Positions 1-64,000 of a stretch of 64,000 nucleotides of DNA are shown here, piece by piece; position 1 is the stretch's first letter, and every line of letters starts with the position of its first letter. Source of the stretch: Ignavibacteriales bacterium (GTDB lineage Bacteria > Bacteroidota > Ignavibacteria > UBA10030); the NCBI GenBank assembly GCA_026390575.1, contig JAPLFR010000008.1, forward strand, positions 310,001-374,000, in the 5' to 3' direction. Both the position numbers and the translations under genes were made by a program. Below the pieces are notes generated by a model. That model was not told where the DNA came from. It ran no database searches and saw nothing but the letters and a program-made list of their open reading frames with translations.

Positions 1-200
1 TCCGGCTCTAATCGAGCAGAACCAAATACAGAAACGAGATTCTTTTGTCGAGCCATCATAGTAAACCCATCGACAAATTCTGCCATAACGCGGAAGATAC
101 GCCATACATCATCCTGCGCTGAGAGAAGCCCCTTGAGTTGTTGATCTTGTTGAATGTCGTAATCTGTCCGAGATTGATGATCGAGATTGTTGTTCTCCAT
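1..200 (-). CDS. LOG/TIGR00730-family Rossmann-fold protein (N-terminus only)
   Basis: This gene runs off the left edge, so only its first 66 codons are visible. It starts with ATG at 200, preceded by a clear AAGGAGA ribosome binding site at about 205-211. The translation has a polar N-terminal extension, then FVDGFTMMARQKNLVSVFGSAR. That is the entry into the Rossmann fold of the LOG/TIGR00730 family, formerly called lysine decarboxylase-like; some members are cytokinin-riboside monophosphate phosphoribohydrolases or nucleotide hydrolases. The PGGxGT motif that would confirm it lies outside the window. The start is 11 nt beyond the threonine aldolase stop, so the two are probably cotranscribed. 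The family call rests on one short conserved block. Confidence 0.7.
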   Translation of the reverse strand, partial: MENNNLDHQSRTDYDIQQDQQLKGLLSAQDDVWRIFRVMAEFVDGFTMMARQKNLVSVFGSARLEP

Positions 201-211
201 ACGTTCTCCTT

Positions 212-1246
212 TTAATTACAGAGAAGTGATTGTATCGCTGCCGATGCTTTTTTAATTTGTTCCATACTCACATCAAGATGTGTTACCGCACGCAAAGTAG
301 AGTTACCCATTTCTGAAATAAGAACACCTTGAGCTTTTAACTGAGAGATAAGCTCTTCCGCGTTCTCTGATCTGCCGCTCACAGTGAAGATAAGAATATT
401 TGTTTGCACAGAATTTAAATCAAGCGAAATACCGGGAAGAGTACATAATTCTTTTGCTAACCATTTTGCTTTGTCGTGATCTTCCTTCAAACGCTTAATG
501 TTATGGTCAAGGGCGAATAATGCGCCTGCCGCAAGAATTCCCACCTGGCGCATTCCGCCGCCAAATATTTTTCGATATTTACGTGCGGATTCGATTTTCT
601 CTCGCGTTCCAGTTAAAGCAGAACCAACCGGAGCCCCCAAGCCTTTTGAGAAACACACTGAGACTGTATCAAAAAAGCGGGCATATTCAATGGGAGCAAT
701 ACCAGTTGCCACAGAGGCATTCCAGAGACGAGCGCCATCAAGATGAAGGGAAAGTTTTCTGTTTCGCGCCACGTCATGGATTTTCTGAATTTCTTCAAGT
801 GGATAAATTGTTCCGCCTGCCTTGTTGTGTGTATTTTCAAGACAGAGCAGTGAAGTCTTCGGATTGTAATACACCGATGAGCGAATTGCTTGAGGCACCT
901 GATCTGCTTTTAAGATACCATGGGTTCCCTTGACGGTACACAACTGTACATTCGAAAGAAATGCAGCTCCAGCCGTTTCGAAGTTAAAGATATGCGATTC
1001 GCTTTCGACAATAACTTCATCACCCGGCTGAGTTTGCACTTTGATTGCCAGTTGATTTGCCATCACACCTGATGGCACAAAAAGCGCCGCCTCTTTGCCA
1101 AGAAGTTCAGCTACTCTTTCCTGCAATCGATTTACTGTTGGATCTTCACCATACACATCATCGCCAACTTCAGCAGTGAGCATCGCCTCTCTCATTTCAT
1201 GAGAAGGTTTTGTTACTGTATCGCTTCGCAGATCGATCATGTCCAC
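212..1246 (-). CDS. ltaE: Low-specificity L-threonine aldolase (PLP-dependent)
   Basis: The enzyme cleaves L-threonine or allo-threonine to glycine and acetaldehyde in the cytoplasm. The 344-aa length is normal for the family. The N-terminus [13 protein letters not shown] and GDDVYGEDP are signatures of bacterial threonine aldolases. The PLP lysine is K201 in FSKGLGAP, and HLDGARLW (D170) is the cofactor-binding aspartate block. The track start is GTG at 1246, but ATG two codons later (1240) fits equally well. The start is 1 nt from the lnt stop, so it is the downstream member of a tight lnt-ltaE-LOG operon. Nothing in the sequence suggests loss of activity. Confidence 0.95.
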
Positions 1247-1247
1247 T

Positions 1248-2915
1248 TCAGTTCCCTTTTGATTTATTTATTTTTACGATTGCTGAAAATAGCATTAATA
1301 TTGACATCACAAGACATATTTGAGCTACGACATCTCCGTAGGCAACATAAAATGTTTTTTTTGATAACAAATCAATATCCGCAATAAATTGAGCTTTTGT
1401 GTACAAATCTGTTGTTACTTGTCTTTTACCTGTCGGATCAACAACCATGGAAATACCGCCGTTTGCGCACTGAACTACCCAGCGCCGAGTTTCAACTGCT
1501 CTTAAAGATGCAAACGAAGCATGCTGATATGCACCAGGCGTATTACCCCACCAGCTATCGTTTGTGATAATGACGAGAAATTCGGCTCCTCGTTTCACAA
1601 ATTCTCTTACATAATTTGGATAGACCGATTCATAGCAAATCATTCCAGAAAATTTTGTTTGACGGCCATCTTTCAAACGTAATGCGTACACAACAGTATC
1701 CTCACCTTTTCCCCAGCTTGAAATTCCTACGTTCCATTTAAGGGGCTCGATGAGAAACCGAAATGATTCTGCGTAGGGAATGCGCTCTGCAAATGGAACC
1801 AAGATTGACTTCTTATGAATTTGTCCAATGACGCGGTGAGGCTGAATGAGAACACCAGCGTTGTATGATTCCACATAGAGATTTGACATTCCAATTCTTT
1901 CCGCAGTTGCCGGCGCATGTAATGAATCGAAATATTCTGCAGTAGGAAGCCCCGTATAAATAGGAAGGTTCAGTGTATCGGCAAGTGAAAGAAGCTCTGA
2001 AAGATAGAGAGAATATCGAGGCAAGAGAATGTGAAATGGAATAGCTGTTTCCGGCCAGATAATCATATCCGGTTTGAGTTTGGAAAGTTGTTGTGTTTCA
2101 GTAAAATAATAATTGAGTTGACGAACATATGATTCGAATTTATCACCGAAACTTCCGCCCCATTTGTCCCAGGGATCAAAGTTTGGTTGAAGGATGCCGA
2201 CAGATATTTTATTATTGACATCTATCGATTCCTTCTTCATAGCATACGTGCCGTAGAGAGCAGAACCAAAATACAGGATGACCAGAACTGATACTAAAAA
2301 GAGGATCTTTCTTGATCGAAGCTTCCATGTGCCGCTCGCTTGATTCCATAGTATCAAAAAAGCTATACTATTGAATGTAAAAATGAGAAGTGTCAACCCG
2401 TACACAGAGGAATATTCAACTATCTGGATTCGATGAAGATCATATGCCTGGCTATTTCCAAGTGAAAGCCATGGAAACGAATATTCGCCCAGCGAGTGAA
2501 GATATTCAAACGAAGTCCAGAACAAGGCAAATGCTATGAGTCCCTGAATAAGTCCAAGCTTTTTCTTAACAAGAAATGCCAGTACAACTATCGGCAGGAA
2601 GAATAGCGGATGAATGAAAATAACTGCAGCACCGGCTGTCATCATCCACAGATCTTTACCGACAACAAATCCGCCTGTCCAATATACCGTTATGAGATGG
2701 AAAACGAAGAGGAATAAATACGAATACTTTGCAATCTTGTAAAAAGATTCTAATCTGGCGAAAAGGAAAAACAGTGGGATAAATGCAACATACGCCAGTG
2801 TATAAAATGGAGACGGCGGAAAAGAGAAACCGAGAAGAATTCCGGAAGCAACTGAAAGCCCTGCACGCGGCAACCATCGGTCTTGAGTTTGATGTAATTC
2901 GGAATCAGTCATCAA
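1248..2915 (-). CDS. lnt: Apolipoprotein N-acyltransferase
   Basis: This inner-membrane enzyme adds the third acyl chain to lipoproteins before Lol-dependent sorting. The first 220 residues are hydrophobic with about six to seven membrane segments. From about residue 235 a nitrilase-fold domain follows, with the catalytic Glu289 (WPETAIPF), Lys369 ([10 protein letters not shown]) and Cys427 (MICYESVYP). A final hydrophobic segment lies near the C-terminus. Length (555 aa) is within the family range. The start overlaps the PAP2 stop by 4 nt (ATGA), indicating translational coupling. Its presence agrees with the Lol permeases and lipoprotein genes elsewhere in the window and supports a Gram-negative envelope. 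Confidence 0.95.
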
Positions 2916-3502
2916 AAGCTTTCTTCGTACGCTTTGTTATGCCGAACGCTGTACCAAAGTTTTTCTAATGCAATAAAAACGAGAAGCACGCTCCCAGCGC
3001 AAAATAATCCGATGATTGCGCCACCGATTATATCAGATGGATAATGAACGCCGACGTACACACGTGAAAAAGCTACAAGTGATGCAATCCCAAAAAACCA
3101 CCATTGAGCCCGGGGAAAAAAGAAAGCCAATATCAGAGCGGCTGCAAAATTATTGACGGCGTGCGAAGACGGAAATGAGAACCCGCTTCCGCAGCTAACG
3201 AGGAGATGAACATTGTGCAGAACGTGGCATGGTCTTGGGCGTTCCAGCCAATACTTGAGCACAGAACTGCTTAATTGGTCACTCACAACAATAGTAACAA
3301 TGAGAAGCAGGGCCGCGATCTTAACATGACGCCTCCCCCTAATAAGCATCCATAGAAGAATGACGGCTACGAAGACCAATACTAGTCGCAGCTTATTCAA
3401 GTCGGTGATGATTGGCATAAGAAAATCGAACACTGAATTGGACAACGAACCATTCACAAAGTGGAACAATTTAATATCGATAAAATTGAGATATTCGAGC
3501 AC
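2912..3502 (-). CDS. PAP2-family membrane phosphatase
   Basis: A 196-aa integral membrane phosphatase of the PAP2 (phosphatidic acid phosphatase type 2) superfamily, likely acting on lipid phosphates such as undecaprenyl pyrophosphate or phosphatidic acid at the outer face of the inner membrane. All three catalytic motifs are present: KX6RP at K83-R90-P91, PSSH at 111-114 (PSGH in the consensus, with Ser for Gly), and SRX5HX3D with R147, H153 and D157. Five to six hydrophobic segments surround them. It overlaps lnt by 4 nt and lies 14 nt past the DedA stop. The substrate cannot be assigned; a BacA-like role in lipid carrier recycling is one possibility. Confidence 0.9.
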   Translation of the reverse strand: MLEYLNFIDIKLFHFVNGSLSNSVFDFLMPIITDLNKLRLVLVFVAVILLWMLIRGRRHVKIAALLLIVTIVVSDQLSSSVLKYWLERPRPCHVLHNVHLLVSCGSGFSFPSSHAVNNFAAALILAFFFPRAQWWFFGIASLVAFSRVYVGVHYPSDIIGGAIIGLFCAGSVLLVFIALEKLWYSVRHNKAYEESF

Positions 3503-3516
3503 AAGCTTCTCTTGAT

Positions 3517-4164
3517 TTATTTATCCGAAGGTTTTGTAGAAGTTGGATTGCCGGAAGAATTTATTCGATTTTTGTAATAATACCGGCTGACAAATATTAT
3601 GACAACGACAATCAGAATAATCGTTACCACTTTGCCGTACGTTTCAAGATGGAATACTATTTCTCTCCAATTCATTCCCATTTCTCTCCCGGCAAACAAG
3701 AGAATAAAATTCCAAAGCAATGAACTCAGCAACGACAGGATCGTTGTCCGCATAAGCGATAATTCAGACATTCCGGCAAAAAAAGAAACAACGGCTCTTG
3801 TGCCGGCCATAAAGCGGTTCGCAATGACAATCCAGTACCCGTAGGCCTTAAACCACGTTTCAACTTGATGCACTTTCTCAAGCGGAATGAACTTGAATTT
3901 TCCTGCTTCCAAAATACGAACACCAAACCAATCACCAATTTTGTACATCGTGAGGAAACCTGCGGTACTTCCTGCAGTCGAAAGGACGAGCAGAAGAATA
4001 AAATTTACTTTTCCAAGTTCGGGTGCAGCAAGCGATCCAGCAGCGAGCAAAATCACATCGCTTGGTAAAGGCGGAAACACATTCTCCATATACGCAATTG
4101 CAGCGGCAACACAATAGACCCAGAGTGGATTCAGTGCTGCAAGGTACGTGACAAATTCTTCCAT
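3517..4164 (-). CDS. DedA-family membrane protein
   Basis: A 215-aa DedA (SNARE-associated/VTT-domain) membrane protein. The family is linked to lipid carrier or phospholipid flipping and membrane homeostasis. Visible features are the N-terminal ENVFPPLPSDVILLAAG re-entrant motif with its conserved proline and aspartate, FMAGTRAVVSFFAGM with the family arginine, and two or three more hydrophobic helices ending in a basic tail. The neighbouring PAP2 phosphatase suggests a shared lipid-carrier role, which is inference. It begins 4 nt from the ispF stop, so both probably share one transcript. Confidence 0.92.
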   Translation of the reverse strand: MEEFVTYLAALNPLWVYCVAAAIAYMENVFPPLPSDVILLAAGSLAAPELGKVNFILLLVLSTAGSTAGFLTMYKIGDWFGVRILEAGKFKFIPLEKVHQVETWFKAYGYWIVIANRFMAGTRAVVSFFAGMSELSLMRTTILSLLSSLLWNFILLFAGREMGMNWREIVFHLETYGKVVTIILIVVVIIFVSRYYYKNRINSSGNPTSTKPSDK

Positions 4165-4167
4165 AGT

Positions 4168-4674
4168 TTACTTAATTTCTTTTTGCAAAATGGAAGCAAT
4201 GGCAAAGGCAGCACAGCCTTCTCCCCTGCCAAAAGATCCAAGTCCCTCATGGGTAGTAGCTTTAATGGAAATGAACTGAGGAGAGATCTTGAGTGCCTTT
4301 CCAATGCGTTGACGCATCACATCAACGTACTTTGCTATTTTCGGCTTTTCGAGAACGACAGTTGAATCGATGTTGTTAATAGCAAACCCATTTTCCCGAA
4401 TCAGTATTCCGACTTGTTTAAGGAGCTTGAGACTTGAGATATTGCGATAGAGTGCATTTATATCGGGAAAATGTTTTCCGATATCGCCCAATGCCGCTGC
4501 GCCAAGAAGTGCATCACAGATGGCATGAAGCAAAACATCCGCGTCAGAATGTCCTAACAGTCCGATGTTTGAAGGAATACGAACGCCGCCTAAGACGAGC
4601 TTTCGTCCTTGTACCAAACGGTGAACATCATAACCTAATCCAAATCGAATCACTTCTTTTGTTTCCTTTGTCAC
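4168..4674 (-). CDS. ispF: 2-C-methyl-D-erythritol 2,4-cyclodiphosphate synthase
   Basis: The enzyme forms the cyclodiphosphate in the non-mevalonate (MEP) isoprenoid pathway, working as a trimer with a divalent metal. Length 168 aa is typical. The metal ligands are in the N-terminal GLGYDVHRL (Asp, His) and the His of LLHAICDALLGA. DIGKHFPD is the diphosphate-binding loop, and ATTHEGLGSFGRGEG near the C-terminus is the cytidine-site signature. ispH of the same pathway lies at 61489-62424, so this organism uses the MEP route. IspD is not fused or adjacent. Confidence 0.95.
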   Translation of the reverse strand: MTKETKEVIRFGLGYDVHRLVQGRKLVLGGVRIPSNIGLLGHSDADVLLHAICDALLGAAALGDIGKHFPDINALYRNISSLKLLKQVGILIRENGFAINNIDSTVVLEKPKIAKYVDVMRQRIGKALKISPQFISIKATTHEGLGSFGRGEGCAAFAIASILQKEIK

Positions 4675-4698
4675 GTATGAGATTATCTCAAATACTCG

Positions 4699-4971
4699 TT
4701 ATCGTATTTCGAAACTTTTATACGATTGAGTACAATCGAGCCATTCTATTTTTAAATCTTTTACTTGTGCTACTCGCGGACCAACCTTTACTTCCTTAAT
4801 AAATTCTTCTATCAATGAGCGATCTCCTTCAATCTCGATTTCAACCTTGCCAGAAAAAATATTTCGCGCATACCCAACTAATCCGAGATTGACCGCCCGA
4901 TTGAAGACAAAATAGCGATATCCAACACCTTGAACTAATCCACTCACCACGACATGTGCTCGAATTTCCAT
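4699..4971 (-). CDS. acyP: Acylphosphatase
   Basis: A 90-aa acylphosphatase that hydrolyses carboxyl-phosphate bonds. Starting at ATG 4971 gives MEIRAHVVVSGLVQGVGYRYF, containing the catalytic arginine (GYR) and the GVGYR phosphate loop. The asparagine block follows as LVGYARNIFSGKVEIEIEG. A longer reading frame extends upstream through the tRNA-Leu region, but that extension is not protein-like and crosses a terminator, so the internal ATG is preferred. It lies 25 nt from the ispF start and may be cotranscribed with it. Confidence 0.93.
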   Translation of the reverse strand: MEIRAHVVVSGLVQGVGYRYFVFNRAVNLGLVGYARNIFSGKVEIEIEGDRSLIEEFIKEVKVGPRVAQVKDLKIEWLDCTQSYKSFEIR

Positions 4972-5025
4972 AGATGCTGCCAAATTACGATGAATGCGTT
5001 TGACATGCAATAAAATCAAGTAAAA

Positions 5026-5056
5026 GAAAAAGGGACAGCTCAATGCCGTCCCTTTT
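5026..5056 (-). terminator. Rho-independent terminator after the tRNA-Lys/tRNA-Leu pair
   Basis: On the minus strand the stem AAGGGAC pairs perfectly with GTCCCTT around an 11-nt loop and is followed by a T-rich run. It begins 6 nt past the tRNA-Leu 3' end and precedes acyP, so it most likely ends the tRNA transcript. The plus-strand side is also T-rich, so it may work in both directions. Confidence 0.8.
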
Positions 5057-5061
5057 GTAAG

Positions 5062-5145
5062 TGCCCGGAGCGAGACTTGAACTCGCATGCCCTTTCGGGC
5101 GCCACCCCCTCAAGATGGTGTGTCTGCCAGTTCCACCATCCGGGC
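5062..5145 (-). tRNA. tRNA-Leu (anticodon GAG)
   Basis: The minus strand folds as a class II tRNA of 84 nt. The 7-bp acceptor stem is GCCCGGA/TCCGGGC with discriminator A. The anticodon stem is CCATC/GGTGG around loop TTGAGGG, giving anticodon GAG. A long variable arm GCGCCCGAAAGGGC and the T loop GTTCAAGTC follow. CCA is not encoded. It lies 9 nt downstream of tRNA-Lys. Confidence 0.96.
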
Positions 5146-5154
5146 GAAGAAATG

Positions 5155-5226
5155 TGAGCGTGGGTGGGCTCGAACCACCGACCCTCTGCTTAAAAGGCAG
5201 ATGCTCTACCCCTGAGCTACACGCTC
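5155..5226 (-). tRNA. tRNA-Lys (anticodon TTT)
   Basis: A 72-nt cloverleaf on the minus strand. The acceptor stem is GAGCGTG/CACGCTC with discriminator A, the D arm contains AGCTCAGGGGTAGAGC, the anticodon stem is TCTGC/GCAGA around CTTTTAA (anticodon TTT), and the T arm contains GGTTCGAGCC. CCA is not encoded. It is cotranscribed with tRNA-Leu. Confidence 0.96.
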
Positions 5227-5315
5227 GCACATTCCCAATTTTACTCGCACAGCGCAAGCATGTTCTGCTTCACCGAACGATACCAATATACGAAAAGAGG
5301 TGTCGAAATTCAATG

Positions 5316-5600
5316 TCAATTTTCTGAACGCAACTCATTCGGTTGAGCATCAACTTTGGCGGTTGTTCTTTTGCGAAAGAGAATACCAATTGGTATGACG
5401 ACACAATAGCCAAGCACTAACAAAATGGGTGCAACAACGAGGGGCATCGTGCCATTCCATGGGTCTTGTGCAAGAGCCACATAGCCGAGTATGATACACA
5501 GTATCCCTGCGCCAAGAATCTGATAATTTAATTTTGTAAATGGAAGCGCGTCACCGAGTGTTTTCGGTTTCGCAGCTATACGTTTTTCTATTCTCGCCAT
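5316..5600 (-). CDS. DUF3098-type small membrane protein
   Basis: A 94-aa protein with a basic N-terminus (MARIEKRIAAKPK), the segment LGDALPFTKLNYQILGAGI, and two hydrophobic helices separated by a short loop with DPWNGT. This matches the DUF3098 family seen mainly in Bacteroidota and relatives; no function is known. ATG at 5600 is chosen because GGAG lies 8-10 nt upstream; a TTG four codons earlier is less likely. A strong terminator hairpin sits only 24 nt upstream, so it may be expressed from its own promoter or by read-through from lolD. Confidence 0.8.
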   Translation of the reverse strand: MARIEKRIAAKPKTLGDALPFTKLNYQILGAGILCIILGYVALAQDPWNGTMPLVVAPILLVLGYCVVIPIGILFRKRTTAKVDAQPNELRSEN

Positions 5601-5623
5601 TTTATTCTCCAAAATAAATCATG

Positions 5624-5653
5624 AAAAAACCCGACGATACTGAAAACGCCGGG
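5624..5653 (-). terminator. Rho-independent terminator after lolD
   Basis: On the minus strand CCCGGCG pairs with CGTCGGG (one G-T pair) around a 10-nt loop and is followed by six T residues. It lies about 95 nt past the lolD stop and just ahead of the DUF3098 gene, so it should end the prfB-lol transcript. Confidence 0.85.
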
Positions 5654-5747
5654 CATGTCTATAAACAATGGTCAGAAGAATCACTGTTGTTTTGGTCTAA
5701 AAAGTAATTTAAGGCATTTCTTTTCAATGTCAAGATCCGAAATTTAT

Positions 5748-6452
5748 TTACTGATGCCTAGCGATGTTCAATTTTCCGTCAGAAAGGCGAAGCACACGAT
5801 GTGCACGTCTCGTAAGGTCAAAATTGTGTGTTGCAACGACAAATGTCATTCCAAATTCTTCTGAGAGATGTACCAGCAAACGATGCAAACTCAGACCGTT
5901 CTCTTCATCAAGATTACCCGATGGTTCATCTGCAAGAACAATCTTTGGATTGTTCATAAGTGCGCGGGCGACAGCAACTCTTTGTTGTTCTCCACCGGAA
6001 AGTTCATTCGGCTTATGGCGTGCACGATCCGAAAGACCTACCTGTTCCAAAAGTATTTGAGCACGCGGAGTTGCTTCCTTGATTGTTTTTCCGGCTATCA
6101 GCGCAGGCATGCATACATTTTCTAATGCAGAAAATTCCGGAAGAAGATGATGGAATTGAAAAATAAAACCAAGCGAACGATTTCTAAATATTGCCAGTTG
6201 TTCTTCTGTATGCGCAAATACATTCTGGTCACCAAGTTTTACCATTCCATCCGTGGGACGATCAAGTCCGCCTAAAATGTGCAGCAAGGTACTTTTACCC
6301 GAGCCGGACGGACCTACAATCACAACGAATTCCCCATGTCGAATTTCAATATCAACACCTTTCAGAACCTGAAGAGTCTGGTTCTTTCCCATCGGATATT
6401 CTTTCCAAATATTCTCTCCGGTAAGAAGAGTTGAGCGGCGTGTCATTCCCAT
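5748..6452 (-). CDS. lolD: Lipoprotein-releasing ABC transporter ATPase
   Basis: The ATPase of the inner-membrane complex that extracts outer-membrane-destined lipoproteins. Length 234 aa matches LolD/MacB-type ATPases. Walker A is GPSGSGKST, the signature is LSGGEQQRVAVARAL, Walker B is IVLADEPSGNLD, and the H-loop is VVATHNFD. FQFHHLLPEFSALENV is the Q-loop region typical of LolD. Two starts are possible: ATG at 6452 or ATG at 6446, the latter forming an ATGA overlap with the upstream permease stop. Its position directly after two FtsX-type permeases supports LolD rather than FtsE or MacB. Confidence 0.92.
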   Translation of the reverse strand: MGMTRRSTLLTGENIWKEYPMGKNQTLQVLKGVDIEIRHGEFVVIVGPSGSGKSTLLHILGGLDRPTDGMVKLGDQNVFAHTEEQLAIFRNRSLGFIFQFHHLLPEFSALENVCMPALIAGKTIKEATPRAQILLEQVGLSDRARHKPNELSGGEQQRVAVARALMNNPKIVLADEPSGNLDEENGLSLHRLLVHLSEEFGMTFVVATHNFDLTRRAHRVLRLSDGKLNIARHQ

Positions 6453-7669
6453 CGTATGGCTTTCACTGGATCAAGACTTGCCGCCCGTTTAGCCGGGAGG
6501 CGTGACGCAAGCGAACATAAACCAATTGCAGCGACTGCAATAACCACAATGTCCATGAGATGCACTTCAACCGGCATTGCTGGTATGATATATATTGTTG
6601 TATCGAGTGCAACTAAATGATACCGTTCTTGAAGATACACAATAAGTAATCCAATTACCGATCCTGCTATGGTACCGGCGATCCCAACAAAGAGACCTTG
6701 AAGTCCAAATATTTTCTTCAGGCTTTCGCTCGAAGCACCCATCGCTTTGAGAATTCCAATATCGCGCCGTTTCTCAATAACGGTCATCGTCAAAGAGCCG
6801 AGCAGATTAAAGGAAGCGACTGCAATAATAAGACAGAGCACGATATACGCGCACCACCGTTCGATTTGCATGACGGTGAAAAGTTCGTGGTGCAGATCGT
6901 ACCACGTGAGATAACGAAAAGCGCTCCCAAACTTCTGCTGCAATTCATTCCTCCAACGATCTGTCTTATCAATTTGATCAAAGCGTATATCTATGCCGTC
7001 AATTCGCCCTGCACGATCGAACAGAGATTGAGCATTGGTGAGGTTTGTGAAAGCATAGTAGCCGTCATAATCTTTATTATTTGATTCGTAAATTCCAGCC
7101 ACTCGAAAACGGCGAATGAGCGGTAATGCAAGCTGCATCGTCGCCAATTCTGCACCTGATGGACTTACGATAGAAATTGTATCACCGATAACAACACCTA
7201 ATCTATCTGCAAGAACAAGACCAAGGATAATTCCACCGCTTGGTCTTTCATCTATATCAACTGATCCGAGGACAAGTTTTTCTGATAGCCCGGAGACAAG
7301 CGGAATTTTACTTGTTTCGAGTCCTCTGATATTGACAACGCGGTTTACATTTCGCGAAACAATAAGCGCCTTTCCACCTACAAACGGTGAATATGCTTTC
7401 ACATACGGCTGTTGAGAAAGGTATGCGAGCATAGGTCTATACCCAGCCGAATCCAATGGAGCCGTACTTTCGATTCGAAGATGCGGATCAAAATTGATGA
7501 GAATGGAAGATACCAAGCTTCCAAAACCGTTAAATACTGAGAGCACAACAACGAGCGCCGCTACACCAATCGTAACGCCTGTGATAGAAATTGCTGAAAT
7601 AATTGAGACAAATTTCATATTCTTTTTGCTCAGCAAATATCGGCGTGCTATAAAATGTTCGTAGCTCAT
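6443..7669 (-). CDS. lolE: Lol-type lipoprotein-releasing permease (second copy)
   Basis: A 408-aa FtsX/MacB-type permease. It has an N-terminal helix after MSYEHFIARRYLLSKKN, a periplasmic MacB-like domain of about 220 residues, and three C-terminal helices ending in PAKRAASLDPVKAIRWE. The block VIEKRRDIGILKAMGASS is the coupling-helix region shared by LolC and LolE. ATG at 7669 is chosen because it overlaps the upstream permease stop as TAATG; the longer frame adds 20 residues that overlap the neighbour. It probably pairs with the 7669-8910 permease and LolD. LolC versus LolE identity cannot be settled from sequence alone. Confidence 0.88.
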   Translation of the reverse strand: MSYEHFIARRYLLSKKNMKFVSIISAISITGVTIGVAALVVVLSVFNGFGSLVSSILINFDPHLRIESTAPLDSAGYRPMLAYLSQQPYVKAYSPFVGGKALIVSRNVNRVVNIRGLETSKIPLVSGLSEKLVLGSVDIDERPSGGIILGLVLADRLGVVIGDTISIVSPSGAELATMQLALPLIRRFRVAGIYESNNKDYDGYYAFTNLTNAQSLFDRAGRIDGIDIRFDQIDKTDRWRNELQQKFGSAFRYLTWYDLHHELFTVMQIERWCAYIVLCLIIAVASFNLLGSLTMTVIEKRRDIGILKAMGASSESLKKIFGLQGLFVGIAGTIAGSVIGLLIVYLQERYHLVALDTTIYIIPAMPVEVHLMDIVVIAVAAIGLCSLASRLPAKRAASLDPVKAIRWE

Positions 7670-8910
7670 TATGAAAAGCGAATAAGTTTTATTGGATCCA
7701 TTTTTGCGGCAAGTTTTGATGGAAGCCACGACGCAAGAAAACTCATGCCAAGCGCGGCTGCACTGACGAGGATAAAATTGATAATAGAAAGCTCAACCGG
7801 AACATGCGTCATAAAATAAATTCCCGATGGAAGTGGAAATAATCGATACCGAAGTTCCAACCAACAAAGTACGAGCGCAATACAATTGCCAAGAATTGTT
7901 CCAATGATCCCGATAAGAAATCCTTGCTTCAGAAAAACACGAACAATATTCTTGCGCTGCATGCCTATCGCTATGAGTGTTCCGATTTCACGTGACTTCC
8001 CAAGTATCATCATCAACAATGTGCCAATAATATTCACAGTGGCAACAATAATAATGAGCGCTAAAATAATCAATACGGGTATGCGCTGAAGATCGACCCA
8101 CGCAAATAAATTTCTATACTGCTGAAACATTGTCCGGGCATAATATGGATAACCGAGATATTCAGGAATTTGTTGGGCAAGCGACGTAAGACTATCAGTA
8201 TTAGAAACTAAGATATCAAATCCTGAAACAGTTCTTCCGACTTGGCAGAGACGCTGCGCATTTCTCAAATGGACGTAAATCACACTTCCATCGTAATCTG
8301 CCATTCCTGTTTCGTAAATCCCGCTGATCTCAAATTGCATAATCCGCGTTTGGGAAAGTGAGAGCGACGTCCCTCCCAGCGCATACATCAGTACACGATC
8401 ATTGAGGCGTACATTTAATTTTTCTGCTAACCGCCTTCCTACGATGACTCGCTGAGCACCGGTCTCGCGTTCTTCAAGATCATAGACACCTTCAACAAGT
8501 CTTCGTTTTGCTGCTGAAATATCGTTTGTCGGATCAACACCTTTAATCAGAACACCATCTATATCTGACTTCGATCGAATCATTCCTTCACGGGAAAGAT
8601 ACGGCGCCATCTCGAGCACTTCCGGGAAACGTGCAATAACTTTTTGAATGGTCAAATCCGGATCTGGTAATAAATCGTTCTCAAATGCGAACAATTGCAT
8701 ATGAGCGGTAAAACTCACGACATTCTCTTTGATGGTTCTTTCAAATCCACCGAGGATGGCGAGCGTGATATCTAAACTGGCAACGCCAAGCGTGACACCG
8801 ATAATTGCAATGAACGTAATAAAGGAAACAAATCCTTTATTATGCCTCGAGGTCAAATGCCGAATTGCAATGAAATCTGTTACATCTTTTTTTTTGAACC
8901 GTAAACGCAC
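7669..8910 (-). CDS. lolC: Lol-type lipoprotein-releasing permease (first copy)
   Basis: A 413-aa permease with the same plan as its neighbour: N-terminal helix FVSFITFIAIIGVTLGVA, a long periplasmic domain, then three helices. The coupling block reads LGKSREIGTLIAIGMQRKN and the C-terminus is LPSKLAAKMDPIKLIRFS. The start is GTG at 8910, 14 nt past the prfB stop; the ribosome binding site is weak. The two permeases share domain order but are clearly diverged, consistent with a heterodimer. The gene order prfB-permease-permease-lolD suggests one transcript ended by the hairpin at 5624-5653. Confidence 0.87.
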   Translation of the reverse strand: MRLRFKKKDVTDFIAIRHLTSRHNKGFVSFITFIAIIGVTLGVASLDITLAILGGFERTIKENVVSFTAHMQLFAFENDLLPDPDLTIQKVIARFPEVLEMAPYLSREGMIRSKSDIDGVLIKGVDPTNDISAAKRRLVEGVYDLEERETGAQRVIVGRRLAEKLNVRLNDRVLMYALGGTSLSLSQTRIMQFEISGIYETGMADYDGSVIYVHLRNAQRLCQVGRTVSGFDILVSNTDSLTSLAQQIPEYLGYPYYARTMFQQYRNLFAWVDLQRIPVLIILALIIIVATVNIIGTLLMMILGKSREIGTLIAIGMQRKNIVRVFLKQGFLIGIIGTILGNCIALVLCWLELRYRLFPLPSGIYFMTHVPVELSIINFILVSAAALGMSFLASWLPSKLAAKMDPIKLIRFS

Positions 8911-8924
8911 AGGGAACTCGATAA

Positions 8925-10032
8925 TTATGACTTCGTTGAAAATTCCAGAAGATAGCTCTTGATGAATTCATCAATTGCACCATCCATGACAGCTTGCACA
9001 TCTCCTTTTTCTGTTCCCGTTCGATGATCTTTGACAAGTTGATAGGGCTGAAATGTATATGAACGGATCTGGCTTCCCCATTCAATTCTCTTCTTGGTGC
9101 TTTCAATTGCACTTAGCCGCGCTTCTTCTTCTTCACGGCGAATTTGATAGAGGCGGGATTTCAACATTTTCATTGCGCGTTCGCGATTCTGAAATTGCGA
9201 GCGTTCCTCCTGGCATGCAACAATAACACCGGAAGGAATATGGGTGATACGCACTGCAGTTTCGACTTTGTTGACATTCTGACCGCCCTTGCCGCCGGAG
9301 CGATATGTATCAATTTTCAAATCCGAAGGATTAATTTCGATTGCCACATCGTCTTCAATTTCAGGATAGACAAACACGGAGGAAAATGATGTATGCCTGC
9401 GGGCATTTGCATCGAATGGTGAAATGCGCACAAGCCTGTGCACGCCAATCTCTGCCTTTAAATATCCATACGCATACTTACCGATGATTTCAATCGTTGC
9501 ACTTTTAATGCCTGCGCCCTCGCCTTCCAGCATATCGGCAAGGAATATTTTTAATCCGTGACGCTCGCACCATCGGGAATACATGCGTAAAAGCATTTCC
9601 GCCCAATCTTGCGCTTCAGTACCGCCTGCTCCGGAGTGAATTGTCAAAAATGCATTTTTCTCGTCATCCGGACCACTCAGCATATTTTTGAGTTCGAGAT
9701 TTTCTATACCGATACGAAGCTTTTCAATATCTCGTTTTGCTTCCGTCTCATAACTCGTTTCCTGAGCTTCCTCCGCCATCTCAATCAATGATGCCGTGTC
9801 TCGACACAGAACTTCAAGTGCGTTCCAGGCATCAATCCATTCTTTCCTCCCATTGATTTCTTGGATGACTTTCTGTGCAGCGACATTATCATTCCAAAAT
9901 CCGTCTGTGGTCGTCCGTGCCTGATATTCTTTTAATTCCTGTTCCTTTTTATCGAGGTCAAAGATACCCCCGAAGTGCGTCGATGCGTTTTTGTTGTTCT
10001 TCCAACTGTGTTCGTAAATCAAGAAAGCTCAA
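8925..10032 (-). CDS. prfB: Peptide chain release factor 2, with programmed +1 frameshift
   Basis: RF2 releases peptides at UGA and UAA codons. The coding sequence is in two frames. Frame one starts at TTG 10032, with AAAGGAG about 8 nt upstream, and encodes 24 residues ending ALRGYL. A UGA stop at 9958-9960 is bypassed by +1 slippage on CTT, and the main frame continues [10 protein letters not shown] to 8925. The product is about 368 aa, the normal size. The anticodon-like SPF tripeptide ([10 protein letters not shown]) and the catalytic GGQ ([10 protein letters not shown]) are both present. An automated call in one frame would wrongly start at TTG 10022 with an unrelated N-terminus. Confidence 0.96.
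9957..9972 (-). promoter_or_regulatory. RF2 autoregulatory frameshift site
   Basis: The minus strand reads CGGGGGTATCTTTGAC. This has the internal Shine-Dalgarno-like GGGGG, the slippery CTT, the in-frame UGA stop and a following C. It differs from the E. coli site only in the first base. When RF2 is scarce the UGA is read slowly and ribosomes slip +1 to make more RF2; this mechanism is well established for the family. Confidence 0.95.
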
Positions 10033-10103
10033 ATTGATGTCTCCTTTTTCATTCTTGCGGACGCAGCGTACACACTACCACGTGAGCCTCACGTCATGCA
10101 ATT

Positions 10104-11870
10104 TCATTTTATTCTAATATGCAGTTCATCCAATTGTTTATGATCGACGATCGATGGCGCATCATCCATCAACGACATGCCGCTTGATGTTTTCGGAAAA
10201 GCAATCACGTCGCGAATGGATTTACTTCCGGTCATAAGCATGATCATACGATCAAGTCCAAATGCAATTCCACCATGTGGCGGCGCGCCATATTTAAAGG
10301 CATCCAGCAAAAATCCGAATTTTAACTTCGCCTCTTCCGGTGTAATACCCATAAGGCCAAACATCTTACTCTGAACTTCCTGGGTGTGGATACGGATACT
10401 GCCGCCGGCAATTTCATTCCCGTTCAGAACTAAATCATACGCCCGCGCTCGTGCTTTGCCAGGATTGGTTTCCAGCAGATGAACATCTTCTGGTTTTGGT
10501 GCGGTAAACGGATGATGGACAGCGACAAATCGTTTTTCTTCTTCACTGTACTCCAGCAAAGGAAAATCCGTTACCCATAGAAAATTCCATTTTCCCTCTG
10601 GAATCAGATTCAACCGTTGTGCCATCTCAAGACGAAGGGTGCCGAGAATCGTTAAAGCTTTTTGCCAGGCACCAGAAATTAAGAGAATGAGATCTCCCGG
10701 CTTTGCTTCAAACTTTTTCGCAATAGCATTCGACTCTTCCTGCGTTATAAATTTGCCGGCAGAACATTCTACTTTATCTTCCGTTACTCTCAAATACACC
10801 AGTCCACCAGCTCCAAGCGACTTGACGTAATCCGTTAAAATGTCCAATTGACTTCGCGTATACGAAGCAAGATTGGGAACGTTCATCCCTGCAACAATTC
10901 CATCCTTCTTTACTGCATCACTGAAAACCCGGAATCCTGATGCTGCGGCTATATCCGAGCAGTCTCGGATTTCTAAACAGAACCGCGTATCAGGTTTGTC
11001 ACTTCCAAATCGTTCCATTGCTGCTTTATACGTCATTTTGGGAAATGTCGCCGGTACTTCATAATTCAGTATCGTCTTAAAAATATCAGCAATTGCACCT
11101 TCAGTGACCTTTTGGATGTCTTCTTCATCAACAAATGACATCTCAACATCGATTTGTGTGAATTCCGGCTGCCTGTCAGCGCGAAGATCTTCATCCCTGA
11201 AACATTTCACAATTTGAAAATACCTGTCGAATCCAGACACCATCAAAATTTGTTTATAGGTCTGCGGGGATTGCGGCAACGCGTAGAATTTTCCATGGTG
11301 TAACCGGCTCGGGACAAGGAAATCGCGTGCTCCCTCCGGAGTACTCTTCATGAGAATTGGAGTTTCAATTTCTAAAAAACCATTTCTATCAAAATATTTT
11401 CTTGTCACTTGATATGTGTTGTGCCGCATAAGTAAATTACTTTGCATCGAAGGCCGGCGTAAATCGAGAAACCTGTATTTTAACCGAAGGTCTTCGTTAA
11501 TTTCCACATAATCATCCAGAGCAAACGGCGGTGTTTCAGCTTTGTTAAGAATGGAGAGTTCGTTGATATCTACTTCAACTTCTCCGGTCGCTATCTCTGC
11601 ATTCTCTGTCTCTGTGGGCCGGATATTCACGACACCCGTCACTGAAATAACATATTCCGATCGCAAAGATTTTGCAATTTCATGTGCACCAGCGTGCCGC
11701 TCTGGTGAAAAAACAATTTGCGCTTTGCCATATCGATCCCGCAGATCAATAAAAATTAATCCACCAAGATCGCGACGCTTATCTACCCATCCTGTGAGTG
11801 TGACAGTTTTCCCGATATGGCTTTTTCTTAATTCGCCGCACGTGACTGTTCTTTTATTGTATGTGCTCAA
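10104..11870 (-). CDS. aspS: Aspartyl-tRNA synthetase
   Basis: A 588-aa bacterial-type class II synthetase. The N-terminal OB-fold anticodon-binding domain (about residues 1-110) contains GWVDKRRDLGGLIFIDLRDRYG. The catalytic core has the QSPQTYKQILM block and motif 2 FRDEDLRADRQPEFTQ. The bacterial GAD insertion is at about 290-420, and motif 3 is GGIAFGLDRMIMLM near the C-terminus. The start is TTG at 11870 behind an AAGGGA sequence; no ATG fits better. A terminator hairpin for trxA ends about 34 nt upstream, so aspS may have its own promoter inside that short spacer. prfB follows 71 nt downstream. Confidence 0.96.
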   Translation of the reverse strand: MSTYNKRTVTCGELRKSHIGKTVTLTGWVDKRRDLGGLIFIDLRDRYGKAQIVFSPERHAGAHEIAKSLRSEYVISVTGVVNIRPTETENAEIATGEVEVDINELSILNKAETPPFALDDYVEINEDLRLKYRFLDLRRPSMQSNLLMRHNTYQVTRKYFDRNGFLEIETPILMKSTPEGARDFLVPSRLHHGKFYALPQSPQTYKQILMVSGFDRYFQIVKCFRDEDLRADRQPEFTQIDVEMSFVDEEDIQKVTEGAIADIFKTILNYEVPATFPKMTYKAAMERFGSDKPDTRFCLEIRDCSDIAAASGFRVFSDAVKKDGIVAGMNVPNLASYTRSQLDILTDYVKSLGAGGLVYLRVTEDKVECSAGKFITQEESNAIAKKFEAKPGDLILLISGAWQKALTILGTLRLEMAQRLNLIPEGKWNFLWVTDFPLLEYSEEEKRFVAVHHPFTAPKPEDVHLLETNPGKARARAYDLVLNGNEIAGGSIRIHTQEVQSKMFGLMGITPEEAKLKFGFLLDAFKYGAPPHGGIAFGLDRMIMLMTGSKSIRDVIAFPKTSSGMSLMDDAPSIVDHKQLDELHIRIK

Positions 11871-11903
11871 TACTATTCCCTTCTTTCAATCGTTACCTGA
11901 AAA

Positions 11904-11947
11904 CAAAAAAGCGAGAATTGCTGATACGCCGCTCTGTTCTCGCTTTT
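11904..11947 (-). terminator. Rho-independent terminator after trxA
   Basis: On the minus strand GCGAGAA pairs perfectly with TTCTCGC around a 19-nt loop, with A-rich sequence before the stem and TTTTTTGTTTT after it. It lies about 16 nt past the trxA stop and directly before the aspS leader. Confidence 0.85.
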
Positions 11948-11962
11948 CCTAATTTGCTCAAT

Positions 11963-12286
11963 TCAATTGAGATGTTTTGATAATTTATCAATCAGAGATT
12001 TCTTTGGCGCTGCACCGACAATCTGTTCCACTACTTTTCCATCTTTAAAAATAAGAAGCGTTGGAATGCTACGGATACCGTATTGCATTGCAATCTGCTG
12101 GTGATTGTCAACGTCCACTTTGCCGATTTTCAATTTGCCTTCATATTCAACTGCAAGCTCGTCCACAATAGGTGCAATCATTTTGCAGGGACCGCACCAT
12201 ACTGCCCAAAAATCAACAAGTACAGGTGTGGTTGCTTTCAACACTTCCTGTTCAAAATTGGTTTCGCTCAATTCTACTGGTTTCAT
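11963..12286 (-). CDS. trxA: Thioredoxin
   Basis: A 107-aa cytoplasmic thioredoxin with the active site WCGPCK (C31, C34), the buried aspartate in VLVDFWAVW, the cis-proline in RSIPTLLIFKDG and the closing helix KKSLIDKLSKHL. There is no signal peptide, so it is the general cytoplasmic disulfide reductant rather than a TlpA-type protein. ATG at 12286 is preceded by a GGGAC sequence. It follows dnaE by 18 nt and is closed by a strong terminator, suggesting a dnaE-trxA transcription unit. Confidence 0.96.
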   Translation of the reverse strand: MKPVELSETNFEQEVLKATTPVLVDFWAVWCGPCKMIAPIVDELAVEYEGKLKIGKVDVDNHQQIAMQYGIRSIPTLLIFKDGKVVEQIVGAAPKKSLIDKLSKHLN

Positions 12287-12304
12287 ATCTATTGTCCCTT
12301 TTTG

Positions 12305-15300
12305 TTATCCTCTTAAACGCACTGTCTCCTGTCCAAGAAGTTTCTTCACTGCATCCACAAATTGCCTGTGAGGATCAACTGTGTACTTTCGTATTAAATA
12401 TATCGAATTGTTGTCTAATCCGCTACCTGAGAGATTCAAGAGACACTGACATTTACCTTGATTGTGTTCCATGAGCTTCACTAATTCAAATACATCTTTT
12501 TCCTGCATGCTATCGAGATTCACATTGATGAGAACACCTTTTGCATATTTCTTACGTACTTCCTCTATGCCGATGATTTCATTGACGATAACTTTTATCG
12601 CTTCCTCATTACCATCGTTCTTCCCTACCATCATGACGATGGAACCTACTTGAAGAAGTTCAGCATATTTTTGAAAAGCATCAGCGAAGACAATGCAGTC
12701 TGCTTTGCCTGTAAAATCCTCTATCGTAACAAATGCCATCGTTCTGTTGCGTTTATCTATTTTCTTTTTAATGTCGGAGATGATGCCGCAGACACGGAGC
12801 ATGGAATTTGGTTTCACAGAATCTGCTTCACCTAATTTTGCTGTTGAGAATGCGTCGATCTCATCACGATATTTCAACAATGGATGACCGGATACATAAA
12901 AGCCCAGCACTGCTTTCTCACGCGAAAGTTTCTCTGTTTCAGGCCACTCTGCCACCGTGCGAAACATCGGGCGATTTGTAATTTTCGCCCCGCTCAGATC
13001 GAACAAATTCGATTGTCCTTTTTCAATTTGCTCCTGTAGATCCTGGCCATACCCTATTGCAGCTTCTACATTTGCGAATATTTGCGCACGATTGTTATGG
13101 AGAGAATCAAATGCTCCTGCTTGGATAAGTCCTTCAATCGTTTTCTTATTTGCTAAACGCAGATCAACGCGAACACAGAAGTCAAAAATATCTTTGAACC
13201 GCCCTTTCTCACTCCGCGCTTTCACGATTTGTTCGACAGCACCCGTGCCGACATTTTTAATAGCGCTCAGTCCGAAGCGAATTCCTTTCGGTGTCACAAG
13301 AAAGCTTACATCGCTTTCGTTGACGTCAGGAGGCATAACGGCAATTCCAAGCTTGCGGCATTCATCAATGAGTACGACAATCTTATCGGTGTTGTTCATT
13401 TCACTCGAAAGAGTTGCTGCCATATACTCCGCTGGATAATGCGCTTTCAGATACGCGGTCTGATACGCGAGCACAGAGTATGCAACACTATGCGATTTAT
13501 TAAATCCGTAGGAAGCGAACTTTTCAATCAAATCAAATATTTCTGCAGCGGTCTTTTTTTCGATATTTTTTACGACTGCATTTTCAACAAACTCCTTCTT
13601 CTGCTTCGCCATCAACTCTTTATCTTTTTTGCCCATTGCACGGCGCAGCAAATCAGCTTGCGCAAGACTTAATCCGCCAATTTCACTCGCAATTTTAATA
13701 ACCTGCTCTTGATAGACAATGATGCCATAGGTCTCGCGGAGGATCGGTTCAAGCTTCGGATGGAGATACGTGATTTTCTGTTTGCCGTTTTTTCTCTCAA
13801 TGAAATCTGGAATATTGCCCATCGGCCCGGGGCGGTAGAGGGCATTCATTGCGACAAGATCATGAATAGATGTCGGCTTCAGTTTCCGTAAATAATCCTG
13901 CATGCCGGTACTTTCGAACTGGAACAATGCTACGGTTTGCCCGCGAGTAAAGAGCTCCAAAGTTTTTTCATCAGCTTCTGGAATTTTATCTAAATCCAGT
14001 TTTACATTGTGTCCTTGCTCTATCATCTGCAGAGCATCATCAATAACGGTCAACGTACGCAAACCAAGAAAATCCATCTTGAGCAGACCGGCATCCTCGA
14101 GGTCTTTCATATTGTACTGCGTCATAAAATCCGTCTGCGGTGTCTTGTACATCGGTACATAATCGCTGATGTCTCCCGGTGCAATCACGACGCCAGCCGC
14201 ATGAGTTGAAAGATTGCGGTTCATCCCCTCAAGAACTTTTGCCGTATCGATCAGAAGTTTTATTTTTTCATCTGAACTTTGATTCACCCACTTAAGATCC
14301 GGGATGGTCTTCAGTGCTTCTTCAATCGGAGTCACCTTCCCTTGAACGACTGGAATTTGCTTTGTTATTGAATCAATGACAGATAATTGAATGCCAAGTA
14401 CTCGTCCTACATCTTTGAGCGCAGCGCGGGCTGACATGGTACCAAATGTCACAATCTGAGCAACGGACTTTTCTCCGTATTTATTCTTCACATAATCAAT
14501 GACACGTTCGCGCTTATTATCTGCAAAATCGATATCAATATCCGGCATCGAAACGCGATCTGGATTAAGAAATCGTTCAAACAGCAAATCGTATTTGAGA
14601 GGATCAATGTCTGTAATACCAAGCGCATACGAGACAATACTTCCGGCAGCACTGCCTCTTCCGGGTCCAACACGCACACCCATTTCGCGTGCCGCAGCAA
14701 TAAAATCTTGCACGATGAGAAAGTATCCCGCGTATCCCATCTTCTGTATGACATTTATTTCATGAACAACACGCTCTTCGATTTCAGGCGTGATCGTTTC
14801 ATATCTTTTGGGGAGGCGTTCCCGTACGAGCCGTTCAAAATATTCATCCGGATCAGCAATACCTTCATCCGGCGGAATAGGAAATGCCGGCATATAATTT
14901 TTCTTTAATTCTATTTCTAGATTACACTTGTCTGTAATTTCTTCTGTCGAGTGAATTGCTTCAGGAAACTCTTTGAATAATGCTATCATCTCTGCAGAGG
15001 ATTTGAAATAGAGCTGATCCGTTTTATATCGCAGTGTCTGATAATCAGATACGTTCGTGCTGCTTGCTTCGGGGATATAGAGCATGATATTATGCGGGAT
15101 GGCATGCTCTTGCAGGATGTAATGACAATCGTTTGTCGCTACAAGTTTAATGCCGAGTTCACGTGCAATTTTTGGCGCGTTAGTGAGAATGGTTTGTTCG
15201 TTCTGCAAACCGTGGTTTTGAATTTCAATATAGAAATCCTCGCCAAAAATATCTCGATAGATTGATGCATATTCCAGTGCTTCATGATAGTTGCCGTTCA

Positions 15301-15766
15301 CAAGCTGTTCATTAACAATGCCGGCCTGGCATGCCGATGTTGCAATAATTCCCTCATGGTATTTCGCCAACACTTCTACGTCAATCCGAGGTTTGAAGTA
15401 AAATCCTTCTGTATGTCCAATAGTGCAGAGGCGGCTCAAATTCTTGTATCCAGCTGCATCCTTTGCCAGCAGAACGATATGATTGTAAATACCCCGTCCT
15501 TCACCCTTATTCATACGGTTTGTATCTACTTTTTTTTTGAATCGGCTTCCTTTGGTAACGATATATGCTTCGCAGCCGATAATAGGCTTTATGCCTGCTT
15601 TCTTAGCCCGCTTGTAAAATTCAATCGCTCCAAAAAGAACACCATGATCAGTCAAAGCGACTGCCGGCATGTTATTCGCAACGGCGGCATTGACCAGACT
15701 CTGAACAGTTGACGCTCCGTCAAGAAGACTATAATGTGTGTGATTATGGAGATGAACAAACTGCAT
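12305..15766 (-). CDS. dnaE: DNA polymerase III alpha subunit (DnaE1 type)
   Basis: The replicative polymerase subunit, 1153 aa, a normal DnaE length. The N-terminal PHP domain begins FVHLHNHTHYSLLDG with the metal-binding histidines. The palm catalytic aspartates are in MPDIDIDFADNKRERVIDYV. The fingers include the KSHSVAYSVLAYQTAYLKAHYPAEY block. The helix-hairpin-helix region and an OB fold (about residues 960-1040) precede the tau-binding tail. The start ATG is at 15766. The upstream 144 nt to proS hold no gene and are AT-rich. Confidence 0.97.
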   Translation of the reverse strand: MQFVHLHNHTHYSLLDGASTVQSLVNAAVANNMPAVALTDHGVLFGAIEFYKRAKKAGIKPIIGCEAYIVTKGSRFKKKVDTNRMNKGEGRGIYNHIVLLAKDAAGYKNLSRLCTIGHTEGFYFKPRIDVEVLAKYHEGIIATSACQAGIVNEQLVNGNYHEALEYASIYRDIFGEDFYIEIQNHGLQNEQTILTNAPKIARELGIKLVATNDCHYILQEHAIPHNIMLYIPEASSTNVSDYQTLRYKTDQLYFKSSAEMIALFKEFPEAIHSTEEITDKCNLEIELKKNYMPAFPIPPDEGIADPDEYFERLVRERLPKRYETITPEIEERVVHEINVIQKMGYAGYFLIVQDFIAAAREMGVRVGPGRGSAAGSIVSYALGITDIDPLKYDLLFERFLNPDRVSMPDIDIDFADNKRERVIDYVKNKYGEKSVAQIVTFGTMSARAALKDVGRVLGIQLSVIDSITKQIPVVQGKVTPIEEALKTIPDLKWVNQSSDEKIKLLIDTAKVLEGMNRNLSTHAAGVVIAPGDISDYVPMYKTPQTDFMTQYNMKDLEDAGLLKMDFLGLRTLTVIDDALQMIEQGHNVKLDLDKIPEADEKTLELFTRGQTVALFQFESTGMQDYLRKLKPTSIHDLVAMNALYRPGPMGNIPDFIERKNGKQKITYLHPKLEPILRETYGIIVYQEQVIKIASEIGGLSLAQADLLRRAMGKKDKELMAKQKKEFVENAVVKNIEKKTAAEIFDLIEKFASYGFNKSHSVAYSVLAYQTAYLKAHYPAEYMAATLSSEMNNTDKIVVLIDECRKLGIAVMPPDVNESDVSFLVTPKGIRFGLSAIKNVGTGAVEQIVKARSEKGRFKDIFDFCVRVDLRLANKKTIEGLIQAGAFDSLHNNRAQIFANVEAAIGYGQDLQEQIEKGQSNLFDLSGAKITNRPMFRTVAEWPETEKLSREKAVLGFYVSGHPLLKYRDEIDAFSTAKLGEADSVKPNSMLRVCGIISDIKKKIDKRNRTMAFVTIEDFTGKADCIVFADAFQKYAELLQVGSIVMMVGKNDGNEEAIKVIVNEIIGIEEVRKKYAKGVLINVNLDSMQEKDVFELVKLMEHNQGKCQCLLNLSGSGLDNNSIYLIRKYTVDPHRQFVDAVKKLLGQETVRLRG

Positions 15767-15910
15767 AGGGCTGTTTCTAACTAAGGGGAAATTCCAAATA
15801 ATAATCTACAAATCCTAAATAAAACACAAACATCAAAATCAATAATATATATTTCTTAATTGTGAGTTATTTGTCATTTGCTTTTTGAGGTTTGAATTAT
15901 CTGCTTTTCT

Positions 15911-17605
15911 CTATTCACGCAATAACTTTTGTATTTCTGGTATGGCATCTTCAAGCTTTACAAGAATCCGTTCACCCGTTCTTCTGCGCTTGATTTCAAT
16001 CTGACCATTTTTTAATCCCTTATCGCCTACAATGACTTGCAATGGCATACCAAGTAAATCTGCATCTTTGAATTTAAATCCTGGAGTAATGCTTGAGCGA
16101 TCATCATAGAGTATGTCAACACCAACCTCACTCAATTGATTGTAAATTCGTTCTGATGCTGTTACAACATCTTTGCTATTCATATTCACAGCAATGAGAT
16201 GAATTTGGTACGGCGCCAGCGCTTTATTCCAGACGATACCGTCTTTGTCATGATTCTGTTCGATATAGCAAGCAACGATACGTTCCATACCGATTCCATA
16301 GCTGCCCATAATCACCGGCTGGGCTTTTCCGTTTTCATCAAGGTACGTAATGTTGAGCGTATCCGAATATTTTGTTCCGAGCTTGAAGATATGCCCAAGC
16401 TCAATAGCATTGGATATTTTCAACGGTGCAGAGCATTGCGGGCATGGTTCACCTGACTCGATAGAACGTAAATCATAATATCCGTCCACTTTCGTATCAC
16501 GCGCTAAATCGATATTTGCAATATGATAATCATTCCGATTCGCGCCGCTAATAAGACCATTCATGCCTTCCAGCCGTTTGTCGGTTATAATTCTAAAACC
16601 TTTTAAATTAATAGGGCCGATAGAGCCGCCGTCTGCACCGGTCAGTGACAACAATTCCTCTGCGCCCATGGGCGATACATCGCCGCCGCCTAATGCCGCA
16701 GTAAGCTTCGATTCATTGAGCTGGTCATTTCCCATCATGAGAATAAGAAGTGGTTTGCCGTTATGCCTATACACAAGCGATTTTGCAAAGCGGGATTGAT
16801 CGATTTTTAAGAATTCCACGAGTTGATCGATGGTCTTTACGTTGGGCGTATGAAGTTCTTTCAATGGCTCACCGTTCTCAACCCGATTCATTTTAGATAT
16901 ACTGGAAGTCGCTACCTCTAAGTTTGCAGCATATCCGCACTTTGCACAAAGAGCTGTGGTGTCTTCTCCAAATTCCGATTCGATCATGAATTCCTGCGAA
17001 CCTGTTCCGCCCATCGCACCGCTGGATGCTCCAACAACAAAGAACTTAATACCGCATCGCGTAAATATTTTTTTATACGCTTCGGCATGCGCATCGTAGC
17101 TTTTATCCAAATCTTCCCATGAACGATCCAGTGAATACGCATCCTTCATAATAAATTGCCGTCCGCGCAGAACACCGGAACGTGGGCGTGGTTCATTCCT
17201 GAATTTTGTTTGTATCTGATACCAAATCTGCGGCAAGTCCTTGTATGATTGAATGTGCATGCTCGCAATATAACCGATAACTTCCTCGTGCGTTGGTGCA
17301 AGAACTAAATCCCGTTCTTTAATGCTGAGAATGAAATTCGGTACATTGCGTCTTCCGGATTGAATCCAGAGTGATTCCGGATTTAATGCAGGAAGCAATA
17401 ATTCCTGTCCACCGATGGCATTCATTTCTTCCCGCACGATATTCATCGCCTTGGTAATTGCCCGTAAGCCAAGCGGCAAATAGGAATAAACACCTGCCGT
17501 TAATTGACGCATAAATCCTGCACGCAGCATCAATTGGTGGCTTGGTATAGTTGCGTCGGACGGAACTTCTTTTAATGTGGGAATAAACGCTTTGCTCAGT
17601 TTCAT
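15911..17605 (-). CDS. proS: Prolyl-tRNA synthetase (bacterial type with editing domain)
   Basis: A 564-aa class II synthetase. The N-terminus MKLSKAFIPTLKEVPSDA is typical of the bacterial ProRS form. Motif 2 is RNEPRPRSGVLRGRQFIMKD and PTHEE is in the proline site. The insertion (INS) editing domain occupies about residues 225-390 and removes mischarged alanine. The C-terminal anticodon domain ends with DLLGMPLQVIVGDKG. Motif 3 is GSYGIGMERIVA. The start ATG is at 17605. A tRNA-Arg gene lies 137 nt upstream on the same strand. Confidence 0.96.
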   Translation of the reverse strand: MKLSKAFIPTLKEVPSDATIPSHQLMLRAGFMRQLTAGVYSYLPLGLRAITKAMNIVREEMNAIGGQELLLPALNPESLWIQSGRRNVPNFILSIKERDLVLAPTHEEVIGYIASMHIQSYKDLPQIWYQIQTKFRNEPRPRSGVLRGRQFIMKDAYSLDRSWEDLDKSYDAHAEAYKKIFTRCGIKFFVVGASSGAMGGTGSQEFMIESEFGEDTTALCAKCGYAANLEVATSSISKMNRVENGEPLKELHTPNVKTIDQLVEFLKIDQSRFAKSLVYRHNGKPLLILMMGNDQLNESKLTAALGGGDVSPMGAEELLSLTGADGGSIGPINLKGFRIITDKRLEGMNGLISGANRNDYHIANIDLARDTKVDGYYDLRSIESGEPCPQCSAPLKISNAIELGHIFKLGTKYSDTLNITYLDENGKAQPVIMGSYGIGMERIVACYIEQNHDKDGIVWNKALAPYQIHLIAVNMNSKDVVTASERIYNQLSEVGVDILYDDRSSITPGFKFKDADLLGMPLQVIVGDKGLKNGQIEIKRRRTGERILVKLEDAIPEIQKLLRE

Positions 17606-17741
17606 ATATTCTACTTCAATCTTATCAGTTAATGATTATAAGTTTCGAGTTACGAGTTCTAAGTTTAGAGTAATAAATAAAAGAGATTGTCGATTTATTC
17701 CAAGCAAAAATCTTCAATCCCTCAATCTTAAATCGTTATTG

Positions 17742-17815
17742 TACCCCCGAGAGGATTCGAACCTCCGACAAACGGTTTAGGAAACCGCTGCTCTATCCAT
17801 CTGAGCTACGGGGGC
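17742..17815 (-). tRNA. tRNA-Arg (anticodon CCT)
   Basis: A 74-nt cloverleaf on the minus strand. The acceptor stem is GCCCCCG/CGGGGGT (terminal G-T pair) with discriminator A. The D arm has AGCTCAGATGGATAGAGC, the anticodon stem is GCGGT/ACCGT around TTCCTAA (anticodon CCT, reading AGG), and the T arm has GGTTCGAATCC. CCA is not encoded. Confidence 0.95.
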
Positions 17816-18027
17816 GATAAATTTTGCCCTATGATATTAAATATACGATAACAGAGGCTGGATAGCAATAATGGCTAGTTGGCACTATTATTCATCAGCA
17901 TGAGTCTTTTTGTGTCTATGATGAGGCGAGAATTTCGATTTGCACGTCTGACTGAGCGATCTTCAAATAACAAGATATTGAATAGGTAGCGCGAAGATTT
18001 AAAGGATCAGTGAAGTGATGAGGCATC

Positions 18028-18912
18028 TTACGCCAACTGTATTTCCATTCCTTCAGCAGCACCGAAACAATGTATTGAAGACTTTTGTGTTGCAAGTAAT
18101 TTTTGTGTGTACTTTACCAATGCATCAATTGAGGCATCGTCGTGTGCTGGGTCGTGGTGGTACAGAGCCAACTGCTTCACATTTGCCTTAATCGCAAACT
18201 CTACAATCGATTCGATAGGTGAGTGTCCCCAACCTATCTTTGACCTGTATTCTTCCAAAGTGTATTGCCCTTCACTCACGATGAAATCAGCCTCACTGAT
18301 AAAATCGATGAACTTCTGGTCCAGCTCTGCGCCATACTGCGCAGCAAGCGGATTTTTACGAGGAGCACGATGTGTGTACCGATAAGGTTCGTTATCTGTA
18401 GCATAGACGAATGTTTTTTTCCCATCGAATATTTTGTAAGCGAACGTTATCGCGGGATGGTTTAAATAGAACGGAGTTATTTGCAAATCGCCGATACGGA
18501 ACGGTCCGCGGACTTCCTGCATAACGATCTGTGCGTTTAAGCCGCCTAATGGTACCGGAAAATATTCTGATTCCATCTGGGATTTAAATAATTCGTTAAG
18601 ACTTTTATAGCGCGCTGGCGGGCCGTACACATTGATCTGAAAGTTTTTGTTGTACGCCGGCATGAAAAAAGGAAATCCTTGAATATGATCCCAATGTGTA
18701 TGGCTAATGAAGAGATGGAGTGTGACTGGCTCCAATTTAAATTCATTAAGAAGCTGATTGCCAAGGTCCCGGATGCCCGTGCCTGCGTCAAAAATGAGTA
18801 TATGTTCTCTAACACGCACTTCCACGCAGGAAGTGTTACCGCCGTACTTCACCGTCGATTTACCCGGTGAGGGAATAGATCCCCGTGTTCCCCAAAATTG
18901 AATCTTCATCAT
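18028..18912 (-). CDS. Metallo-beta-lactamase-fold hydrolase (PhnP/CpdA-like)
   Basis: A 294-aa cytoplasmic MBL-fold protein. It starts MMKIQFWGTRGSIPSPG, as in the subgroup containing cyclic phosphate phosphodiesterases and RNase Z-like proteins. The metal-binding motif HTHWDH is at about residues 91-96. Further metal ligands are likely in YATDNE and in ALYHHDPAHDD, which ends the domain. The substrate cannot be inferred; cyclic nucleotide or phosphoribosyl cyclic phosphate hydrolysis are options within the family. It stands alone, followed by the tRNA-Arg gene and preceded by a 900-nt repeat region. Confidence 0.82.
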   Translation of the reverse strand: MMKIQFWGTRGSIPSPGKSTVKYGGNTSCVEVRVREHILIFDAGTGIRDLGNQLLNEFKLEPVTLHLFISHTHWDHIQGFPFFMPAYNKNFQINVYGPPARYKSLNELFKSQMESEYFPVPLGGLNAQIVMQEVRGPFRIGDLQITPFYLNHPAITFAYKIFDGKKTFVYATDNEPYRYTHRAPRKNPLAAQYGAELDQKFIDFISEADFIVSEGQYTLEEYRSKIGWGHSPIESIVEFAIKANVKQLALYHHDPAHDDASIDALVKYTQKLLATQKSSIHCFGAAEGMEIQLA

Positions 18913-19821
18913 TATTAACTCATTCGCTCATTCATAGGTTCGATGGCGATTTTAAGAAACTCTTTGATCTAAAAAGTATATACAATATACGAATCAGCAC
19001 TGGGTTCCATCGCCTTATCTAAGACTGGTTTGTAATATTTTATTCTGCCTTTGTAAGGACGTGTGGTGATACGTCCTTACGGGGATTTTCCTTTATCCAC
19101 CGAAGTCCTGTTTCCCCAGACGCAGGTGGACTCCACAATCTTTATCTCTTCTTCCTAAACCCGCGATCACCGCTTGCATTCCCGCCAAAATGTAGAATCT
19201 CTGCCTGCTCGCCGACCTGCCCGCCGAACAAGTTCTCTGGCAGGCGGGCGCACTTCGTGCATAGGCGAGCTTGCGGAAGGCATGCGATCACCGATCGGAT
19301 CGTTTTCCTCAATCGTCCGATTTATTAATCGCCTGCGTAGCGTCCGACTCGTAGTCGGACATTCAAGCTCGTTTCCTACTCTTTGTCCAGCTATGAGCTG
19401 GACTCCACCCTTTTTTCCCCAACAACTCCGCCAACGCTTGCCCTGAGCTTGTTGAAGGGCCACCCATTTCCCTTCGGAGTTTTTATGCTCCCAAATTGCC
19501 ATTCATTTGTAGAATCCGATCACCGATCGGATCGTTTTCCTCAATCGTCCGATGTGATCATCGGACTCTACGTTTTTTCCCCAACAACTCCGCCAACGCT
19601 TGCCCTGAGCTTGTTGAAGGGCCACCCATTTCAATGTTTTGCTTTTATCGGGACATTGGTTTGTCCGCCATGCTTTGTGGCGGGTACCTATGGCGATTAA
19701 ATGTTTTTCTTCTCGCTCCCAAGCTCTGCTTGGGAGCGTTGCTTTTAAGATTCTGATCCCCTATACGAAGCAGAGCATCGAAAGATTACGTTCCCAAACA
19801 GAGTTTGGGAACGAGGGAAAT
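18913..19821. repeat. Non-coding mosaic of short palindromic repeats
   Basis: No convincing gene lies in this 900-nt stretch. It is built from short palindromes with 3-8 nt centres, several repeated elsewhere in the window. Examples are GTAAGGACGT/ACGTCCTTAC (19053-19080), a CCGATC...GATCGG unit (19285-19321 and again 19518-19553), GTCCGACTCGTAGTCGGAC and GTCCAGCTATGAGCTGGAC (about 19347-19403), and a direct repeat containing GCCAACGCTTGCCCTGAGC at about 19428 and 19585. It ends in a 104-nt inverted-repeat element. Open frames crossing it are repeat-derived. Confidence 0.8.
19712..19815. mobile_element. MITE-like inverted-repeat element, copy 1
   Basis: A 104-nt unit with 17-nt inverted ends: CTCGCTCCCAAGCTCTG on the left and the complement of CTCGTTCCCAAACTCTG on the right, 15 of 17 identical. 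Each end is itself a hairpin (CTCCCAAGC-TCT-GCTTGGGAG and TTCCCAAAC-AGA-GTTTGGGAA). It has no coding capacity. Copies 2 and 3 are at 20967-21125 and 28434-28488. Confidence 0.7.
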
Positions 19822-20655
19822 CTATTTTGTTGTGGATGAATCAGGGACGGCGTTTTTCACCGTTTCATTTCCTAATGTGCCTTGGCCCAATGTGAACATC
19901 TGGTAGTATGCATTCATCAACTTTGCCATCATCATGGTACCCGCTGAATTAACAAGTGCATCGTGATCCTCCGATGCGGCAAACACAAACAGCAACGTCA
20001 CTTTTCCCTTGAACGATTCCGGCAGTGCTATGTCGGAGCCTTCGAATGTTTTGACGCTGAACGAGGGAAGTGGTTTCCCAAGATACGCATAAAATTCCTG
20101 CCTCTTGCCGAGCGTGAACAACGCCTTGGGTTTGGCATCCGCTTTTTCTTTTGCCAGGGTCGTTTGGAACGGACTTGTTTCGTCGACGGTGATCGCTTCC
20201 TTGCCATCAAGGTTCAACAGAAGTTCTTCCACTAACCGGTTGAAACGGCGCGGATCAAACATGGTCGATTGGCAATGTGCGCGAATGATTCCTTTCCGAT
20301 CGATGGCCAGTACAGTAAAATTGTTCGAATTAAGTTCCAGCACCGAATCGACGGTGGCAGAAAACGCCCTGCCCGACGCGCTCTTTCCGCCAAACGATAT
20401 ACCGAACGCGCTTTGCGATTTCAGCTTCTTGTACGTCGAGTCGGCGAGTGTCGGGAACAGGAATGTCACATTCATTTTGTCCTTGAAAATCCCGCCGACA
20501 ACATGTTTGGCTGTGGTGAGGTCTTCTGCCATTCCGATTCCTACGATGTTGAGCTTCGGCAGAGGATTGTTGCTATATCGTTCAACAAGCTGGGCGGTCG
20601 CGATGGAACCACCTGTGATCAGGGCGATGAGCGTGATAACGATGATGCGTTGCAT
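19822..20655 (-). CDS. Secreted protein with a redoxin-like C-terminal domain lacking the CXXC
   Basis: A 277-aa protein with an N-terminal signal peptide (MQRIIVITLIALITGGSIATAQ) and a good ribosome binding site, AAAGGAG. The middle is not recognised. From about residue 195, LGKPLPSFSVKTFEGSDIALPESFKGKVTLLFVFAASEDHD resembles the start of an AhpC/TlpA-type thioredoxin fold, but where a WCxxC would lie it reads FAASEDHDA. Only one cysteine is visible in the mature protein, so thiol redox activity is unlikely. It ends within 7 nt of a repeat element. Base composition looks more GC-rich than the neighbouring island. Function unknown; periplasmic or outer location is inferred from the signal. 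Confidence 0.6.
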   Translation of the reverse strand: MQRIIVITLIALITGGSIATAQLVERYSNNPLPKLNIVGIGMAEDLTTAKHVVGGIFKDKMNVTFLFPTLADSTYKKLKSQSAFGISFGGKSASGRAFSATVDSVLELNSNNFTVLAIDRKGIIRAHCQSTMFDPRRFNRLVEELLLNLDGKEAITVDETSPFQTTLAKEKADAKPKALFTLGKRQEFYAYLGKPLPSFSVKTFEGSDIALPESFKGKVTLLFVFAASEDHDALVNSAGTMMMAKLMNAYYQMFTLGQGTLGNETVKNAVPDSSTTK

Positions 20656-20805
20656 GGTAAGCTCCTTTCAATTGGGAACGGCGGCAGCGGATTGGGCTCC
20701 CCCCTTCAAACGATCCCGCCGTAATGCGTGGCCGGCGTTACGTCTATTAGTTAAAACTGTTCAATTACAGTTACAACAAAAGTAAACCTGAAATTCGTTA
20801 TATGC

Positions 20806-20873
20806 AAGAAAGACAGCAATTCATTCCGTATCCAATTTTCAACATCTTTTGGAGCAATAGTTGAATCTGTCAT
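20806..20873 (-). pseudogene. N-terminal remnant of a paralogue of the 21417-21791 gene
   Basis: Reading from ATG 20873 on the minus strand gives MTDSTIAPKDVENWIRNEL and then unrelated sequence. The neighbouring gene starts MANSTIATKEVENWIRNEF, so about 19 residues are shared at high identity at both protein and DNA level. The rest of the gene is missing, and an inverted-repeat element lies on the far side. Confidence 0.7.
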
Positions 20874-20966
20874 TTTGTAATCGTTTCCCTAAAACACTTC
20901 TTCCGATCACTTCTTTCTCAATGTATTAATTGTGTCCCAATCACCAGTGTTGTTCTTGATATCCTT

Positions 20967-21125
20967 CTCGCTCCCAAGCTCTGCTTGGGAGCGATGCTTT
21001 TAAGATTCTGATTCCCTTATACGAAGCAGAGCTTCGAAAGATTAATTATGATAATATCTGCGTTTTTATAGCATTCGGCTAACGCCGGAATGATTTTATA
21101 TGCTCAAACAGAGTTTGGGAACGAG
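20967..21125. mobile_element. MITE-like inverted-repeat element, copy 2
   Basis: Same left end as copy 1 (CTCGCTCCCAAGCTCTGCTT) and same right end (AACAGAGTTTGGGAACGAG), and the internal GCTTTTAAGATTCTGAT block is shared. About 55 nt of extra AT-rich sequence lies between the internal block and the right end, with a small CGGCTAACGCCG hairpin. Non-coding. Confidence 0.7.
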
Positions 21126-21416
21126 GGGAAAATGTACAATCCAGTCACTGACCGGATCGCTCACTTGCAACCGTCCGATGTGATCATCGCCTGCGTAGCG
21201 TCCGACTCTTAGTCGGACATTCAAGCTCGTTTCCTACTCTTTGTCCAGCTATGAGCTGGACTCTACGCTTTATTTCCCCAACAACTCCGCCAACGCTTGT
21301 GGTGAGCTTGTCGAACCACCACCCATCTCAATATATTGTTTTTCTTTTGTAGAGACGTATAATTCTTGCCCGCCATGTTGTTTGGCGGGATATGTCTCTA
21401 CGAGGATTACCGTGCC

Positions 21417-21791
21417 TCATTTTGTTTTCACTAGCAGCGTTTTAATATGCTTGGGAAATCGTCCAAGGCCTTGTTCTTTTTTGATAAGCTCGACCATGGA
21501 TCTATCTGTGCACGCAAACACAATTGTGTCCGGTTTCTCACTGAGCGACACTGCCCAAAAAGCAACCTCGCGGATTTTCGAAAGCCCTGGATTCTCGACT
21601 GTTGTGGTACTTACACTTGTTGAAATAAAACAGACAATCTTTCCATCTTCAGAAACAGCGTCGCATTCAAATTCCCCGCCGGATTGTACGCTTAATTTGC
21701 GCTTTGTAAATGCCTGACCATACTTCTTGGAGAGGAATTCGTTCCGTATCCAATTTTCAACTTCTTTTGTCGCTATAGTTGAGTTTGCCAT
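21417..21791 (-). CDS. Hypothetical protein, possible degenerate restriction-endonuclease-like fold
   Basis: A 124-aa soluble protein from ATG 21791. A TTG eight codons further upstream is possible, but the truncated duplicate at 20873 also begins at the ATG-equivalent position, which supports 21791. The core GGEFECDAVSEDGKIVCFIST has the spacing of a PD-(D/E)XK core (D followed by a beta strand), but the expected E-x-K is replaced by serine and threonine. A helix and the strand TIVFACTD follow. If the fold is right, the nuclease is inactive. It lies 81 nt from the gene at 21873-22094 on the same strand, so it may belong to the DpnI island. Function is not known. Confidence 0.55.
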   Translation of the reverse strand: MANSTIATKEVENWIRNEFLSKKYGQAFTKRKLSVQSGGEFECDAVSEDGKIVCFISTSVSTTTVENPGLSKIREVAFWAVSLSEKPDTIVFACTDRSMVELIKKEQGLGRFPKHIKTLLVKTK

Positions 21792-21872
21792 TGCGAAATT
21801 ATCTATGAGTTGCAATCGAGACTATATTTAATAAATCATTTTGATCTTGTTCGTTACACCATATTCATTTCG

Positions 21873-22094
21873 TCAAGACTTATTTGAAATAATGTTTTTT
21901 GCGATTTTATACAACGATAAGTCCTCATTCTCACTAATTTCAATTACTTCGTTTAGAGGAATATTGTAGGCGATAATAATTTTTTCCAGCTTATGATTAA
22001 TTGTTGTCATAAAAGGATTTATATTTATGCCCCAGAATGTAATATTATCGTTTTGTACTAGGTAAAAATTGTTTCCATCATTTATCTGTTTCAT
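21873..22094 (-). CDS. Small unknown protein downstream of dpnD
   Basis: A 73-aa, AT-rich frame whose ATG overlaps the end of dpnD by 17 nt, the tight spacing expected of an operon member. The product has a beta-rich start (NNFYLVQNDNITFWGININ) and a C-terminal helix ending IAKNIISNKS. I do not recognise a family. It has the same low-GC composition as dpnI and dpnD, so it probably arrived with them. It may be a genuine third island gene or a residual frame; the overlap argues for the former. Confidence 0.5.
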   Translation of the reverse strand: MKQINDGNNFYLVQNDNITFWGININPFMTTINHKLEKIIIAYNIPLNEVIEISENEDLSLYKIAKNIISNKS

Positions 22095-22392
22095 AATATT
22101 CTTTCGCTGAAGTCAAATCTCCGAAAACAATTTTTGCTAACTCTTCAATTGGCAATTCATTTACTTCTTTGGCAAGTTGTAATCTGATAAAAGAAGAAAA
22201 AGCAGCAACATCAACATCTAGATGTAACAATGGAACGTCTATTGATGTTTCGATATGGTCAGAATAGTCTAGAACAATCTCTTCATTCTTATATCGACGC
22301 GATACAAGATCAACTGCCTCTTCTATCGATTTTGCATTTACATTGATACTACGTTTTAATACTTCTCTCACTTCAACGTTATATGTTTCCAT
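22078..22392 (-). CDS. dpnD: DpnD/PcfM-family protein
   Basis: A 104-aa acidic protein. The N-terminal 50 residues (YNVEVREVLKRSINVNAKS, then EEAVDLVSRRYKNEEIVLD) match the DpnD/PcfM domain, in which a short strand, a conserved EAL/EAV helix and the EIVLD motif recur. In Streptococcus pneumoniae dpnD follows dpnC (the DpnI nuclease) in the DpnI cassette, and its role is unclear. Here it overlaps the end of the DpnI homologue by 14 nt, the same order. The C-terminal half is not conserved in any way I recognise. Confidence 0.75.
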   Translation of the reverse strand: METYNVEVREVLKRSINVNAKSIEEAVDLVSRRYKNEEIVLDYSDHIETSIDVPLLHLDVDVAAFSSFIRLQLAKEVNELPIEELAKIVFGDLTSAKEYYETDK

Positions 22393-23161
22393 TTCTCAGA
22401 TTCCTATATTTGCCTTTCGAAACGAATTTAAGTATACCTTTATCTCTCAATATTTGTAACTGCTGACGTATTTTATCTTTTATAAAATTATTGTTTGGAA
22501 ATTTCTTTTTTAAGTCAGGTTCAAACTTATATAGTTCATCCAAATCAAAATCTGTTTTTCTGAGCTTATCTATACAAGACAATATTTCAAGCGTCCATCC
22601 TCTTGCTTCGAAAGAAACATTATTCAAGAAAGTGGTCTGCTTCCATCGTCTTAGTACATCTTTTTGATTTACGACGGTTGAATTTTTTATTATATAAATT
22701 CGTCCAAGTATTGGAACATTTTTTATGTTAATATAGCATCCAATCCAGCCTGCTCTTCTTGCGGACATGCTTAAAGGATTTCTCTTTTCTATTATTGAAG
22801 GAATAAAGAATTGTTTTGGAATAATAAGTAAAATCACAACGGACAATATTCGTACATCATATGTAAGCAAGAATAAGTTGGGATTAGTAGTTGATGATAT
22901 TCTTTTTATCATTGACTCATAAGCGCCATCAATAATTTTGTGCCTCAATTCGCCTTTGTTACTTTTCAATTCATATTCTTCTTTACAAGTGTGGCAATAA
23001 AAATCAGCAACAGGTCTATTGTTGTTGAACACACATAGTTTACTATTGCCACAATTTGGGCAATAGCTATTAGTACTAATCCAACTTTCAGTCATAACTC
23101 TAGCTATTTGAGAGTTGCTTTTATACGATCCTGCTTTTTCAGTATTGAATAATAGGTTCAT
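22379..23161 (-). CDS. dpnC: DpnI-type methyl-dependent restriction endonuclease
   Basis: A 260-aa homologue of DpnI, which cleaves G(m6A)TC only when adenine is methylated. The N-terminal PD-(D/E)XK nuclease keeps D53 and E64-x-K66 (EELKS-type strand YELKSNKG), and a zinc site has C34, C37, C56 and C59 (YCPNCG, FYCHTC). TARRAGWIGC in DpnI corresponds to SARRAGWIGC here. The C-terminal winged-helix domain that reads methylated DNA is recognisable as IRQQLQILRDKGIL. Length matches DpnI (about 254 aa). Base composition is clearly AT-richer than the backbone, suggesting transfer. No dam-type methylase is in the window, as expected for a DpnI host. Confidence 0.93.
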   Translation of the reverse strand: MNLLFNTEKAGSYKSNSQIARVMTESWISTNSYCPNCGNSKLCVFNNNRPVADFYCHTCKEEYELKSNKGELRHKIIDGAYESMIKRISSTTNPNLFLLTYDVRILSVVILLIIPKQFFIPSIIEKRNPLSMSARRAGWIGCYINIKNVPILGRIYIIKNSTVVNQKDVLRRWKQTTFLNNVSFEARGWTLEILSCIDKLRKTDFDLDELYKFEPDLKKKFPNNNFIKDKIRQQLQILRDKGILKFVSKGKYRNLRNGNI

Positions 23162-23346
23162 ATCAAATTAATTTAAATGCATATCGCATCCCGTTTGGAG
23201 GGGCATTTGTTAAGATTTAAGCAAACCTCGTATCTTGTTCAACCTTCACTTCTTTTCATTTGTGAAATCAACGACTAATAGTCTTCCACAATTGATTTTC
23301 TAATTCTTCGTAAGGAGATATAGAACAATACACCTCTAATGTCATG

Positions 23347-23427
23347 TTGTTCAGTGGTAATACTTGGCTGGATATCGCTGAATGGCCCCAATTTTGGCTC
23401 ACGTTATTCGGAAGCAATGTAGCCAAA
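23347..23427. repeat. 81-nt foldable direct repeat, copy 1
   Basis: It aligns without gaps to 24997-25077, with 11 differences by eye. The ends TGGCT and AGCCA pair; inside them ATATCGC faces GCAATGT and GAAT faces ATTC, leaving a variable apical part. On the minus strand it begins about 50 nt past a terminator. Function unknown: structured RNA, recombination site or small repeat element are possible. Confidence 0.65.
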
Positions 23428-23478
23428 AGGTTTTTTAATCACAAGGCAGGGATTTGTGTATGTCTCTAAATTGAAATA

Positions 23479-23515
23479 TAAAAAAGCCCGAGTGCACTAA
23501 TAGACACAAGGGCTT
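23479..23515 (-). terminator. Rho-independent terminator after the lipoprotein gene
   Basis: On the minus strand AAGCCC pairs with GGGCTT across a 20-nt loop that can itself pair partly, followed by TTTTTTA. It lies 86 nt past the stop of the 23601-24026 gene. Confidence 0.75.
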
Positions 23516-23600
23516 ATGGAATTATTACGAATCGTTCCAAAAAAGAAGTTAAGGAATCAGGATAAATCGTCTCTTGAAGACGATAATATTGTCCGATGGA

Positions 23601-24026
23601 TTAATCGGTAAATTCAACTATATCCGCACGAATAGTGATCTTAGGCTGCGTATAGACGATCAAATTGAGAGCATCTGAATCGTACCGCACGTTGATGAGT
23701 GCAAGCCTCTTTCCTTCAACAGGTCCATATGCAGTCTCGTAGCTTTTCCATAAGTTTTCGAGAGCTTCTTTATACAGCATACCTGATCCGCTGACACGAA
23801 CGAGTGCGAAAGTGTTGCTGACCATTCCCATGGAGAAAGTTCCGCCTATAAGATATCCCGCCTGGGCTTCTCCAGAAATATTCCGGGCAACTATTTTAAA
23901 ATTGCTTTTTTGAAGCTGAACATCCGTCACATTGCTTGCCATGAATGCACCTCCGGCTGAACAACCGGAAATCAGCACGCTTATACCTATGAACGCGCAC
24001 ACAAGAATAAAATATTTTGTTGTCAT
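23601..24026 (-). CDS. Small lipoprotein, DUF6567/TRL-like
   Basis: A 141-aa protein from ATG 24026, preceded by AAAGGAG. The N-terminus MTTKYFILVCAFIGISVLISGCSAGG is a signal peptide with a lipobox (LISGC), so it should be lipidated by the Lgt-LspA-Lnt pathway and sorted by Lol. The mature part (TDVQLQKSNFKIVARNISGEAQAGYLIG, then ALVRVSGSGMLYKEALENLW) fits the DUF6567 family of Bacteroidota-type lipoproteins, whose role is unknown. The longer frame to 24107 adds a non-signal-like extension and was rejected. It stands alone with its own terminator. Confidence 0.75.
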   Translation of the reverse strand: MTTKYFILVCAFIGISVLISGCSAGGAFMASNVTDVQLQKSNFKIVARNISGEAQAGYLIGGTFSMGMVSNTFALVRVSGSGMLYKEALENLWKSYETAYGPVEGKRLALINVRYDSDALNLIVYTQPKITIRADIVEFTD

Positions 24027-24340
24027 GAATAGACTCTCCTTTGAAGAAATTGTTATGAGATATGAAAAGGACGATGCAAGATGAACATTGCTATTTGTAT
24101 TGCGCATCGTTGATGTTTTTAAAAAATTGATTTGTAACTTATTCTTTTATACGAGATCGGACAAATGAAGTTGCGTTTTATGTAATAAACCTAAGTTGGG
24201 AGGGAGATATACTCCCGACCCCATTGTAGTTCAGGAGTCTCGCCTGCGTTTCACTTCGGCGAGCAAGCCAATTCCTTCACAACCAATGGTAATTTGATAA
24301 TTTCTGTTCGCCACTATCTTTGAGCGCAAAGGAACCCCTC

Positions 24341-24395
24341 TGTCCCGATGAATTAAGATTCATCGGGACAACCTCCCCTTGAAAATAAGGGGAGG
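24341..24395. repeat. Two adjacent perfect hairpins
   Basis: TGTCCCGATGAAT pairs with ATTCATCGGGACA (13 bp, loop TAAG) at 24341-24370, followed at once by CCTCCCCTT/AAGGGGAGG (9 bp, loop GAAAAT) at 24372-24395. There is no T run, so they are not simple terminators; they look like REP-type palindromes. Confidence 0.75.
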
Positions 24396-24578
24396 ACAGG
24401 CAGCCACGAATTGGTGGCATTGCCAAAAGTCCCGCTGTATGTCTGCCTGCCGTGTAGTTCTTCAGTATTTCGGTAACACGAATTGTATATTTAGATAATA
24501 TTTTCGATACATAGGTGTTATCTCAAAGTTGATATGAATAAATCGGGTAAGATCCCGATAGAAAACAGCAGGATTCTC

Positions 24579-24636
24579 ATTCCGATTGCATACTTAACAT
24601 CTCCCACTATGCGGGATCGTTAAGTCTGATCGGAAT
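24579..24636. repeat. Long imperfect palindrome
   Basis: ATTCCGAT pairs with ATCGGAAT at the ends, CTTAAC with GTTAAG further in, and ATCTCCC with GGGAT near the tip. The 58-nt unit can form one long interrupted stem. It is non-coding and seen once in the window. Confidence 0.65.
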
Positions 24637-24783
24637 GGCACTTCAATCGATTTCGCCTGCTCAATAAAAGATTGATATAAGATTTTATATCGACCCTGCC
24701 CCATTCGTAGCCTCCGTTATTCGAAAAAGTTCGTGTCCTCTTTCTCCAAGACGCCGGGGATGAGGGATGTTTTTCTTGAAACC

Positions 24784-24816
24784 ACCTCTCCGACCGCTTT
24801 CAGCGATCGGAGAGGT
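24784..24816. repeat. REP-like palindrome, copy 1
   Basis: ACCTCTCCGACCGCT and AGCGATCGGAGAGGT pair across TTC, with one G/T-type mismatch. The left flank CCGGGGATGAGGGATG leads to CTTGAAACC. The same unit recurs at 27141-27173 and 32790-32822 with a shared CTTGARAYC flank. Confidence 0.75.
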
Positions 24817-24996
24817 AATACAAAATAGGCTTTGTATCGTTACATACTTACCGCTCAGCCGCCGGGAATATTTTAGGGAACCGAAAGATGGTGGTTCCAA
24901 ATTATATTTTTATTCTTGTATTGGTGAAATTTCTTCAGCGATCAATCTTCGGATAATTATTATATTATTTATTGAATTATTATTAATAATGTCTGA

Positions 24997-25077
24997 TTGT
25001 TCAATGGTAATACATGGCTGGATATCGCTGAATTAGCTCAATATCGACTCACGATATTCGGAAGCAATATAGCCAAA
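24997..25077. repeat. 81-nt foldable direct repeat, copy 2
   Basis: Ungapped match to 23347-23427, exactly 1650 nt away. In this copy the minus strand can also form an apical hairpin ATATCG-TGAGT-CGATAT inside the shared outer stem. It begins about 34 nt past the GH30 terminator in the direction of transcription. Confidence 0.65.
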
Positions 25078-25110
25078 CCTCTTCATGTTTGCAATGGTCG
25101 TAACCTTTAA

Positions 25111-25147
25111 AACAAAAATCCCCAGCGTATTACTAAACACCGGGGAT
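25111..25147 (-). terminator. Rho-independent terminator after the GH30 gene
   Basis: On the minus strand ATCCCC pairs with GGGGAT, with an inner GTGTT/AATAC pairing, followed by TTTTTGTTTT. It lies about 80 nt past the GH30 stop. Confidence 0.8.
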
Positions 25148-25227
25148 GAAGAATATTTTATTCCGTGTTATGCTTCGTTTCAATTCTCCTTCAGAAATTC
25201 CACAGGTTTAAGCTTCTTTTTTCCGGA

Positions 25228-26688
25228 TTAATAAACAAGCGTTTGAATGGCATGCGGTAAAATATTAATCTTTGCCTCTGAAGAATCTAAAATGAAATTA
25301 TACGTTATCGGTTTATCACTCACATTCATTATAATAGTTGCCATTGTACCATCTTCATTCATAAACGAAACACTAAGCAGCTGGCTTCTGCTTGAAGCAG
25401 TACTTACTCTTTTTGCATTTGGACGAATAAATTTTGAGAAGTGTCCAATGTAATAATATGAGGGGGTATAAATTAATTGGCCTGTTTTAGTGTCGGCATG
25501 GATAGGTGCAAAACAAAAATTTCCAACGTGATTTGGGCCTCCATTTTCATCTAAAAGAATGTTCCAATCTGTCCATCCCACCGTGCCAACATTAAAATCG
25601 TTTATGATTGACCGCCCATATCTTTCACCATTTGCCCAATCGTAATACTTTTCTGGAGTAAATGACCCATTACATCCTTCGGTAAATAAAATGTTTTTCG
25701 ATGGATATGCTTCATGTACTTTTGCAATATTGCCATACAGAGGATCACTGCCAGTCCATGTCTCGTACCAATGAAATCCAATACCCCATGCATATTTTGA
25801 AGCAACTGAATCGGTAAAAATCGTGCTCGCCCTTTGATTAATTAAATCCCGATTATGATCCCATACAATTATCTTTTTATCGCCTAATCCTTGTTTATTC
25901 ATAATTGGGCCTAAATAGTTCTTTAAAAAATCTCTCTCTTCTTCTGAGGTATAAATGCACGATTCCCATCGTTGAGTAGCCATAGGCTCATTTTGGATGG
26001 TAACACCCCAAACAGGAATTCCTTCTTTTTCGTAAGCTTTAATAAATTTAGTAAAATAATTTGCCCAGGCATTGTAATACTCGGGCAATAATTTACCTCC
26101 GTGCAACATATCATTGTTGTCCTTCATAAATGCAGGAGGACTCCAGGGACTGGCAAATATTACAAGTTTGTTACTTGCAGTTTTCATCGCTTGTTTAATG
26201 AAAGGAATACGAAATGTTTTATCATGATCGATACTAAATGTTTTTAGGTCTTTATCACCATCCTCAACATAAGAATAAGTTTCGCTGCTAAAATCGCAAC
26301 TATTGATCTGCGTACGTGCTAGAGTATAGCCTATCCCCTTAGCTTTATCATAATAAGCATCGATAAGTTCTTGTTTTTTGTCATTAGGTAATTTGGCAAA
26401 TGTCTCGGCACTTGCATCTGTTAATGCTCCTCCGATACCTATGATAGTCTGAAACGTTTTGTGAGGATTCACAAAAACAGAGATATCTGTTTCTAAAGGT
26501 TGTATTGCTTTTGTAAAATCAATTGTATCAGTTACAGTTAATCTTTCATTTGTCCCATAAGATGTAGAATGCACGGTTATATTTTTAACCGCAGATGAAA
26601 ATATTATTTTATCATTTTGTGCTTTTGTATTCTGAGAAAACACAGAACCTGATAAGAACGATAATAAAATTACAAAGTATGTTTTCAT
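25228..26688 (-). CDS. Secreted GH30-family glucosylceramidase-like glycosidase
   Basis: A 486-aa exported glycoside hydrolase of family 30 (clan A TIM barrel plus beta-sandwich). The signal peptide is MKTYFVILLSFLSGSVFSQ. The barrel begins QTIIGIGGALTDASAETFAKL. The acid/base is E234 in VTIQNEP and the nucleophile is E337 in LFTEGC. The C-terminal sandwich (about 400-486) includes SYYYIGHFSKFIRPNAKRV. Family members act on beta-1,6- or beta-1,4-glucans, glucosylceramide or xylan, so the substrate is open; 'glucosylceramidase' is the usual label. It is AT-richer than backbone genes and flanked by repeats, suggesting acquisition from a Bacteroidota-like donor. Confidence 0.92.
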   Translation of the reverse strand: MKTYFVILLSFLSGSVFSQNTKAQNDKIIFSSAVKNITVHSTSYGTNERLTVTDTIDFTKAIQPLETDISVFVNPHKTFQTIIGIGGALTDASAETFAKLPNDKKQELIDAYYDKAKGIGYTLARTQINSCDFSSETYSYVEDGDKDLKTFSIDHDKTFRIPFIKQAMKTASNKLVIFASPWSPPAFMKDNNDMLHGGKLLPEYYNAWANYFTKFIKAYEKEGIPVWGVTIQNEPMATQRWESCIYTSEEERDFLKNYLGPIMNKQGLGDKKIIVWDHNRDLINQRASTIFTDSVASKYAWGIGFHWYETWTGSDPLYGNIAKVHEAYPSKNILFTEGCNGSFTPEKYYDWANGERYGRSIINDFNVGTVGWTDWNILLDENGGPNHVGNFCFAPIHADTKTGQLIYTPSYYYIGHFSKFIRPNAKRVSTASSRSQLLSVSFMNEDGTMATIIMNVSDKPITYNFILDSSEAKINILPHAIQTLVY

Positions 26689-26804
26689 ATTACCCTTTTA
26701 TTTTAAATTAATTAATATTTTCGACCTGTCCAAAATAAAGACTCCGGAAAGTGGTATCTTGCAGTTGAAAGACAACAAGAAAAAACCACACACCGGAGCG
26801 ACAT

Positions 26805-26893
26805 ATGTCAATAAAGGGTACGAACATTTTTTCACAGATAGTATCACATATTGATAAAAATGCATTCAGCAGCAGTGTGCGTAAATATTATCT
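26805..26893 (+). pseudogene. Truncated IS4-type transposase (N-terminus only)
   Basis: Reading from ATG 26805 on the plus strand gives MSIKGTNIFSQIVSHIDKNA followed by FSSSVRKY, which fits the N-terminal DUF4372 domain of IS4-group transposases (FSQ-x-hydrophobic, then VxKY). The frame then leaves the family and stops at about 26945 in unrelated repeat sequence. The upstream GACTCCGGAAAGTGG...CACACCGGAG segment looks like an IS left end. Only the first 5-7% of a transposase remains. Confidence 0.6.
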
Positions 26894-26920
26894 CGGAGCT
26901 TGTCCAAAAAGAAAGAAAAT

Positions 26921-26989
26921 GTCACCCCGAACTTGTTTCGGGGTCTAATTTTTTACAAAAAACAGATGCTGAAACGAGTTCAGCATGAC
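26921..26989. mobile_element. Palindromic dispersed element
   Basis: A 69-nt unit with two hairpins, CCCCGAACTTGTTTCGGGG and ATGCTGAAACGAGTTCAGCAT, that are inverted versions of one module (GTCA-N4-GAACTYGTTTC at each end). Reading through it gives the VTPNLFRG...QMLKRVQHD frame, familiar as a translated dispersed repeat in many bacterial genomes rather than a protein. Confidence 0.65.
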
Positions 26990-27140
26990 AACTCCGGACT
27001 TTTTAGACAGCCTCTGTTGTTTCGGAAGCTCTGCTTCCATCATACTTTTCATGCTCTCCCACAAAATGGGACGGCTATTGGTCGCAGACCCTTCGGATTT
27101 CGTATTTCCAAGGCGTCCATTTTCATGGATGCTTGAGACC

Positions 27141-27173
27141 ACATCTCCGATCGCTTTCAGCGATCGGAGATGT
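27141..27173. repeat. REP-like palindrome, copy 2 (contains the MFS stop codon)
   Basis: ACATCTCCGATCGCT pairs perfectly with AGCGATCGGAGATGT across TTC. The minus-strand TGA stop of the MFS gene (27157-27159) lies in the palindrome, and the last five codons of that gene (YISDR) are encoded by its right arm. Confidence 0.8.
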
Positions 27174-28395
27174 AAGGCTCAAAGTAATCCAGGTCTTTAC
27201 CGAAGGTTTCCTCAAGCTGAGACAGCGCAATGAAAGCGATCAGAATTGTAACAGCGCCAATCAGTGCGGCACTGGATACATCACCGAGAGGTGTCTTGAG
27301 AATTTTAAAAGCAAGAGTAAGAACAACGGTAAGACCGCGCACAAAATTCGGTGCAGTAACAGCAACGGTGGCGCGCAGATTTGTGCCGAACTGCTCGGCT
27401 GCCACAGTCACAAATACCGCCCAATAGCCCGAAGACCAACCGATGAGAAAACAAAAACAATAAAACATAATAAGAGATCTCCCGCCGAGAGTGAAGTAAC
27501 CAATGGTAAAAACGGCAGTGAGCATCATAAACACGGCGATGATTTTTTTTCTGCTTCTGAACATCTGGCTCAGAAATCCATTTGTGAGATCACCGAATGT
27601 GAGGGCAAGATAATAGAGAAGAATTGCCGTCCCGGCCTTTGGAACCTCCGAAAGGCCAAGCGCCAAGCCGATCTCGGGGGAAAACGTGATTAGTATGCCG
27701 ATTGCATACCAGATCGGCATGGCAACCAGAATCAGGAAAACGTATTTCTTAAATCTTCCGATGTTCGTGAATAAAAGAAGAAAATTTCCGCGTGAGATCG
27801 ACAATTTGCGCGATTTCTCGAACATCAATGATTCACGCACTCCAAGACGCAGCAGGAGTAGCAATAATCCGAGACCTCCGCCAATGAAATATGCCGTTCG
27901 CCAGGGAAATGCATTTCCAACTAATGATGCGGCAACCACACCCAATACACCGACAGCAGCGACGATCATTGTTCCATATCCGCGATTTTCCTTCGACATC
28001 AGTTCGGAAACCAAAGTAACTCCGGCGCCTAACTCTCCTGCCAGACCGAACCCGGCGATAAACCTGCACGCTGCGTAGACCGGAACGTTTTGGGCAAATC
28101 CATTGAGAAGTGTTGCGAATGAATAGAAAATAATTGATCCAAAAAGAACAGACCGTCGGCCGTGAATATCGCCCAGGATGCCCCACACGATGCCGCCGAT
28201 GAGCATGCCGAACAGCTGAGCATTCAATAAATCGATACCAACACTCAGGATTTGTTCGCCCGACAAACCGAGTCCGAGCAGGCTCTCGTTGCGGACAATG
28301 TTATAGAGAAGCAGATCGTATGCATCGACAAAGAAACCCAGCGCCGCCGCGATAATTGCAAGAACAATGATTGTCCGCTGCGGTTTTATTTCCAT
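27157..28395 (-). CDS. MFS transporter (metabolite:H+ symporter type)
   Basis: A 412-aa 12-helix major facilitator. The loop 2-3 signature is GDIHGRRSVLFGS, and RFIAGFGLAGELGAG is the helix 4 arginine motif of the sugar/organic-acid:H+ symporter group (TC 2.A.1.6/2.A.1.15-like). The second half has the matching loop MFRSRKKIIAV. Substrate is unknown; organic or aromatic acids are plausible for this group. ATG at 28395 follows a GAGAGG sequence. The C-terminus runs into the REP-like unit, so the native end may have been replaced. No operon partner is evident. Confidence 0.85.
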   Translation of the reverse strand: MEIKPQRTIIVLAIIAAALGFFVDAYDLLLYNIVRNESLLGLGLSGEQILSVGIDLLNAQLFGMLIGGIVWGILGDIHGRRSVLFGSIIFYSFATLLNGFAQNVPVYAACRFIAGFGLAGELGAGVTLVSELMSKENRGYGTMIVAAVGVLGVVAASLVGNAFPWRTAYFIGGGLGLLLLLLRLGVRESLMFEKSRKLSISRGNFLLLFTNIGRFKKYVFLILVAMPIWYAIGILITFSPEIGLALGLSEVPKAGTAILLYYLALTFGDLTNGFLSQMFRSRKKIIAVFMMLTAVFTIGYFTLGGRSLIMFYCFCFLIGWSSGYWAVFVTVAAEQFGTNLRATVAVTAPNFVRGLTVVLTLAFKILKTPLGDVSSAALIGAVTILIAFIALSQLEETFGKDLDYFEPYISDR

Positions 28396-28769
28396 CCTCT
28401 CATCCTGTCCAATATTTTCATAGTATTAATCACCTCGCTCCACAACTCTTTTACCCGCCGTCTTATAGGCGGAGAGTTTGGGAACGAGAGGAATCGATTT
28501 TATTTCGGCTGGCAAAACATTTCAATGTAGAATCCGGTCACCGACCGGATCGTTTGCCCACGAACGTCCGATGTGATCATCGGACTCTACGCTTTCTCTC
28601 TTCATATCAGCTAATCTCTTAAGTTGGTTGGGAGTTATACTCCCGATCCTAGGTCGGTTCGGGAGAACATTAAAAGAATTTGTTACCCCGCAAAGCGGGG
28701 TATTAATAATAGGCCTTCGGCTCTCACAACTAGGCTCCCTCATAACTTGAACGCTGGTAGGGACGTGAA
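28396..28769. other. Intergenic palindrome mosaic
   Basis: No gene. It contains a short inverted-repeat element (28434-28488), a CCGGTCACCGACCGG unit followed by TCCGATG-TGATC-ATCGGA (28532-28592) as at 19518-19572, GGGAG-TTATA-CTCCC (about 28629), and TACCCCGC-AAA-GCGGGGTA (28682-28705). Confidence 0.75.
28434..28488. mobile_element. MITE-like inverted-repeat element, copy 3 (degenerate)
   Basis: Starts CTCGCTC and ends GAGTTTGGGAACGAG as in copies 1 and 2, but the interior is replaced by a CCGCC...GGCGG hairpin and the left-end hairpin is lost. A deletion derivative. Confidence 0.55.
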
Positions 28770-29633
28770 TTACGAACAAACTTTTTTCTCCAAACCGGCA
28801 TATTGTTCCTTAAGTAATTTGGTCTTTTGCCCGACTTTCCCGCTGCCGATCACCAGGCTGTTAATCCTTATAATTGGAAGCACTTTTTTGTACGTGCTGG
28901 TGATGAATGCCTCGTCGGCCGTTCTCAATTCGCTTACGTTCACAGTGCGTTCTTCCACTTTCATGAACTTTTTGGCCAATCCAATGACTTTGCCGCGCAC
29001 GATGCCCAGTAAGACATCTTCTTTTGGCGTGATTAATCTATCACCTTTCACGATGAAGAAATTCGAGGTGGTGGCCTCGAGCACATTGCCTTCAAATGTA
29101 TAAAGGATCTCCGCCGCCCCCTCCCGCCGCCGCAGCGGTTGAATATTCACCGCCGTTATGTAATCATTATTTTTTGCCGCAGATATTTCTCTCTGGTGTT
29201 CATACGTGATAAGCTTAACGCCTTTGAGATATTCTTTTTCCTTTTGAACAATCCTTTTTTGGGCGAGTATATATAAATTGGCGGAACGCACATCGTAATC
29301 CAGGCCTCCCACGAGTTTTCCCCCTGTGAGCACCAGTTTAATGCGTGCAGAGTCGTAGTGATTTTTCCGCAGGAGTTTATAGATCATCGCTTCAATTCTG
29401 CGCTTTGAACCCGGTATTGTAAGATGCATGATCCGTGCAGACCGTTCAAATCTCTCATAATGCTCGTCGAAAAATATGATCCTGCCGTTCATCGCCGCGA
29501 TGGAATCGAAGATTGCATAGCCGCGCAAAATGCCGATGTCCGTAATTGAAATTTTTGCTTCTGCGGTTGGTACTATATTACCGTTGAGGCAGCAATACTC
29601 TACTGAGTTATTTGAATTTCTTTTATTCATCAT
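28770..29633 (-). CDS. Class IV PLP aminotransferase (branched-chain or D-amino-acid type)
   Basis: A 287-aa fold-type IV aminotransferase. The N-terminal domain has the entry ISITDIGILRGYAIFDSI and the phosphate-loop region HYERFERSARIM. The PLP lysine is in the ISAAKNNDYITAV block (about K154). The C-terminal part has LEATTSNFFIVKGDRLITP, ILLGI-type turn LLGIVRGKVIGLA and DEAFITSTYKKVLPI. These occur in branched-chain aminotransferase, D-alanine aminotransferase and 4-amino-4-deoxychorismate lyase; specificity cannot be chosen from sequence alone. ATG at 29633 overlaps the histidine kinase stop by 4 nt, so translation is coupled to it, an unusual pairing. Confidence 0.85.
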   Translation of the reverse strand: MMNKRNSNNSVEYCCLNGNIVPTAEAKISITDIGILRGYAIFDSIAAMNGRIIFFDEHYERFERSARIMHLTIPGSKRRIEAMIYKLLRKNHYDSARIKLVLTGGKLVGGLDYDVRSANLYILAQKRIVQKEKEYLKGVKLITYEHQREISAAKNNDYITAVNIQPLRRREGAAEILYTFEGNVLEATTSNFFIVKGDRLITPKEDVLLGIVRGKVIGLAKKFMKVEERTVNVSELRTADEAFITSTYKKVLPIIRINSLVIGSGKVGQKTKLLKEQYAGLEKKVCS

Positions 29634-32398
29634 CTATTCAACACTTCCCGTATTTTTTTTGCAAGAAGAATTTGTGTGAAGGGCTTTTGTAAGAATTCTA
29701 CGCCTTCTTCCAACACTCCACGATGAGCCACAATATCCGCTGGATACCCGGACATAAACAATACTTTTATGGCTGGATACTTCACTTCGATTCTCTCCTT
29801 TAATTCTTTGCCGTTCATTCCCGGCATGACAACATCGGTAATCAATAAGTCAATTTTATCTCCGTACTTTTCACAGAGGGCGAGCGCATCGGACGGAGAG
29901 TGCGCGCTCAGCACTTTATACCCATACTTTTTAAGAGCAATTTTGGCAAGGTTGAGTAATTCTGCTTCATCTTCAACAATCAGCACTGTTTCTTTTCCAG
30001 TCAACGGGATTTTCTGCGGCTGTTCGTTTGAAGTTTCTGCTGCACCTTGATATCTCGGAAAATAAATTTTGAAGGTTGTCCCCTGGTCTGGCTCGCTGTA
30101 CGCATTGATGAATCCGTTATTCTGTTTGACAATGCCAAAGATGGTGGAAAGTCCCAGACCGGTTCCTTTCCCCTTCGGTTTGGTTGTGAAAAACGGCTCA
30201 AAGATGCGGTTGAGGTTTTCTTTATTCATTCCCTTTCCTGTGTCGGAAAATATCAATTGCACATATTCTCCGGCCGGAATTTTCTTCGATCCATATCCGA
30301 GCGTTTCTTCAATTCGGACATTGACTGTTTCGATTCTCACAGAACCGGTATTCTCGATGGCATCCCGTGCATTCGTTGCGAGGTTGGTCAGAATTTGAGT
30401 AAGCTGTACGGGATCAATTTTAATATCCCATAACCCTTTTTTGGGCACTATGTTCAGAGCGATATCCTCGCCGATCAATCGCCCGAGCATTTTTTGAAGC
30501 GGGACCAATTCCTGATTTAAGTTTAACGGCACGGGCGCGATGATCTGTTTTCTGGCAAATGCGAGCAGCTGCCTGGTAAGATCTGCTGATCGTTCTGCAG
30601 TACTTATGATCGCTTTGATTTTTTGCTGCGATGGATCCGTCGGCGGCAATTCCTCCTCCAGCATGGATCCATACAAGAGAATAATTTCGATCATATTGTT
30701 GAAATCATGCGCCACGCCGCCGGCGAGCTGGCCGATGGCATCCATCTTTTGCGCCTGTAACAATTGCTCCTGCAGATTTCGACGATCTGTCTGATCGTTA
30801 AAGACGAGCACCACACCGGTTGTTTCCCCTTTGGATTTTCGTATTGGTGCACCGCTGTCCGCGATAGGACGGCGTGTACCGTCCCGTGCCACCAAGACTG
30901 TATGGTTTGCCAATCCTACAATAATTCCTTTTTTCAGCACGGAACCAACAGGATTCACCGCGGGCGCATTCGTCTGTTCATTAAAGATCTTAAATATTTC
31001 ATCGATATTTTTTCCATATGCATCGGCTTCATCCCATCCGGTCAATAACTCAGCGACATTATTCATTTGCTGAATATTACCGTTCGTATCAGTTGTAATA
31101 ACGCCATCACCGATGCTATACAGTGTAGTACGGAACCGTTCTTCGCTTTCCCGCACCGCTTCCTCGGCACGTTTGCGCTCGGTGATATCACGCGCAACAC
31201 CTACCATTGCGATGATCTTCCCACTATCATCTTTCACAGCTGATGTCCAAAGCTCAATCGGAAACTCACTGCCGTCTTTCCGAAGGTTGAAGAGCTCGCC
31301 GCTCCAGCTTCCCTTAGACGTTATCGACTGGATTCGACTTCCTATCTCCAATGAAGTTTTTGCCGAACGGAGGATCGAAATCGGCTTGCCAAGCATCTCT
31401 TCACGAGTATATCCGTATGTCTTCAGGAATGCTTCGTTTATGAAAATGATCCTGTCTTCAAGATCGGTAATCGAAACACAATCCTGAATCGACGCTATTG
31501 TTTGAGCAAGCAATCTAATCTCTTGTTCCGCTTTCTTGCGTGCCGTAATATCCCGAAAACTCCAGACCCGGCCGACCGGAATGCCGTCGACTCTTTGTGC
31601 TCGAGAGTAACGCTCGAAGATTCTTCCATCCTTGAATTCCAGCACGTCGAAGCTGTTTTCATCCGGATGGTCATAGAGCTCCCTTACCTTCGAGATGAAG
31701 GATTTAGGATCTTTTAATTCTCCCATGACATGGTTTAATACGAGATCGTCATTTCTGCTTGCAACAACATCGGCTGGAATTCTCCACATCTTTGTAAACC
31801 GCTTATTGTAGCTTGAAATCTTTCCTGATCTATCAACGACAAGAATTCCGTCAGCCGTGGATTCCAGCGTCGCCTGCAGAAGTGAGACCGACTCCTTCAG
31901 TGCCTCTTCCATCATCTTGCGCTCGGTGATGTCACGGCTGATGCCCACCAGACCAATGATCTTCTTTTGTGGATCACGCAAGGGCACCTTGGTCGCCAAA
32001 AGCCAACCCGTCTTATTCGACGAAAAAACTGTCGGCTCCTCGCGGTTAATCAATGCTTCGCCCGACCGGATCACGTTTTGGTCATCAGCCAAATAGCGAG
32101 ACGCAAATTCCGGCGGACGAAAATCAAAATCAGTTTTGCCCCTGACCTCTTCCTGTGATTTGGCGCCAAGAGAGCGTATGTGCGCAAAGTTGTTCAGCAA
32201 GAATCGGCTCTTTGTGTCCTTAACGTAGATACGATCCGGCAGACTGTTAATAAGCGTATTCAATAGGTTGTGCTCTGATGCTAGCGCCTCTTCTGTTGGT
32301 GTTTTCTTGAGTTCAGGAGACGGGTTTCTTTTAACTTGTCTGCGAAGAGATCTCAACTCACGAATCAAATCTGATTTAGTTCGGTTCTCGTCTTTCAT
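29630..32398 (-). CDS. Soluble hybrid multi-PAS histidine kinase
   Basis: A 922-aa cytoplasmic sensor kinase without membrane segments. The order is a basic coiled start (1-40), PAS1 (about 45-165, SLPDRIYVKD), PAS2 (170-290, ESTADGILVVD), PAS3 (295-415, IQDCVSITDLEDRIIFINEA), PAS4 (425-545, SIGDGVITTD), HisKA with the phospho-acceptor in GGVAHDFNNMI, a HATPase (N box NLATNARDAIEN, G boxes DTGKGM and GKGTGLGLST), and a receiver (800-920) with IVEDE, phospho-acceptor Asp in LLITDVVMPGMNG and the lysine in LQKPF. No DNA-binding output domain is present. It is translationally coupled to the downstream aminotransferase. The stimulus is unknown. Confidence 0.93.
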   Translation of the reverse strand: MKDENRTKSDLIRELRSLRRQVKRNPSPELKKTPTEEALASEHNLLNTLINSLPDRIYVKDTKSRFLLNNFAHIRSLGAKSQEEVRGKTDFDFRPPEFASRYLADDQNVIRSGEALINREEPTVFSSNKTGWLLATKVPLRDPQKKIIGLVGISRDITERKMMEEALKESVSLLQATLESTADGILVVDRSGKISSYNKRFTKMWRIPADVVASRNDDLVLNHVMGELKDPKSFISKVRELYDHPDENSFDVLEFKDGRIFERYSRAQRVDGIPVGRVWSFRDITARKKAEQEIRLLAQTIASIQDCVSITDLEDRIIFINEAFLKTYGYTREEMLGKPISILRSAKTSLEIGSRIQSITSKGSWSGELFNLRKDGSEFPIELWTSAVKDDSGKIIAMVGVARDITERKRAEEAVRESEERFRTTLYSIGDGVITTDTNGNIQQMNNVAELLTGWDEADAYGKNIDEIFKIFNEQTNAPAVNPVGSVLKKGIIVGLANHTVLVARDGTRRPIADSGAPIRKSKGETTGVVLVFNDQTDRRNLQEQLLQAQKMDAIGQLAGGVAHDFNNMIEIILLYGSMLEEELPPTDPSQQKIKAIISTAERSADLTRQLLAFARKQIIAPVPLNLNQELVPLQKMLGRLIGEDIALNIVPKKGLWDIKIDPVQLTQILTNLATNARDAIENTGSVRIETVNVRIEETLGYGSKKIPAGEYVQLIFSDTGKGMNKENLNRIFEPFFTTKPKGKGTGLGLSTIFGIVKQNNGFINAYSEPDQGTTFKIYFPRYQGAAETSNEQPQKIPLTGKETVLIVEDEAELLNLAKIALKKYGYKVLSAHSPSDALALCEKYGDKIDLLITDVVMPGMNGKELKERIEVKYPAIKVLFMSGYPADIVAHRGVLEEGVEFLQKPFTQILLAKKIREVLNR

Positions 32399-33012
32399 AA
32401 AGTTATTCCTTTTAACAAACAGACGTCAACTCTTTTCGGATGCTTATCGTACTGTATGAATAATGATACAGGCTGGTTAAGATTATATAGAAGATCAAAT
32501 CCTGCAAATCAGAAACATCGCTGTCCGGCATTGTATAATGCCCTTTCGCTAGGATGTTGGCTGGCAAACGATTTCTACACTGCAAAAAATAAAGGCAGGA
32601 TATTCTCCGCCCCAACGTGCTTCTTGCACTGAGAATAGTAAAATGTAGGCAACAGCAAACCGAAATACAACAAAAATCCCCGCAGGAGGCCTGATACTAT
32701 CATCCCGCATAGTGGGGTGTCTTTTCAAAATAAAGGACGGCTGACACAGTGCCAGATGCCGGGGATAAGGAAAGTTTTTGCTTGAGATCACCTCTCCGAC
32801 CGCTTTCAGCGATCGGACAAGTAAGCCCAGTAAATGAATCCACGACTTTGAAGTGGAAGAATACGCAAGTTACTTTCATTGTGATAAAATATTTATTATA
32901 CTCCACAACAGAAATTCTATCACTATGAAGGTGAATCCTTTTTGATTATCAGGTTCCTGCTTATGACACTGCCGAATATTAATGTCATTCTTAAAACTTG
33001 GAGGGAGGAAGC
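32399..33012. other. Divergent intergenic region with REP-like repeat
   Basis: This is the divergent spacer between the kinase (minus) and the DUF2339 gene (plus), so both promoters should lie here. No gene is supported; frames crossing it are repeat-derived. It holds a CCCCGC...GTGGGG inverted pair near 32677-32717 and the third REP-like unit at 32790-32822. The last 15 nt are the GGAGGGAGGAAGC ribosome binding site for the plus-strand gene. Confidence 0.65.
32790..32822. repeat. REP-like palindrome, copy 3
   Basis: ACCTCTCCGACCGCT followed by TTC and AGCGATCGGACAAGT. The right arm is diverged at its outer end. The left flank CCGGGGATAAGGAAAG leading to CTTGAGATC closely matches copy 1, so the conserved unit is about 65-75 nt, larger than the palindrome. 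Confidence 0.75.
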
Positions 33013-35805
33013 ATGGAAATACTAACTATTGCTGTCATCGCTCTCATCATTCTTCTCGCAATCGTATTTGCTCGTATAACAAAGCTTCAAGTAAGAGTTG
33101 AGGATCTGGAATGGCGTTCACTAAGATCAGCTAAACTTCTGGAGAGCATCCAGACAAAGGATACTGAACTGGTCAAGGATAAACCGGAGAAATACAGTGA
33201 TTCCGAACAAGCTGAAGAATCGTCCTCCGCAGCCGGCGTTTTGCCGGATACATTTGCAAAACCAGTATCGAAACCAATTTCGCTTTCCAAATCGGCAGAA
33301 ACGATACCGTTGGCACCAGCGACAATCTCTTTACCTGCTTCTGATACGCAAGCTAAGGTTGATGAACCCAAATCACGCAGTCGTGAAGAATGGGAATCTT
33401 TTATCGGTGGAAAATTACTTAATCGTATCGGTGCACTGGCTCTGATTATCGGATTGGGATTCTTCCTTAAGTATGCCTTCGATAATAATTGGTTATCGGA
33501 AACAGTACGTGTGTTGATTGGTGCGACAGTAGGATTTATCTCTCTTGGTCTGGCCTACCGGACACATCAAAAGGGATTTCAGATTTTTTCACAGGGATTG
33601 CTAGGTGCCGGTATCGCAATCCTCTATTTATCTGTCTATGCATCCTTCAACTTTTATGCATTGATGCCTCAATGGGCAGCATTTGTGTTGATGTCAGGTG
33701 TCACGGCCCTCTCGCTGGCACTGGGGATTTATTATGACTCGCTCGCAATCGGTATGCTCGGTTGGGCAGGCGGATTTCTCACTCCGATTATGCTCAGTAC
33801 CGGTTCGGCAAACGAGATAGGATTATTCACTTATATCGCTCTGCTGAATGTCGGGCTGCTTGCTATCGTCTTCATGAAAAATAAATGGGGCGTGATCGAA
33901 CCCCTCACGCTGGCATCAACATGGATTATGTACTTTGCATGGTATTTTAAATTCTATCAGGAATCCGATCTGATTATCACTGTATTTTTCATCTCGGTAT
34001 TTTGGATCCTCTTTTTCGGATTAGATTTTGCACGCCTTCGGTTCTTGAAGTTCGATACAGTTCCCTTGCAGCACGCTGTTGCCGCTGTCAATACGATCCT
34101 GTACTATATTGTATTGTACGGCCTCATCGATTACAAACACCATGAGTGGATGGCAGGAGTGACTGCTGCACTCGCCGGTATATATATCGGAGTATATTGG
34201 TGGCTGAAGCTCCGAACAGCAATTCATGAACTCGTCATCATGAGATATGTCCTCACTGCGATCGCCCTTGCTGTACTGGCAACAGCTATTCATTTTGAAG
34301 ATTTTCAAACGGTCATCGGATGGGCAATAGAAGCTGCAGCACTCTTGTGGATCGGGATCAGATGGAAGAAACAATTTGTTTCATTCAGCGCAATAGCGTT
34401 ATTTCTTTTCGCAACAGTAAAACTAATTGCTACACATGGGACTTTTGGATTTGACCCGATTGATTCTTTCCAAATATTGTTTAATGAACGATGTCTGGCT
34501 TTCGTTATTCTTGCCCTCACAGTCGGGGTCAGTGCTTATCGCATTCCGCGGTTCGAGATAAATACCATCTCTTTAACGAATACTTTTCATTTCGCATGGT
34601 GCATCATACTCTTTACGTTGGTGACGGTAGAAACAACTGACTTCTTTCGACTGAAAATTCTTGCGGCAAGCGGCTCCCATGCAGAGTCGTTGAACTTTCT
34701 GCGCCCGATTGTCTTTTCTATTGTATGGCTTGTACTCTCTATTCCACTTCTATGGGCTGGATCGCGTCAGAACCTTGAGCCATTGATCGTCTCATCTTTG
34801 GGTCTTCTTATTCTCACGTCAGGCACACTCTTTCTCTTAGGATTAGAGTACGCCCCAATTGCAGAATTTATTCCTGTCTTAAACTTCCGGGCAATGGCTT
34901 TTGTTTTGGTACTCGTAGGAGTTCTTTTACATTATTGGAGGATGAGGGCGATTCAAAACGTAAAACAATGGATGAAAATTTACACACCATCGTTAGTATA
35001 TCTCTTTTCGGCTCTCCTCTTCACATTTGTTACCGTGGAGTTGAACGATTACTTCCGACTTCACATGATCGATCAAGCAGAAGATGCCATAGAAATACTG
35101 GCCTATTCGCGGCTGATGGCATTTGCTGTCGTTTGGGCAGCACTCTCTCTGCCGATGATCTTGATCGCACAGAAAACTGAACTATCTAAATTTCGTAATT
35201 CGGGTTTGTCTATTCTCTTCCTCAGTGTGTGTACTATCATCGTTCGGGGTATCGAGTATTCTCCCATAACTTCTTTCCAAGTAATTTTGAACACCCGCTT
35301 TGCCTGTGGATTATTCGTAATTGCGGTATTGTTTATTCAACAGTTTTTACTTGCTTCGCCATCTATGGAAAATATATGGAAAAAAGAGATCCTTCAGGCA
35401 TTTCAAATCGGGATTATCGTGTTATCCCTTGTCCTGCTTACAGGAGAGACCCGAGATTACTTTGAGCAGCAGATTGTATCAACGCAGGCCAGCAATGAAA
35501 CTCTTCGTCATCTGAATAATCTTGAGCAACTTTCGTTGTCTGGCGCCTGGCTCCTCTATTCCCTGCTGCTGATTGCTCTGGGATTCTGGCGTTCGCTGCG
35601 CAGCATCCGAATCATTGCGTTCGTTCTGTTCGGATTCACCATTCTGAAAATATTCATCTACGATCTATCATACCTTGAAACATTGTATCGCATCTTCTCA
35701 TTCATTGGACTCGGGTTAATATTACTCGCTGTATCATACGCATACCAGCGTTATAAAGATATCATCTTTGGATCAGGGAATAAAAAAGAAGAGAGTAACA
35801 CTTAG
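33013..35805 (+). CDS. DUF2339-family polytopic membrane protein
   Basis: A 930-aa inner-membrane protein and the only supported plus-strand gene. It starts at ATG 33013 behind GGAGGGAGGAAGC. One N-terminal helix (MEILTIAVIALIILLAIVFA) is followed by a short coiled region and a low-complexity Ser/Pro/Ala linker to about residue 130. The conserved DUF2339 entry EEWESFIGGKLLNRIGALALIIGLGFFLKYAF follows in two blocks, and then more than 20 hydrophobic helices. Repeats of EYAPIAEF/EYSPITSF and TVETTDFFR/TVELNDYFR/TGETRDYFE recur about every 190 residues, suggesting internal duplication. Function in the family is unknown; a cell-envelope role is usually assumed. No operon partner. Confidence 0.88.
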   Translation: MEILTIAVIALIILLAIVFARITKLQVRVEDLEWRSLRSAKLLESIQTKDTELVKDKPEKYSDSEQAEESSSAAGVLPDTFAKPVSKPISLSKSAETIPLAPATISLPASDTQAKVDEPKSRSREEWESFIGGKLLNRIGALALIIGLGFFLKYAFDNNWLSETVRVLIGATVGFISLGLAYRTHQKGFQIFSQGLLGAGIAILYLSVYASFNFYALMPQWAAFVLMSGVTALSLALGIYYDSLAIGMLGWAGGFLTPIMLSTGSANEIGLFTYIALLNVGLLAIVFMKNKWGVIEPLTLASTWIMYFAWYFKFYQESDLIITVFFISVFWILFFGLDFARLRFLKFDTVPLQHAVAAVNTILYYIVLYGLIDYKHHEWMAGVTAALAGIYIGVYWWLKLRTAIHELVIMRYVLTAIALAVLATAIHFEDFQTVIGWAIEAAALLWIGIRWKKQFVSFSAIALFLFATVKLIATHGTFGFDPIDSFQILFNERCLAFVILALTVGVSAYRIPRFEINTISLTNTFHFAWCIILFTLVTVETTDFFRLKILAASGSHAESLNFLRPIVFSIVWLVLSIPLLWAGSRQNLEPLIVSSLGLLILTSGTLFLLGLEYAPIAEFIPVLNFRAMAFVLVLVGVLLHYWRMRAIQNVKQWMKIYTPSLVYLFSALLFTFVTVELNDYFRLHMIDQAEDAIEILAYSRLMAFAVVWAALSLPMILIAQKTELSKFRNSGLSILFLSVCTIIVRGIEYSPITSFQVILNTRFACGLFVIAVLFIQQFLLASPSMENIWKKEILQAFQIGIIVLSLVLLTGETRDYFEQQIVSTQASNETLRHLNNLEQLSLSGAWLLYSLLLIALGFWRSLRSIRIIAFVLFGFTILKIFIYDLSYLETLYRIFSFIGLGLILLAVSYAYQRYKDIIFGSGNKKEESNT

Positions 35806-35837
35806 TCGTACTCCCGGCAGTGTTATACTGTTGAATG

Positions 35838-36026
35838 TCAGGAAGAAATGAGCGAAGATATGAGATGGATGAATCGTTCTTCGCCGTACAGTTCATTGGC
35901 CGAATTACGAGCTTCGCTGAGACCGTCTGTGTAAAGAAACAACTTGTCCCCAGCATCGAGATACATTCGTTGTGTTGAGAATGTTCCGTATGCAAAGAGT
36001 CCGAGCGGTAAGAAGGATGACTTCAC
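35838..36026 (-). pseudogene. C-terminal fragment of a SpoIIE/PP2C-type serine phosphatase
   Basis: A GTG-initiated 62-aa frame reads SFLPLGLFAYGTFSTQRMYL, then DAGDKLFLYTDGLSEARN, then ELYGEERF. This is the C-terminal block of RsbU/SpoIIE-type PP2C phosphatases (PLGLF, LYTDG-x-EA, GEER). The catalytic N-terminal part with metal aspartates is absent, replaced by the neighbouring HEAT-like gene, whose stop is 6 nt away. It should be an inactive remnant. Confidence 0.75.
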
Positions 36027-36032
36027 CGTATT

Positions 36033-36593
36033 TCAACGTCCGACAAATGTTTTGATGTCTCCTCCATACTCCCATTCTTCTTCTCTATTTGACTTAAGTA
36101 CTTTTTTTGCGCGCGCACGAAATGCAGGAGTCGCATAGGGAAGCATTTTCCGTACTATAATCTCAAGCTCCCTCTTGAGTTCCGGCTCTTCCTGCGTAAT
36201 ATTTGCAAGCACTGTCATAGAAAATGTTCTCACAGCAATAGGTTCATCGATCGAAGAGATTAGTGCAAAACAAAGATTTGCCACAACTCCCTGCAACTCG
36301 CGCGGTATGTCTGCAAACTGAAGTATACGCACAACATTGCGCTTCACGGCGTCGGGCACCCATGGTTCCTGCATTTTTTTTATCATTGGTTTAAGCCATG
36401 GGGAAACCAACTCGGGATGTAATTCAGCGCAATGACCGATAATCCAAGCTGATTTCTTCGCCAGCGGAGCCTCCCCTTGCAGGAATAATTCCATCAACAG
36501 TTGAAAGCGGTTCTTGTCTTTCCCCACCCACTTGACAAGCTTTACTACTTGCTCTTTTGTGCGAACGGCAAGTATTTCTTTTTCAATATCCAT
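36033..36593 (-). CDS. HEAT/ARM-repeat-like hypothetical protein
   Basis: A 186-aa soluble helical protein. The sequence alternates amphipathic helices with prolines in turns, e.g. AKKSAWIIGHCAELHPELVSPW and VKRNVVRILQFADIPRELQG, and resembles HEAT or adenosylcobalamin-lyase-like repeat proteins found in Bacteroidota. It may act as a scaffold; no catalytic motif is visible. It lies between two gene remnants and has no clear operon partner. The start ATG at 36593 is not preceded by a strong ribosome binding site. Confidence 0.6.
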   Translation of the reverse strand: MDIEKEILAVRTKEQVVKLVKWVGKDKNRFQLLMELFLQGEAPLAKKSAWIIGHCAELHPELVSPWLKPMIKKMQEPWVPDAVKRNVVRILQFADIPRELQGVVANLCFALISSIDEPIAVRTFSMTVLANITQEEPELKRELEIIVRKMLPYATPAFRARAKKVLKSNREEEWEYGGDIKTFVGR

Positions 36594-36625
36594 AGATAGA
36601 AAAAATAAACCGGGTCACCGGATGA

Positions 36626-36824
36626 TTATACATCTTTCGAAAATATATCAAGCGTTGTTCGCTTCTGCCATCCCATGCGGTCACAGAATAATTCCGCTTC
36701 CTTGTTGTCACGATAGACAAAGAAATGGCATTTTGTAATCCCAACCCTGAGAAGTGCGTCTAGCGACCGCTGAGTTAAGTTTCGGCCGATCCCTCGTTTC
36801 CAGCGAATAAAACAACATGTATTT
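36626..36824 (-). pseudogene. C-terminal fragment of a GNAT acetyltransferase
   Basis: On the minus strand an open frame ending at TAA 36626 reads RGIGRNLTQRSLDALLRVGI, then TKCHFFVYRDNKEAELFCDR and MGWQKRTTLDIFSKDV. This has the acetyl-CoA-binding R-G-x-G block and the C-terminal N-x-x-A...F...MGW motif of GNAT enzymes. The N-terminal half is missing; the frame abuts the stop of the 36825-37265 gene. It is too short and start-less to work alone. Confidence 0.7.
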
Positions 36825-37265
36825 CTATTTCAACCCGAACTTCCTGATGTGCTCGTACAGAAGATATGCAGTACCGCCAGCCTGAACAGCTCCAAGAAGT
36901 GTCTTAAGCATACGGAACTCGTTCTGTTTAGCCAATTCCTGTTTCCATGGTGAGACAACATCGATCTGTTGTTGGAATTGTCCGGAAAGTGAAGTTGGAA
37001 GACTCGTGATTGATTGATGCAAAGACAATGGTACATATTCAGGGACGTCGCGCAATGATGATGGAAGAAGAATGTCTGCGTCAAAACTACGTAAGAGAGA
37101 TTGATTGATAAGCGGTTTTTTGACAAGAGTATCGCGCACTTCCATTTTGCTCTGTTCTTGTGCGGAGAGAGCATAAGTCGCAGAAAAACTCAAGACCAAA
37201 ATCCATACCACACAAGGTATAACTTGTGCAATGAGATTTCCAGATCGACCATGGATCGGCATCAT
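36825..37265 (-). CDS. Hypothetical exported protein
   Basis: A 146-aa protein with a hydrophobic N-terminal segment (LIAQVIPCVVWILVLSFSATYALSAQ) that could be a signal peptide or anchor, followed by a polar region rich in Leu-Ser and Pro-Ser turns, and a C-terminal hydrophobic segment TLLGAVQAGGTAYLLYEHIRKFG. No family is recognised. It lies between two remnants and may be lineage-specific. Start ATGATG at 37265; there is no strong ribosome binding site. Confidence 0.5.
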   Translation of the reverse strand: MMPIHGRSGNLIAQVIPCVVWILVLSFSATYALSAQEQSKMEVRDTLVKKPLINQSLLRSFDADILLPSSLRDVPEYVPLSLHQSITSLPTSLSGQFQQQIDVVSPWKQELAKQNEFRMLKTLLGAVQAGGTAYLLYEHIRKFGLK

Positions 37266-37465
37266 TGTTCGTTTTCTTCCTTTTCAAGTGAAATATCGTT
37301 TCGGCAAACAACGCCGCCGTTTTGCGAACTATCAAACGACAAATCTTTCTTGAACAAAACAGTGGAACGAGCACAATTGATTTTCTTACTGAGCCTTTCC
37401 TCAGCCATATCAAATGAGCGAGTGTCGTTGTTTGCCGTGTTATGTGCCGTAGCCGACGCCAACTG

Positions 37466-38341
37466 CTATTCTTTGTATATTTCCCGAAGGCCGCGACTGA
37501 TTGATGGAGCGACCCCGGAAAGATGTGTTTCTCTTTCGAACACCACGGTCTGCAGATGAAGACCCGGATAATGCCTGCTCTGCAGTAAGTCCTCAAGTTG
37601 CTTCACATTCGTTGTCGTCGCAGTCTCGGTGTAAGCGCGTGGTTCGAGTCCCCCGATTGATATGAACACCCTTGCGGGGAGATCCGAATGTCCGGCTGCA
37701 TACTCCGCTTCATACTTAAACGTGACAAGACTGTCGAACCAGATGGATGGACTTCCGATGATATACCTCTTGAACATTTCGGGTTGGTGGAAAAGCGCAT
37801 AGAGTCCAAAGAGACCTCCGTACGAATACCCGGCATATCCCACATCCCCCGACACCCGATAATTCTTCGTGATAAAGGGGAAGAGTTCTTCCCTCATAAA
37901 CCGGATGAACCGCGGCGCGCCACCCGTCGGCCAACCGAGCTTCTGAGGATCAGGAATTGGGGTTGGGGTAAGGTCTCCGCTGCGCAACTTGAATACCGTA
38001 CTCAAATTGTCTGTCTTATACCCCAGGCCGACGAGAATAAGTTGCGGCAATTCCCTGCCTATCTGCATCATTCGAATAATCTCATCTGTAGCAGCAAACA
38101 TCAAATTTGCATCTGTTAAATACAGAACCGGATAATAGGTTGTATCAGTCAACCGATAGTTTTCCGGCAATGATACGAAAATCTTGATCTCTTCGCCGAT
38201 GATTGAGGAATGTATGTACCTGACCTCTGTTTTGGGAAGCGTTACCGCTGCGTAAGTCATCGAGTCTGCCTGTTGCGCATTCGCGCAAGAGACGCACACA
38301 GCGAGTGTGAAAAGAAACACTTTGTAGTTGGCGAATCGCAT
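37466..38341 (-). CDS. Secreted Fes/IroE-type alpha/beta-hydrolase esterase
   Basis: A 291-aa exported esterase (pfam00756-type). ATG at 38341 has AAAGGAA upstream and gives the signal peptide MRFANYKVFLFTLAVCVSCANAQ. The domain starts IKIFVSLPENYRLTDTTYYPVLYLTDAN. The nucleophile serine is in GYAGYSYGGLFGLYAL and the likely catalytic histidine is in FERETHLSG. Family members hydrolyse siderophore esters, S-formylglutathione or acyl groups. A frame of 370 aa extends upstream, but its extra 79 residues belong to a different truncated gene; they merely share the frame. The upstream TonB-receptor remnant makes a past siderophore-uptake context possible, which is inference. Confidence 0.88.
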   Translation of the reverse strand: MRFANYKVFLFTLAVCVSCANAQQADSMTYAAVTLPKTEVRYIHSSIIGEEIKIFVSLPENYRLTDTTYYPVLYLTDANLMFAATDEIIRMMQIGRELPQLILVGLGYKTDNLSTVFKLRSGDLTPTPIPDPQKLGWPTGGAPRFIRFMREELFPFITKNYRVSGDVGYAGYSYGGLFGLYALFHQPEMFKRYIIGSPSIWFDSLVTFKYEAEYAAGHSDLPARVFISIGGLEPRAYTETATTTNVKQLEDLLQSRHYPGLHLQTVVFERETHLSGVAPSISRGLREIYKE

Positions 38342-38394
38342 GATACTAATTCCTTTCAAGATGGCTATGGCACATAACAAACATATATACGCAA

Positions 38395-38578
38395 CACATA
38401 CGACAGATGTTCCTGCTTTCGTTTCTTTGATAAATATTTGCGCCCCGACCAAATCAAGCTTCGATTCGCCATCCACTACCTTTCCTTTGATTGTTCCTTT
38501 CGGTATGTTTGTCTGTGCCCGGATGCACAATGGAATAAGGAATAAGACCATAAAGACCAAATGAATGTTCAATTTCAT
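38395..38578 (-). pseudogene. TonB-dependent receptor remnant (signal peptide and start of regulatory domain)
   Basis: From ATG 38578 (ribosome binding site GAGGGG) the frame encodes a signal peptide (MKLNIHLVFMVLFLIPLCIR) and GTIKGKVVDGESKLDLVGAQIFIKET. This is the first strand pair of the carboxypeptidase-D regulatory-like domain found at the N-terminus of many Bacteroidota TonB receptors. The match ends after AGTSV; plug and barrel are absent. It runs in frame into the esterase signal peptide. Confidence 0.8.
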
Positions 38579-38761
38579 TGTAACCCCTCATACATTGATT
38601 TCAGACTTTGTAATTATGCTATTGACAACGATAAACTATGAAGATTGTTGCGGATTTTCGTCAGAACCGATGGGTTGAGACTACTAAACCGATGGGATAA
38701 GACCAAAGAAGAGAAACGAGCCCATACAATAATCTGAACGAGGAAAATAAAAGTGTCGCGT

Positions 38762-40003
38762 TCATTCGTAGCGCAGCGATTCGACCGGATCAACGCTGGC
38801 GGCTTTGCGGGCAGGAAAAACTCCTGCCATAAAACCAATCGCAGAAAGAATTCCGACCGTGATAAGAACGAGTGAGAAAGAAAGAACAGGCCTGCCAACA
38901 AACTGCATAGCCCCCTCTTCTGCGGGAAACATCCACATTATCGATACAATCGCATAGCAGAATAAAATCCCGATCGTACCTCCTGAAAGAGCAAGGAGTA
39001 ATGATTCGAAAATAAACTGCGCCATTATATAACTCCGACGTGCACCGACTGCCATTTTGATGCCAATTTCTCTTGTTCTCTCTTTCACAACAACATACAT
39101 AACATTAGCAACTCCAACACCTGCAATAAGCAGCGTAAGGAATCCAATAGAGAAAAGAAAGATAGAAACACCAAACCCGATTTTATTGCTGATCTTTTCA
39201 GCTTCGATAAAATCCCACATCTGAAGAGCGCGCTCGTCTTTCGTATCAAATCTGTATTTACGGCCGAGGACTTCATAAATAGAACTTTTTATCATTTCCT
39301 GTCTGCCCGGATCCGACGGTTGGAGGACAATGCTATTCACATTTTTATATCCATAGGATGTACGAAATGTCGTATATGGTATAATCGCGCGACGAGTATC
39401 GGGACCGTTATTCATCGCTGTTTGTACTTTTTTTTGAATGATGCCAACCATAATGTAGGGAACGCGATCAACCATAATGGTCTTGCCTATCGGATCTTCC
39501 TCTTTAAAAAGATCCTTTGCGATTTTTGTGCCAAGGACAAGAACGCGTCTCTGCTGCTCGACATCCACTTCATTAAGAAATCGTCCGCCGCTTGCCGGAT
39601 ACATACGCCGCATTTCTTCAAATCCGGGATCAACTCCCTCACACTCCGTCGTTGTATTATTTTTCCCGTAACTAAGAGTCACATTATTATGATACTGAGG
39701 AGAAATCAAACCTATACCCGGTACAGACTTACTAATTAATTCGACATCTTCCTCAACAAACCGAATTCTTCTTCCTTTTGGTAATCCCTGATACACAAGC
39801 CCAGTTTCCCCACCGTATAAAATAATGATACGATTACCAGCATTCATCATTCCTTTCATCATTTGCTCACCCAGCCCCCGCCCAAATGACAGAAGCAGTA
39901 CAACGGCAATCGTCCCCCACGTGATGGCGATAAGCGTCAATGCGGCACGTGTACGATGCGCACGAAGATCATACAGGAAATCTCTAAATAGTTCAAAAAA
40001 CAT
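38762..40003 (-). CDS. MacB-type ABC transporter permease (second)
   Basis: A 413-aa permease of the MacB/FtsX type, without an ATPase domain. It has an N-terminal helix (TRAALTLIAITWGTIAVVLLLS), a periplasmic MacB core of about 240 residues, and three C-terminal helices with the coupling block VKERTREIGIKMAVGARRS and the end PARKAASVDPVESLRYE. It lies 29 nt from the 40033-41265 permease, which has the same plan, so the pair probably form a heterodimer. With the adaptor at 41277-42392 it resembles a MacAB-like exporter. Confidence 0.85.
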   Translation of the reverse strand: MFFELFRDFLYDLRAHRTRAALTLIAITWGTIAVVLLLSFGRGLGEQMMKGMMNAGNRIIILYGGETGLVYQGLPKGRRIRFVEEDVELISKSVPGIGLISPQYHNNVTLSYGKNNTTTECEGVDPGFEEMRRMYPASGGRFLNEVDVEQQRRVLVLGTKIAKDLFKEEDPIGKTIMVDRVPYIMVGIIQKKVQTAMNNGPDTRRAIIPYTTFRTSYGYKNVNSIVLQPSDPGRQEMIKSSIYEVLGRKYRFDTKDERALQMWDFIEAEKISNKIGFGVSIFLFSIGFLTLLIAGVGVANVMYVVVKERTREIGIKMAVGARRSYIMAQFIFESLLLALSGGTIGILFCYAIVSIMWMFPAEEGAMQFVGRPVLSFSLVLITVGILSAIGFMAGVFPARKAASVDPVESLRYE

Positions 40004-40032
40004 AATAAGCTATGAATGAAGTGACAAGAAAA

Positions 40033-41265
40033 TTATGTTCTCAGACATTCAACAACATCAAGATTGGATGCGCGCCGAGCGGGCATCAATCCTGCTAATA
40101 AACCAACAGTAATCAAAACGAATACTGTGATAAGGACAACTTCCATCGACAAAATTGGTGTTCCCACATATTCTTTGATCGGTAAGAAACTTAAAGCAGC
40201 GATAATGCCATACGAAATAATAAATCCAATCGCTGAGCCTGTAAAGACTATAAAGAAAGTTTCAGAAAAGAATTGAAAAAGAATATTTACTTTCGTTGCA
40301 CCAACGGCACGCTTCACACCGATTTCTTTAATGCGCTCCTGCACAACGATAAACATGATGTTCGCGACACCGAGCCCGGCAACTCCCAGCGTAAAACTAC
40401 CGATAAGACCGAGAAAGATATTGATTCCAAGAAACATATAGAATGCCAACCGGTCAAAATCAGTGGTATCCCAAATCCATACTGCATTTTGATCTGTTGG
40501 ATCGAATCTGTACTTCTTGCTCAGTGCTTCCCGAACCTGTTGTGCAGTTTCTTCACCCAAACGGGGATCTCTCACCTGATAAATAATATTATTCAAATAG
40601 ACCGAGCCATAAACAGATTCAAACGTTGTGAGTGGGATAAAGATACGATCCTGATCTCTGCTATTATACGATGACGGTTGTGTTTTCTTTTGCATAACTC
40701 CAATAACAGTAAAAGGTGTTCGACCGATGAAAATCGTCTTACCAATCGCGTTTTGTTCGGCGAAAAGAAATTCTTTCACCTTGTCGCCGATAACAGCGAC
40801 ACGGCGCCTCTCTTGAATATCGAGCGTATTAATATATCGCCCACCGGCTTCCGGATTAATATTGCGTATATCACCGTAGACCACATTGACCCCAGAGATA
40901 AGCGGAGTCAGAATATTTTCTCCGACACGTGTCGGTGTCCGTTTGCCAAATTCCGGACTGATGCCGGAAACATTCGGTACCTGTGCAGCAATGAGTTTTG
41001 TATCCTCTTCAACGAACGACAGTGATCTCCCAATTCCATAACCTGCGTACGGTTTCGTTGTTTTCCCGGGCCACACAATCGCAAGCCCTTCGCCAATGCC
41101 ATGCATATTCGCCATGGTTTGTTTCCTAAACCCAACACCAAAGGCTACCAGCACAACGATAGCCACCGTTCCCCAAATAATTCCGAACATCGTGAGAAAA
41201 GCCCGCAGCTTCTGCGCCTTTAAATCGACAATAAATTCCGATATAATTGTGCGAAACGTCTCCAT
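40033..41265 (-). CDS. MacB-type ABC transporter permease (first)
   Basis: A 410-aa permease paralogous to its neighbour. The N-terminus reads KLRAFLTMFGIIWGTVAIVVLVAFGVG, the periplasmic core includes IGKTIFIGRTPFTVIGVMQKK, and the coupling block is VQERIKEIGVKRAVGATKV before three helices. It ends PARRASNLDVVECLRT. Eleven nt separate it from the adaptor gene. No ATPase is found on either side; a separate LolD/MacB-type ATPase elsewhere would be needed. Confidence 0.85.
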   Translation of the reverse strand: METFRTIISEFIVDLKAQKLRAFLTMFGIIWGTVAIVVLVAFGVGFRKQTMANMHGIGEGLAIVWPGKTTKPYAGYGIGRSLSFVEEDTKLIAAQVPNVSGISPEFGKRTPTRVGENILTPLISGVNVVYGDIRNINPEAGGRYINTLDIQERRRVAVIGDKVKEFLFAEQNAIGKTIFIGRTPFTVIGVMQKKTQPSSYNSRDQDRIFIPLTTFESVYGSVYLNNIIYQVRDPRLGEETAQQVREALSKKYRFDPTDQNAVWIWDTTDFDRLAFYMFLGINIFLGLIGSFTLGVAGLGVANIMFIVVQERIKEIGVKRAVGATKVNILFQFFSETFFIVFTGSAIGFIISYGIIAALSFLPIKEYVGTPILSMEVVLITVFVLITVGLLAGLMPARRASNLDVVECLRT

Positions 41266-41276
41266 AAGAATCTCAA

Positions 41277-42392
41277 CTAATCGATTTTCTTTACAGGTTT
41301 TTCAAATACTTCGTCACTATCACTCAAACCAAAAACAACTTCAATATTAATCGCATCGCTCAAGCCTGTCTTGATATAATGTTTTTCATCTTTGCTTTTT
41401 CCCCTTGCAACATTAACAAATCCTGAGTCATTACTGAAGGTAATGACACGTTCAGGAATTGTCAAAACGTTGGTTTTCTTTTGAATGATGATGTTGGCAT
41501 TTGCAGAATAGCCTGCACGAAGAACAGCATTCTTTGCAGCGGGAATAAGAATTTCTATCGGGAATACTGTAGAGTTATCTTTCTTTTCTGCCTTTAACCA
41601 GATTTTTCGAAGAATGCCGCGAATAGTATCGCTCGGCAATGCACCCACTTTCATTTCAACATCCATTCCTTCTTTCATCTTTCCCACATCGATTTCATCC
41701 ACTGTTCCTTTAAAAATTAACCGCTCCATATTTGCCATCTTCATTAATACTGTACCTTCCTGATACGACGTCAATGGAGTTACAGGATCTCCAACTTCAA
41801 TGGTTCTATTCAATACAAATCCAGAAATCGGAGCTTTTATGATCGATTCAATCTCCGTTTCGCCAATTTTGATCTTCCCGCTTTCCATCAAGGCAAGTTT
41901 TTCGATAGCAATTTTCAACCGAAGTTCCGATTCATCATATTGCTTTTGAAAATCCTCGTATTCTTTATCGGAAATGAGATGACTTTTCATCAGGCTTTCC
42001 TGACGCACGCGTTGCTTTTTCAAATTGTCTAAATCGACCTGACTCAATTGAACCTGACGTTTGGCGTCTGCAAGTTCAAGCGGTGTAGGATCAGGTCGCA
42101 CTTCAAGGAGTGGTTCGCCGACTCTGACGTATACACCAACATCGACAAAGATGCGGCTGACCACTCCCGATACTTTCGATTTCACTGAAATCTCATTTTC
42201 GGGTTCGATAGTTCCTACGGCGAGTGCTTTATCTACCACCGTCCCTCTCACAACCTTGATCTTCGGAAGATCGCTTATGTCGGAGGATTTATTACTGCCG
42301 AAGAATAGAAACGAAGCACCGCCTAATACAATGACGGCTACAGAAGAAAGTATGATTTTCTTTTTCATAGTCATAGACGGATTACGTCCCAT
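41277..42392 (-). CDS. HlyD/MacA-type periplasmic adaptor
   Basis: A 371-aa membrane-fusion protein. An N-terminal anchor (KKKIILSSVAVIVLGGASFLFFG) is followed by a lipoyl-like half-motif (GTIEPENEISVKSKVSGVV), a coiled-coil hairpin at about 105-165 (LELADAKRQVQLSQVDLDNL...), the second lipoyl half (IKAPISGFVLNRTIEVGDPV) and a beta-barrel. It would bridge the inner-membrane exporter to an outer-membrane channel. Starts at 42392, 42374 or 42368 are possible, as no ribosome binding site decides it. It is the first gene of the adaptor-permease-permease operon. Substrate unknown. Confidence 0.87.
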   Translation of the reverse strand: MGRNPSMTMKKKIILSSVAVIVLGGASFLFFGSNKSSDISDLPKIKVVRGTVVDKALAVGTIEPENEISVKSKVSGVVSRIFVDVGVYVRVGEPLLEVRPDPTPLELADAKRQVQLSQVDLDNLKKQRVRQESLMKSHLISDKEYEDFQKQYDESELRLKIAIEKLALMESGKIKIGETEIESIIKAPISGFVLNRTIEVGDPVTPLTSYQEGTVLMKMANMERLIFKGTVDEIDVGKMKEGMDVEMKVGALPSDTIRGILRKIWLKAEKKDNSTVFPIEILIPAAKNAVLRAGYSANANIIIQKKTNVLTIPERVITFSNDSGFVNVARGKSKDEKHYIKTGLSDAINIEVVFGLSDSDEVFEKPVKKID

Positions 42393-42524
42393 TTAAAGTG
42401 TCTGATGTATGATAAAAAGAATTTTAGCTTGAAACTATTATGAGATACGGAAGGAAATGCCTCATGTTACATTAAGATGAGATAAATATTTACTTTTAAT
42501 AGCCCTCTCACGCCGGCACTGATC

Positions 42525-43322
42525 TTATTTATTAACCGAAGTCGCAACTCTTTCAATTATTATTGAAGAGTCTTCTTTCAACTGCAATGCCGCTTCCTCA
42601 TCGATCATCCAACAGAAACTCCCTTCGATTGGTCGAATCAATGACGCAGGTAATTTCGTATCCGGGACTTTTGCGTCAAGAATACGCCGAACAATAGAAG
42701 CTTTCTTCTTGCCCGCGGCAAGGAAGACAATCTCATGGGATGCATTGAGAGCCGGAACAGTCAGTGTCACACGCCAATTATTGAATCGTTGCGTAAAAGC
42801 AGACCTCACAAGTGCCTTCTTTTCAAGTACGGCATCCGACCCAGGAAATAATGATGCAGTATGACCATCCTCTCCGACACCTAAGAGAACAAAGTCAAAT
42901 ACTACAGGAGCAGAACCGAAAACATTTCTAATTTCCTGCTCATATTTTTCTGATGCGATGGTTGGATCGATTTCCCCTTTTATCCTGTGCACATTTTCCG
43001 GAGGGATAGATATGTGCGATATCCATTCACGCTCTATCATACCATAATTACTGTTCGGATGATCGGGCGGGACGGCACGCTCGTCACAGAAGAATACATG
43101 AACCCGACTCCAATCAACTGATCCATTTGGTTTATTCTGACCCATGTGACGATACACGATCTTTGGAGTTTCACCACCAGAGAGAACAATGCAACATCTG
43201 GTATTTTTTTTTAGTGATCTGTGCATCACATCAATAATTTTACTCGCGACAGATGTTTCCAAATCGTTTCTGGTTTTCCAGATTTGGACAAGAGTTGGTT
43301 TTATCATCACAGATTGTGTCAT
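42525..43322 (-). CDS. pgl: 6-phosphogluconolactonase
   Basis: A 265-aa enzyme of the DevB/SOL type, which hydrolyses 6-phosphogluconolactone in the oxidative pentose phosphate pathway. The substrate-binding block CCIVLSGGETPKIVYRHM, VHVFFCDERAVPPDHPNSNYGM and LLGVGEDGHTASLFPGS are the family signatures, including the likely catalytic histidine. It overlaps the zwf stop by 4 nt (ATGA), so the two sequential enzymes are translationally coupled. No 6-phosphogluconate dehydrogenase gene is adjacent. Confidence 0.95.
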   Translation of the reverse strand: MTQSVMIKPTLVQIWKTRNDLETSVASKIIDVMHRSLKKNTRCCIVLSGGETPKIVYRHMGQNKPNGSVDWSRVHVFFCDERAVPPDHPNSNYGMIEREWISHISIPPENVHRIKGEIDPTIASEKYEQEIRNVFGSAPVVFDFVLLGVGEDGHTASLFPGSDAVLEKKALVRSAFTQRFNNWRVTLTVPALNASHEIVFLAAGKKKASIVRRILDAKVPDTKLPASLIRPIEGSFCWMIDEEAALQLKEDSSIIIERVATSVNK

Positions 43323-44797
43323 GCACGATCAGATTTTTGATGTCCCTTACAATCTTGTATCCACCATCTCCCTTCACGTCCAATGAGGGTGTTTGCTGCA
43401 TCCGGTCCCCAGCTGCCGGGCTGATACCGGAGCAACGGCGGGGCCAACTCACTCTCCCAGCCAGACCTAATGGAATCTATAAATTTCCAAGAAAGTTCAA
43501 TGACATCACTTCGGGCAAATAACGATGCATCACCATGCAAAGCATCCAGTAGGAGCCGTTCATACGCTTCTGGAATAGCGCTCCCGCTGAAGGAATCACT
43601 GTAATGGAAATCCATATCAACAGGACGGGTCTGCAGCCCTTGATCAGGAACTTTTGCAAGGAAACACAGATGGATTCCTTCGTCCGGTTGAATGCACAGA
43701 CTCAGCCGGTTGGTGAATAATTCCGTCTTCCCTGCTGCTACATCAAGTATTTGCGTCGGAGGGCGGCGAAACTGAATAGTTATTTCTGAAGATTTTTGTT
43801 TCATGTTTTTTCCCGACCGGAGATAAAACGGAACGCCCTGCCAACGCCAGTTATCTATATAGATCTGGATTGCAGCATAGGTTTCCGTCTGGGAGTTCGT
43901 GAGTATTCCTTCCTCGGAAAGATATCCATCATATTGGCCGCGAACCGTATACCGCGATGAATATTCCGGCGGAATTTCTCTTATCGCTTTTAATACTTTT
44001 ACTTTCTCATTATGCAGTGCTTCCGCTTCAAAAACAACTGGTGTCTCCTTCGCCACGAGCATTAACAGATTTAAGAGATGATTTTGAAACATATCGCGCA
44101 ATGTTCCTGTTTGATCAAAATATCCGGTGCGGTGCTCGATTCCGACGGACTCCGCAACGGTAATTTGAACATGATCGATATAATTTCTATTCCAGAGCGG
44201 TTCGAAGATGGCATTGCCGAATCGAAGCACGAGCACATTTTGTACAGTTTCTTTTCCAAGGTAATGGTCTATGCGATAAATCTGTCGCTCGCGCACCACA
44301 GAATGAAGTTCGCTGTTGAGAGCAATCGCAGACGCAAGGTCTTTGCCGAACGGCTTTTCAATCACAATTCGCCGGAAACCGCTTTGACCGGATTCCACTG
44401 TCAACGATGTTTCATGCAATTTTGCTATGATTTTGGAATACAACCCAGGGGCTGTGGCAAGATAGAACAACATATTATCAGGCCGGTTCTCGAACCTGCT
44501 GATTCGTTGTGCGAGGGCATGATAAGAATCAACATTCTCAATATCTCCCGATTGATAATGAAGACTTTGAGCAAATTCTTTCCATACATCTTTATCATAC
44601 TCACCGGGAGCAAATGCAGCAACTGCTTCCTTCATTTTATCACGAAATGTATCATCGGAAAATTTCGATCGGGAGAATCCTATAATGTGAACTATTTCAG
44701 GGAGGCGTTTCTTGAGATAGTTGTTATACAATGCGGGGATGAGTTTTCTTGCTGTTAGGTCGCCTGATGCTCCGAAGATAACAAATGCCGTACTCAT
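43319..44797 (-). CDS. zwf: Glucose-6-phosphate 1-dehydrogenase
   Basis: A 492-aa enzyme that makes NADPH and 6-phosphogluconolactone. ATG at 44797 follows AGGGA and gives MSTAFVIFGASGDLTARKLI, the Rossmann NADP-binding start. RIDHYLGKETVQNV carries the catalytic histidine and substrate lysine, and SYFRSGK-like YLRSGKNM lies in the C-terminal domain. The frame continues 33 codons upstream but without a Shine-Dalgarno sequence or family similarity, so the internal ATG is preferred. It is the first gene of a zwf-pgl operon. Confidence 0.96.
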   Translation of the reverse strand: MSTAFVIFGASGDLTARKLIPALYNNYLKKRLPEIVHIIGFSRSKFSDDTFRDKMKEAVAAFAPGEYDKDVWKEFAQSLHYQSGDIENVDSYHALAQRISRFENRPDNMLFYLATAPGLYSKIIAKLHETSLTVESGQSGFRRIVIEKPFGKDLASAIALNSELHSVVRERQIYRIDHYLGKETVQNVLVLRFGNAIFEPLWNRNYIDHVQITVAESVGIEHRTGYFDQTGTLRDMFQNHLLNLLMLVAKETPVVFEAEALHNEKVKVLKAIREIPPEYSSRYTVRGQYDGYLSEEGILTNSQTETYAAIQIYIDNWRWQGVPFYLRSGKNMKQKSSEITIQFRRPPTQILDVAAGKTELFTNRLSLCIQPDEGIHLCFLAKVPDQGLQTRPVDMDFHYSDSFSGSAIPEAYERLLLDALHGDASLFARSDVIELSWKFIDSIRSGWESELAPPLLRYQPGSWGPDAANTLIGREGRWWIQDCKGHQKSDRA

Positions 44798-44843
44798 AGT
44801 TGTCCCTGTATATTGAAATGAGAATTTCTTATCGCTGCAAGAG

Positions 44844-45626
44844 TTACAGGTTATATTGATCCGGTTTTCGCCCCTTGAACAAATGATTATATTCATTTAT
44901 TTGCTTTTTACAGGCAAGAGCTAGATCAACTTCGGTTACAGAAATTGCCGGATCTTGAACTCCAAGCCTGCAAAGAATTTTACCGTTAGGTGCAACGATC
45001 TCGCTTGTTCCAATGAACTTCAGTTCAACGCCTCCCCTATTTTCTTCTCCCACGCGATCTGCTGTTGCAGTGAATACTTTATTTTCCAAACAACGCGTGA
45101 CCATCGCATCGGGACAATTCGGCAAGACGAGATTTGCCGGATGAACGATAAGCTGTGCGCCTTTGAGCGCGAGCGAACGGGCACTTTCAGGATACATCCA
45201 GTCAAAGCAAATCATGATTCCAACTTTACCAAAGGGCAGATCGAAAACAGGAAAGCCAAGATTACCAGGAGTGAAGAATACATTCTCCCTATAGAACAGA
45301 TGCACCTTTCGATAAATTCCAATTATTCCATCAGGACCAACAAGTGCGGCTGAGTTATATATCTTATCTGCTTGTTCTGCAAATCCATAAACAACATAAC
45401 AGGAATGCTTCGTTGTCCATTCGCTCATCGTGCGAAAGGTCGCGCCATCTGCTAGCTCTGCCAGCTTTCTCAGTTCGGTCTCATCAACAAAATTGTAGCC
45501 CGTGTTAAACAACTCCGGTAGAACGTAGAGATCGGCTGCAGCTGTTTCCATCAGCGACAACGCTTTATCAATATTCTTTTTAGTTTCACCAAATACCGGA
45601 TACGTTTGAACAATAGCAAGGCGCAT
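44844..45626 (-). CDS. Nitrilase-superfamily amidohydrolase
   Basis: A 260-aa carbon-nitrogen hydrolase. The Glu-Lys-Cys triad is seen in YVLPELFNTGYNF, RKVHLFYREN and MICFDWMYPES. Without a signal peptide it is cytoplasmic. Within the superfamily the length and FDWMYPE block fit the ω-amidase/N-carbamoylputrescine amidase-like branches, but the substrate is open. It begins 2 nt from the MFS stop (45629), so the transporter and amidase are probably cotranscribed and the substrate may be imported by it, which is inference. Confidence 0.88.
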   Translation of the reverse strand: MRLAIVQTYPVFGETKKNIDKALSLMETAAADLYVLPELFNTGYNFVDETELRKLAELADGATFRTMSEWTTKHSCYVVYGFAEQADKIYNSAALVGPDGIIGIYRKVHLFYRENVFFTPGNLGFPVFDLPFGKVGIMICFDWMYPESARSLALKGAQLIVHPANLVLPNCPDAMVTRCLENKVFTATADRVGEENRGGVELKFIGTSEIVAPNGKILCRLGVQDPAISVTEVDLALACKKQINEYNHLFKGRKPDQYNL

Positions 45627-45628
45627 GG

Positions 45629-47026
45629 TTAACCTTCATGCTTTGTCTTAAAGCCTTTAATCATCCAAGGACGAGCAATGACTAATCCTATTGGACTGAT
45701 GATTGCAATGAAACCATAGAGGAGCCACATCGCTTCCGTATTCATCTGCGATGGAGGAACTCCGGATGGGCAATAATGCATCAAAAACCACCCTGAATAG
45801 AGACTTGTGATAACTTTTGTTAAGAACCATGGAAATTGACCGATTCCCATATAAATCCCTGTCATATCTTTTGGTGCAATTTCTGCAACCCACTGCAGAA
45901 ATCGCGGCTGCCACATCGCTTCACCGATGGACATAATAATTAAATATGAAAAGACAGTATAGATACTCGGTCCTATTGCCAGAATAAATGTCGGTGATGC
46001 CATAACGAATGTGCCGATGATCATCATTTTATATGTATCACTTTTTACGGTTAAGGCAGCAACCATTGGCGTGAGTACAAAAATAAGAATAGGATTGAAG
46101 TTCACAAAGAATTCAAAATCATTGCTGACAACACCGGTAAACGCCCGGCTGAAATACTGAGGCAGCGTAAGCCAATTATGTGCAAACAATGTTTGAACTG
46201 GAATTAGAATGAAAATAAAAAACATGAATCGTTTATCTCTGATTGGAAAATTTTTCAAATAGTATTTGATTTGTTCCAGAGCCGATTTTTTCTCTTCTGT
46301 TTTTGTTTCTTTCTTAGTCCAGCCGGAATCTTCCTGCGCTTCTTTGATCGCTTTCTTCGTCAGAAGAATCATAATGACGGCAATACCAAAGACAGTTAAT
46401 ACGACATACACCCAAAACACTCCTAGGATACCGTATGCATGCCGTACCGGCGGCGAGATAAAACCCGGAAGAAATCCGCCCAAGTTCATCAAGGCATACA
46501 ACATTGCATATCCCATTGCTGCCGTCTTCTCTGTTGTAAAATATTTCACAGCTGCGTAACAGCCCGGCATATAAATACCATAGCCGATCACAACTCCAAG
46601 AATACCAAGCATCGCGACTATGTGCGACGAGGACCACATTCCAGTCGTTCTAAATAGCGGCGGTGCGATGCTCAGCAAAATTCTTCCGGCGAGCATAAAT
46701 ATGAGAGAGAGAATCAATGCTCGTCTCGATCCAATGATGTCAACTGTCGCACCAAGAAAAAGCATGCTGAGAGTAATGCCTGCCGTGAGCACTCCTACCA
46801 TTTGCCCTGCATTGATATCATTGAGCCCGATAAAATCATTAAAGTAAATAGCGAGTAACCCAACAACACCGAAATAGGTCAATCCTTCCAGAAAAAAGGA
46901 AACATTGATTCCCCAAAGTGCCCGCGAGACATGAAACAAATCGATGAATGGCTGAGTTATTTCATGAAGTGTACTCCGCAGAACACTATTCTCTTGCTGT
47001 TCAGCGGCTGGTTTTATTTCTGACAT
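45629..47026 (-). CDS. MFS transporter
   Basis: A 465-aa membrane transporter of the major facilitator superfamily with about 12 helices. The first helix block SFFLEGLTYFGVVGLLAIYF recalls peptide/POT-type members (E-x-x-x-F/Y-Y), and the loop 2-3 motif is GATVDIIGSRRALI. A central loop rich in Lys/Glu (EDSGWTKKETKTEEKK) separates the halves. Substrate unknown. ATG at 47026 is followed within 2 nt of its stop by the amidase gene. Confidence 0.82.
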   Translation of the reverse strand: MSEIKPAAEQQENSVLRSTLHEITQPFIDLFHVSRALWGINVSFFLEGLTYFGVVGLLAIYFNDFIGLNDINAGQMVGVLTAGITLSMLFLGATVDIIGSRRALILSLIFMLAGRILLSIAPPLFRTTGMWSSSHIVAMLGILGVVIGYGIYMPGCYAAVKYFTTEKTAAMGYAMLYALMNLGGFLPGFISPPVRHAYGILGVFWVYVVLTVFGIAVIMILLTKKAIKEAQEDSGWTKKETKTEEKKSALEQIKYYLKNFPIRDKRFMFFIFILIPVQTLFAHNWLTLPQYFSRAFTGVVSNDFEFFVNFNPILIFVLTPMVAALTVKSDTYKMMIIGTFVMASPTFILAIGPSIYTVFSYLIIMSIGEAMWQPRFLQWVAEIAPKDMTGIYMGIGQFPWFLTKVITSLYSGWFLMHYCPSGVPPSQMNTEAMWLLYGFIAIISPIGLVIARPWMIKGFKTKHEG

Positions 47027-47060
47027 AGTATCCTCTTCTATAATAATTATGAGTATTCAT

Positions 47061-49265
47061 TCAAACATGTTTTAAGAACACAGCAGCAAGCGGAGGCAAC
47101 GTAAGATTCAATGAAAACTTTCGGTTATGACAAGAGATGGATTCTGCTTGAATCTCTCCAGCATTTCCAACATTGCTCCCTTCATAATAAGCTGAATCAC
47201 TATTTAATATCTCTCTGTATGATCCTTCATCTGGAACTCCAATACGATAATTATAACGCGGTACAGGTGTAAAATTGCAGACGGCCACAATCTTCTCTTT
47301 TCCGTCATACGATTTCCTCATAAACGTGATAACACTGCTTGCTTTGTCATGAAAATCAATCCATTCAAAACCGGAATAATGGAAATCAACTTGATGCAAT
47401 GCACTTTCCTTCCGATAGACACGATTTAAATCCGAGATCCATTTCTGCATCCCTGCATGCGGTGGGAATTGAGTCAGGTGCCAGTCAAGAGATTGCTCGT
47501 GATTCCATTCATTACGCTGTGCAAACTCGCAGCCCATGAAAAGCAATTTCTTTCCGGGAAATCCATACATGAGTCCGTACAGCAAACGTAGATTTGCAAA
47601 TTTCTGCCAATCATCACCCGGCATTTTATGAAGCAGCGAGGATTTTCCATGCACAACTTCATCGTGAGATAGTGGAAGTAAGAAGCGCTCAGAGAAAGCA
47701 TAGAGAAGTGCGAATGTAAGATTGTTATGGTGATATGTGCGAAAGAGCGGGTCATGAGAAAAATATTTCAACATATCGTGCATCCAGCCCATATTCCATT
47801 TCAGGCTAAAACCAAGTCCGCCATATTGAAGATCTGTCGTCACTCCTGGATAGGCTGTCGATTCTTCCGCGATAGTCAACATCCCTGTGTAGTATTGATG
47901 AACGAGTTTGTTTGTGTCTTTCAGAAATGTAATCGCGTCTAAATTTTCCCGGCCGCCATATTCATTCGGTATCCATTCGCCTTTCTTGCGCGAATAATCG
48001 AGGTACAGCATCGATGCAACTGCATCAATCCGTAATCCATCAATGTGATATTTTTCTATCCAGAAGAGTGCGTTACTGATAAGAAAATTACGAACCTCTT
48101 TCCTTCCATAATTAAAAATATAGGTCCCCCAATCCTGATGTTCCCCTTTGCGTGGATCGGCGTGTTCATAGAGATGAGTTCCGTCAAACTGAGCAAGTGC
48201 AAATTGATCTTTGGGAAAATGTGCCGGAACCCAATCAAGAATCACGCCAATATTATTTTGATGACAGTAATCAACAAAGAACATAAAATCTTGCGGTGTA
48301 CCGAATCGACTCGTCGGTGCAAAATATCCCGTTACTTGGTATCCCCAAGACGCATCGAAAGGATGCTCCATAACAGGAAGCAGTTCAATGTGCGTGTACC
48401 CTCGCTCTTGAACATGCGCAACCAATCTCTCTGCCAATTCATGGTACGTCAGCCATCGATTGTTCTCTTCTGGAATGCGAGCCCAAGAACCAAGATGTAC
48501 TTCGTAAATAGATATTGGTTCTCCAAGATGGTCTGATTCTGCACGGCGTTTTATCCATCCTTCATCCTTCCACGTATGATTGAGAAGAAAGTTTATTTTC
48601 GATGCAGTCTTTGGACGCAGCTCCATTTCAGTTCCGTACGGATCGGCTTTGTCGACAACGTTTCCGGATTTTGTTTTTATCTGATATTTATAAAGTTCAC
48701 CTTCTTGTAATCCCGGAATAAATATTTCCCAAACACCTGATGCACCGAGTACGCGCATTGCATGCCGCCGCCGATCCCAGTTGTTAAAGTTTCCGACGAC
48801 GCTGACGTTTTTTGCATTCGGAGCCCACACGGCAAACCGTACACCGCACATACCATGTACTTCATAGGCATGGGCACCTAACTTATCATAAATGAGATGG
48901 TGATCGCCGCTGTTAAATAAGTACAAATCAAATTCCGTCAGTGTTGGAAGGAATGAATACGGATCGCTGAATATTTCTACTGCATTATCCTGCGTCTCTT
49001 TTTTCAATTTATATGGGAATACTTCAGAATAATTTGGAAGTAAAACTTCATAGAAACCCTCTTCCTTAATTTTTATCATCGCATATTCGGTGGACGTCGC
49101 TGCATCTATGACACTGACTTCCTTCGCTTCCGGTAGAAATGCTCGTATGACGACAGCATGCTTTCCTTTTACATCTATAATGTGAGCGCCCAGCACGGAA
49201 AATGGATCGTGATGTTCTGCCTGGATGATGCGCCTTACAGAATCAGTAGATGCGGTGGTTTTCAT
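47061..49265 (-). CDS. glgB: 1,4-alpha-glucan branching enzyme
   Basis: A 734-aa GH13 branching enzyme that introduces alpha-1,6 branches into glycogen. The N-terminal CBM48 domains include [10 protein letters not shown] and [25 protein letters not shown]. The catalytic TIM barrel has [15 protein letters not shown] (nucleophile Asp), [10 protein letters not shown] (acid Glu) and [13 protein letters not shown] (Asp). The C-terminal beta domain ends [14 protein letters not shown] at 49265 with AAAAAGG upstream is preferred to ATG at 49289. The start overlaps the nadD stop. No other glycogen gene is adjacent. Confidence 0.95.
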
Positions 49266-49884
49266 GGCTGGGCCTTTTTGTGGACACATGTGTCAGAACG
49301 GAGTATAGGGAATACTGGTTGATGTAGCGAATGAGAGCGTTTGGTACCAGACCTCGAATAGGAAATCCCATTTTAATTCTATTTCTAATCTCGGTTGAAG
49401 ATATGCACAGCATACGACCTTTCAAGAGGAAATAATCAATGGAGCTATCTTTCAATAAGAGCCTGAATCCTTTTCGCTTATAAACCGCCAGTGATGCAAG
49501 TTTAAGAATTCTTTTCGGTGATTTCCATGAATTAAATTGTGCCAGATTATCTGCTCCGATAATGAGTATTAATTCAGCGTTTGGGAATCGTCGCTTGAAC
49601 GTTTTCAGTGTGTCGACTGTGTAGGATATTCCCCGGCGCCTTAACTCGATTGTAGAAACCTTAAATTCTTTTTTTCCACTCACGGCCAACTTCAACATTT
49701 TCAATCGATGCTGTGCCATGGTCGATGAATGCTGTTGTTTGTGTGGCGGAATGTACGCCGGCACAAAATAGACACAGTGCAATCCAAGTTGTTTCTTGGC
49801 CTGTTTTGCAATGGCAAGATGCCCCTTATGAGGCGGATCGAACGTTCCGCCGAATATACCGATGCGATTCACAGAATATCTCAA
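49243..49884 (-). CDS. nadD: Nicotinate-nucleotide adenylyltransferase
   Basis: A 213-aa enzyme of NAD synthesis. The nucleotide-binding [18 protein letters not shown] (HxGH) and the C-terminal [10 protein letters not shown] motif are diagnostic, and [13 protein letters not shown] is the NadD-specific block. The frame opens at TTG 49884; GTG four codons later (49872), preceded by GAGATA, is an alternative. The last residues overlap the glgB start by 23 nt, an unusual length of overlap. Confidence 0.92.
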
Positions 49885-49887
49885 ATA

Positions 49888-51003
49888 CTATGTTTGGACA
49901 AATACATCGAGAATGCCTCTGACTGTTTTTTCCCATGTAAATTGAAGACATCGTTCCCTCCCCTTTTGGACGAGATTCTTTCGTAAAAGGGTGTCCTTCA
50001 TCAGACAGTTTATCTTCTCTGATATTGTATTCTCATCATACGGATCGATATAGAGGCCTGCATCACCGACGACTTCGGGCAATGATGTTGAATTTGATAC
50101 TATAACCGGACATCCGCATTTCATAGCTTCTAATGGAGGAAAACCAAAGCCTTCATACAAGGATGGGTAAATAAAAATATCTGCAAGAGTATAAAAACTT
50201 GATAACTCGTTATCGTTGATGTAACCCGTTAGTGTTACAAAATCTTGTACGCCCTCTTTCATAATCAGTTGTTCTATTTCATGATATCCATATCCAGGAG
50301 CACCTGCCAACACAAGAGTGTGGATCCATCCATATGTTCTGCGGCCTTGTGCAAATGCTTTTATCAATCGTAAAACATTTTTCCGCGATTCAAGTGTTCC
50401 AATAAACAGAAGAAATGGATCACGAAGTACATAACGCTTTCTAATATCCGACAATAATTCTTGATCTGTTACTCGTTCGATCGAATGTTCCAAGCCAGCA
50501 TGAACAACATTGATTTTATTCCCTATATCTGGAAAGTAACATAGTGCCTCAGCTTTTGTCGCATACGAATCTGTTAGAATAATGTCAGCTTTCTGAACAG
50601 AGCGCGAGATAACCTTTTGTTTATACAATCGGCGTACTGTGCTGAATGTTTGCGGCATAGCAAATGGTGCAAGATCATGAAGAACAATCGCCTGCTTCAC
50701 ATTCTGCAACAACAATGAAGCAGTATGATCAGGAGTGAACATAATGTCAAGATTATATTGTTTGGATAATCGTGGAAGCATTGTCTGTTCCCAAACGATG
50801 CGTTTTGTTGACGAGTTCACTAACACATGTGTCGGGACAAGTTCAACATTCTTTTCTTCATATTTCAAACTCGGCGAATTGCCAAAAACGACAAATTCGT
50901 GGTTCGCTCCAATCTTCGGAAGTAATTGAATAACATTTTTGGCAAATCGTGTAACACCAGTACGTCCATCTGTCAATATTTGTGCATTAAGTCCTATTCT
51001 CAT
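49888..51003 (-). CDS. GT4-family glycosyltransferase
   Basis: A 371-aa retaining glycosyltransferase (GT-B fold). The N-terminal acceptor domain starts [21 protein letters not shown], and the donor-binding domain has [20 protein letters not shown] and the EX7E motif in [22 protein letters not shown]. Such enzymes use NDP-sugars such as GDP-mannose. It is the last gene of the polysaccharide block, adjacent to nadD. The precise sugar is unknown. ATG at 51003. Confidence 0.88.
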
Positions 51004-51092
51004 TTTATGGTCAACTCATTGTAATAGACTTCAACGGTATTTTCTGCTTTTGAATATATGTTTCGATTCCATCATCAAGATCGTATCGGGCG

Positions 51093-51989
51093 TTAGGAAC
51101 GATGTATATTGAACGATAATGCCATTTTTATGACAGAGTATGCTTGGCGGCGATCGTCAAACCGACGAGAAATTGTGAGAAACAGAAACCGTAATACCAG
51201 ATACATCCGCAACGCGAATGTCTCGTACCTCGATCTATGTAATTGATAAAAAATAAGTTGAGAACGACGATATTCTATTTTGACATTACCGGTGTTTTCA
51301 GCAGTCCTGCTACCTCTTCCGACATGAATAATAGAGTACTGAGAACAATAGAACGATTGATAACCTGCATTCTGCAATCGGAAACATAAATCGACATCCT
51401 CTAAATACATGAAGTAACGCTCATCAAAACTGTTCACTTCTTCGAACGTCGACCTTCGCATCATCACAGCTGCAAACGAAATCCAATCAACTTGTTTTGG
51501 AGACCGGTCTTTCGGGATATTCTTGATCCAAGCCGTATCTCTTTTCGTACGAAGTTCATTCAAGAGAGATGGAAATTTTCCGTATGAATGCTGGTAGGTG
51601 CCATCGGAGTTCAGGAGCAACGGGCCGACCACACCGCAGGAGAGATTTTCTTTCAAGAATTGACAAAGAGGCGTGACAATATCTTCTTTGAAAACGGTGT
51701 CATTATTAACAAAAAAAATGAATTCCCCAGATGATTCACCCACGCCAATATTGTTTGCCTTGCCAAATCCGAAGTTCTCCTTTTGAGCTAATACTCGTAT
51801 CTGAGGAAATTTTGTTTTGAGCAATTCAACGCTGCCGTCCTTGGAATCATTATCCACAACAATAACTTCAAAAGGGGCGTCTGGAGCATGTGCGAAGAAT
51901 GATCGTAGGCACTCATCTGCCTGCTCTTTACCATTATGGTTTACAATAATAATTGAAACACTATAAGTATTTTCGGTTTTATTCTTCAT
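51093..51989 (-). CDS. GT2-family glycosyltransferase
   Basis: A 298-aa inverting glycosyltransferase with a GT-A fold. The start SVSIIIVNHNGKEQADECLRS and VIVVDNDSKDGSVE are the nucleotide-sugar-binding strands, and FFVNNDTVF carries the DXD-equivalent aspartates. DERYFMYLEDVDLCFRL is the conserved catalytic acidic block. It resembles rhamnosyltransferase-type enzymes of O-antigen clusters. ATG at 51989 is chosen over an upstream frame because it overlaps the neighbour by only 11 nt, but no ribosome binding site decides it. Confidence 0.87.
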   Translation of the reverse strand: MKNKTENTYSVSIIIVNHNGKEQADECLRSFFAHAPDAPFEVIVVDNDSKDGSVELLKTKFPQIRVLAQKENFGFGKANNIGVGESSGEFIFFVNNDTVFKEDIVTPLCQFLKENLSCGVVGPLLLNSDGTYQHSYGKFPSLLNELRTKRDTAWIKNIPKDRSPKQVDWISFAAVMMRRSTFEEVNSFDERYFMYLEDVDLCFRLQNAGYQSFYCSQYSIIHVGRGSRTAENTGNVKIEYRRSQLIFYQLHRSRYETFALRMYLVLRFLFLTISRRFDDRRQAYSVIKMALSFNIHRS

Positions 51990-52854
51990 ACGTACCATTG
52001 TTCGGATAAAGCTCATCAAAATCATTTCGCCATAAAGCCAGAAATCCTTTAAGAACCATTCGAATTTTCATTATTTTTTGATTTTCATAGAGCAATACTT
52101 TTACAATCCCTCGCCAATATAACTTGGTATCTCTTCTAAAATATTCAGGGAAATCTTTTCCATAAATTTTTTTTAAATAGAACCGATTACGTGTTTGATA
52201 AAATAAACGAAATGGAGGATGATTTAAGGGGCGCACAGTCCAGAAAAGAAATTTTCGCGGCTTCAAGTCGCCTACGGTATGCTCCAATGTAATATGATTG
52301 GCTCTCACAACCTTATATCCGTTCTTGTTCATTCTTAAGCAATATTCATGATCCACATAATCAATAAACAATTTTTCGTCGAACCCACCAAGGTTGTTCC
52401 AGATTTTCAGATTTACAAGATTCCCGGAAGTCATTGTTGTGAGGATTTCCTCACTCTCCCCTTGAACTTTCTCCGGCAGATCATTTTTGACACGATGTAC
52501 TGGTGACACAATGCCAATTCGTGCATCGTTCATCGAGAGAGAGATCATAGAATCGAGATTTGGACTTGTAAAGTAACTATCCTGATCCATGGTAAGAAGA
52601 TATTGATAACCTTTTAAAAGAGCCATCCTTGCAATGTCATTCAGTGCCTTTGCAATCCCGACATTGCGACCTAAGGTGACGTATTCTATCTTTTTCACTC
52701 TTCTAAGTTCTTCGACATACTCATTTTTGCTCTTCGGTGAATTATCAAAGGCGTACATTATTCCAACGTCCGGCAAAAATGAATTGATATTCTGTGTCAA
52801 GGAGCACTTAGGGTGAAAAAGAATTACTACTGCAGCACATAGAGGCGTTTTCAT
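51979..52854 (-). CDS. GT2-family rhamnosyltransferase-like enzyme
   Basis: A 291-aa GT-A glycosyltransferase. AAVVILFHPKCSLTQNINSF, GRNVGIAKALNDIARMAL and LTMDQDSYF (DXD-like) are the family blocks; VDHEYCLRMNKNGYKV carries the catalytic acidic residues. This combination is typical of GT2 rhamnosyltransferases in exopolysaccharide loci. It is followed by another GT2 gene with an 11-nt overlap and preceded by a methyltransferase 10 nt away. Confidence 0.87.
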   Translation of the reverse strand: MKTPLCAAVVILFHPKCSLTQNINSFLPDVGIMYAFDNSPKSKNEYVEELRRVKKIEYVTLGRNVGIAKALNDIARMALLKGYQYLLTMDQDSYFTSPNLDSMISLSMNDARIGIVSPVHRVKNDLPEKVQGESEEILTTMTSGNLVNLKIWNNLGGFDEKLFIDYVDHEYCLRMNKNGYKVVRANHITLEHTVGDLKPRKFLFWTVRPLNHPPFRLFYQTRNRFYLKKIYGKDFPEYFRRDTKLYWRGIVKVLLYENQKIMKIRMVLKGFLALWRNDFDELYPNNGTYEE

Positions 52855-52864
52855 GACTTGAGGA

Positions 52865-53545
52865 TTATGTATTTACATCTTGAATATGCGCTACAGCATA
52901 AAGACGAAAATAATATTTAGGCCGTATCAAATGGATTTTGTTTAATACCTTCAGAATTATATTTTGCGATACATCCGCAAGAGACAAAGGATATATTGGA
53001 TCTCCTTTCTGAATATCGACGACAGGGAATATTCCGGAAAGCAATTTCCGCAGAGTAGTTTCCGTAAACATATTTTTATGATCGCTGTCGAGAAAATGTT
53101 CAAAGATCAATCCTTGTTTTATGAGGCCTTCATATCCTTCGCAGTTCGGAACAGAAATAATAACATTTTTACGTGCCACTCTGGAGGCTTCTAAGAGAAC
53201 TGCCTCCGGATTGGAGAGGTGCTCTGCTACTTCAAACATAATAACACTGTCAAAAGATTTGTCGGGAAATGGCAATGTATCACTCACCACATATGCTTTG
53301 ATTCCACGTTTTTGGGCGATCGCAATGTACGCTGAATTAACATCTGCACCAATACAGGTATAACCTCTTTTCAATAATTCTAAGGTATAGTTCCCTGTTG
53401 CACAACCAAGGTCGAGTATACACTTCCCACAATGATGTACAGCAAAATCGATAAGCCGAGGATAAAACAGGTCATTGGGAGCATCAAGATAATAATTCTG
53501 AGTATCTCTGAAAGTGTTACGTTTTATCTCTTCTCCTATGGTCAT
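52865..53545 (-). CDS. SAM-dependent methyltransferase
   Basis: A 226-aa class I methyltransferase. Motif I is CILDLGCATGNYTLELLKRG (SAM binding), followed by the acidic strand CIGADVNSA and VIMFEVAEHLSNPEA, in the UbiE/COQ5-like group. It lies inside the polysaccharide block and starts with a 4-nt overlap with the flippase gene, so a sugar or polyprenol methylation role is plausible. The acceptor cannot be assigned. Confidence 0.87.
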   Translation of the reverse strand: MTIGEEIKRNTFRDTQNYYLDAPNDLFYPRLIDFAVHHCGKCILDLGCATGNYTLELLKRGYTCIGADVNSAYIAIAQKRGIKAYVVSDTLPFPDKSFDSVIMFEVAEHLSNPEAVLLEASRVARKNVIISVPNCEGYEGLIKQGLIFEHFLDSDHKNMFTETTLRKLLSGIFPVVDIQKGDPIYPLSLADVSQNIILKVLNKIHLIRPKYYFRLYAVAHIQDVNT

Positions 53546-55137
53546 AGGATTACATCCTTCTTGGAATGTTTATGTATCAAAGCTTTTACAAGGTTCATGT
53601 CATATTCATCAAGGGCGCCTAAATATTTTAGACAGACGGAATAACTGATCGCATAAGCAAAAAAGAGAGCACCAAGGACAGCTCCGCCATCGATCCTTGA
53701 TGTAACGTTCACTGGAAAGCAAGTTTTATGAAATATCTGCTCAAGGATAATTGCGATCAGGAGACTTGAGAGCGGTTTCACTAATAAAAGCCAAAAATGA
53801 TATACCTGTAAGTTTATTGAGGAACAAAATAAATAAATATAATAGCCTGAAGCAATACCAAGTGAAAGTGCGGTGGCAGCAGGGATGCCATAGAAACCTG
53901 CGATCAGAGGAAAGGTGAAGAGGAATAGTGGACTGAGAATAAAAAGGACAATTCCCATTTTCCTTTCCAAATGAGTTTTCCCAATTCCGGCGGCAATAGA
54001 ACTTGCAGCACCGGTGGATGTATTAATAAAATATCCAACAAGCACTATTCTCACTATGAATGTAATGGTTTCGATTCCGTGTGTATCTATTGTACTACCC
54101 AGCCACGTAGTAAGAATCAATCGAGTCTCAGTGAAAATAAATCCTGTAACCAGGAGGCCAAGAATAATCATATATTTTGAAGCTCGTTCAAAGAGCAGTG
54201 TGACTTTCGTTGTTTCCTTATTGGTTTCTAATTCCGATGCCGCTGGTAATAAAGCTGATGCCAGAACCAAAGGAATCGAACGCGTCAGTGACGACAATTT
54301 TACAGAAATTTCATAAAATGCAGATGCAGCGGGACCAAAAAATCGCAATGCGACGATTTTATCAAACTGGAAAACAAGAAGCTGCGCCAAACGGCTTAAT
54401 TGGAGATTTCCTCCAAAATGAAATAATCGTGCCATCACATGCCGGTCTACATTGGCAAGACGAGGATGAAGCTGTGGAAAAAGGTTCTTTGCCCACCAGA
54501 TCATCCAAGAGACTGAGAATAGTTGTACTGCCAAGGTTCCTAATATTAATCCTTTGGCTCCCCACCCCAGATGCAAAACCAAGAGAGACATACAGAAATT
54601 TAAAATACTTGTCACCACAATGACACTATTTGAAATATCCATTCGCTGAAGTGCAATCATAATAACTGAAATGGGAGTAGCCGTATTCACTAGAACAAGA
54701 ATAAACATTGCCGTTGTAAAAACAAAATAAGCTTCCGACTGTATATTTTGCGGAATGCTTAAGAGGGAAACAACTTCTTTCCCCAGAAAAAAGGAAAGAC
54801 CAGCCAACGTTCCGCTGAGGATAAAAGAAAAAGCAATGCCGGTGCTGACAACAATATTAATCGCGCGATAATCCTGTTTTGAATAATATTCTGCAATGTA
54901 CTTCGTGCATGCACTCCCAATACCAAAATCAATCAAACCGATGAACGACAATACAATAGCCCCTATAATCCATGCCCCGCCATAGAGTTCAACACCCAAT
55001 TTCCGGATAATAAAGGGGATGAGAATGAAGTTCAGCAGCAAGAGAAACCAATTGCCCGCAACGCTAAAAAGTGTATTTCTAATAATTTTACTATGAATGG
55101 AGGATGTGACTACGGTATGTTCTATCTGTTCCTCCAT
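53542..55137 (-). CDS. Wzx-like polysaccharide flippase (MATE/MVF superfamily)
   Basis: A 531-aa polytopic membrane protein with about 12-14 helices. The start TLFSVAGNWFLLLLNFILIPFIIRKLGVELYG is the conserved first-helix block of polysaccharide transporters. It would flip undecaprenyl-linked oligosaccharides across the inner membrane. A 4-nt overlap with the methyltransferase indicates translational coupling. The substrate is unknown. It opens the polysaccharide operon of five genes reading to 49888. Confidence 0.9.
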   Translation of the reverse strand: MEEQIEHTVVTSSIHSKIIRNTLFSVAGNWFLLLLNFILIPFIIRKLGVELYGGAWIIGAIVLSFIGLIDFGIGSACTKYIAEYYSKQDYRAINIVVSTGIAFSFILSGTLAGLSFFLGKEVVSLLSIPQNIQSEAYFVFTTAMFILVLVNTATPISVIMIALQRMDISNSVIVVTSILNFCMSLLVLHLGWGAKGLILGTLAVQLFSVSWMIWWAKNLFPQLHPRLANVDRHVMARLFHFGGNLQLSRLAQLLVFQFDKIVALRFFGPAASAFYEISVKLSSLTRSIPLVLASALLPAASELETNKETTKVTLLFERASKYMIILGLLVTGFIFTETRLILTTWLGSTIDTHGIETITFIVRIVLVGYFINTSTGAASSIAAGIGKTHLERKMGIVLFILSPLFLFTFPLIAGFYGIPAATALSLGIASGYYIYLFCSSINLQVYHFWLLLVKPLSSLLIAIILEQIFHKTCFPVNVTSRIDGGAVLGALFFAYAISYSVCLKYLGALDEYDMNLVKALIHKHSKKDVIL

Positions 55138-55218
55138 TATGCATGATCCCTTATGACAACTTTCTTCATGGGCTACAAGTTCAAGAGTCTCGCTACGTTA
55201 TGTTCCATTGCAGTTGCT

Positions 55219-55884
55219 TCAGTACTCTTCATCGTTAATTCCGTACGCGAGATTCACACTGCGCGCACAAGCGATGAAGTCTCTCATCTTATATAGATCC
55301 TTTTTGCCGGGTTGAATTTCAATACCAGCCTGTACATCAACACCATAGGGCTGCACAAAACGAACCGCATCCTCAATGTTGCCTGGGTTCAGATCCCCTG
55401 AAAGAATAATACGTCCATACTCTTTTGCCTTGATTGCAATATCCCAATGATATTTTTTAGGCAGTTGATTCCCAACTTCTTCGTTCTGATCTTTCAAGAG
55501 AAAGGCGTCTACCAAATAATTTCGCATGACCTCTATGTCGAATGATTGATTCATCTGGAACTGTTTAATCACGCTTACTTCAAAGTCTACGAGGTCGTCG
55601 GGCCCATTATTTCCAAGGAGTTGCACGGCGCTGAGCGGTACTTGTTTTAAGACGCTCTGAATATATTGATGACTTGCGTTTTCAAAAACTCCGATTTTCG
55701 AAATGTGTTCCGGCAGATTTGCAATGATGGAAGCTGCCTGTTCTGGACGAACGTATCGTTCGTTCGATCGATTGAAGATGAAGCCGACTGCATTTGCACC
55801 AAACGAACAGGCCGATTCTGCATCTAGAAGATTAGTAATTCCGCATATTTTAATAAACAGTTCTTGTAATGGAAACATCATCAC
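55219..55884 (-). CDS. Divergent TrpF-like (phosphoribosylanthranilate isomerase) protein
   Basis: A 221-aa TIM-barrel protein that aligns along its length with TrpF. FIKICGITNLLDAE retains the catalytic cysteine, and GVFEN, AVQLLG, LSGDLNPGNI, GVDVQAGIE and GKKD match family blocks. But key sites differ: the position of the catalytic Asp (usual LLLD) reads FLLKD, the phosphate loop GGTG/GGSG reads GNQL, and the His of VQLHG is Leu. No other trp gene is nearby. It overlaps the CBS-domain gene by 4 nt. It may be an altered or repurposed TrpF; activity as a tryptophan enzyme is doubtful from sequence alone. Confidence 0.75.
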   Translation of the reverse strand: MMMFPLQELFIKICGITNLLDAESACSFGANAVGFIFNRSNERYVRPEQAASIIANLPEHISKIGVFENASHQYIQSVLKQVPLSAVQLLGNNGPDDLVDFEVSVIKQFQMNQSFDIEVMRNYLVDAFLLKDQNEEVGNQLPKKYHWDIAIKAKEYGRIILSGDLNPGNIEDAVRFVQPYGVDVQAGIEIQPGKKDLYKMRDFIACARSVNLAYGINDEEY

Positions 55885-56720
55885 TCTTCGTTCACATTGA
55901 TTTTAAGGGAAGGACTCACCTTGACCTGCCGAATACGACGCGCACTCTTTGTGAGAATGGTAAAGACAAAGTTCTCTGTTTTGATTTCTTCATTGGATTC
56001 CGGTAGTTTGCCTGTAATTTTTTGCAAATAACCTGCTAATGTTTCATAATCAGGAGCTTCAGGCAGTTTCGCTCGAAATTGGACATTGAAATCCGCAATC
56101 GAAAGAGCCGCATCCACGATGACTGAACCATCGCTCGCCTGTTCTACTGACTTTCGCATTTCATCGTATTCATCAAGTATATCTCCAACAATTTCTTCAA
56201 CAATATCTTCCATTGTCACAATGCCTTCGGTTCCGCCATATTCATCGATAACGATGCCGATGTGTACTTTGTTCAGTTGAAATTCCCGCAGAAGTAGACT
56301 GATTTTTTTCGTTTCAGGTATAAAGTACGCAGGACGAACAATATCTTGCAATATGATAAGCGATCGGTGTTCAAGAAGACTTAATAAATCCTTGCTATAG
56401 ATGACGCCGATGATGTGGTCAATTGTTCCTTTATAGACTGGCAACCGCGAATACCCTTCTTCAATAACTTTGCGTACAAGCACATCGCGCGACATGGAAA
56501 TATCGAGTGCGACAATATCCGGACGCGGCACCATAATTTCCTTTGCTGTGATGTCTGAGAATTGCAGAACACTTTTAATGAGTTCATGTTCTGTCTTATC
56601 GATAGTGCCGCTTAAGGAACTCGCTTCGATGACTTGCTTCAACTCGTCTTCCGAAAGCCTCGTTTGAAGTATACCGCCTTTGATAAGTGCATCGCGAAAT
56701 ATTTTCTTTATCGATTTCAT
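55881..56720 (-). CDS. CorC/HlyC-type CBS-domain protein
   Basis: A 279-aa soluble protein with two CBS domains (about residues 60-185; RPDIVALDISMSRDVLVRKV and HIGIVIDEYGGTEGIVTMED) and a C-terminal CorC/transporter-associated domain (about 200-275, DAALSIADFNVQF). The membrane CNNM (DUF21) domain of full CorC/TlyC proteins is absent, as in E. coli CorC. The usual role is magnesium/cobalt efflux, here inferred from the fold only. A coupled 4-nt overlap with the TrpF-like gene follows. Confidence 0.88.
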   Translation of the reverse strand: MKSIKKIFRDALIKGGILQTRLSEDELKQVIEASSLSGTIDKTEHELIKSVLQFSDITAKEIMVPRPDIVALDISMSRDVLVRKVIEEGYSRLPVYKGTIDHIIGVIYSKDLLSLLEHRSLIILQDIVRPAYFIPETKKISLLLREFQLNKVHIGIVIDEYGGTEGIVTMEDIVEEIVGDILDEYDEMRKSVEQASDGSVIVDAALSIADFNVQFRAKLPEAPDYETLAGYLQKITGKLPESNEEIKTENFVFTILTKSARRIRQVKVSPSLKINVNEE

Positions 56721-56731
56721 GATTGAATCAA

Positions 56732-57460
56732 TTAGTAAAGTATTTCTTCCAACACTAATCCTTTTGCCGGAGCAGACATTCCTGCAACCGATCGATCTTT
56801 TGCCTCAAGGATAGTACTAAAATTTTCTATTTTTGTATGCCTTCGTCCAATATTCACCATCGTGCCGACTAAGGAACGAACCATGCCATGCAAAAAACGA
56901 TTTGCAGTGATCTCAAAAATTAACAACTTATTGTTTTCGGACCATTCAGCCGATGAAATCGTACAGCGATGCTGGTGCAGATCGTCTTCAACTTTACAAA
57001 ACGCTCGAAATCCATGCTCCCCCACAATTTGCTGTGCACATTGTTGCATCAAATTGACATCAAGCTTCTGAAAAACCTGCCAGCAGTAATTTCTTTGAAT
57101 TGCTGTCGGTTCTTGACTAATGGTATAGGAATACCGCCTTTTTTTTGCGTCAAATCGCGCATTAAAATCCACCTGAGCTTCCGTTGCTTCTCGGACAATA
57201 ATACTATGCGGCAGCACAGAACTCAAACTTTTTGCTAACGTTTGTATTTCAACTTCTTTTTCTACAAAGAAACTTGCAACCTGACCTCGCGCATGAACGC
57301 CAGCATCTGTTCTGCCAGCTCCCGTAATTCTTAGATCCACTTGCAGAATTTGTTTTATCGCTTTTTCAATTTCTTCCTGGATAGATCGTCCATTCGTTTG
57401 GAATTGCCAGCCTACATAGTCTGTGCCATCATATTCAATTATTAACCGGATAGTTGGCAT
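56732..57460 (-). CDS. truA: tRNA pseudouridine(38-40) synthase
   Basis: A 242-aa enzyme that modifies positions 38-40 of tRNA anticodon stem-loops. The catalytic Asp52 is in GRTDAGVHARGQV, YDGTDYVGWQFQTNGRSIQEE is the N-terminal block and RFLHGMVRSLVGTMVNIG is the C-terminal signature. ATG at 57460 follows the stop of the envelope-protein gene by 8 nt, so the two are probably cotranscribed. Confidence 0.95.
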   Translation of the reverse strand: MPTIRLIIEYDGTDYVGWQFQTNGRSIQEEIEKAIKQILQVDLRITGAGRTDAGVHARGQVASFFVEKEVEIQTLAKSLSSVLPHSIIVREATEAQVDFNARFDAKKRRYSYTISQEPTAIQRNYCWQVFQKLDVNLMQQCAQQIVGEHGFRAFCKVEDDLHQHRCTISSAEWSENNKLLIFEITANRFLHGMVRSLVGTMVNIGRRHTKIENFSTILEAKDRSVAGMSAPAKGLVLEEILY

Positions 57461-57468
57461 GCACGACG

Positions 57469-58203
57469 CTAAAATTTTGTCGAAATACTGAGGCCAATAC
57501 CATCGATATGCGGACCGTTGTTCAGCGTAAATGTTTGAATTTCTATCTTATCCAACATGGATAGAGACTTGTTGTACGCGGCGGCTTTTCTGCCGGCAGA
57601 AAATGCTGAGAAGAGATGATTAACCACGACTGCAGCAATGATAAACTTTGCATTATTTTTAACTTCCCCGCTGCGGATCCGTAAATCTTTAAATTGTGCA
57701 CGATTTGCTTCCGAATCCCATTGCCATTTGTACTGCTCTGCCGTATGAACAAGATCATTCTCGCGGTTTCTCAACTTCGTTTGATTATATTCATCGGTTG
57801 TATTGAAATTGCCGATGTCCACAGAATATTGATCGTCTTTATTATCGAAGTTAGCACCTGCATGTTGATTTGCAAATGTTCGAGCATCTTGTTGCAGCCA
57901 ATCAGCGTGCATGCGGAATCCGCTGTAGGTAAGCCACAGACCACCTTCTGCGATGAGATTGTACTTTCCCGATTCAAATGATCCTGCATATAACTCGCCC
58001 ATTCCAGGAAGAATGAGTGAGGCAACAACCGCCAACACTACCGATTTCTTAGATTCGGACGCACCGGAATAATCTAAATCAATGGGTGTTGTTGTTTTAC
58101 TCTGCACTTCTTTGATTACCAATGCTGACATTGGCCGTGTTTGCGCAACGAGTTGCTCTATGAGGCAAAGAAAAATTGCAGTTGCGACAAGTAAGCGTTT
58201 CAT
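57469..58203 (-). CDS. DUF5683-like exported protein
   Basis: A 244-aa protein from ATG 58203, preceded by GGAG. The signal peptide is MKRLLVATAIFLCLIEQLVAQ. The mature part contains VVLAVVASLILPGMGELYAGSFESGKYNLIAEG, the N-terminal block of DUF5683-type proteins (P-G-x-G-E/Q-x-Y-x-G), a second hydrophobic segment NNAKFIIAAVVVNHLFSAFSAGR, and a tail ending GIGLSISTKF with a beta-rich, possibly outer-membrane-like, finish. Role unknown. The longer frame overlaps mtaB and is not signal-like. Confidence 0.75.
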   Translation of the reverse strand: MKRLLVATAIFLCLIEQLVAQTRPMSALVIKEVQSKTTTPIDLDYSGASESKKSVVLAVVASLILPGMGELYAGSFESGKYNLIAEGGLWLTYSGFRMHADWLQQDARTFANQHAGANFDNKDDQYSVDIGNFNTTDEYNQTKLRNRENDLVHTAEQYKWQWDSEANRAQFKDLRIRSGEVKNNAKFIIAAVVVNHLFSAFSAGRKAAAYNKSLSMLDKIEIQTFTLNNGPHIDGIGLSISTKF

Positions 58204-58217
58204 AGCAAAATCTCCAA

Positions 58218-59546
58218 TTAGATTGCAATGCGAATCGCCGAAGTGATATTCGGCTCTGCGATGATACCAATACATTTTTCAGATGAAGCTTCTTGAATGG
58301 AAACGTTAAGGATTTCATTTGTTATATGCGAATCTGCTTTCACATCGACTCTCATGTATTCTTCTGTCAAACCCGAGACTGATCCATGTGAATGAATCGA
58401 TTCAAAAAGGACGGGGACTGTTTTTCCAATAAACCTATGATAAAAATCACTCCGTTTTTGATCGCTCAGTATATGCAGTCTCTTGCTCCTCTCTGCTTTG
58501 ATCGAGGGATCGACCTTCTGAATATACTCTGATGCAGGAGTATTTGGTCTTTCTGAATAACTAAACACATGGAAATATGTAATAGGAAGATTGGCGAGAT
58601 AGTTGTACGTATCCTCGAACAATTCATTACTCTCTCCGGGAAAACCGACAATGATGTCGGCGCCCATGCCTGCATGCGGAACATGAGACTTAATCCGTTC
58701 GATGCGATCCGTGTATACATGAGTCAGATATCTTCTTCGCATCAACCGCAGAATTGTATCTGATCCTGATTGTAATGGAATATGCCAATGATTGCAAAGT
58801 TTATCTTCGGCAAACCAGAAATCAAGCAGTTCATCTGTCAACAAGTTCGGTTCAATAGAACTGATGCGTATACGCATCAATCCGTCAACAGTGGTAAGTT
58901 GTTTGAGAAGCGTCAAAAGATCTATGCCATCGTTCTTGCCGTAATCTCCGACATTCACACCTGTCAATACGACTTCCTTGTAGCCCAACTCAACCGCTTC
59001 TCTTGCTTGCCGAACAATTTCTGCTATGGCAGCACTCCTGCTTTTGCCTCGTGCGAGAGGAATAGTACAATACGTACACGAATAATCGCAGCCATCTTGC
59101 ACTTTCAGAAATGCACGCGTCCGTTCTTCAAATCCTGCTGAGGAGGCTAATCCAAAATTGTTCGTCTCACCAATACAAGAAACGAGAATATCAGCGTGGA
59201 TTTTCTTTTTTCCATTTTGTATAAAATCAAAGAGAGAGAATTTCTCTTGTGTTCCCAAGACCAAATCCACTCCTTGAATTGCGGCGAGTTGTTCTGCTTG
59301 AAGTTGAGCATAACATCCAACGACAGCAACGAACGCATATGGCGAATGGCGTAATGCACGCCGCACTAATTGACGGCATTCACGATCTGCGGAAGCGGTT
59401 ACACTGCAGGAGTTGATCACGACAACATCCGCTCCGTCATCAATACCCACTACCGTGTATCCATTGCTGGTGAATTGTTTTCCGATGGCAGCGGTTTCTG
59501 CGTAGTTGAGTTTGCAGCCAAGAGTATGTAATGCAATGCGCTTCAT
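58218..59546 (-). CDS. mtaB: tRNA t6A37 methylthiotransferase
   Basis: A 442-aa radical-SAM enzyme that converts t6A37 to ms2t6A in tRNA. The N-terminal MTTase domain has C in HTLGCKLNYAE and in SCSVTASADREC, binding one cluster. The radical SAM motif is DGCDYSCTYCTIPLARG, and a C-terminal TRAM-like domain ends the protein. ATG at 59546 gives the expected start MKRIALHTLGCK; the 14 extra codons upstream run through the rpsA terminator. No Shine-Dalgarno fits: the 9 nt before ATG are CTTTTTCTTT-like. Confidence 0.93.
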   Translation of the reverse strand: MKRIALHTLGCKLNYAETAAIGKQFTSNGYTVVGIDDGADVVVINSCSVTASADRECRQLVRRALRHSPYAFVAVVGCYAQLQAEQLAAIQGVDLVLGTQEKFSLFDFIQNGKKKIHADILVSCIGETNNFGLASSAGFEERTRAFLKVQDGCDYSCTYCTIPLARGKSRSAAIAEIVRQAREAVELGYKEVVLTGVNVGDYGKNDGIDLLTLLKQLTTVDGLMRIRISSIEPNLLTDELLDFWFAEDKLCNHWHIPLQSGSDTILRLMRRRYLTHVYTDRIERIKSHVPHAGMGADIIVGFPGESNELFEDTYNYLANLPITYFHVFSYSERPNTPASEYIQKVDPSIKAERSKRLHILSDQKRSDFYHRFIGKTVPVLFESIHSHGSVSGLTEEYMRVDVKADSHITNEILNVSIQEASSEKCIGIIAEPNITSAIRIAI

Positions 59547-59595
59547 AAAGAAAAAGAGCAACCCGCCCCGACATATCGGAGCAGGCAACTCTTTT
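59547..59595 (-). terminator. Rho-independent terminator after rpsA, abutting mtaB
   Basis: On the minus strand AAAAGAG pairs with CTCTTTT, with inner GC-TCCGA/TCGGG-GC pairing around TATG, followed by TTTTTCTTT. The T run is directly followed by the mtaB ATG, so terminator and start codon occupy the same leader. Confidence 0.7.
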
Positions 59596-59612
59596 CTCGT
59601 TTCCGTTAAGCG

Positions 59613-61385
59613 TTAGTTTGAACCTTCGGGAATAGATTCATCCTTCGTGTCAAAAGACAGTTCATCCGGCATTTTCTCTACTTCAGCGGGAGTCGAGACG
59701 ACATCTTTCATCGTCATCGGTGTGAGCTTATGGCTCGCAACATAATCATCCACAAGCTTCTGCTCCTTGCCGCGCAAATACTCAAGTGCGGAAAGAACAA
59801 TCTTTTTACTTTCTTTATCGAACTCTATCACTTTTAAAGGTATATCATCACCCACTTTGAAGGATTCAGCAATATTCTTCACCGGTGTATGGGAAAGTTG
59901 TGACAGCGGCACGAAGCCGTCAACACCGAGCGGCATTTCTACAATAACACCTTTCTCTATGATGCGAACAATCTTGCCATCTACATCTGTACCAACTTTG
60001 TACTGCGACTCGAACGCTTCCCACGGATTATCGTTCACTTGTTTATGTCCTAGAGAGATGCGGCGTTGTTCGATATCCACCGACAGCACGATCACTTCGA
60101 GCTGATCACCTTTTTTCACTACTTCACCCGGGTGACGAATTTTCTTCGTCCATGATAAATCAGAAATATGCACAAGTCCATCAACACCTTCTTCGAGTTC
60201 AACGAACACACCGAAGTTCGTCAGGTTACGCACTGTGCCCATATGCTTGGATCCAATGGGATATTTTTGCATCAGCGTTGTCCACGGATCTGGTTCGAGC
60301 TGCTTCATACCAAGCGATATTTTCTTACCATCTTTATCTAACGAAAGAATAATCGCATCTACCATCTGTCCCATGGAAACTACTTGCGACGGATGTTTGA
60401 TATGCTGTGTCCAGCTCATTTCTGAAATGTGAATAAGGCCTTCAATGCCTTTTTCAATTTCAACAAATGCACCGTAATCTGTGAGCGAAACAATTTTACC
60501 GTTAATTTTTGTGCCAACTGGATATTTCTGATCAATATTATCCCATGGATGCGGCTGCAACTGCTTCATACCAAGTGATATGCGCTTCTTCTCCGCGTCG
60601 AAATCCAGTACGACAATATTGACAGTTGCATCTAGTTTGACAATCTCCGATGGATGACTGACTCTTCCCCACGAAAGATCCGTAATATGAACCAACCCAT
60701 CGACACCTCCAAGATCGACGAATACACCAAAATCGGTGATCGCCTTCACATGACCTTCGAGAATTTGTCCCTTCTCAAGACTATCAAGAATGACCTTACG
60801 CTGACTGGCAAGTTCTTCTTCAACCAATATTTTATGACTGACAACAACATTTTCTGACGGATGATTAACTTTCACGACACGGAAATCCATCTCGCGTCCG
60901 ATGAAAGCATCAAAATCACGAACAGGCCGAACATCGATTTGCGAACCTGGTAAAAAGGCATCTAATCCCATAAGATCGACAACGATTCCGCCTTTTGTTC
61001 TTCGGACGCATCTGCCTTTCAGCACTTCGCCTGTTTCAAATGATTTTACAACACGTTCCCAGATACGCATGAAATCAGCACGCTTTCGCGACAAGACAAG
61101 CTGACCATCTTTGTCTTCAATGCTTTCGAGGAAAACTTCAATTTCATCGCCAATTTTAAGTTCCTTAATTTTCGGGAACTCACTTACCGACACGTTGCCT
61201 TCCGATTTGAATCCAATATCGACTGCAACGTTGGAATCGCCGATATGAACGACGCGCCCTTTGACGATTTCACCGGCATTAATCTTGCCCATCGTGCCGG
61301 AATACAGCTGCTCAAGTTGTTTGTATTCTTCTTCCGAATACCCGCTTTCCTCGAACTTTTCTGCGGAATTTTTTGTATCTGACAT
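59613..61385 (-). CDS. rpsA: 30S ribosomal protein S1
   Basis: A 590-aa ribosomal protein that binds pyrimidine-rich mRNA leaders. Six S1 OB-fold repeats are visible, from [21 protein letters not shown] through [20 protein letters not shown] to [20 protein letters not shown]; the middle four carry the [11 protein letters not shown]-type ends. An N-terminal acidic region and a C-terminal acidic tail flank them. ATG at 61385 follows a strong GGAGG. The order cmk-ispH-rpsA is conserved in many bacteria. Confidence 0.96.
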
Positions 61386-61488
61386 GCAACCTCCAAAAAC
61401 TGCTTCCCGTGTTAGCGGGAATAACCGAATCACGCTTTCTTCGATGCCAGCCATGTCACATCGTCGAAAAACGCACTTCGGCGTTTAT

Positions 61489-62424
61489 TTAGTGTGTGAT
61501 GAGTTCGTTACCTATAGATGGCTGTGTACTAATTTTTGAATTCATGATGTTTTTCATCGTTTCAATCTTTTCCTTCACCTTCTCCATCAGCCATTGCGGA
61601 GTGGATGTTGCACCGGTGATGCCGACGGTTTCGATTCCTTCAAACCACTCCGGTTGAAGCTCCTGAACGTCCTCTATGAATTGAATCCGGGAATTGACTG
61701 ATTTAACAATTTCGTATAACACTTTCCCATTCGAGCTATGTCTGCCTGCGACGAAAACAATAAGGTCGTTCTCCGCCGCGAATTCTCGAATCTTCTTTTC
61801 ACGACCAAACACCTGGCCGCAAATGGTATCTTTTGCAAGAAACTCAGTCGCAAGTTCTTCCATAGAACCGACGACCAACTCTTTTATTCTTTTAGATAAT
61901 TCTTCTTTGATGGAATAGTATGTCGGTTTGTCCATCGTTGTTTGAGAGAATAGAACAGTTTTCCGATCCATCTTCACTTTATCGATTTCATCCAGCGATT
62001 TTATAACGATCGCTTCGCCGTTTGTTTGACCTACGAGTCCGATAACTTCTGCATGTTCTATCTTGCCGAAAATAACGACTTGATACCCATCATCATAGAA
62101 CCGGCGAATTCGCTCCTGCACTTTGGCAACCACCGGACACGTCGCATCGATCAATGTAATGCCAAGTTCTTGAGCGCGTGTATATGTCTCCGGCGGCTCA
62201 CCATGCGCACGAATCAGAATTTTTGCGCCCCGGAGCTTCGATAAATCATCATGTGTCACTGTTTCAAGCCCCTCAGATCTAAGCCGTTCAATCTCCACAG
62301 GATTGTGAATGATATCGCCTAGGGAATATAGTTTTTCACCGGCGGCAAGTTCCTTCTCTGCAATATCCACAGTCCGAACAACTCCCCAACAGAATCCGGA
62401 AGATTTATCGACTGTCACTCGCAT
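61489..62424 (-). CDS. ispH: 4-hydroxy-3-methylbut-2-enyl diphosphate reductase
   Basis: A 311-aa iron-sulfur enzyme and the last step of the MEP pathway. Three cluster cysteines lie in SSGFCWGVVRTV, DATCPVVAKV and KDTICGQVFGREKK. Further conserved elements are RAHGEPPE, the AEVIGLVGQT block (IFGKIEHAEVIGL), and ITGATSTPQWLMEKV. It overlaps the cmk stop by 10 nt and precedes rpsA by about 100 nt. With ispF at 4168-4674 it confirms the MEP route. Confidence 0.95.
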   Translation of the reverse strand: MRVTVDKSSGFCWGVVRTVDIAEKELAAGEKLYSLGDIIHNPVEIERLRSEGLETVTHDDLSKLRGAKILIRAHGEPPETYTRAQELGITLIDATCPVVAKVQERIRRFYDDGYQVVIFGKIEHAEVIGLVGQTNGEAIVIKSLDEIDKVKMDRKTVLFSQTTMDKPTYYSIKEELSKRIKELVVGSMEELATEFLAKDTICGQVFGREKKIREFAAENDLIVFVAGRHSSNGKVLYEIVKSVNSRIQFIEDVQELQPEWFEGIETVGITGATSTPQWLMEKVKEKIETMKNIMNSKISTQPSIGNELITH

Positions 62425-63122
62425 GATGTTTCTTTTTCCTTAATAATTTCATTTGCACGTTCCAAAATGAAATTGACTTGTTCCTCAATAGTTAAATTGG
62501 AAGTGTCTAATTCAATTGCATCCGCAGCTTTTCGCAACGGGCTAGCTTCACGGGTTGAATCTTTCTGATCACGTGCATCAATTTCTTGTATCAAATCATC
62601 CTGATTTGCCTCAATTCCAACCAGAGCAAGATCTTTTTTCCGTCGCCGGGCTCGTTCTTCAACACTTGCGACCATAAATATTTTTAACTCTGCTTTTGGA
62701 AGAACAACCGTCCCGATATCGCGTCCTTCCAAAACAACACCACCGCTTGACGCCATCTTTTGCTGCGCATGTACCATCACTTCGCGGACGCCTTTAAAAC
62801 TGCTTACAGTACTGACAGAACAACTCACCAATTGTGTTCTGATTCGTTTCGTTACTTCTATGCCGTCCAAGAAGACCTTCGTGGTACTATCCTTCACTTC
62901 CAAACGGATAGCACTCGTCTGCGCTAGACGGACAATTTCTTTTTTATCGTTTAAATCTATTTTTTCGTCAAGCGCTTTCAGAGTAATAGCACGATACATT
63001 GCGCCTGTATCAATATGAAGATAACCCAATTTATGAGCCACCAACTTTGCTGTCGTGCTCTTACCTGATGCGGCTGGCCCATCTATCGCTATGGTTATCT
63101 TCTTCAACTCGTCCTTATGCAC
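62415..63122 (-). CDS. cmk: Cytidylate kinase
   Basis: A roughly 230-aa kinase phosphorylating CMP and dCMP. The P-loop is IDGPAASGKSTTAKLVA, the substrate block is HIDTGAMYRAITL, and VLEGRDIGTVVLPKAELKIFM and the LID region ERARRRKKDL are typical. Start choice is open: GTG 63122 or TTG 63107 (with AAGGACGAG upstream) give normal lengths of 235 and 230 aa; TTG 63164 adds a hydrophobic extension not seen in the family. It heads the cmk-ispH-rpsA group. Confidence 0.92.
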   Translation of the reverse strand: MHKDELKKITIAIDGPAASGKSTTAKLVAHKLGYLHIDTGAMYRAITLKALDEKIDLNDKKEIVRLAQTSAIRLEVKDSTTKVFLDGIEVTKRIRTQLVSCSVSTVSSFKGVREVMVHAQQKMASSGGVVLEGRDIGTVVLPKAELKIFMVASVEERARRRKKDLALVGIEANQDDLIQEIDARDQKDSTREASPLRKAADAIELDTSNLTIEEQVNFILERANEIIKEKETSCE

Positions 63123-63341
63123 CTTTTGGATTAATAATATACAGAATAAAACATTGGAGAGCAATTAAGAATTCCCAACGCTTTTATGGATTTTCTGGTA
63201 TAATGGATGGTGAAGTGGTAAGCAAAGATATTGCTTTAAAAGCCACTATATAGGAAGGGATGTGAAACAGAGGTCAGTAATCAATATTCAATAATCCGTT
63301 TCTCCTTCTGTCTTTTGACTTTTACAATTTTTCTATACATT

Positions 63342-64000
63342 TCACACCATCAGTCTGCGATCTGCGAGACTGACGAAACGGTCTGCCGCAATGATAATAT
63401 GGTCATGCACCGCAATACCGATTATCTTCCCTGCTTCCACAAGCTGTTTAGTAATGGCGATATCATCCTGGCTTGGTTCCGGATTTCCACTGGGATGGTT
63501 GTGAACAAAAATAACTGCCGCTGCCGATTGGGTAATCGCCTCGCGAAAACATTCCCGGGGATGAGCAAGTGATGAACTCAATATTCCTTTGGTTATTTGT
63601 TTTGGTTCAAGGAGCCGGTTAATGGAGTTTAATGGAAATACCCAAAATTCTTCTTGTACTAAATCTTTGAACTTTGCCCCAAATCGTTGAACAATATCTT
63701 CAGGTGATTGGATTGTGAGCCGATCTTTTCTTTTCGTTTCCGGCAGCCGTTTCGCAAGTTCAAACGCTGCCACTAGAGCGATAGCTCGGCTTTCACCAAT
63801 TCCACATTTTTTAATTTCTTCAACAGACAACAAAGATATTTCGTGCAGCGTTCTTTCGTCAGCGAAAAGACGCCGCGCGAGATCAACAGCCGTGACACCT
63901 TTACTCCCCATTCTAATAAGAATGGCAAGCAGTTCAGCATCGCTTAAATTGCCCACTCCGCGATGCAGAAGTTTTTCTCTTGGGCGTTCATCAGCAGGCC
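63342..64000 (-). CDS. radC: RadC/YeeS-family JAMM-domain protein (N-terminus beyond window)
   Basis: The visible 219 residues include ERPREKLLHRGVGNLSDAELLAIL, the N-terminal RadC block with a helix-hairpin-helix region (EEIKKCGIGESRAIALVAAFE), and the C-terminal JAMM metalloprotease-like domain with HNHPSGNPEPSQDD. The frame continues to the right edge, so only a few codons should be missing. Family members were once linked to DNA repair, though the role is unproven. It stands apart from cmk with a 178-nt gap. Confidence 0.93.
   Translation of the reverse strand, partial: PADERPREKLLHRGVGNLSDAELLAILIRMGSKGVTAVDLARRLFADERTLHEISLLSVEEIKKCGIGESRAIALVAAFELAKRLPETKRKDRLTIQSPEDIVQRFGAKFKDLVQEEFWVFPLNSINRLLEPKQITKGILSSSLAHPRECFREAITQSAAAVIFVHNHPSGNPEPSQDDIAITKQLVEAGKIIGIAVHDHIIIAADRFVSLADRRLMV

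Follow-up and report, generated by a model that had tools for sequence, protein, structure and literature searches.

A dpnI–dpnD cassette with a recurrent third gene, a candidate methyl-directed restriction system in an Ignavibacteriales bacterium

Laboratories make very wide use of the enzyme DpnI. A relative of its gene lies in the window analysed here (the whole 64,000-nt stretch of DNA from an Ignavibacteriales bacterium) ahead of three smaller genes in the same direction, and the question that this locus raises is which of them form a system with the nuclease and what they might do for it. An earlier note on this DNA had described a DpnI–DpnD cassette and proposed that two further genes, of 73 and 124 aa (here p73 and p124), may be regulators or partners of methyl-directed restriction should they recur with dpnI elsewhere.

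DpnI, its overlapping neighbours and the extent of the cassette

The product of dpnI (22379–23161, minus strand, 260 aa) matches PF06044 (3.8e-75, residues 1–181), the C-terminal winged-helix domain PF17726 (9.7e-33, residues 185–253), the PADLOC model mREase_II (1.7e-106) and the DpnI crystal structure PDB 4esj (1e-87 over 255 residues). D53, E64 and K66 are identical in 82/82 aligned DpnI rows, window included, and so are the zinc cysteines C34, C37, C56 and C59; along with the PF17726 match, this bears out the claim that nuclease residues, zinc cysteines and winged helix are all kept. E64 and K66 are presumably catalytic, an assignment taken over from the earlier note. By homology, the protein is predicted to be a GmATC-directed restriction endonuclease made of a PD-(D/E)XK domain and a winged-helix domain; two domains of R.DpnI are described in an excerpt of PMC4117772.

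Directly behind dpnI, and overlapping it by 14 nt, comes dpnD (22078–22392, minus strand), whose small acidic DpnD/PcfM-like product of 104 aa matches PF14207 (4.3e-14; 52.7 bits against a cut-off of 25), so that both families and the overlap are as first described. The C-terminal extension of this DpnD resembles, in the alignment, that of its best match (L098). Within the excerpts of the literature searched, no paper on DpnD function was found. The third gene, p73 (21873–22094, minus strand, 73 aa), was likewise characterised correctly: it overlaps dpnD by 17 nt, is AT-rich and matches no Pfam, NCBIfam or PADLOC family, its PHROG matches being weak (best E 0.006). The overlaps suggest that DpnD and p73 would be translated together with DpnI.

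This arrangement resembles the Streptococcus pneumoniae cassette, in which dpnD presumably stands beside dpnI with no methylase inside. As in the pneumococcal dpnC–dpnD cassette, the window has dpnI with an adjoining dpnD and is methylase-free; it differs in adding p73 and in belonging to a distant bacterium. The genes of the pneumococcal dpnI locus are named dpnC and dpnD in the excerpted source.

Composition sets the three genes apart, with GC values of 0.309 (dpnI), 0.327 (dpnD) and 0.270 (p73) against 0.427 for p124 and 0.426 for the window. Among 1265 windows of dpnI length only six match dpnI in AT-richness, and every one of them falls on the cassette (five start at 21751–22051 and the sixth at 22401); for p73 length it is three out of 2552, of which two fall on the cassette and the third is at 26501. 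Since low GC stops at p73 and p124 is host-like, the foreign block ends at p73 by composition, and the AT-rich stretch 21873–23161 may be read as a single horizontally acquired operon, dpnI–dpnD–p73. A 16-kb sequence from a genome of the same genus (G400), compared with window positions 10000–35000, aligns only at 19821–20812, so no clean insertion site can be read. Rfam gave zero matches in 18900–24800, and promoter-like sites are not enriched (9 against 12.3 in shuffles). Dispersed repeats are common to 19310–19820 and 20957–21343 (e.g. 111 nt at 91% and 61 nt at 92%), one of them with a 12-pair hairpin.

As to the source of the block, no relative of dpnI, p73 or p124 found by pattern scans of the viral_contigs collection was confirmed by tblastn at 1e-3, and a viral origin of the cassette was rejected on this ground. 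A human-faecal phage record holds a single DpnI match, which is partial and covers 32% of the query. The only dpnI matches in the plasmid collection are two Neisseria gonorrhoeae records, each chromosome-sized (2.17 Mb). Among 395 genomes of the phylum, dpnI is above cut-off in eight.

The cassette as a whole might also be decaying and inactive. Pointing that way, the window protein sits on a long end branch (0.96) of a DpnI tree of 82 rows, from which duplicates (L001, L003, L006) and short or broken copies (L005, L039, L042) had been dropped, and the last three loci, with no dpnI ORF of 240 aa, carry broken dpnI copies. In the window itself, however, the three frames are open, neither overlap has been lost and no catalytic or zinc residue is missing, which makes decay improbable in our judgement.

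Next to p73, at a distance of 81 nt and in the same orientation, comes p124 (21417–21791, minus strand; 124 aa with an ATG start, 132 aa with the TTG at 21815). It had been credited with a PD-(D/E)XK-like core lacking E-x-K, and could on that reading be a degenerate nuclease partner of the cassette, for which its adjacency and orientation speak. We could not confirm such a core: nothing in Pfam scores below 0.1 and no PDB-profile match is meaningful. Against a partnership, p124 has host-like GC, is found in 0/80 dpnI loci (the best 80 of at least 544, in the available DNA up to 6 kb on each side) and has homologues that do without dpnI, one in a genome of the same order (G251, 48% identity, no dpnI match) and others on two Azospirillum plasmids (30%, no dpnI match on these plasmids). 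Its product is basic (pI 9.0), unlike the acidic small proteins of the cassette, and a 5′ remnant of a second p124 copy lies nearby, outside the cassette like p124 itself (20812–20881, minus strand, 81% over 70 nt). A degenerate partner is hardly credible on these grounds; p124 adjoins the cassette as an unrelated gene and does not belong to it, and the proposal that it is a partner falls.

Recurrence of p73 with dpnI

A scan of one genome per species (84,980 species) confirmed at least 544 dpnI loci, of which the best 80 were kept, so the sampled loci are those closest to the query. They include two near-duplicate pairs (L033/L050 and L074/L086), and seven of the 80 have less than 6 kb of sequence in all.

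Relatives of p73 stand behind dpnD in 4/80 of these best loci out of at least 544 (L033, L040, L050 and L061). The near-identical L033 and L050 carry p73 as the C-terminal half of a natural DpnD fusion, whose predicted fold (mean pLDDT 58.6) is usable for the DpnD half only. In L040 and L061, p73 is a separate gene, and between it and dpnD sits a relative of the RhuM-family gene of L041.

A further case comes from the same phylum. Genome G260 has dpnI on one contig (L002), with a dpnD frame behind it that breaks off after 49 codons, close to where the contig ends; a second contig (L102) opens with a frame running from a start that resembles a dpnD tail by eye, and that the DpnD profile does not match, into p73, and continues with a dpnA-like frame. 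We infer that the two contigs are one locus that was split, perhaps through an insertion. Among the 395 phylum genomes, p73 occurs in the window genome and in G260, both dpnI-positive; a third match (G078, E 0.003) is at chance level and missed by the p73 profile. Across 98 genomes of the order of G260, p73 is found in one and dpnI in two.

On the DpnI tree, at least four gains or losses are required to account for the six p73-bearing rows (L002 being labelled as such on the reading that the two G260 contigs form one locus), which indicates that the link between p73 and dpnI recurs. The p73 label is nonetheless more clustered than in most shuffles (4/500 as low), partly via near-copies.

The family offers little by way of known relatives. 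None of its six members matches Pfam. An AlphaFold2 model of p73 is confident (mean pLDDT 90.2), with the order beta-beta-beta-alpha-beta-alpha, and fold comparison of this model returned nothing significant (best Foldseek E 0.47 against the PDB and 0.21 against viral structures; best VIA match Z 3.8, rmsd 3.3 over 73 residues).

Could p73 instead be a separate passenger, such as the remnant of a mobile or toxin–antitoxin element, with no role in the DpnI system? Its rarity (4/80 dpnI loci) and the RhuM-related gene separating it from dpnD in L040 and L061 would fit. Set against this are the overlap with dpnD in the window, the fusion to DpnD in L033/L050, the four or more gains or losses on the DpnI tree and the fact that searches of the 395 phylum genomes and of viral and plasmid collections brought up no other confident homologue. 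We think a mere passenger rather unlikely, and hypothesise that p73 is a regulator or partner. Being rare among dpnI loci (and two of the four being near-identical), p73 cannot be required for DpnI. The test that the earlier note had set, recurrence with dpnI/dpnD, is thus passed by p73 in four of 80 loci and in G260, and its idea of regulators or partners survives as a hypothesis for this gene and fails for p124, found in none of the 80 loci.

An alternative to dpnD and methylase genes beside dpnI

Behind dpnI in the best 80 of at least 544 loci comes either dpnD (43/80) or p67 (22/80), an acidic gene some 67 codons long, and never both (Fisher 3e-10, kinship ignored); the remaining 15 have neither. 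A common profile of p67 and DpnD, or of p73 and either of them, was rejected at hhalign probabilities <1%. By this measure, p67 is not detectably related to DpnD, though their patterns look alike by eye.

In 20 of the 22 p67 loci a convergent gene for a phage-type adenine methylase is present up to about 1.35 kb behind dpnI (examples are L021, L025, L027, L036 and L059). Eighteen of the 20 are full length with an NPPY motif and two are broken. The methylase of one p67 locus matches PF05869 (37 bits, cut-off 28); this assignment and that of PF13310 each rest on a single protein, other loci being matched by HMMs built here. Were this methylase to make GmATC, DpnI would cut the host.

A second kind of methylase neighbour recalls DpnII-type systems (dpnM–dpnA–dpnB). 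Many dpnI cassettes of other bacteria adjoin dpnM and/or dpnA sequence (38/80, with both in 19/80; e.g. L032, L041, L061 and L066), dpnM lying just upstream of dpnI in 29/80 and dpnA downstream in 28/80. All 14 near-complete dpnM genes that were aligned lack the terminal RGxxxELLxxNY of the two intact relatives aligned with them and run into a common repeat-like stretch ahead of dpnI; they keep the catalytic motifs where these can be read, and that of L037 is split between two frames. The divergent dpnM of L008, outside this alignment, is shortened at its end too.

Downstream, dpnA retains both catalytic motifs in eight loci (L032, L037, L041, L042, L043, L047, L066 and L082), as do the dpnA of L081 (upstream, other strand) and a distant copy in L088. 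An ATG precedes the conserved start in L041 alone; in L037, L042, L043 and L047 an ATG lies just inside it, and the remaining three have only TTG or none. In L042, dpnI itself is broken. Judging by their motifs, some of the dpnA copies near dpnI could be active, and such copies argue against a simple story of lost methylases. Four loci without dpnD or p67 (L045, L049, L093 and L100) carry a DpnA-like methylase or a piece of one directly upstream of dpnI, and pieces of a DpnII-type nuclease gene follow dpnI–dpnD in Streptococcus anginosus (L068, 7192–7392).

How the cassettes came to stand there can be sketched from intact systems. On the Lactococcus plasmid pSRQ700 the two methylase genes of an intact system overlap, so the dpnI cassette may sit at their junction. 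A Psychrobacter plasmid system, whose dpnM is closer to the survey copies, has one methylase gene and then the nuclease gene, so the ancestral order may have been either. No paper on a dpnM–dpnI–dpnA arrangement outside Neisseria was found in the literature searched, part of it in excerpt.

Neisseria provides the described precedent: drg is a DpnI relative displacing dam, according to excerpts of PMC4269198 and PMC516771. Like the window gene, drg in these excerpts is a DpnI relative of low GC in a setting where Dam activity is absent. Unlike it, drg is an insertion next to leuS, at the dam locus or within it, whereas no trace of an adjoining GATC methylase gene was found for the window cassette. 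An excerpt of PMC4269198 mentions that gonococcal drg is followed by a 'DPNIIB-like' gene; in the two N. gonorrhoeae records, a dpnA relative follows about 0.3 kb behind the dpnI match.

The window cassette also parts from the DpnII-type surroundings. In six frames of 19001–26000 the dpnM and dpnA HMMs find no homology beyond chance (best 2.8 bits for D12 and 3.8 bits for DpnA). The idea that remnants of these two genes or of a phage-type dam adjoin the cassette was rejected, scores being at chance level only.

GATC methylation in the host and a possible mode of action

The full-genome check for a dam-like GATC methylase that the earlier note had called for turned up no recognised one. PF05869 has no match in the window genome. 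PF02086 has one, a permuted enzyme of 362 aa (24.2 bits, cut-off 22); another permuted enzyme (745 aa) scores 24.9 bits in a protein-level scan, and both match PF01555 better than PF02086. The PF01555 model itself matches 12 stretches, corresponding to seven gene loci, these two and a 962-aa methylase among them. None of the seven reaches an NCBIfam methylase cut-off, and none matches a Dam, DpnM or DpnA model as a whole. One of them adjoins an MjaI-type nuclease gene (PF09568; G000:C10:17216-20908, L013); this methylase, the only one of the seven compared with the PDB, has its closest match there in 2zie (5e-55), and a chain labelled DpnA aligns with it over residues 189–257 only (8e-8). From these searches, the genome appears to have no recognised Dam-, DpnM- or DpnA-type methylase, its seven putative methylase loci being of unassigned specificity.

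Two very similar permuted methylases lie on different contigs (G000:C16:575 kb, L015; G000:C9:346 kb, L016). GATC counts in the window (313 observed, 357 expected) are uninformative on methylation. CTAG is depleted in the window (27 observed, 49 expected), in a genome with an MjaI-type nuclease gene beside a methylase gene.

Given its strong homology, the window DpnI would cut DNA with N6-methyladenine in GATC. It would need no partner methylase, and the host's own GATC would have to stay unmethylated, a requirement that the absence of a recognised Dam-type methylase fits. DpnD and p73 would most likely bind or adjust DpnI and not be needed for cleavage; they might, for example, restrain DpnI when methylated GATC appears in the host. 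Isoelectric points, for which there is no control set, are opposite: 8.9–9.8 in 6/6 DpnI rows, 4.1–5.0 in 27/27 DpnD rows, 4.1–5.1 in 6/6 p73 rows and 4.1–4.6 in 20/20 p67 rows, the window p73 being the least acidic of its family (pI 5.1, charge −2.4). The DpnD–p73 fusion and the exclusion between dpnD and p67, along with these opposite charges taken without a control, make a binding or restraining role attractive.

Overall, we regard as highly probable an acquired dpnI–dpnD–p73 operon with a GmATC-cutting DpnI, on which DpnD and p73 likely act, and an unrelated p124. As far as sequence comparison goes, the locus is most likely a cassette for methyl-directed restriction whose third gene recurs elsewhere. 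It is tempting to go further and speculate, though we do not lean towards it, that DpnI is the core of a modular system held in check by interchangeable acidic partners, DpnD or p67, with p73 added on or fused. If so, a cell could acquire or carry GATC-methylating genes beside DpnI without cutting its own chromosome. What the survey newly brings out is that dpnI can be accompanied by a third gene, that another gene takes the place of dpnD and never occurs with it in the sampled loci, and that cassettes occur next to GATC-methylase genes that are damaged; p73, p67 and the damaged methylases are testable candidates for the control of the nuclease and for the displacement of methylating systems.
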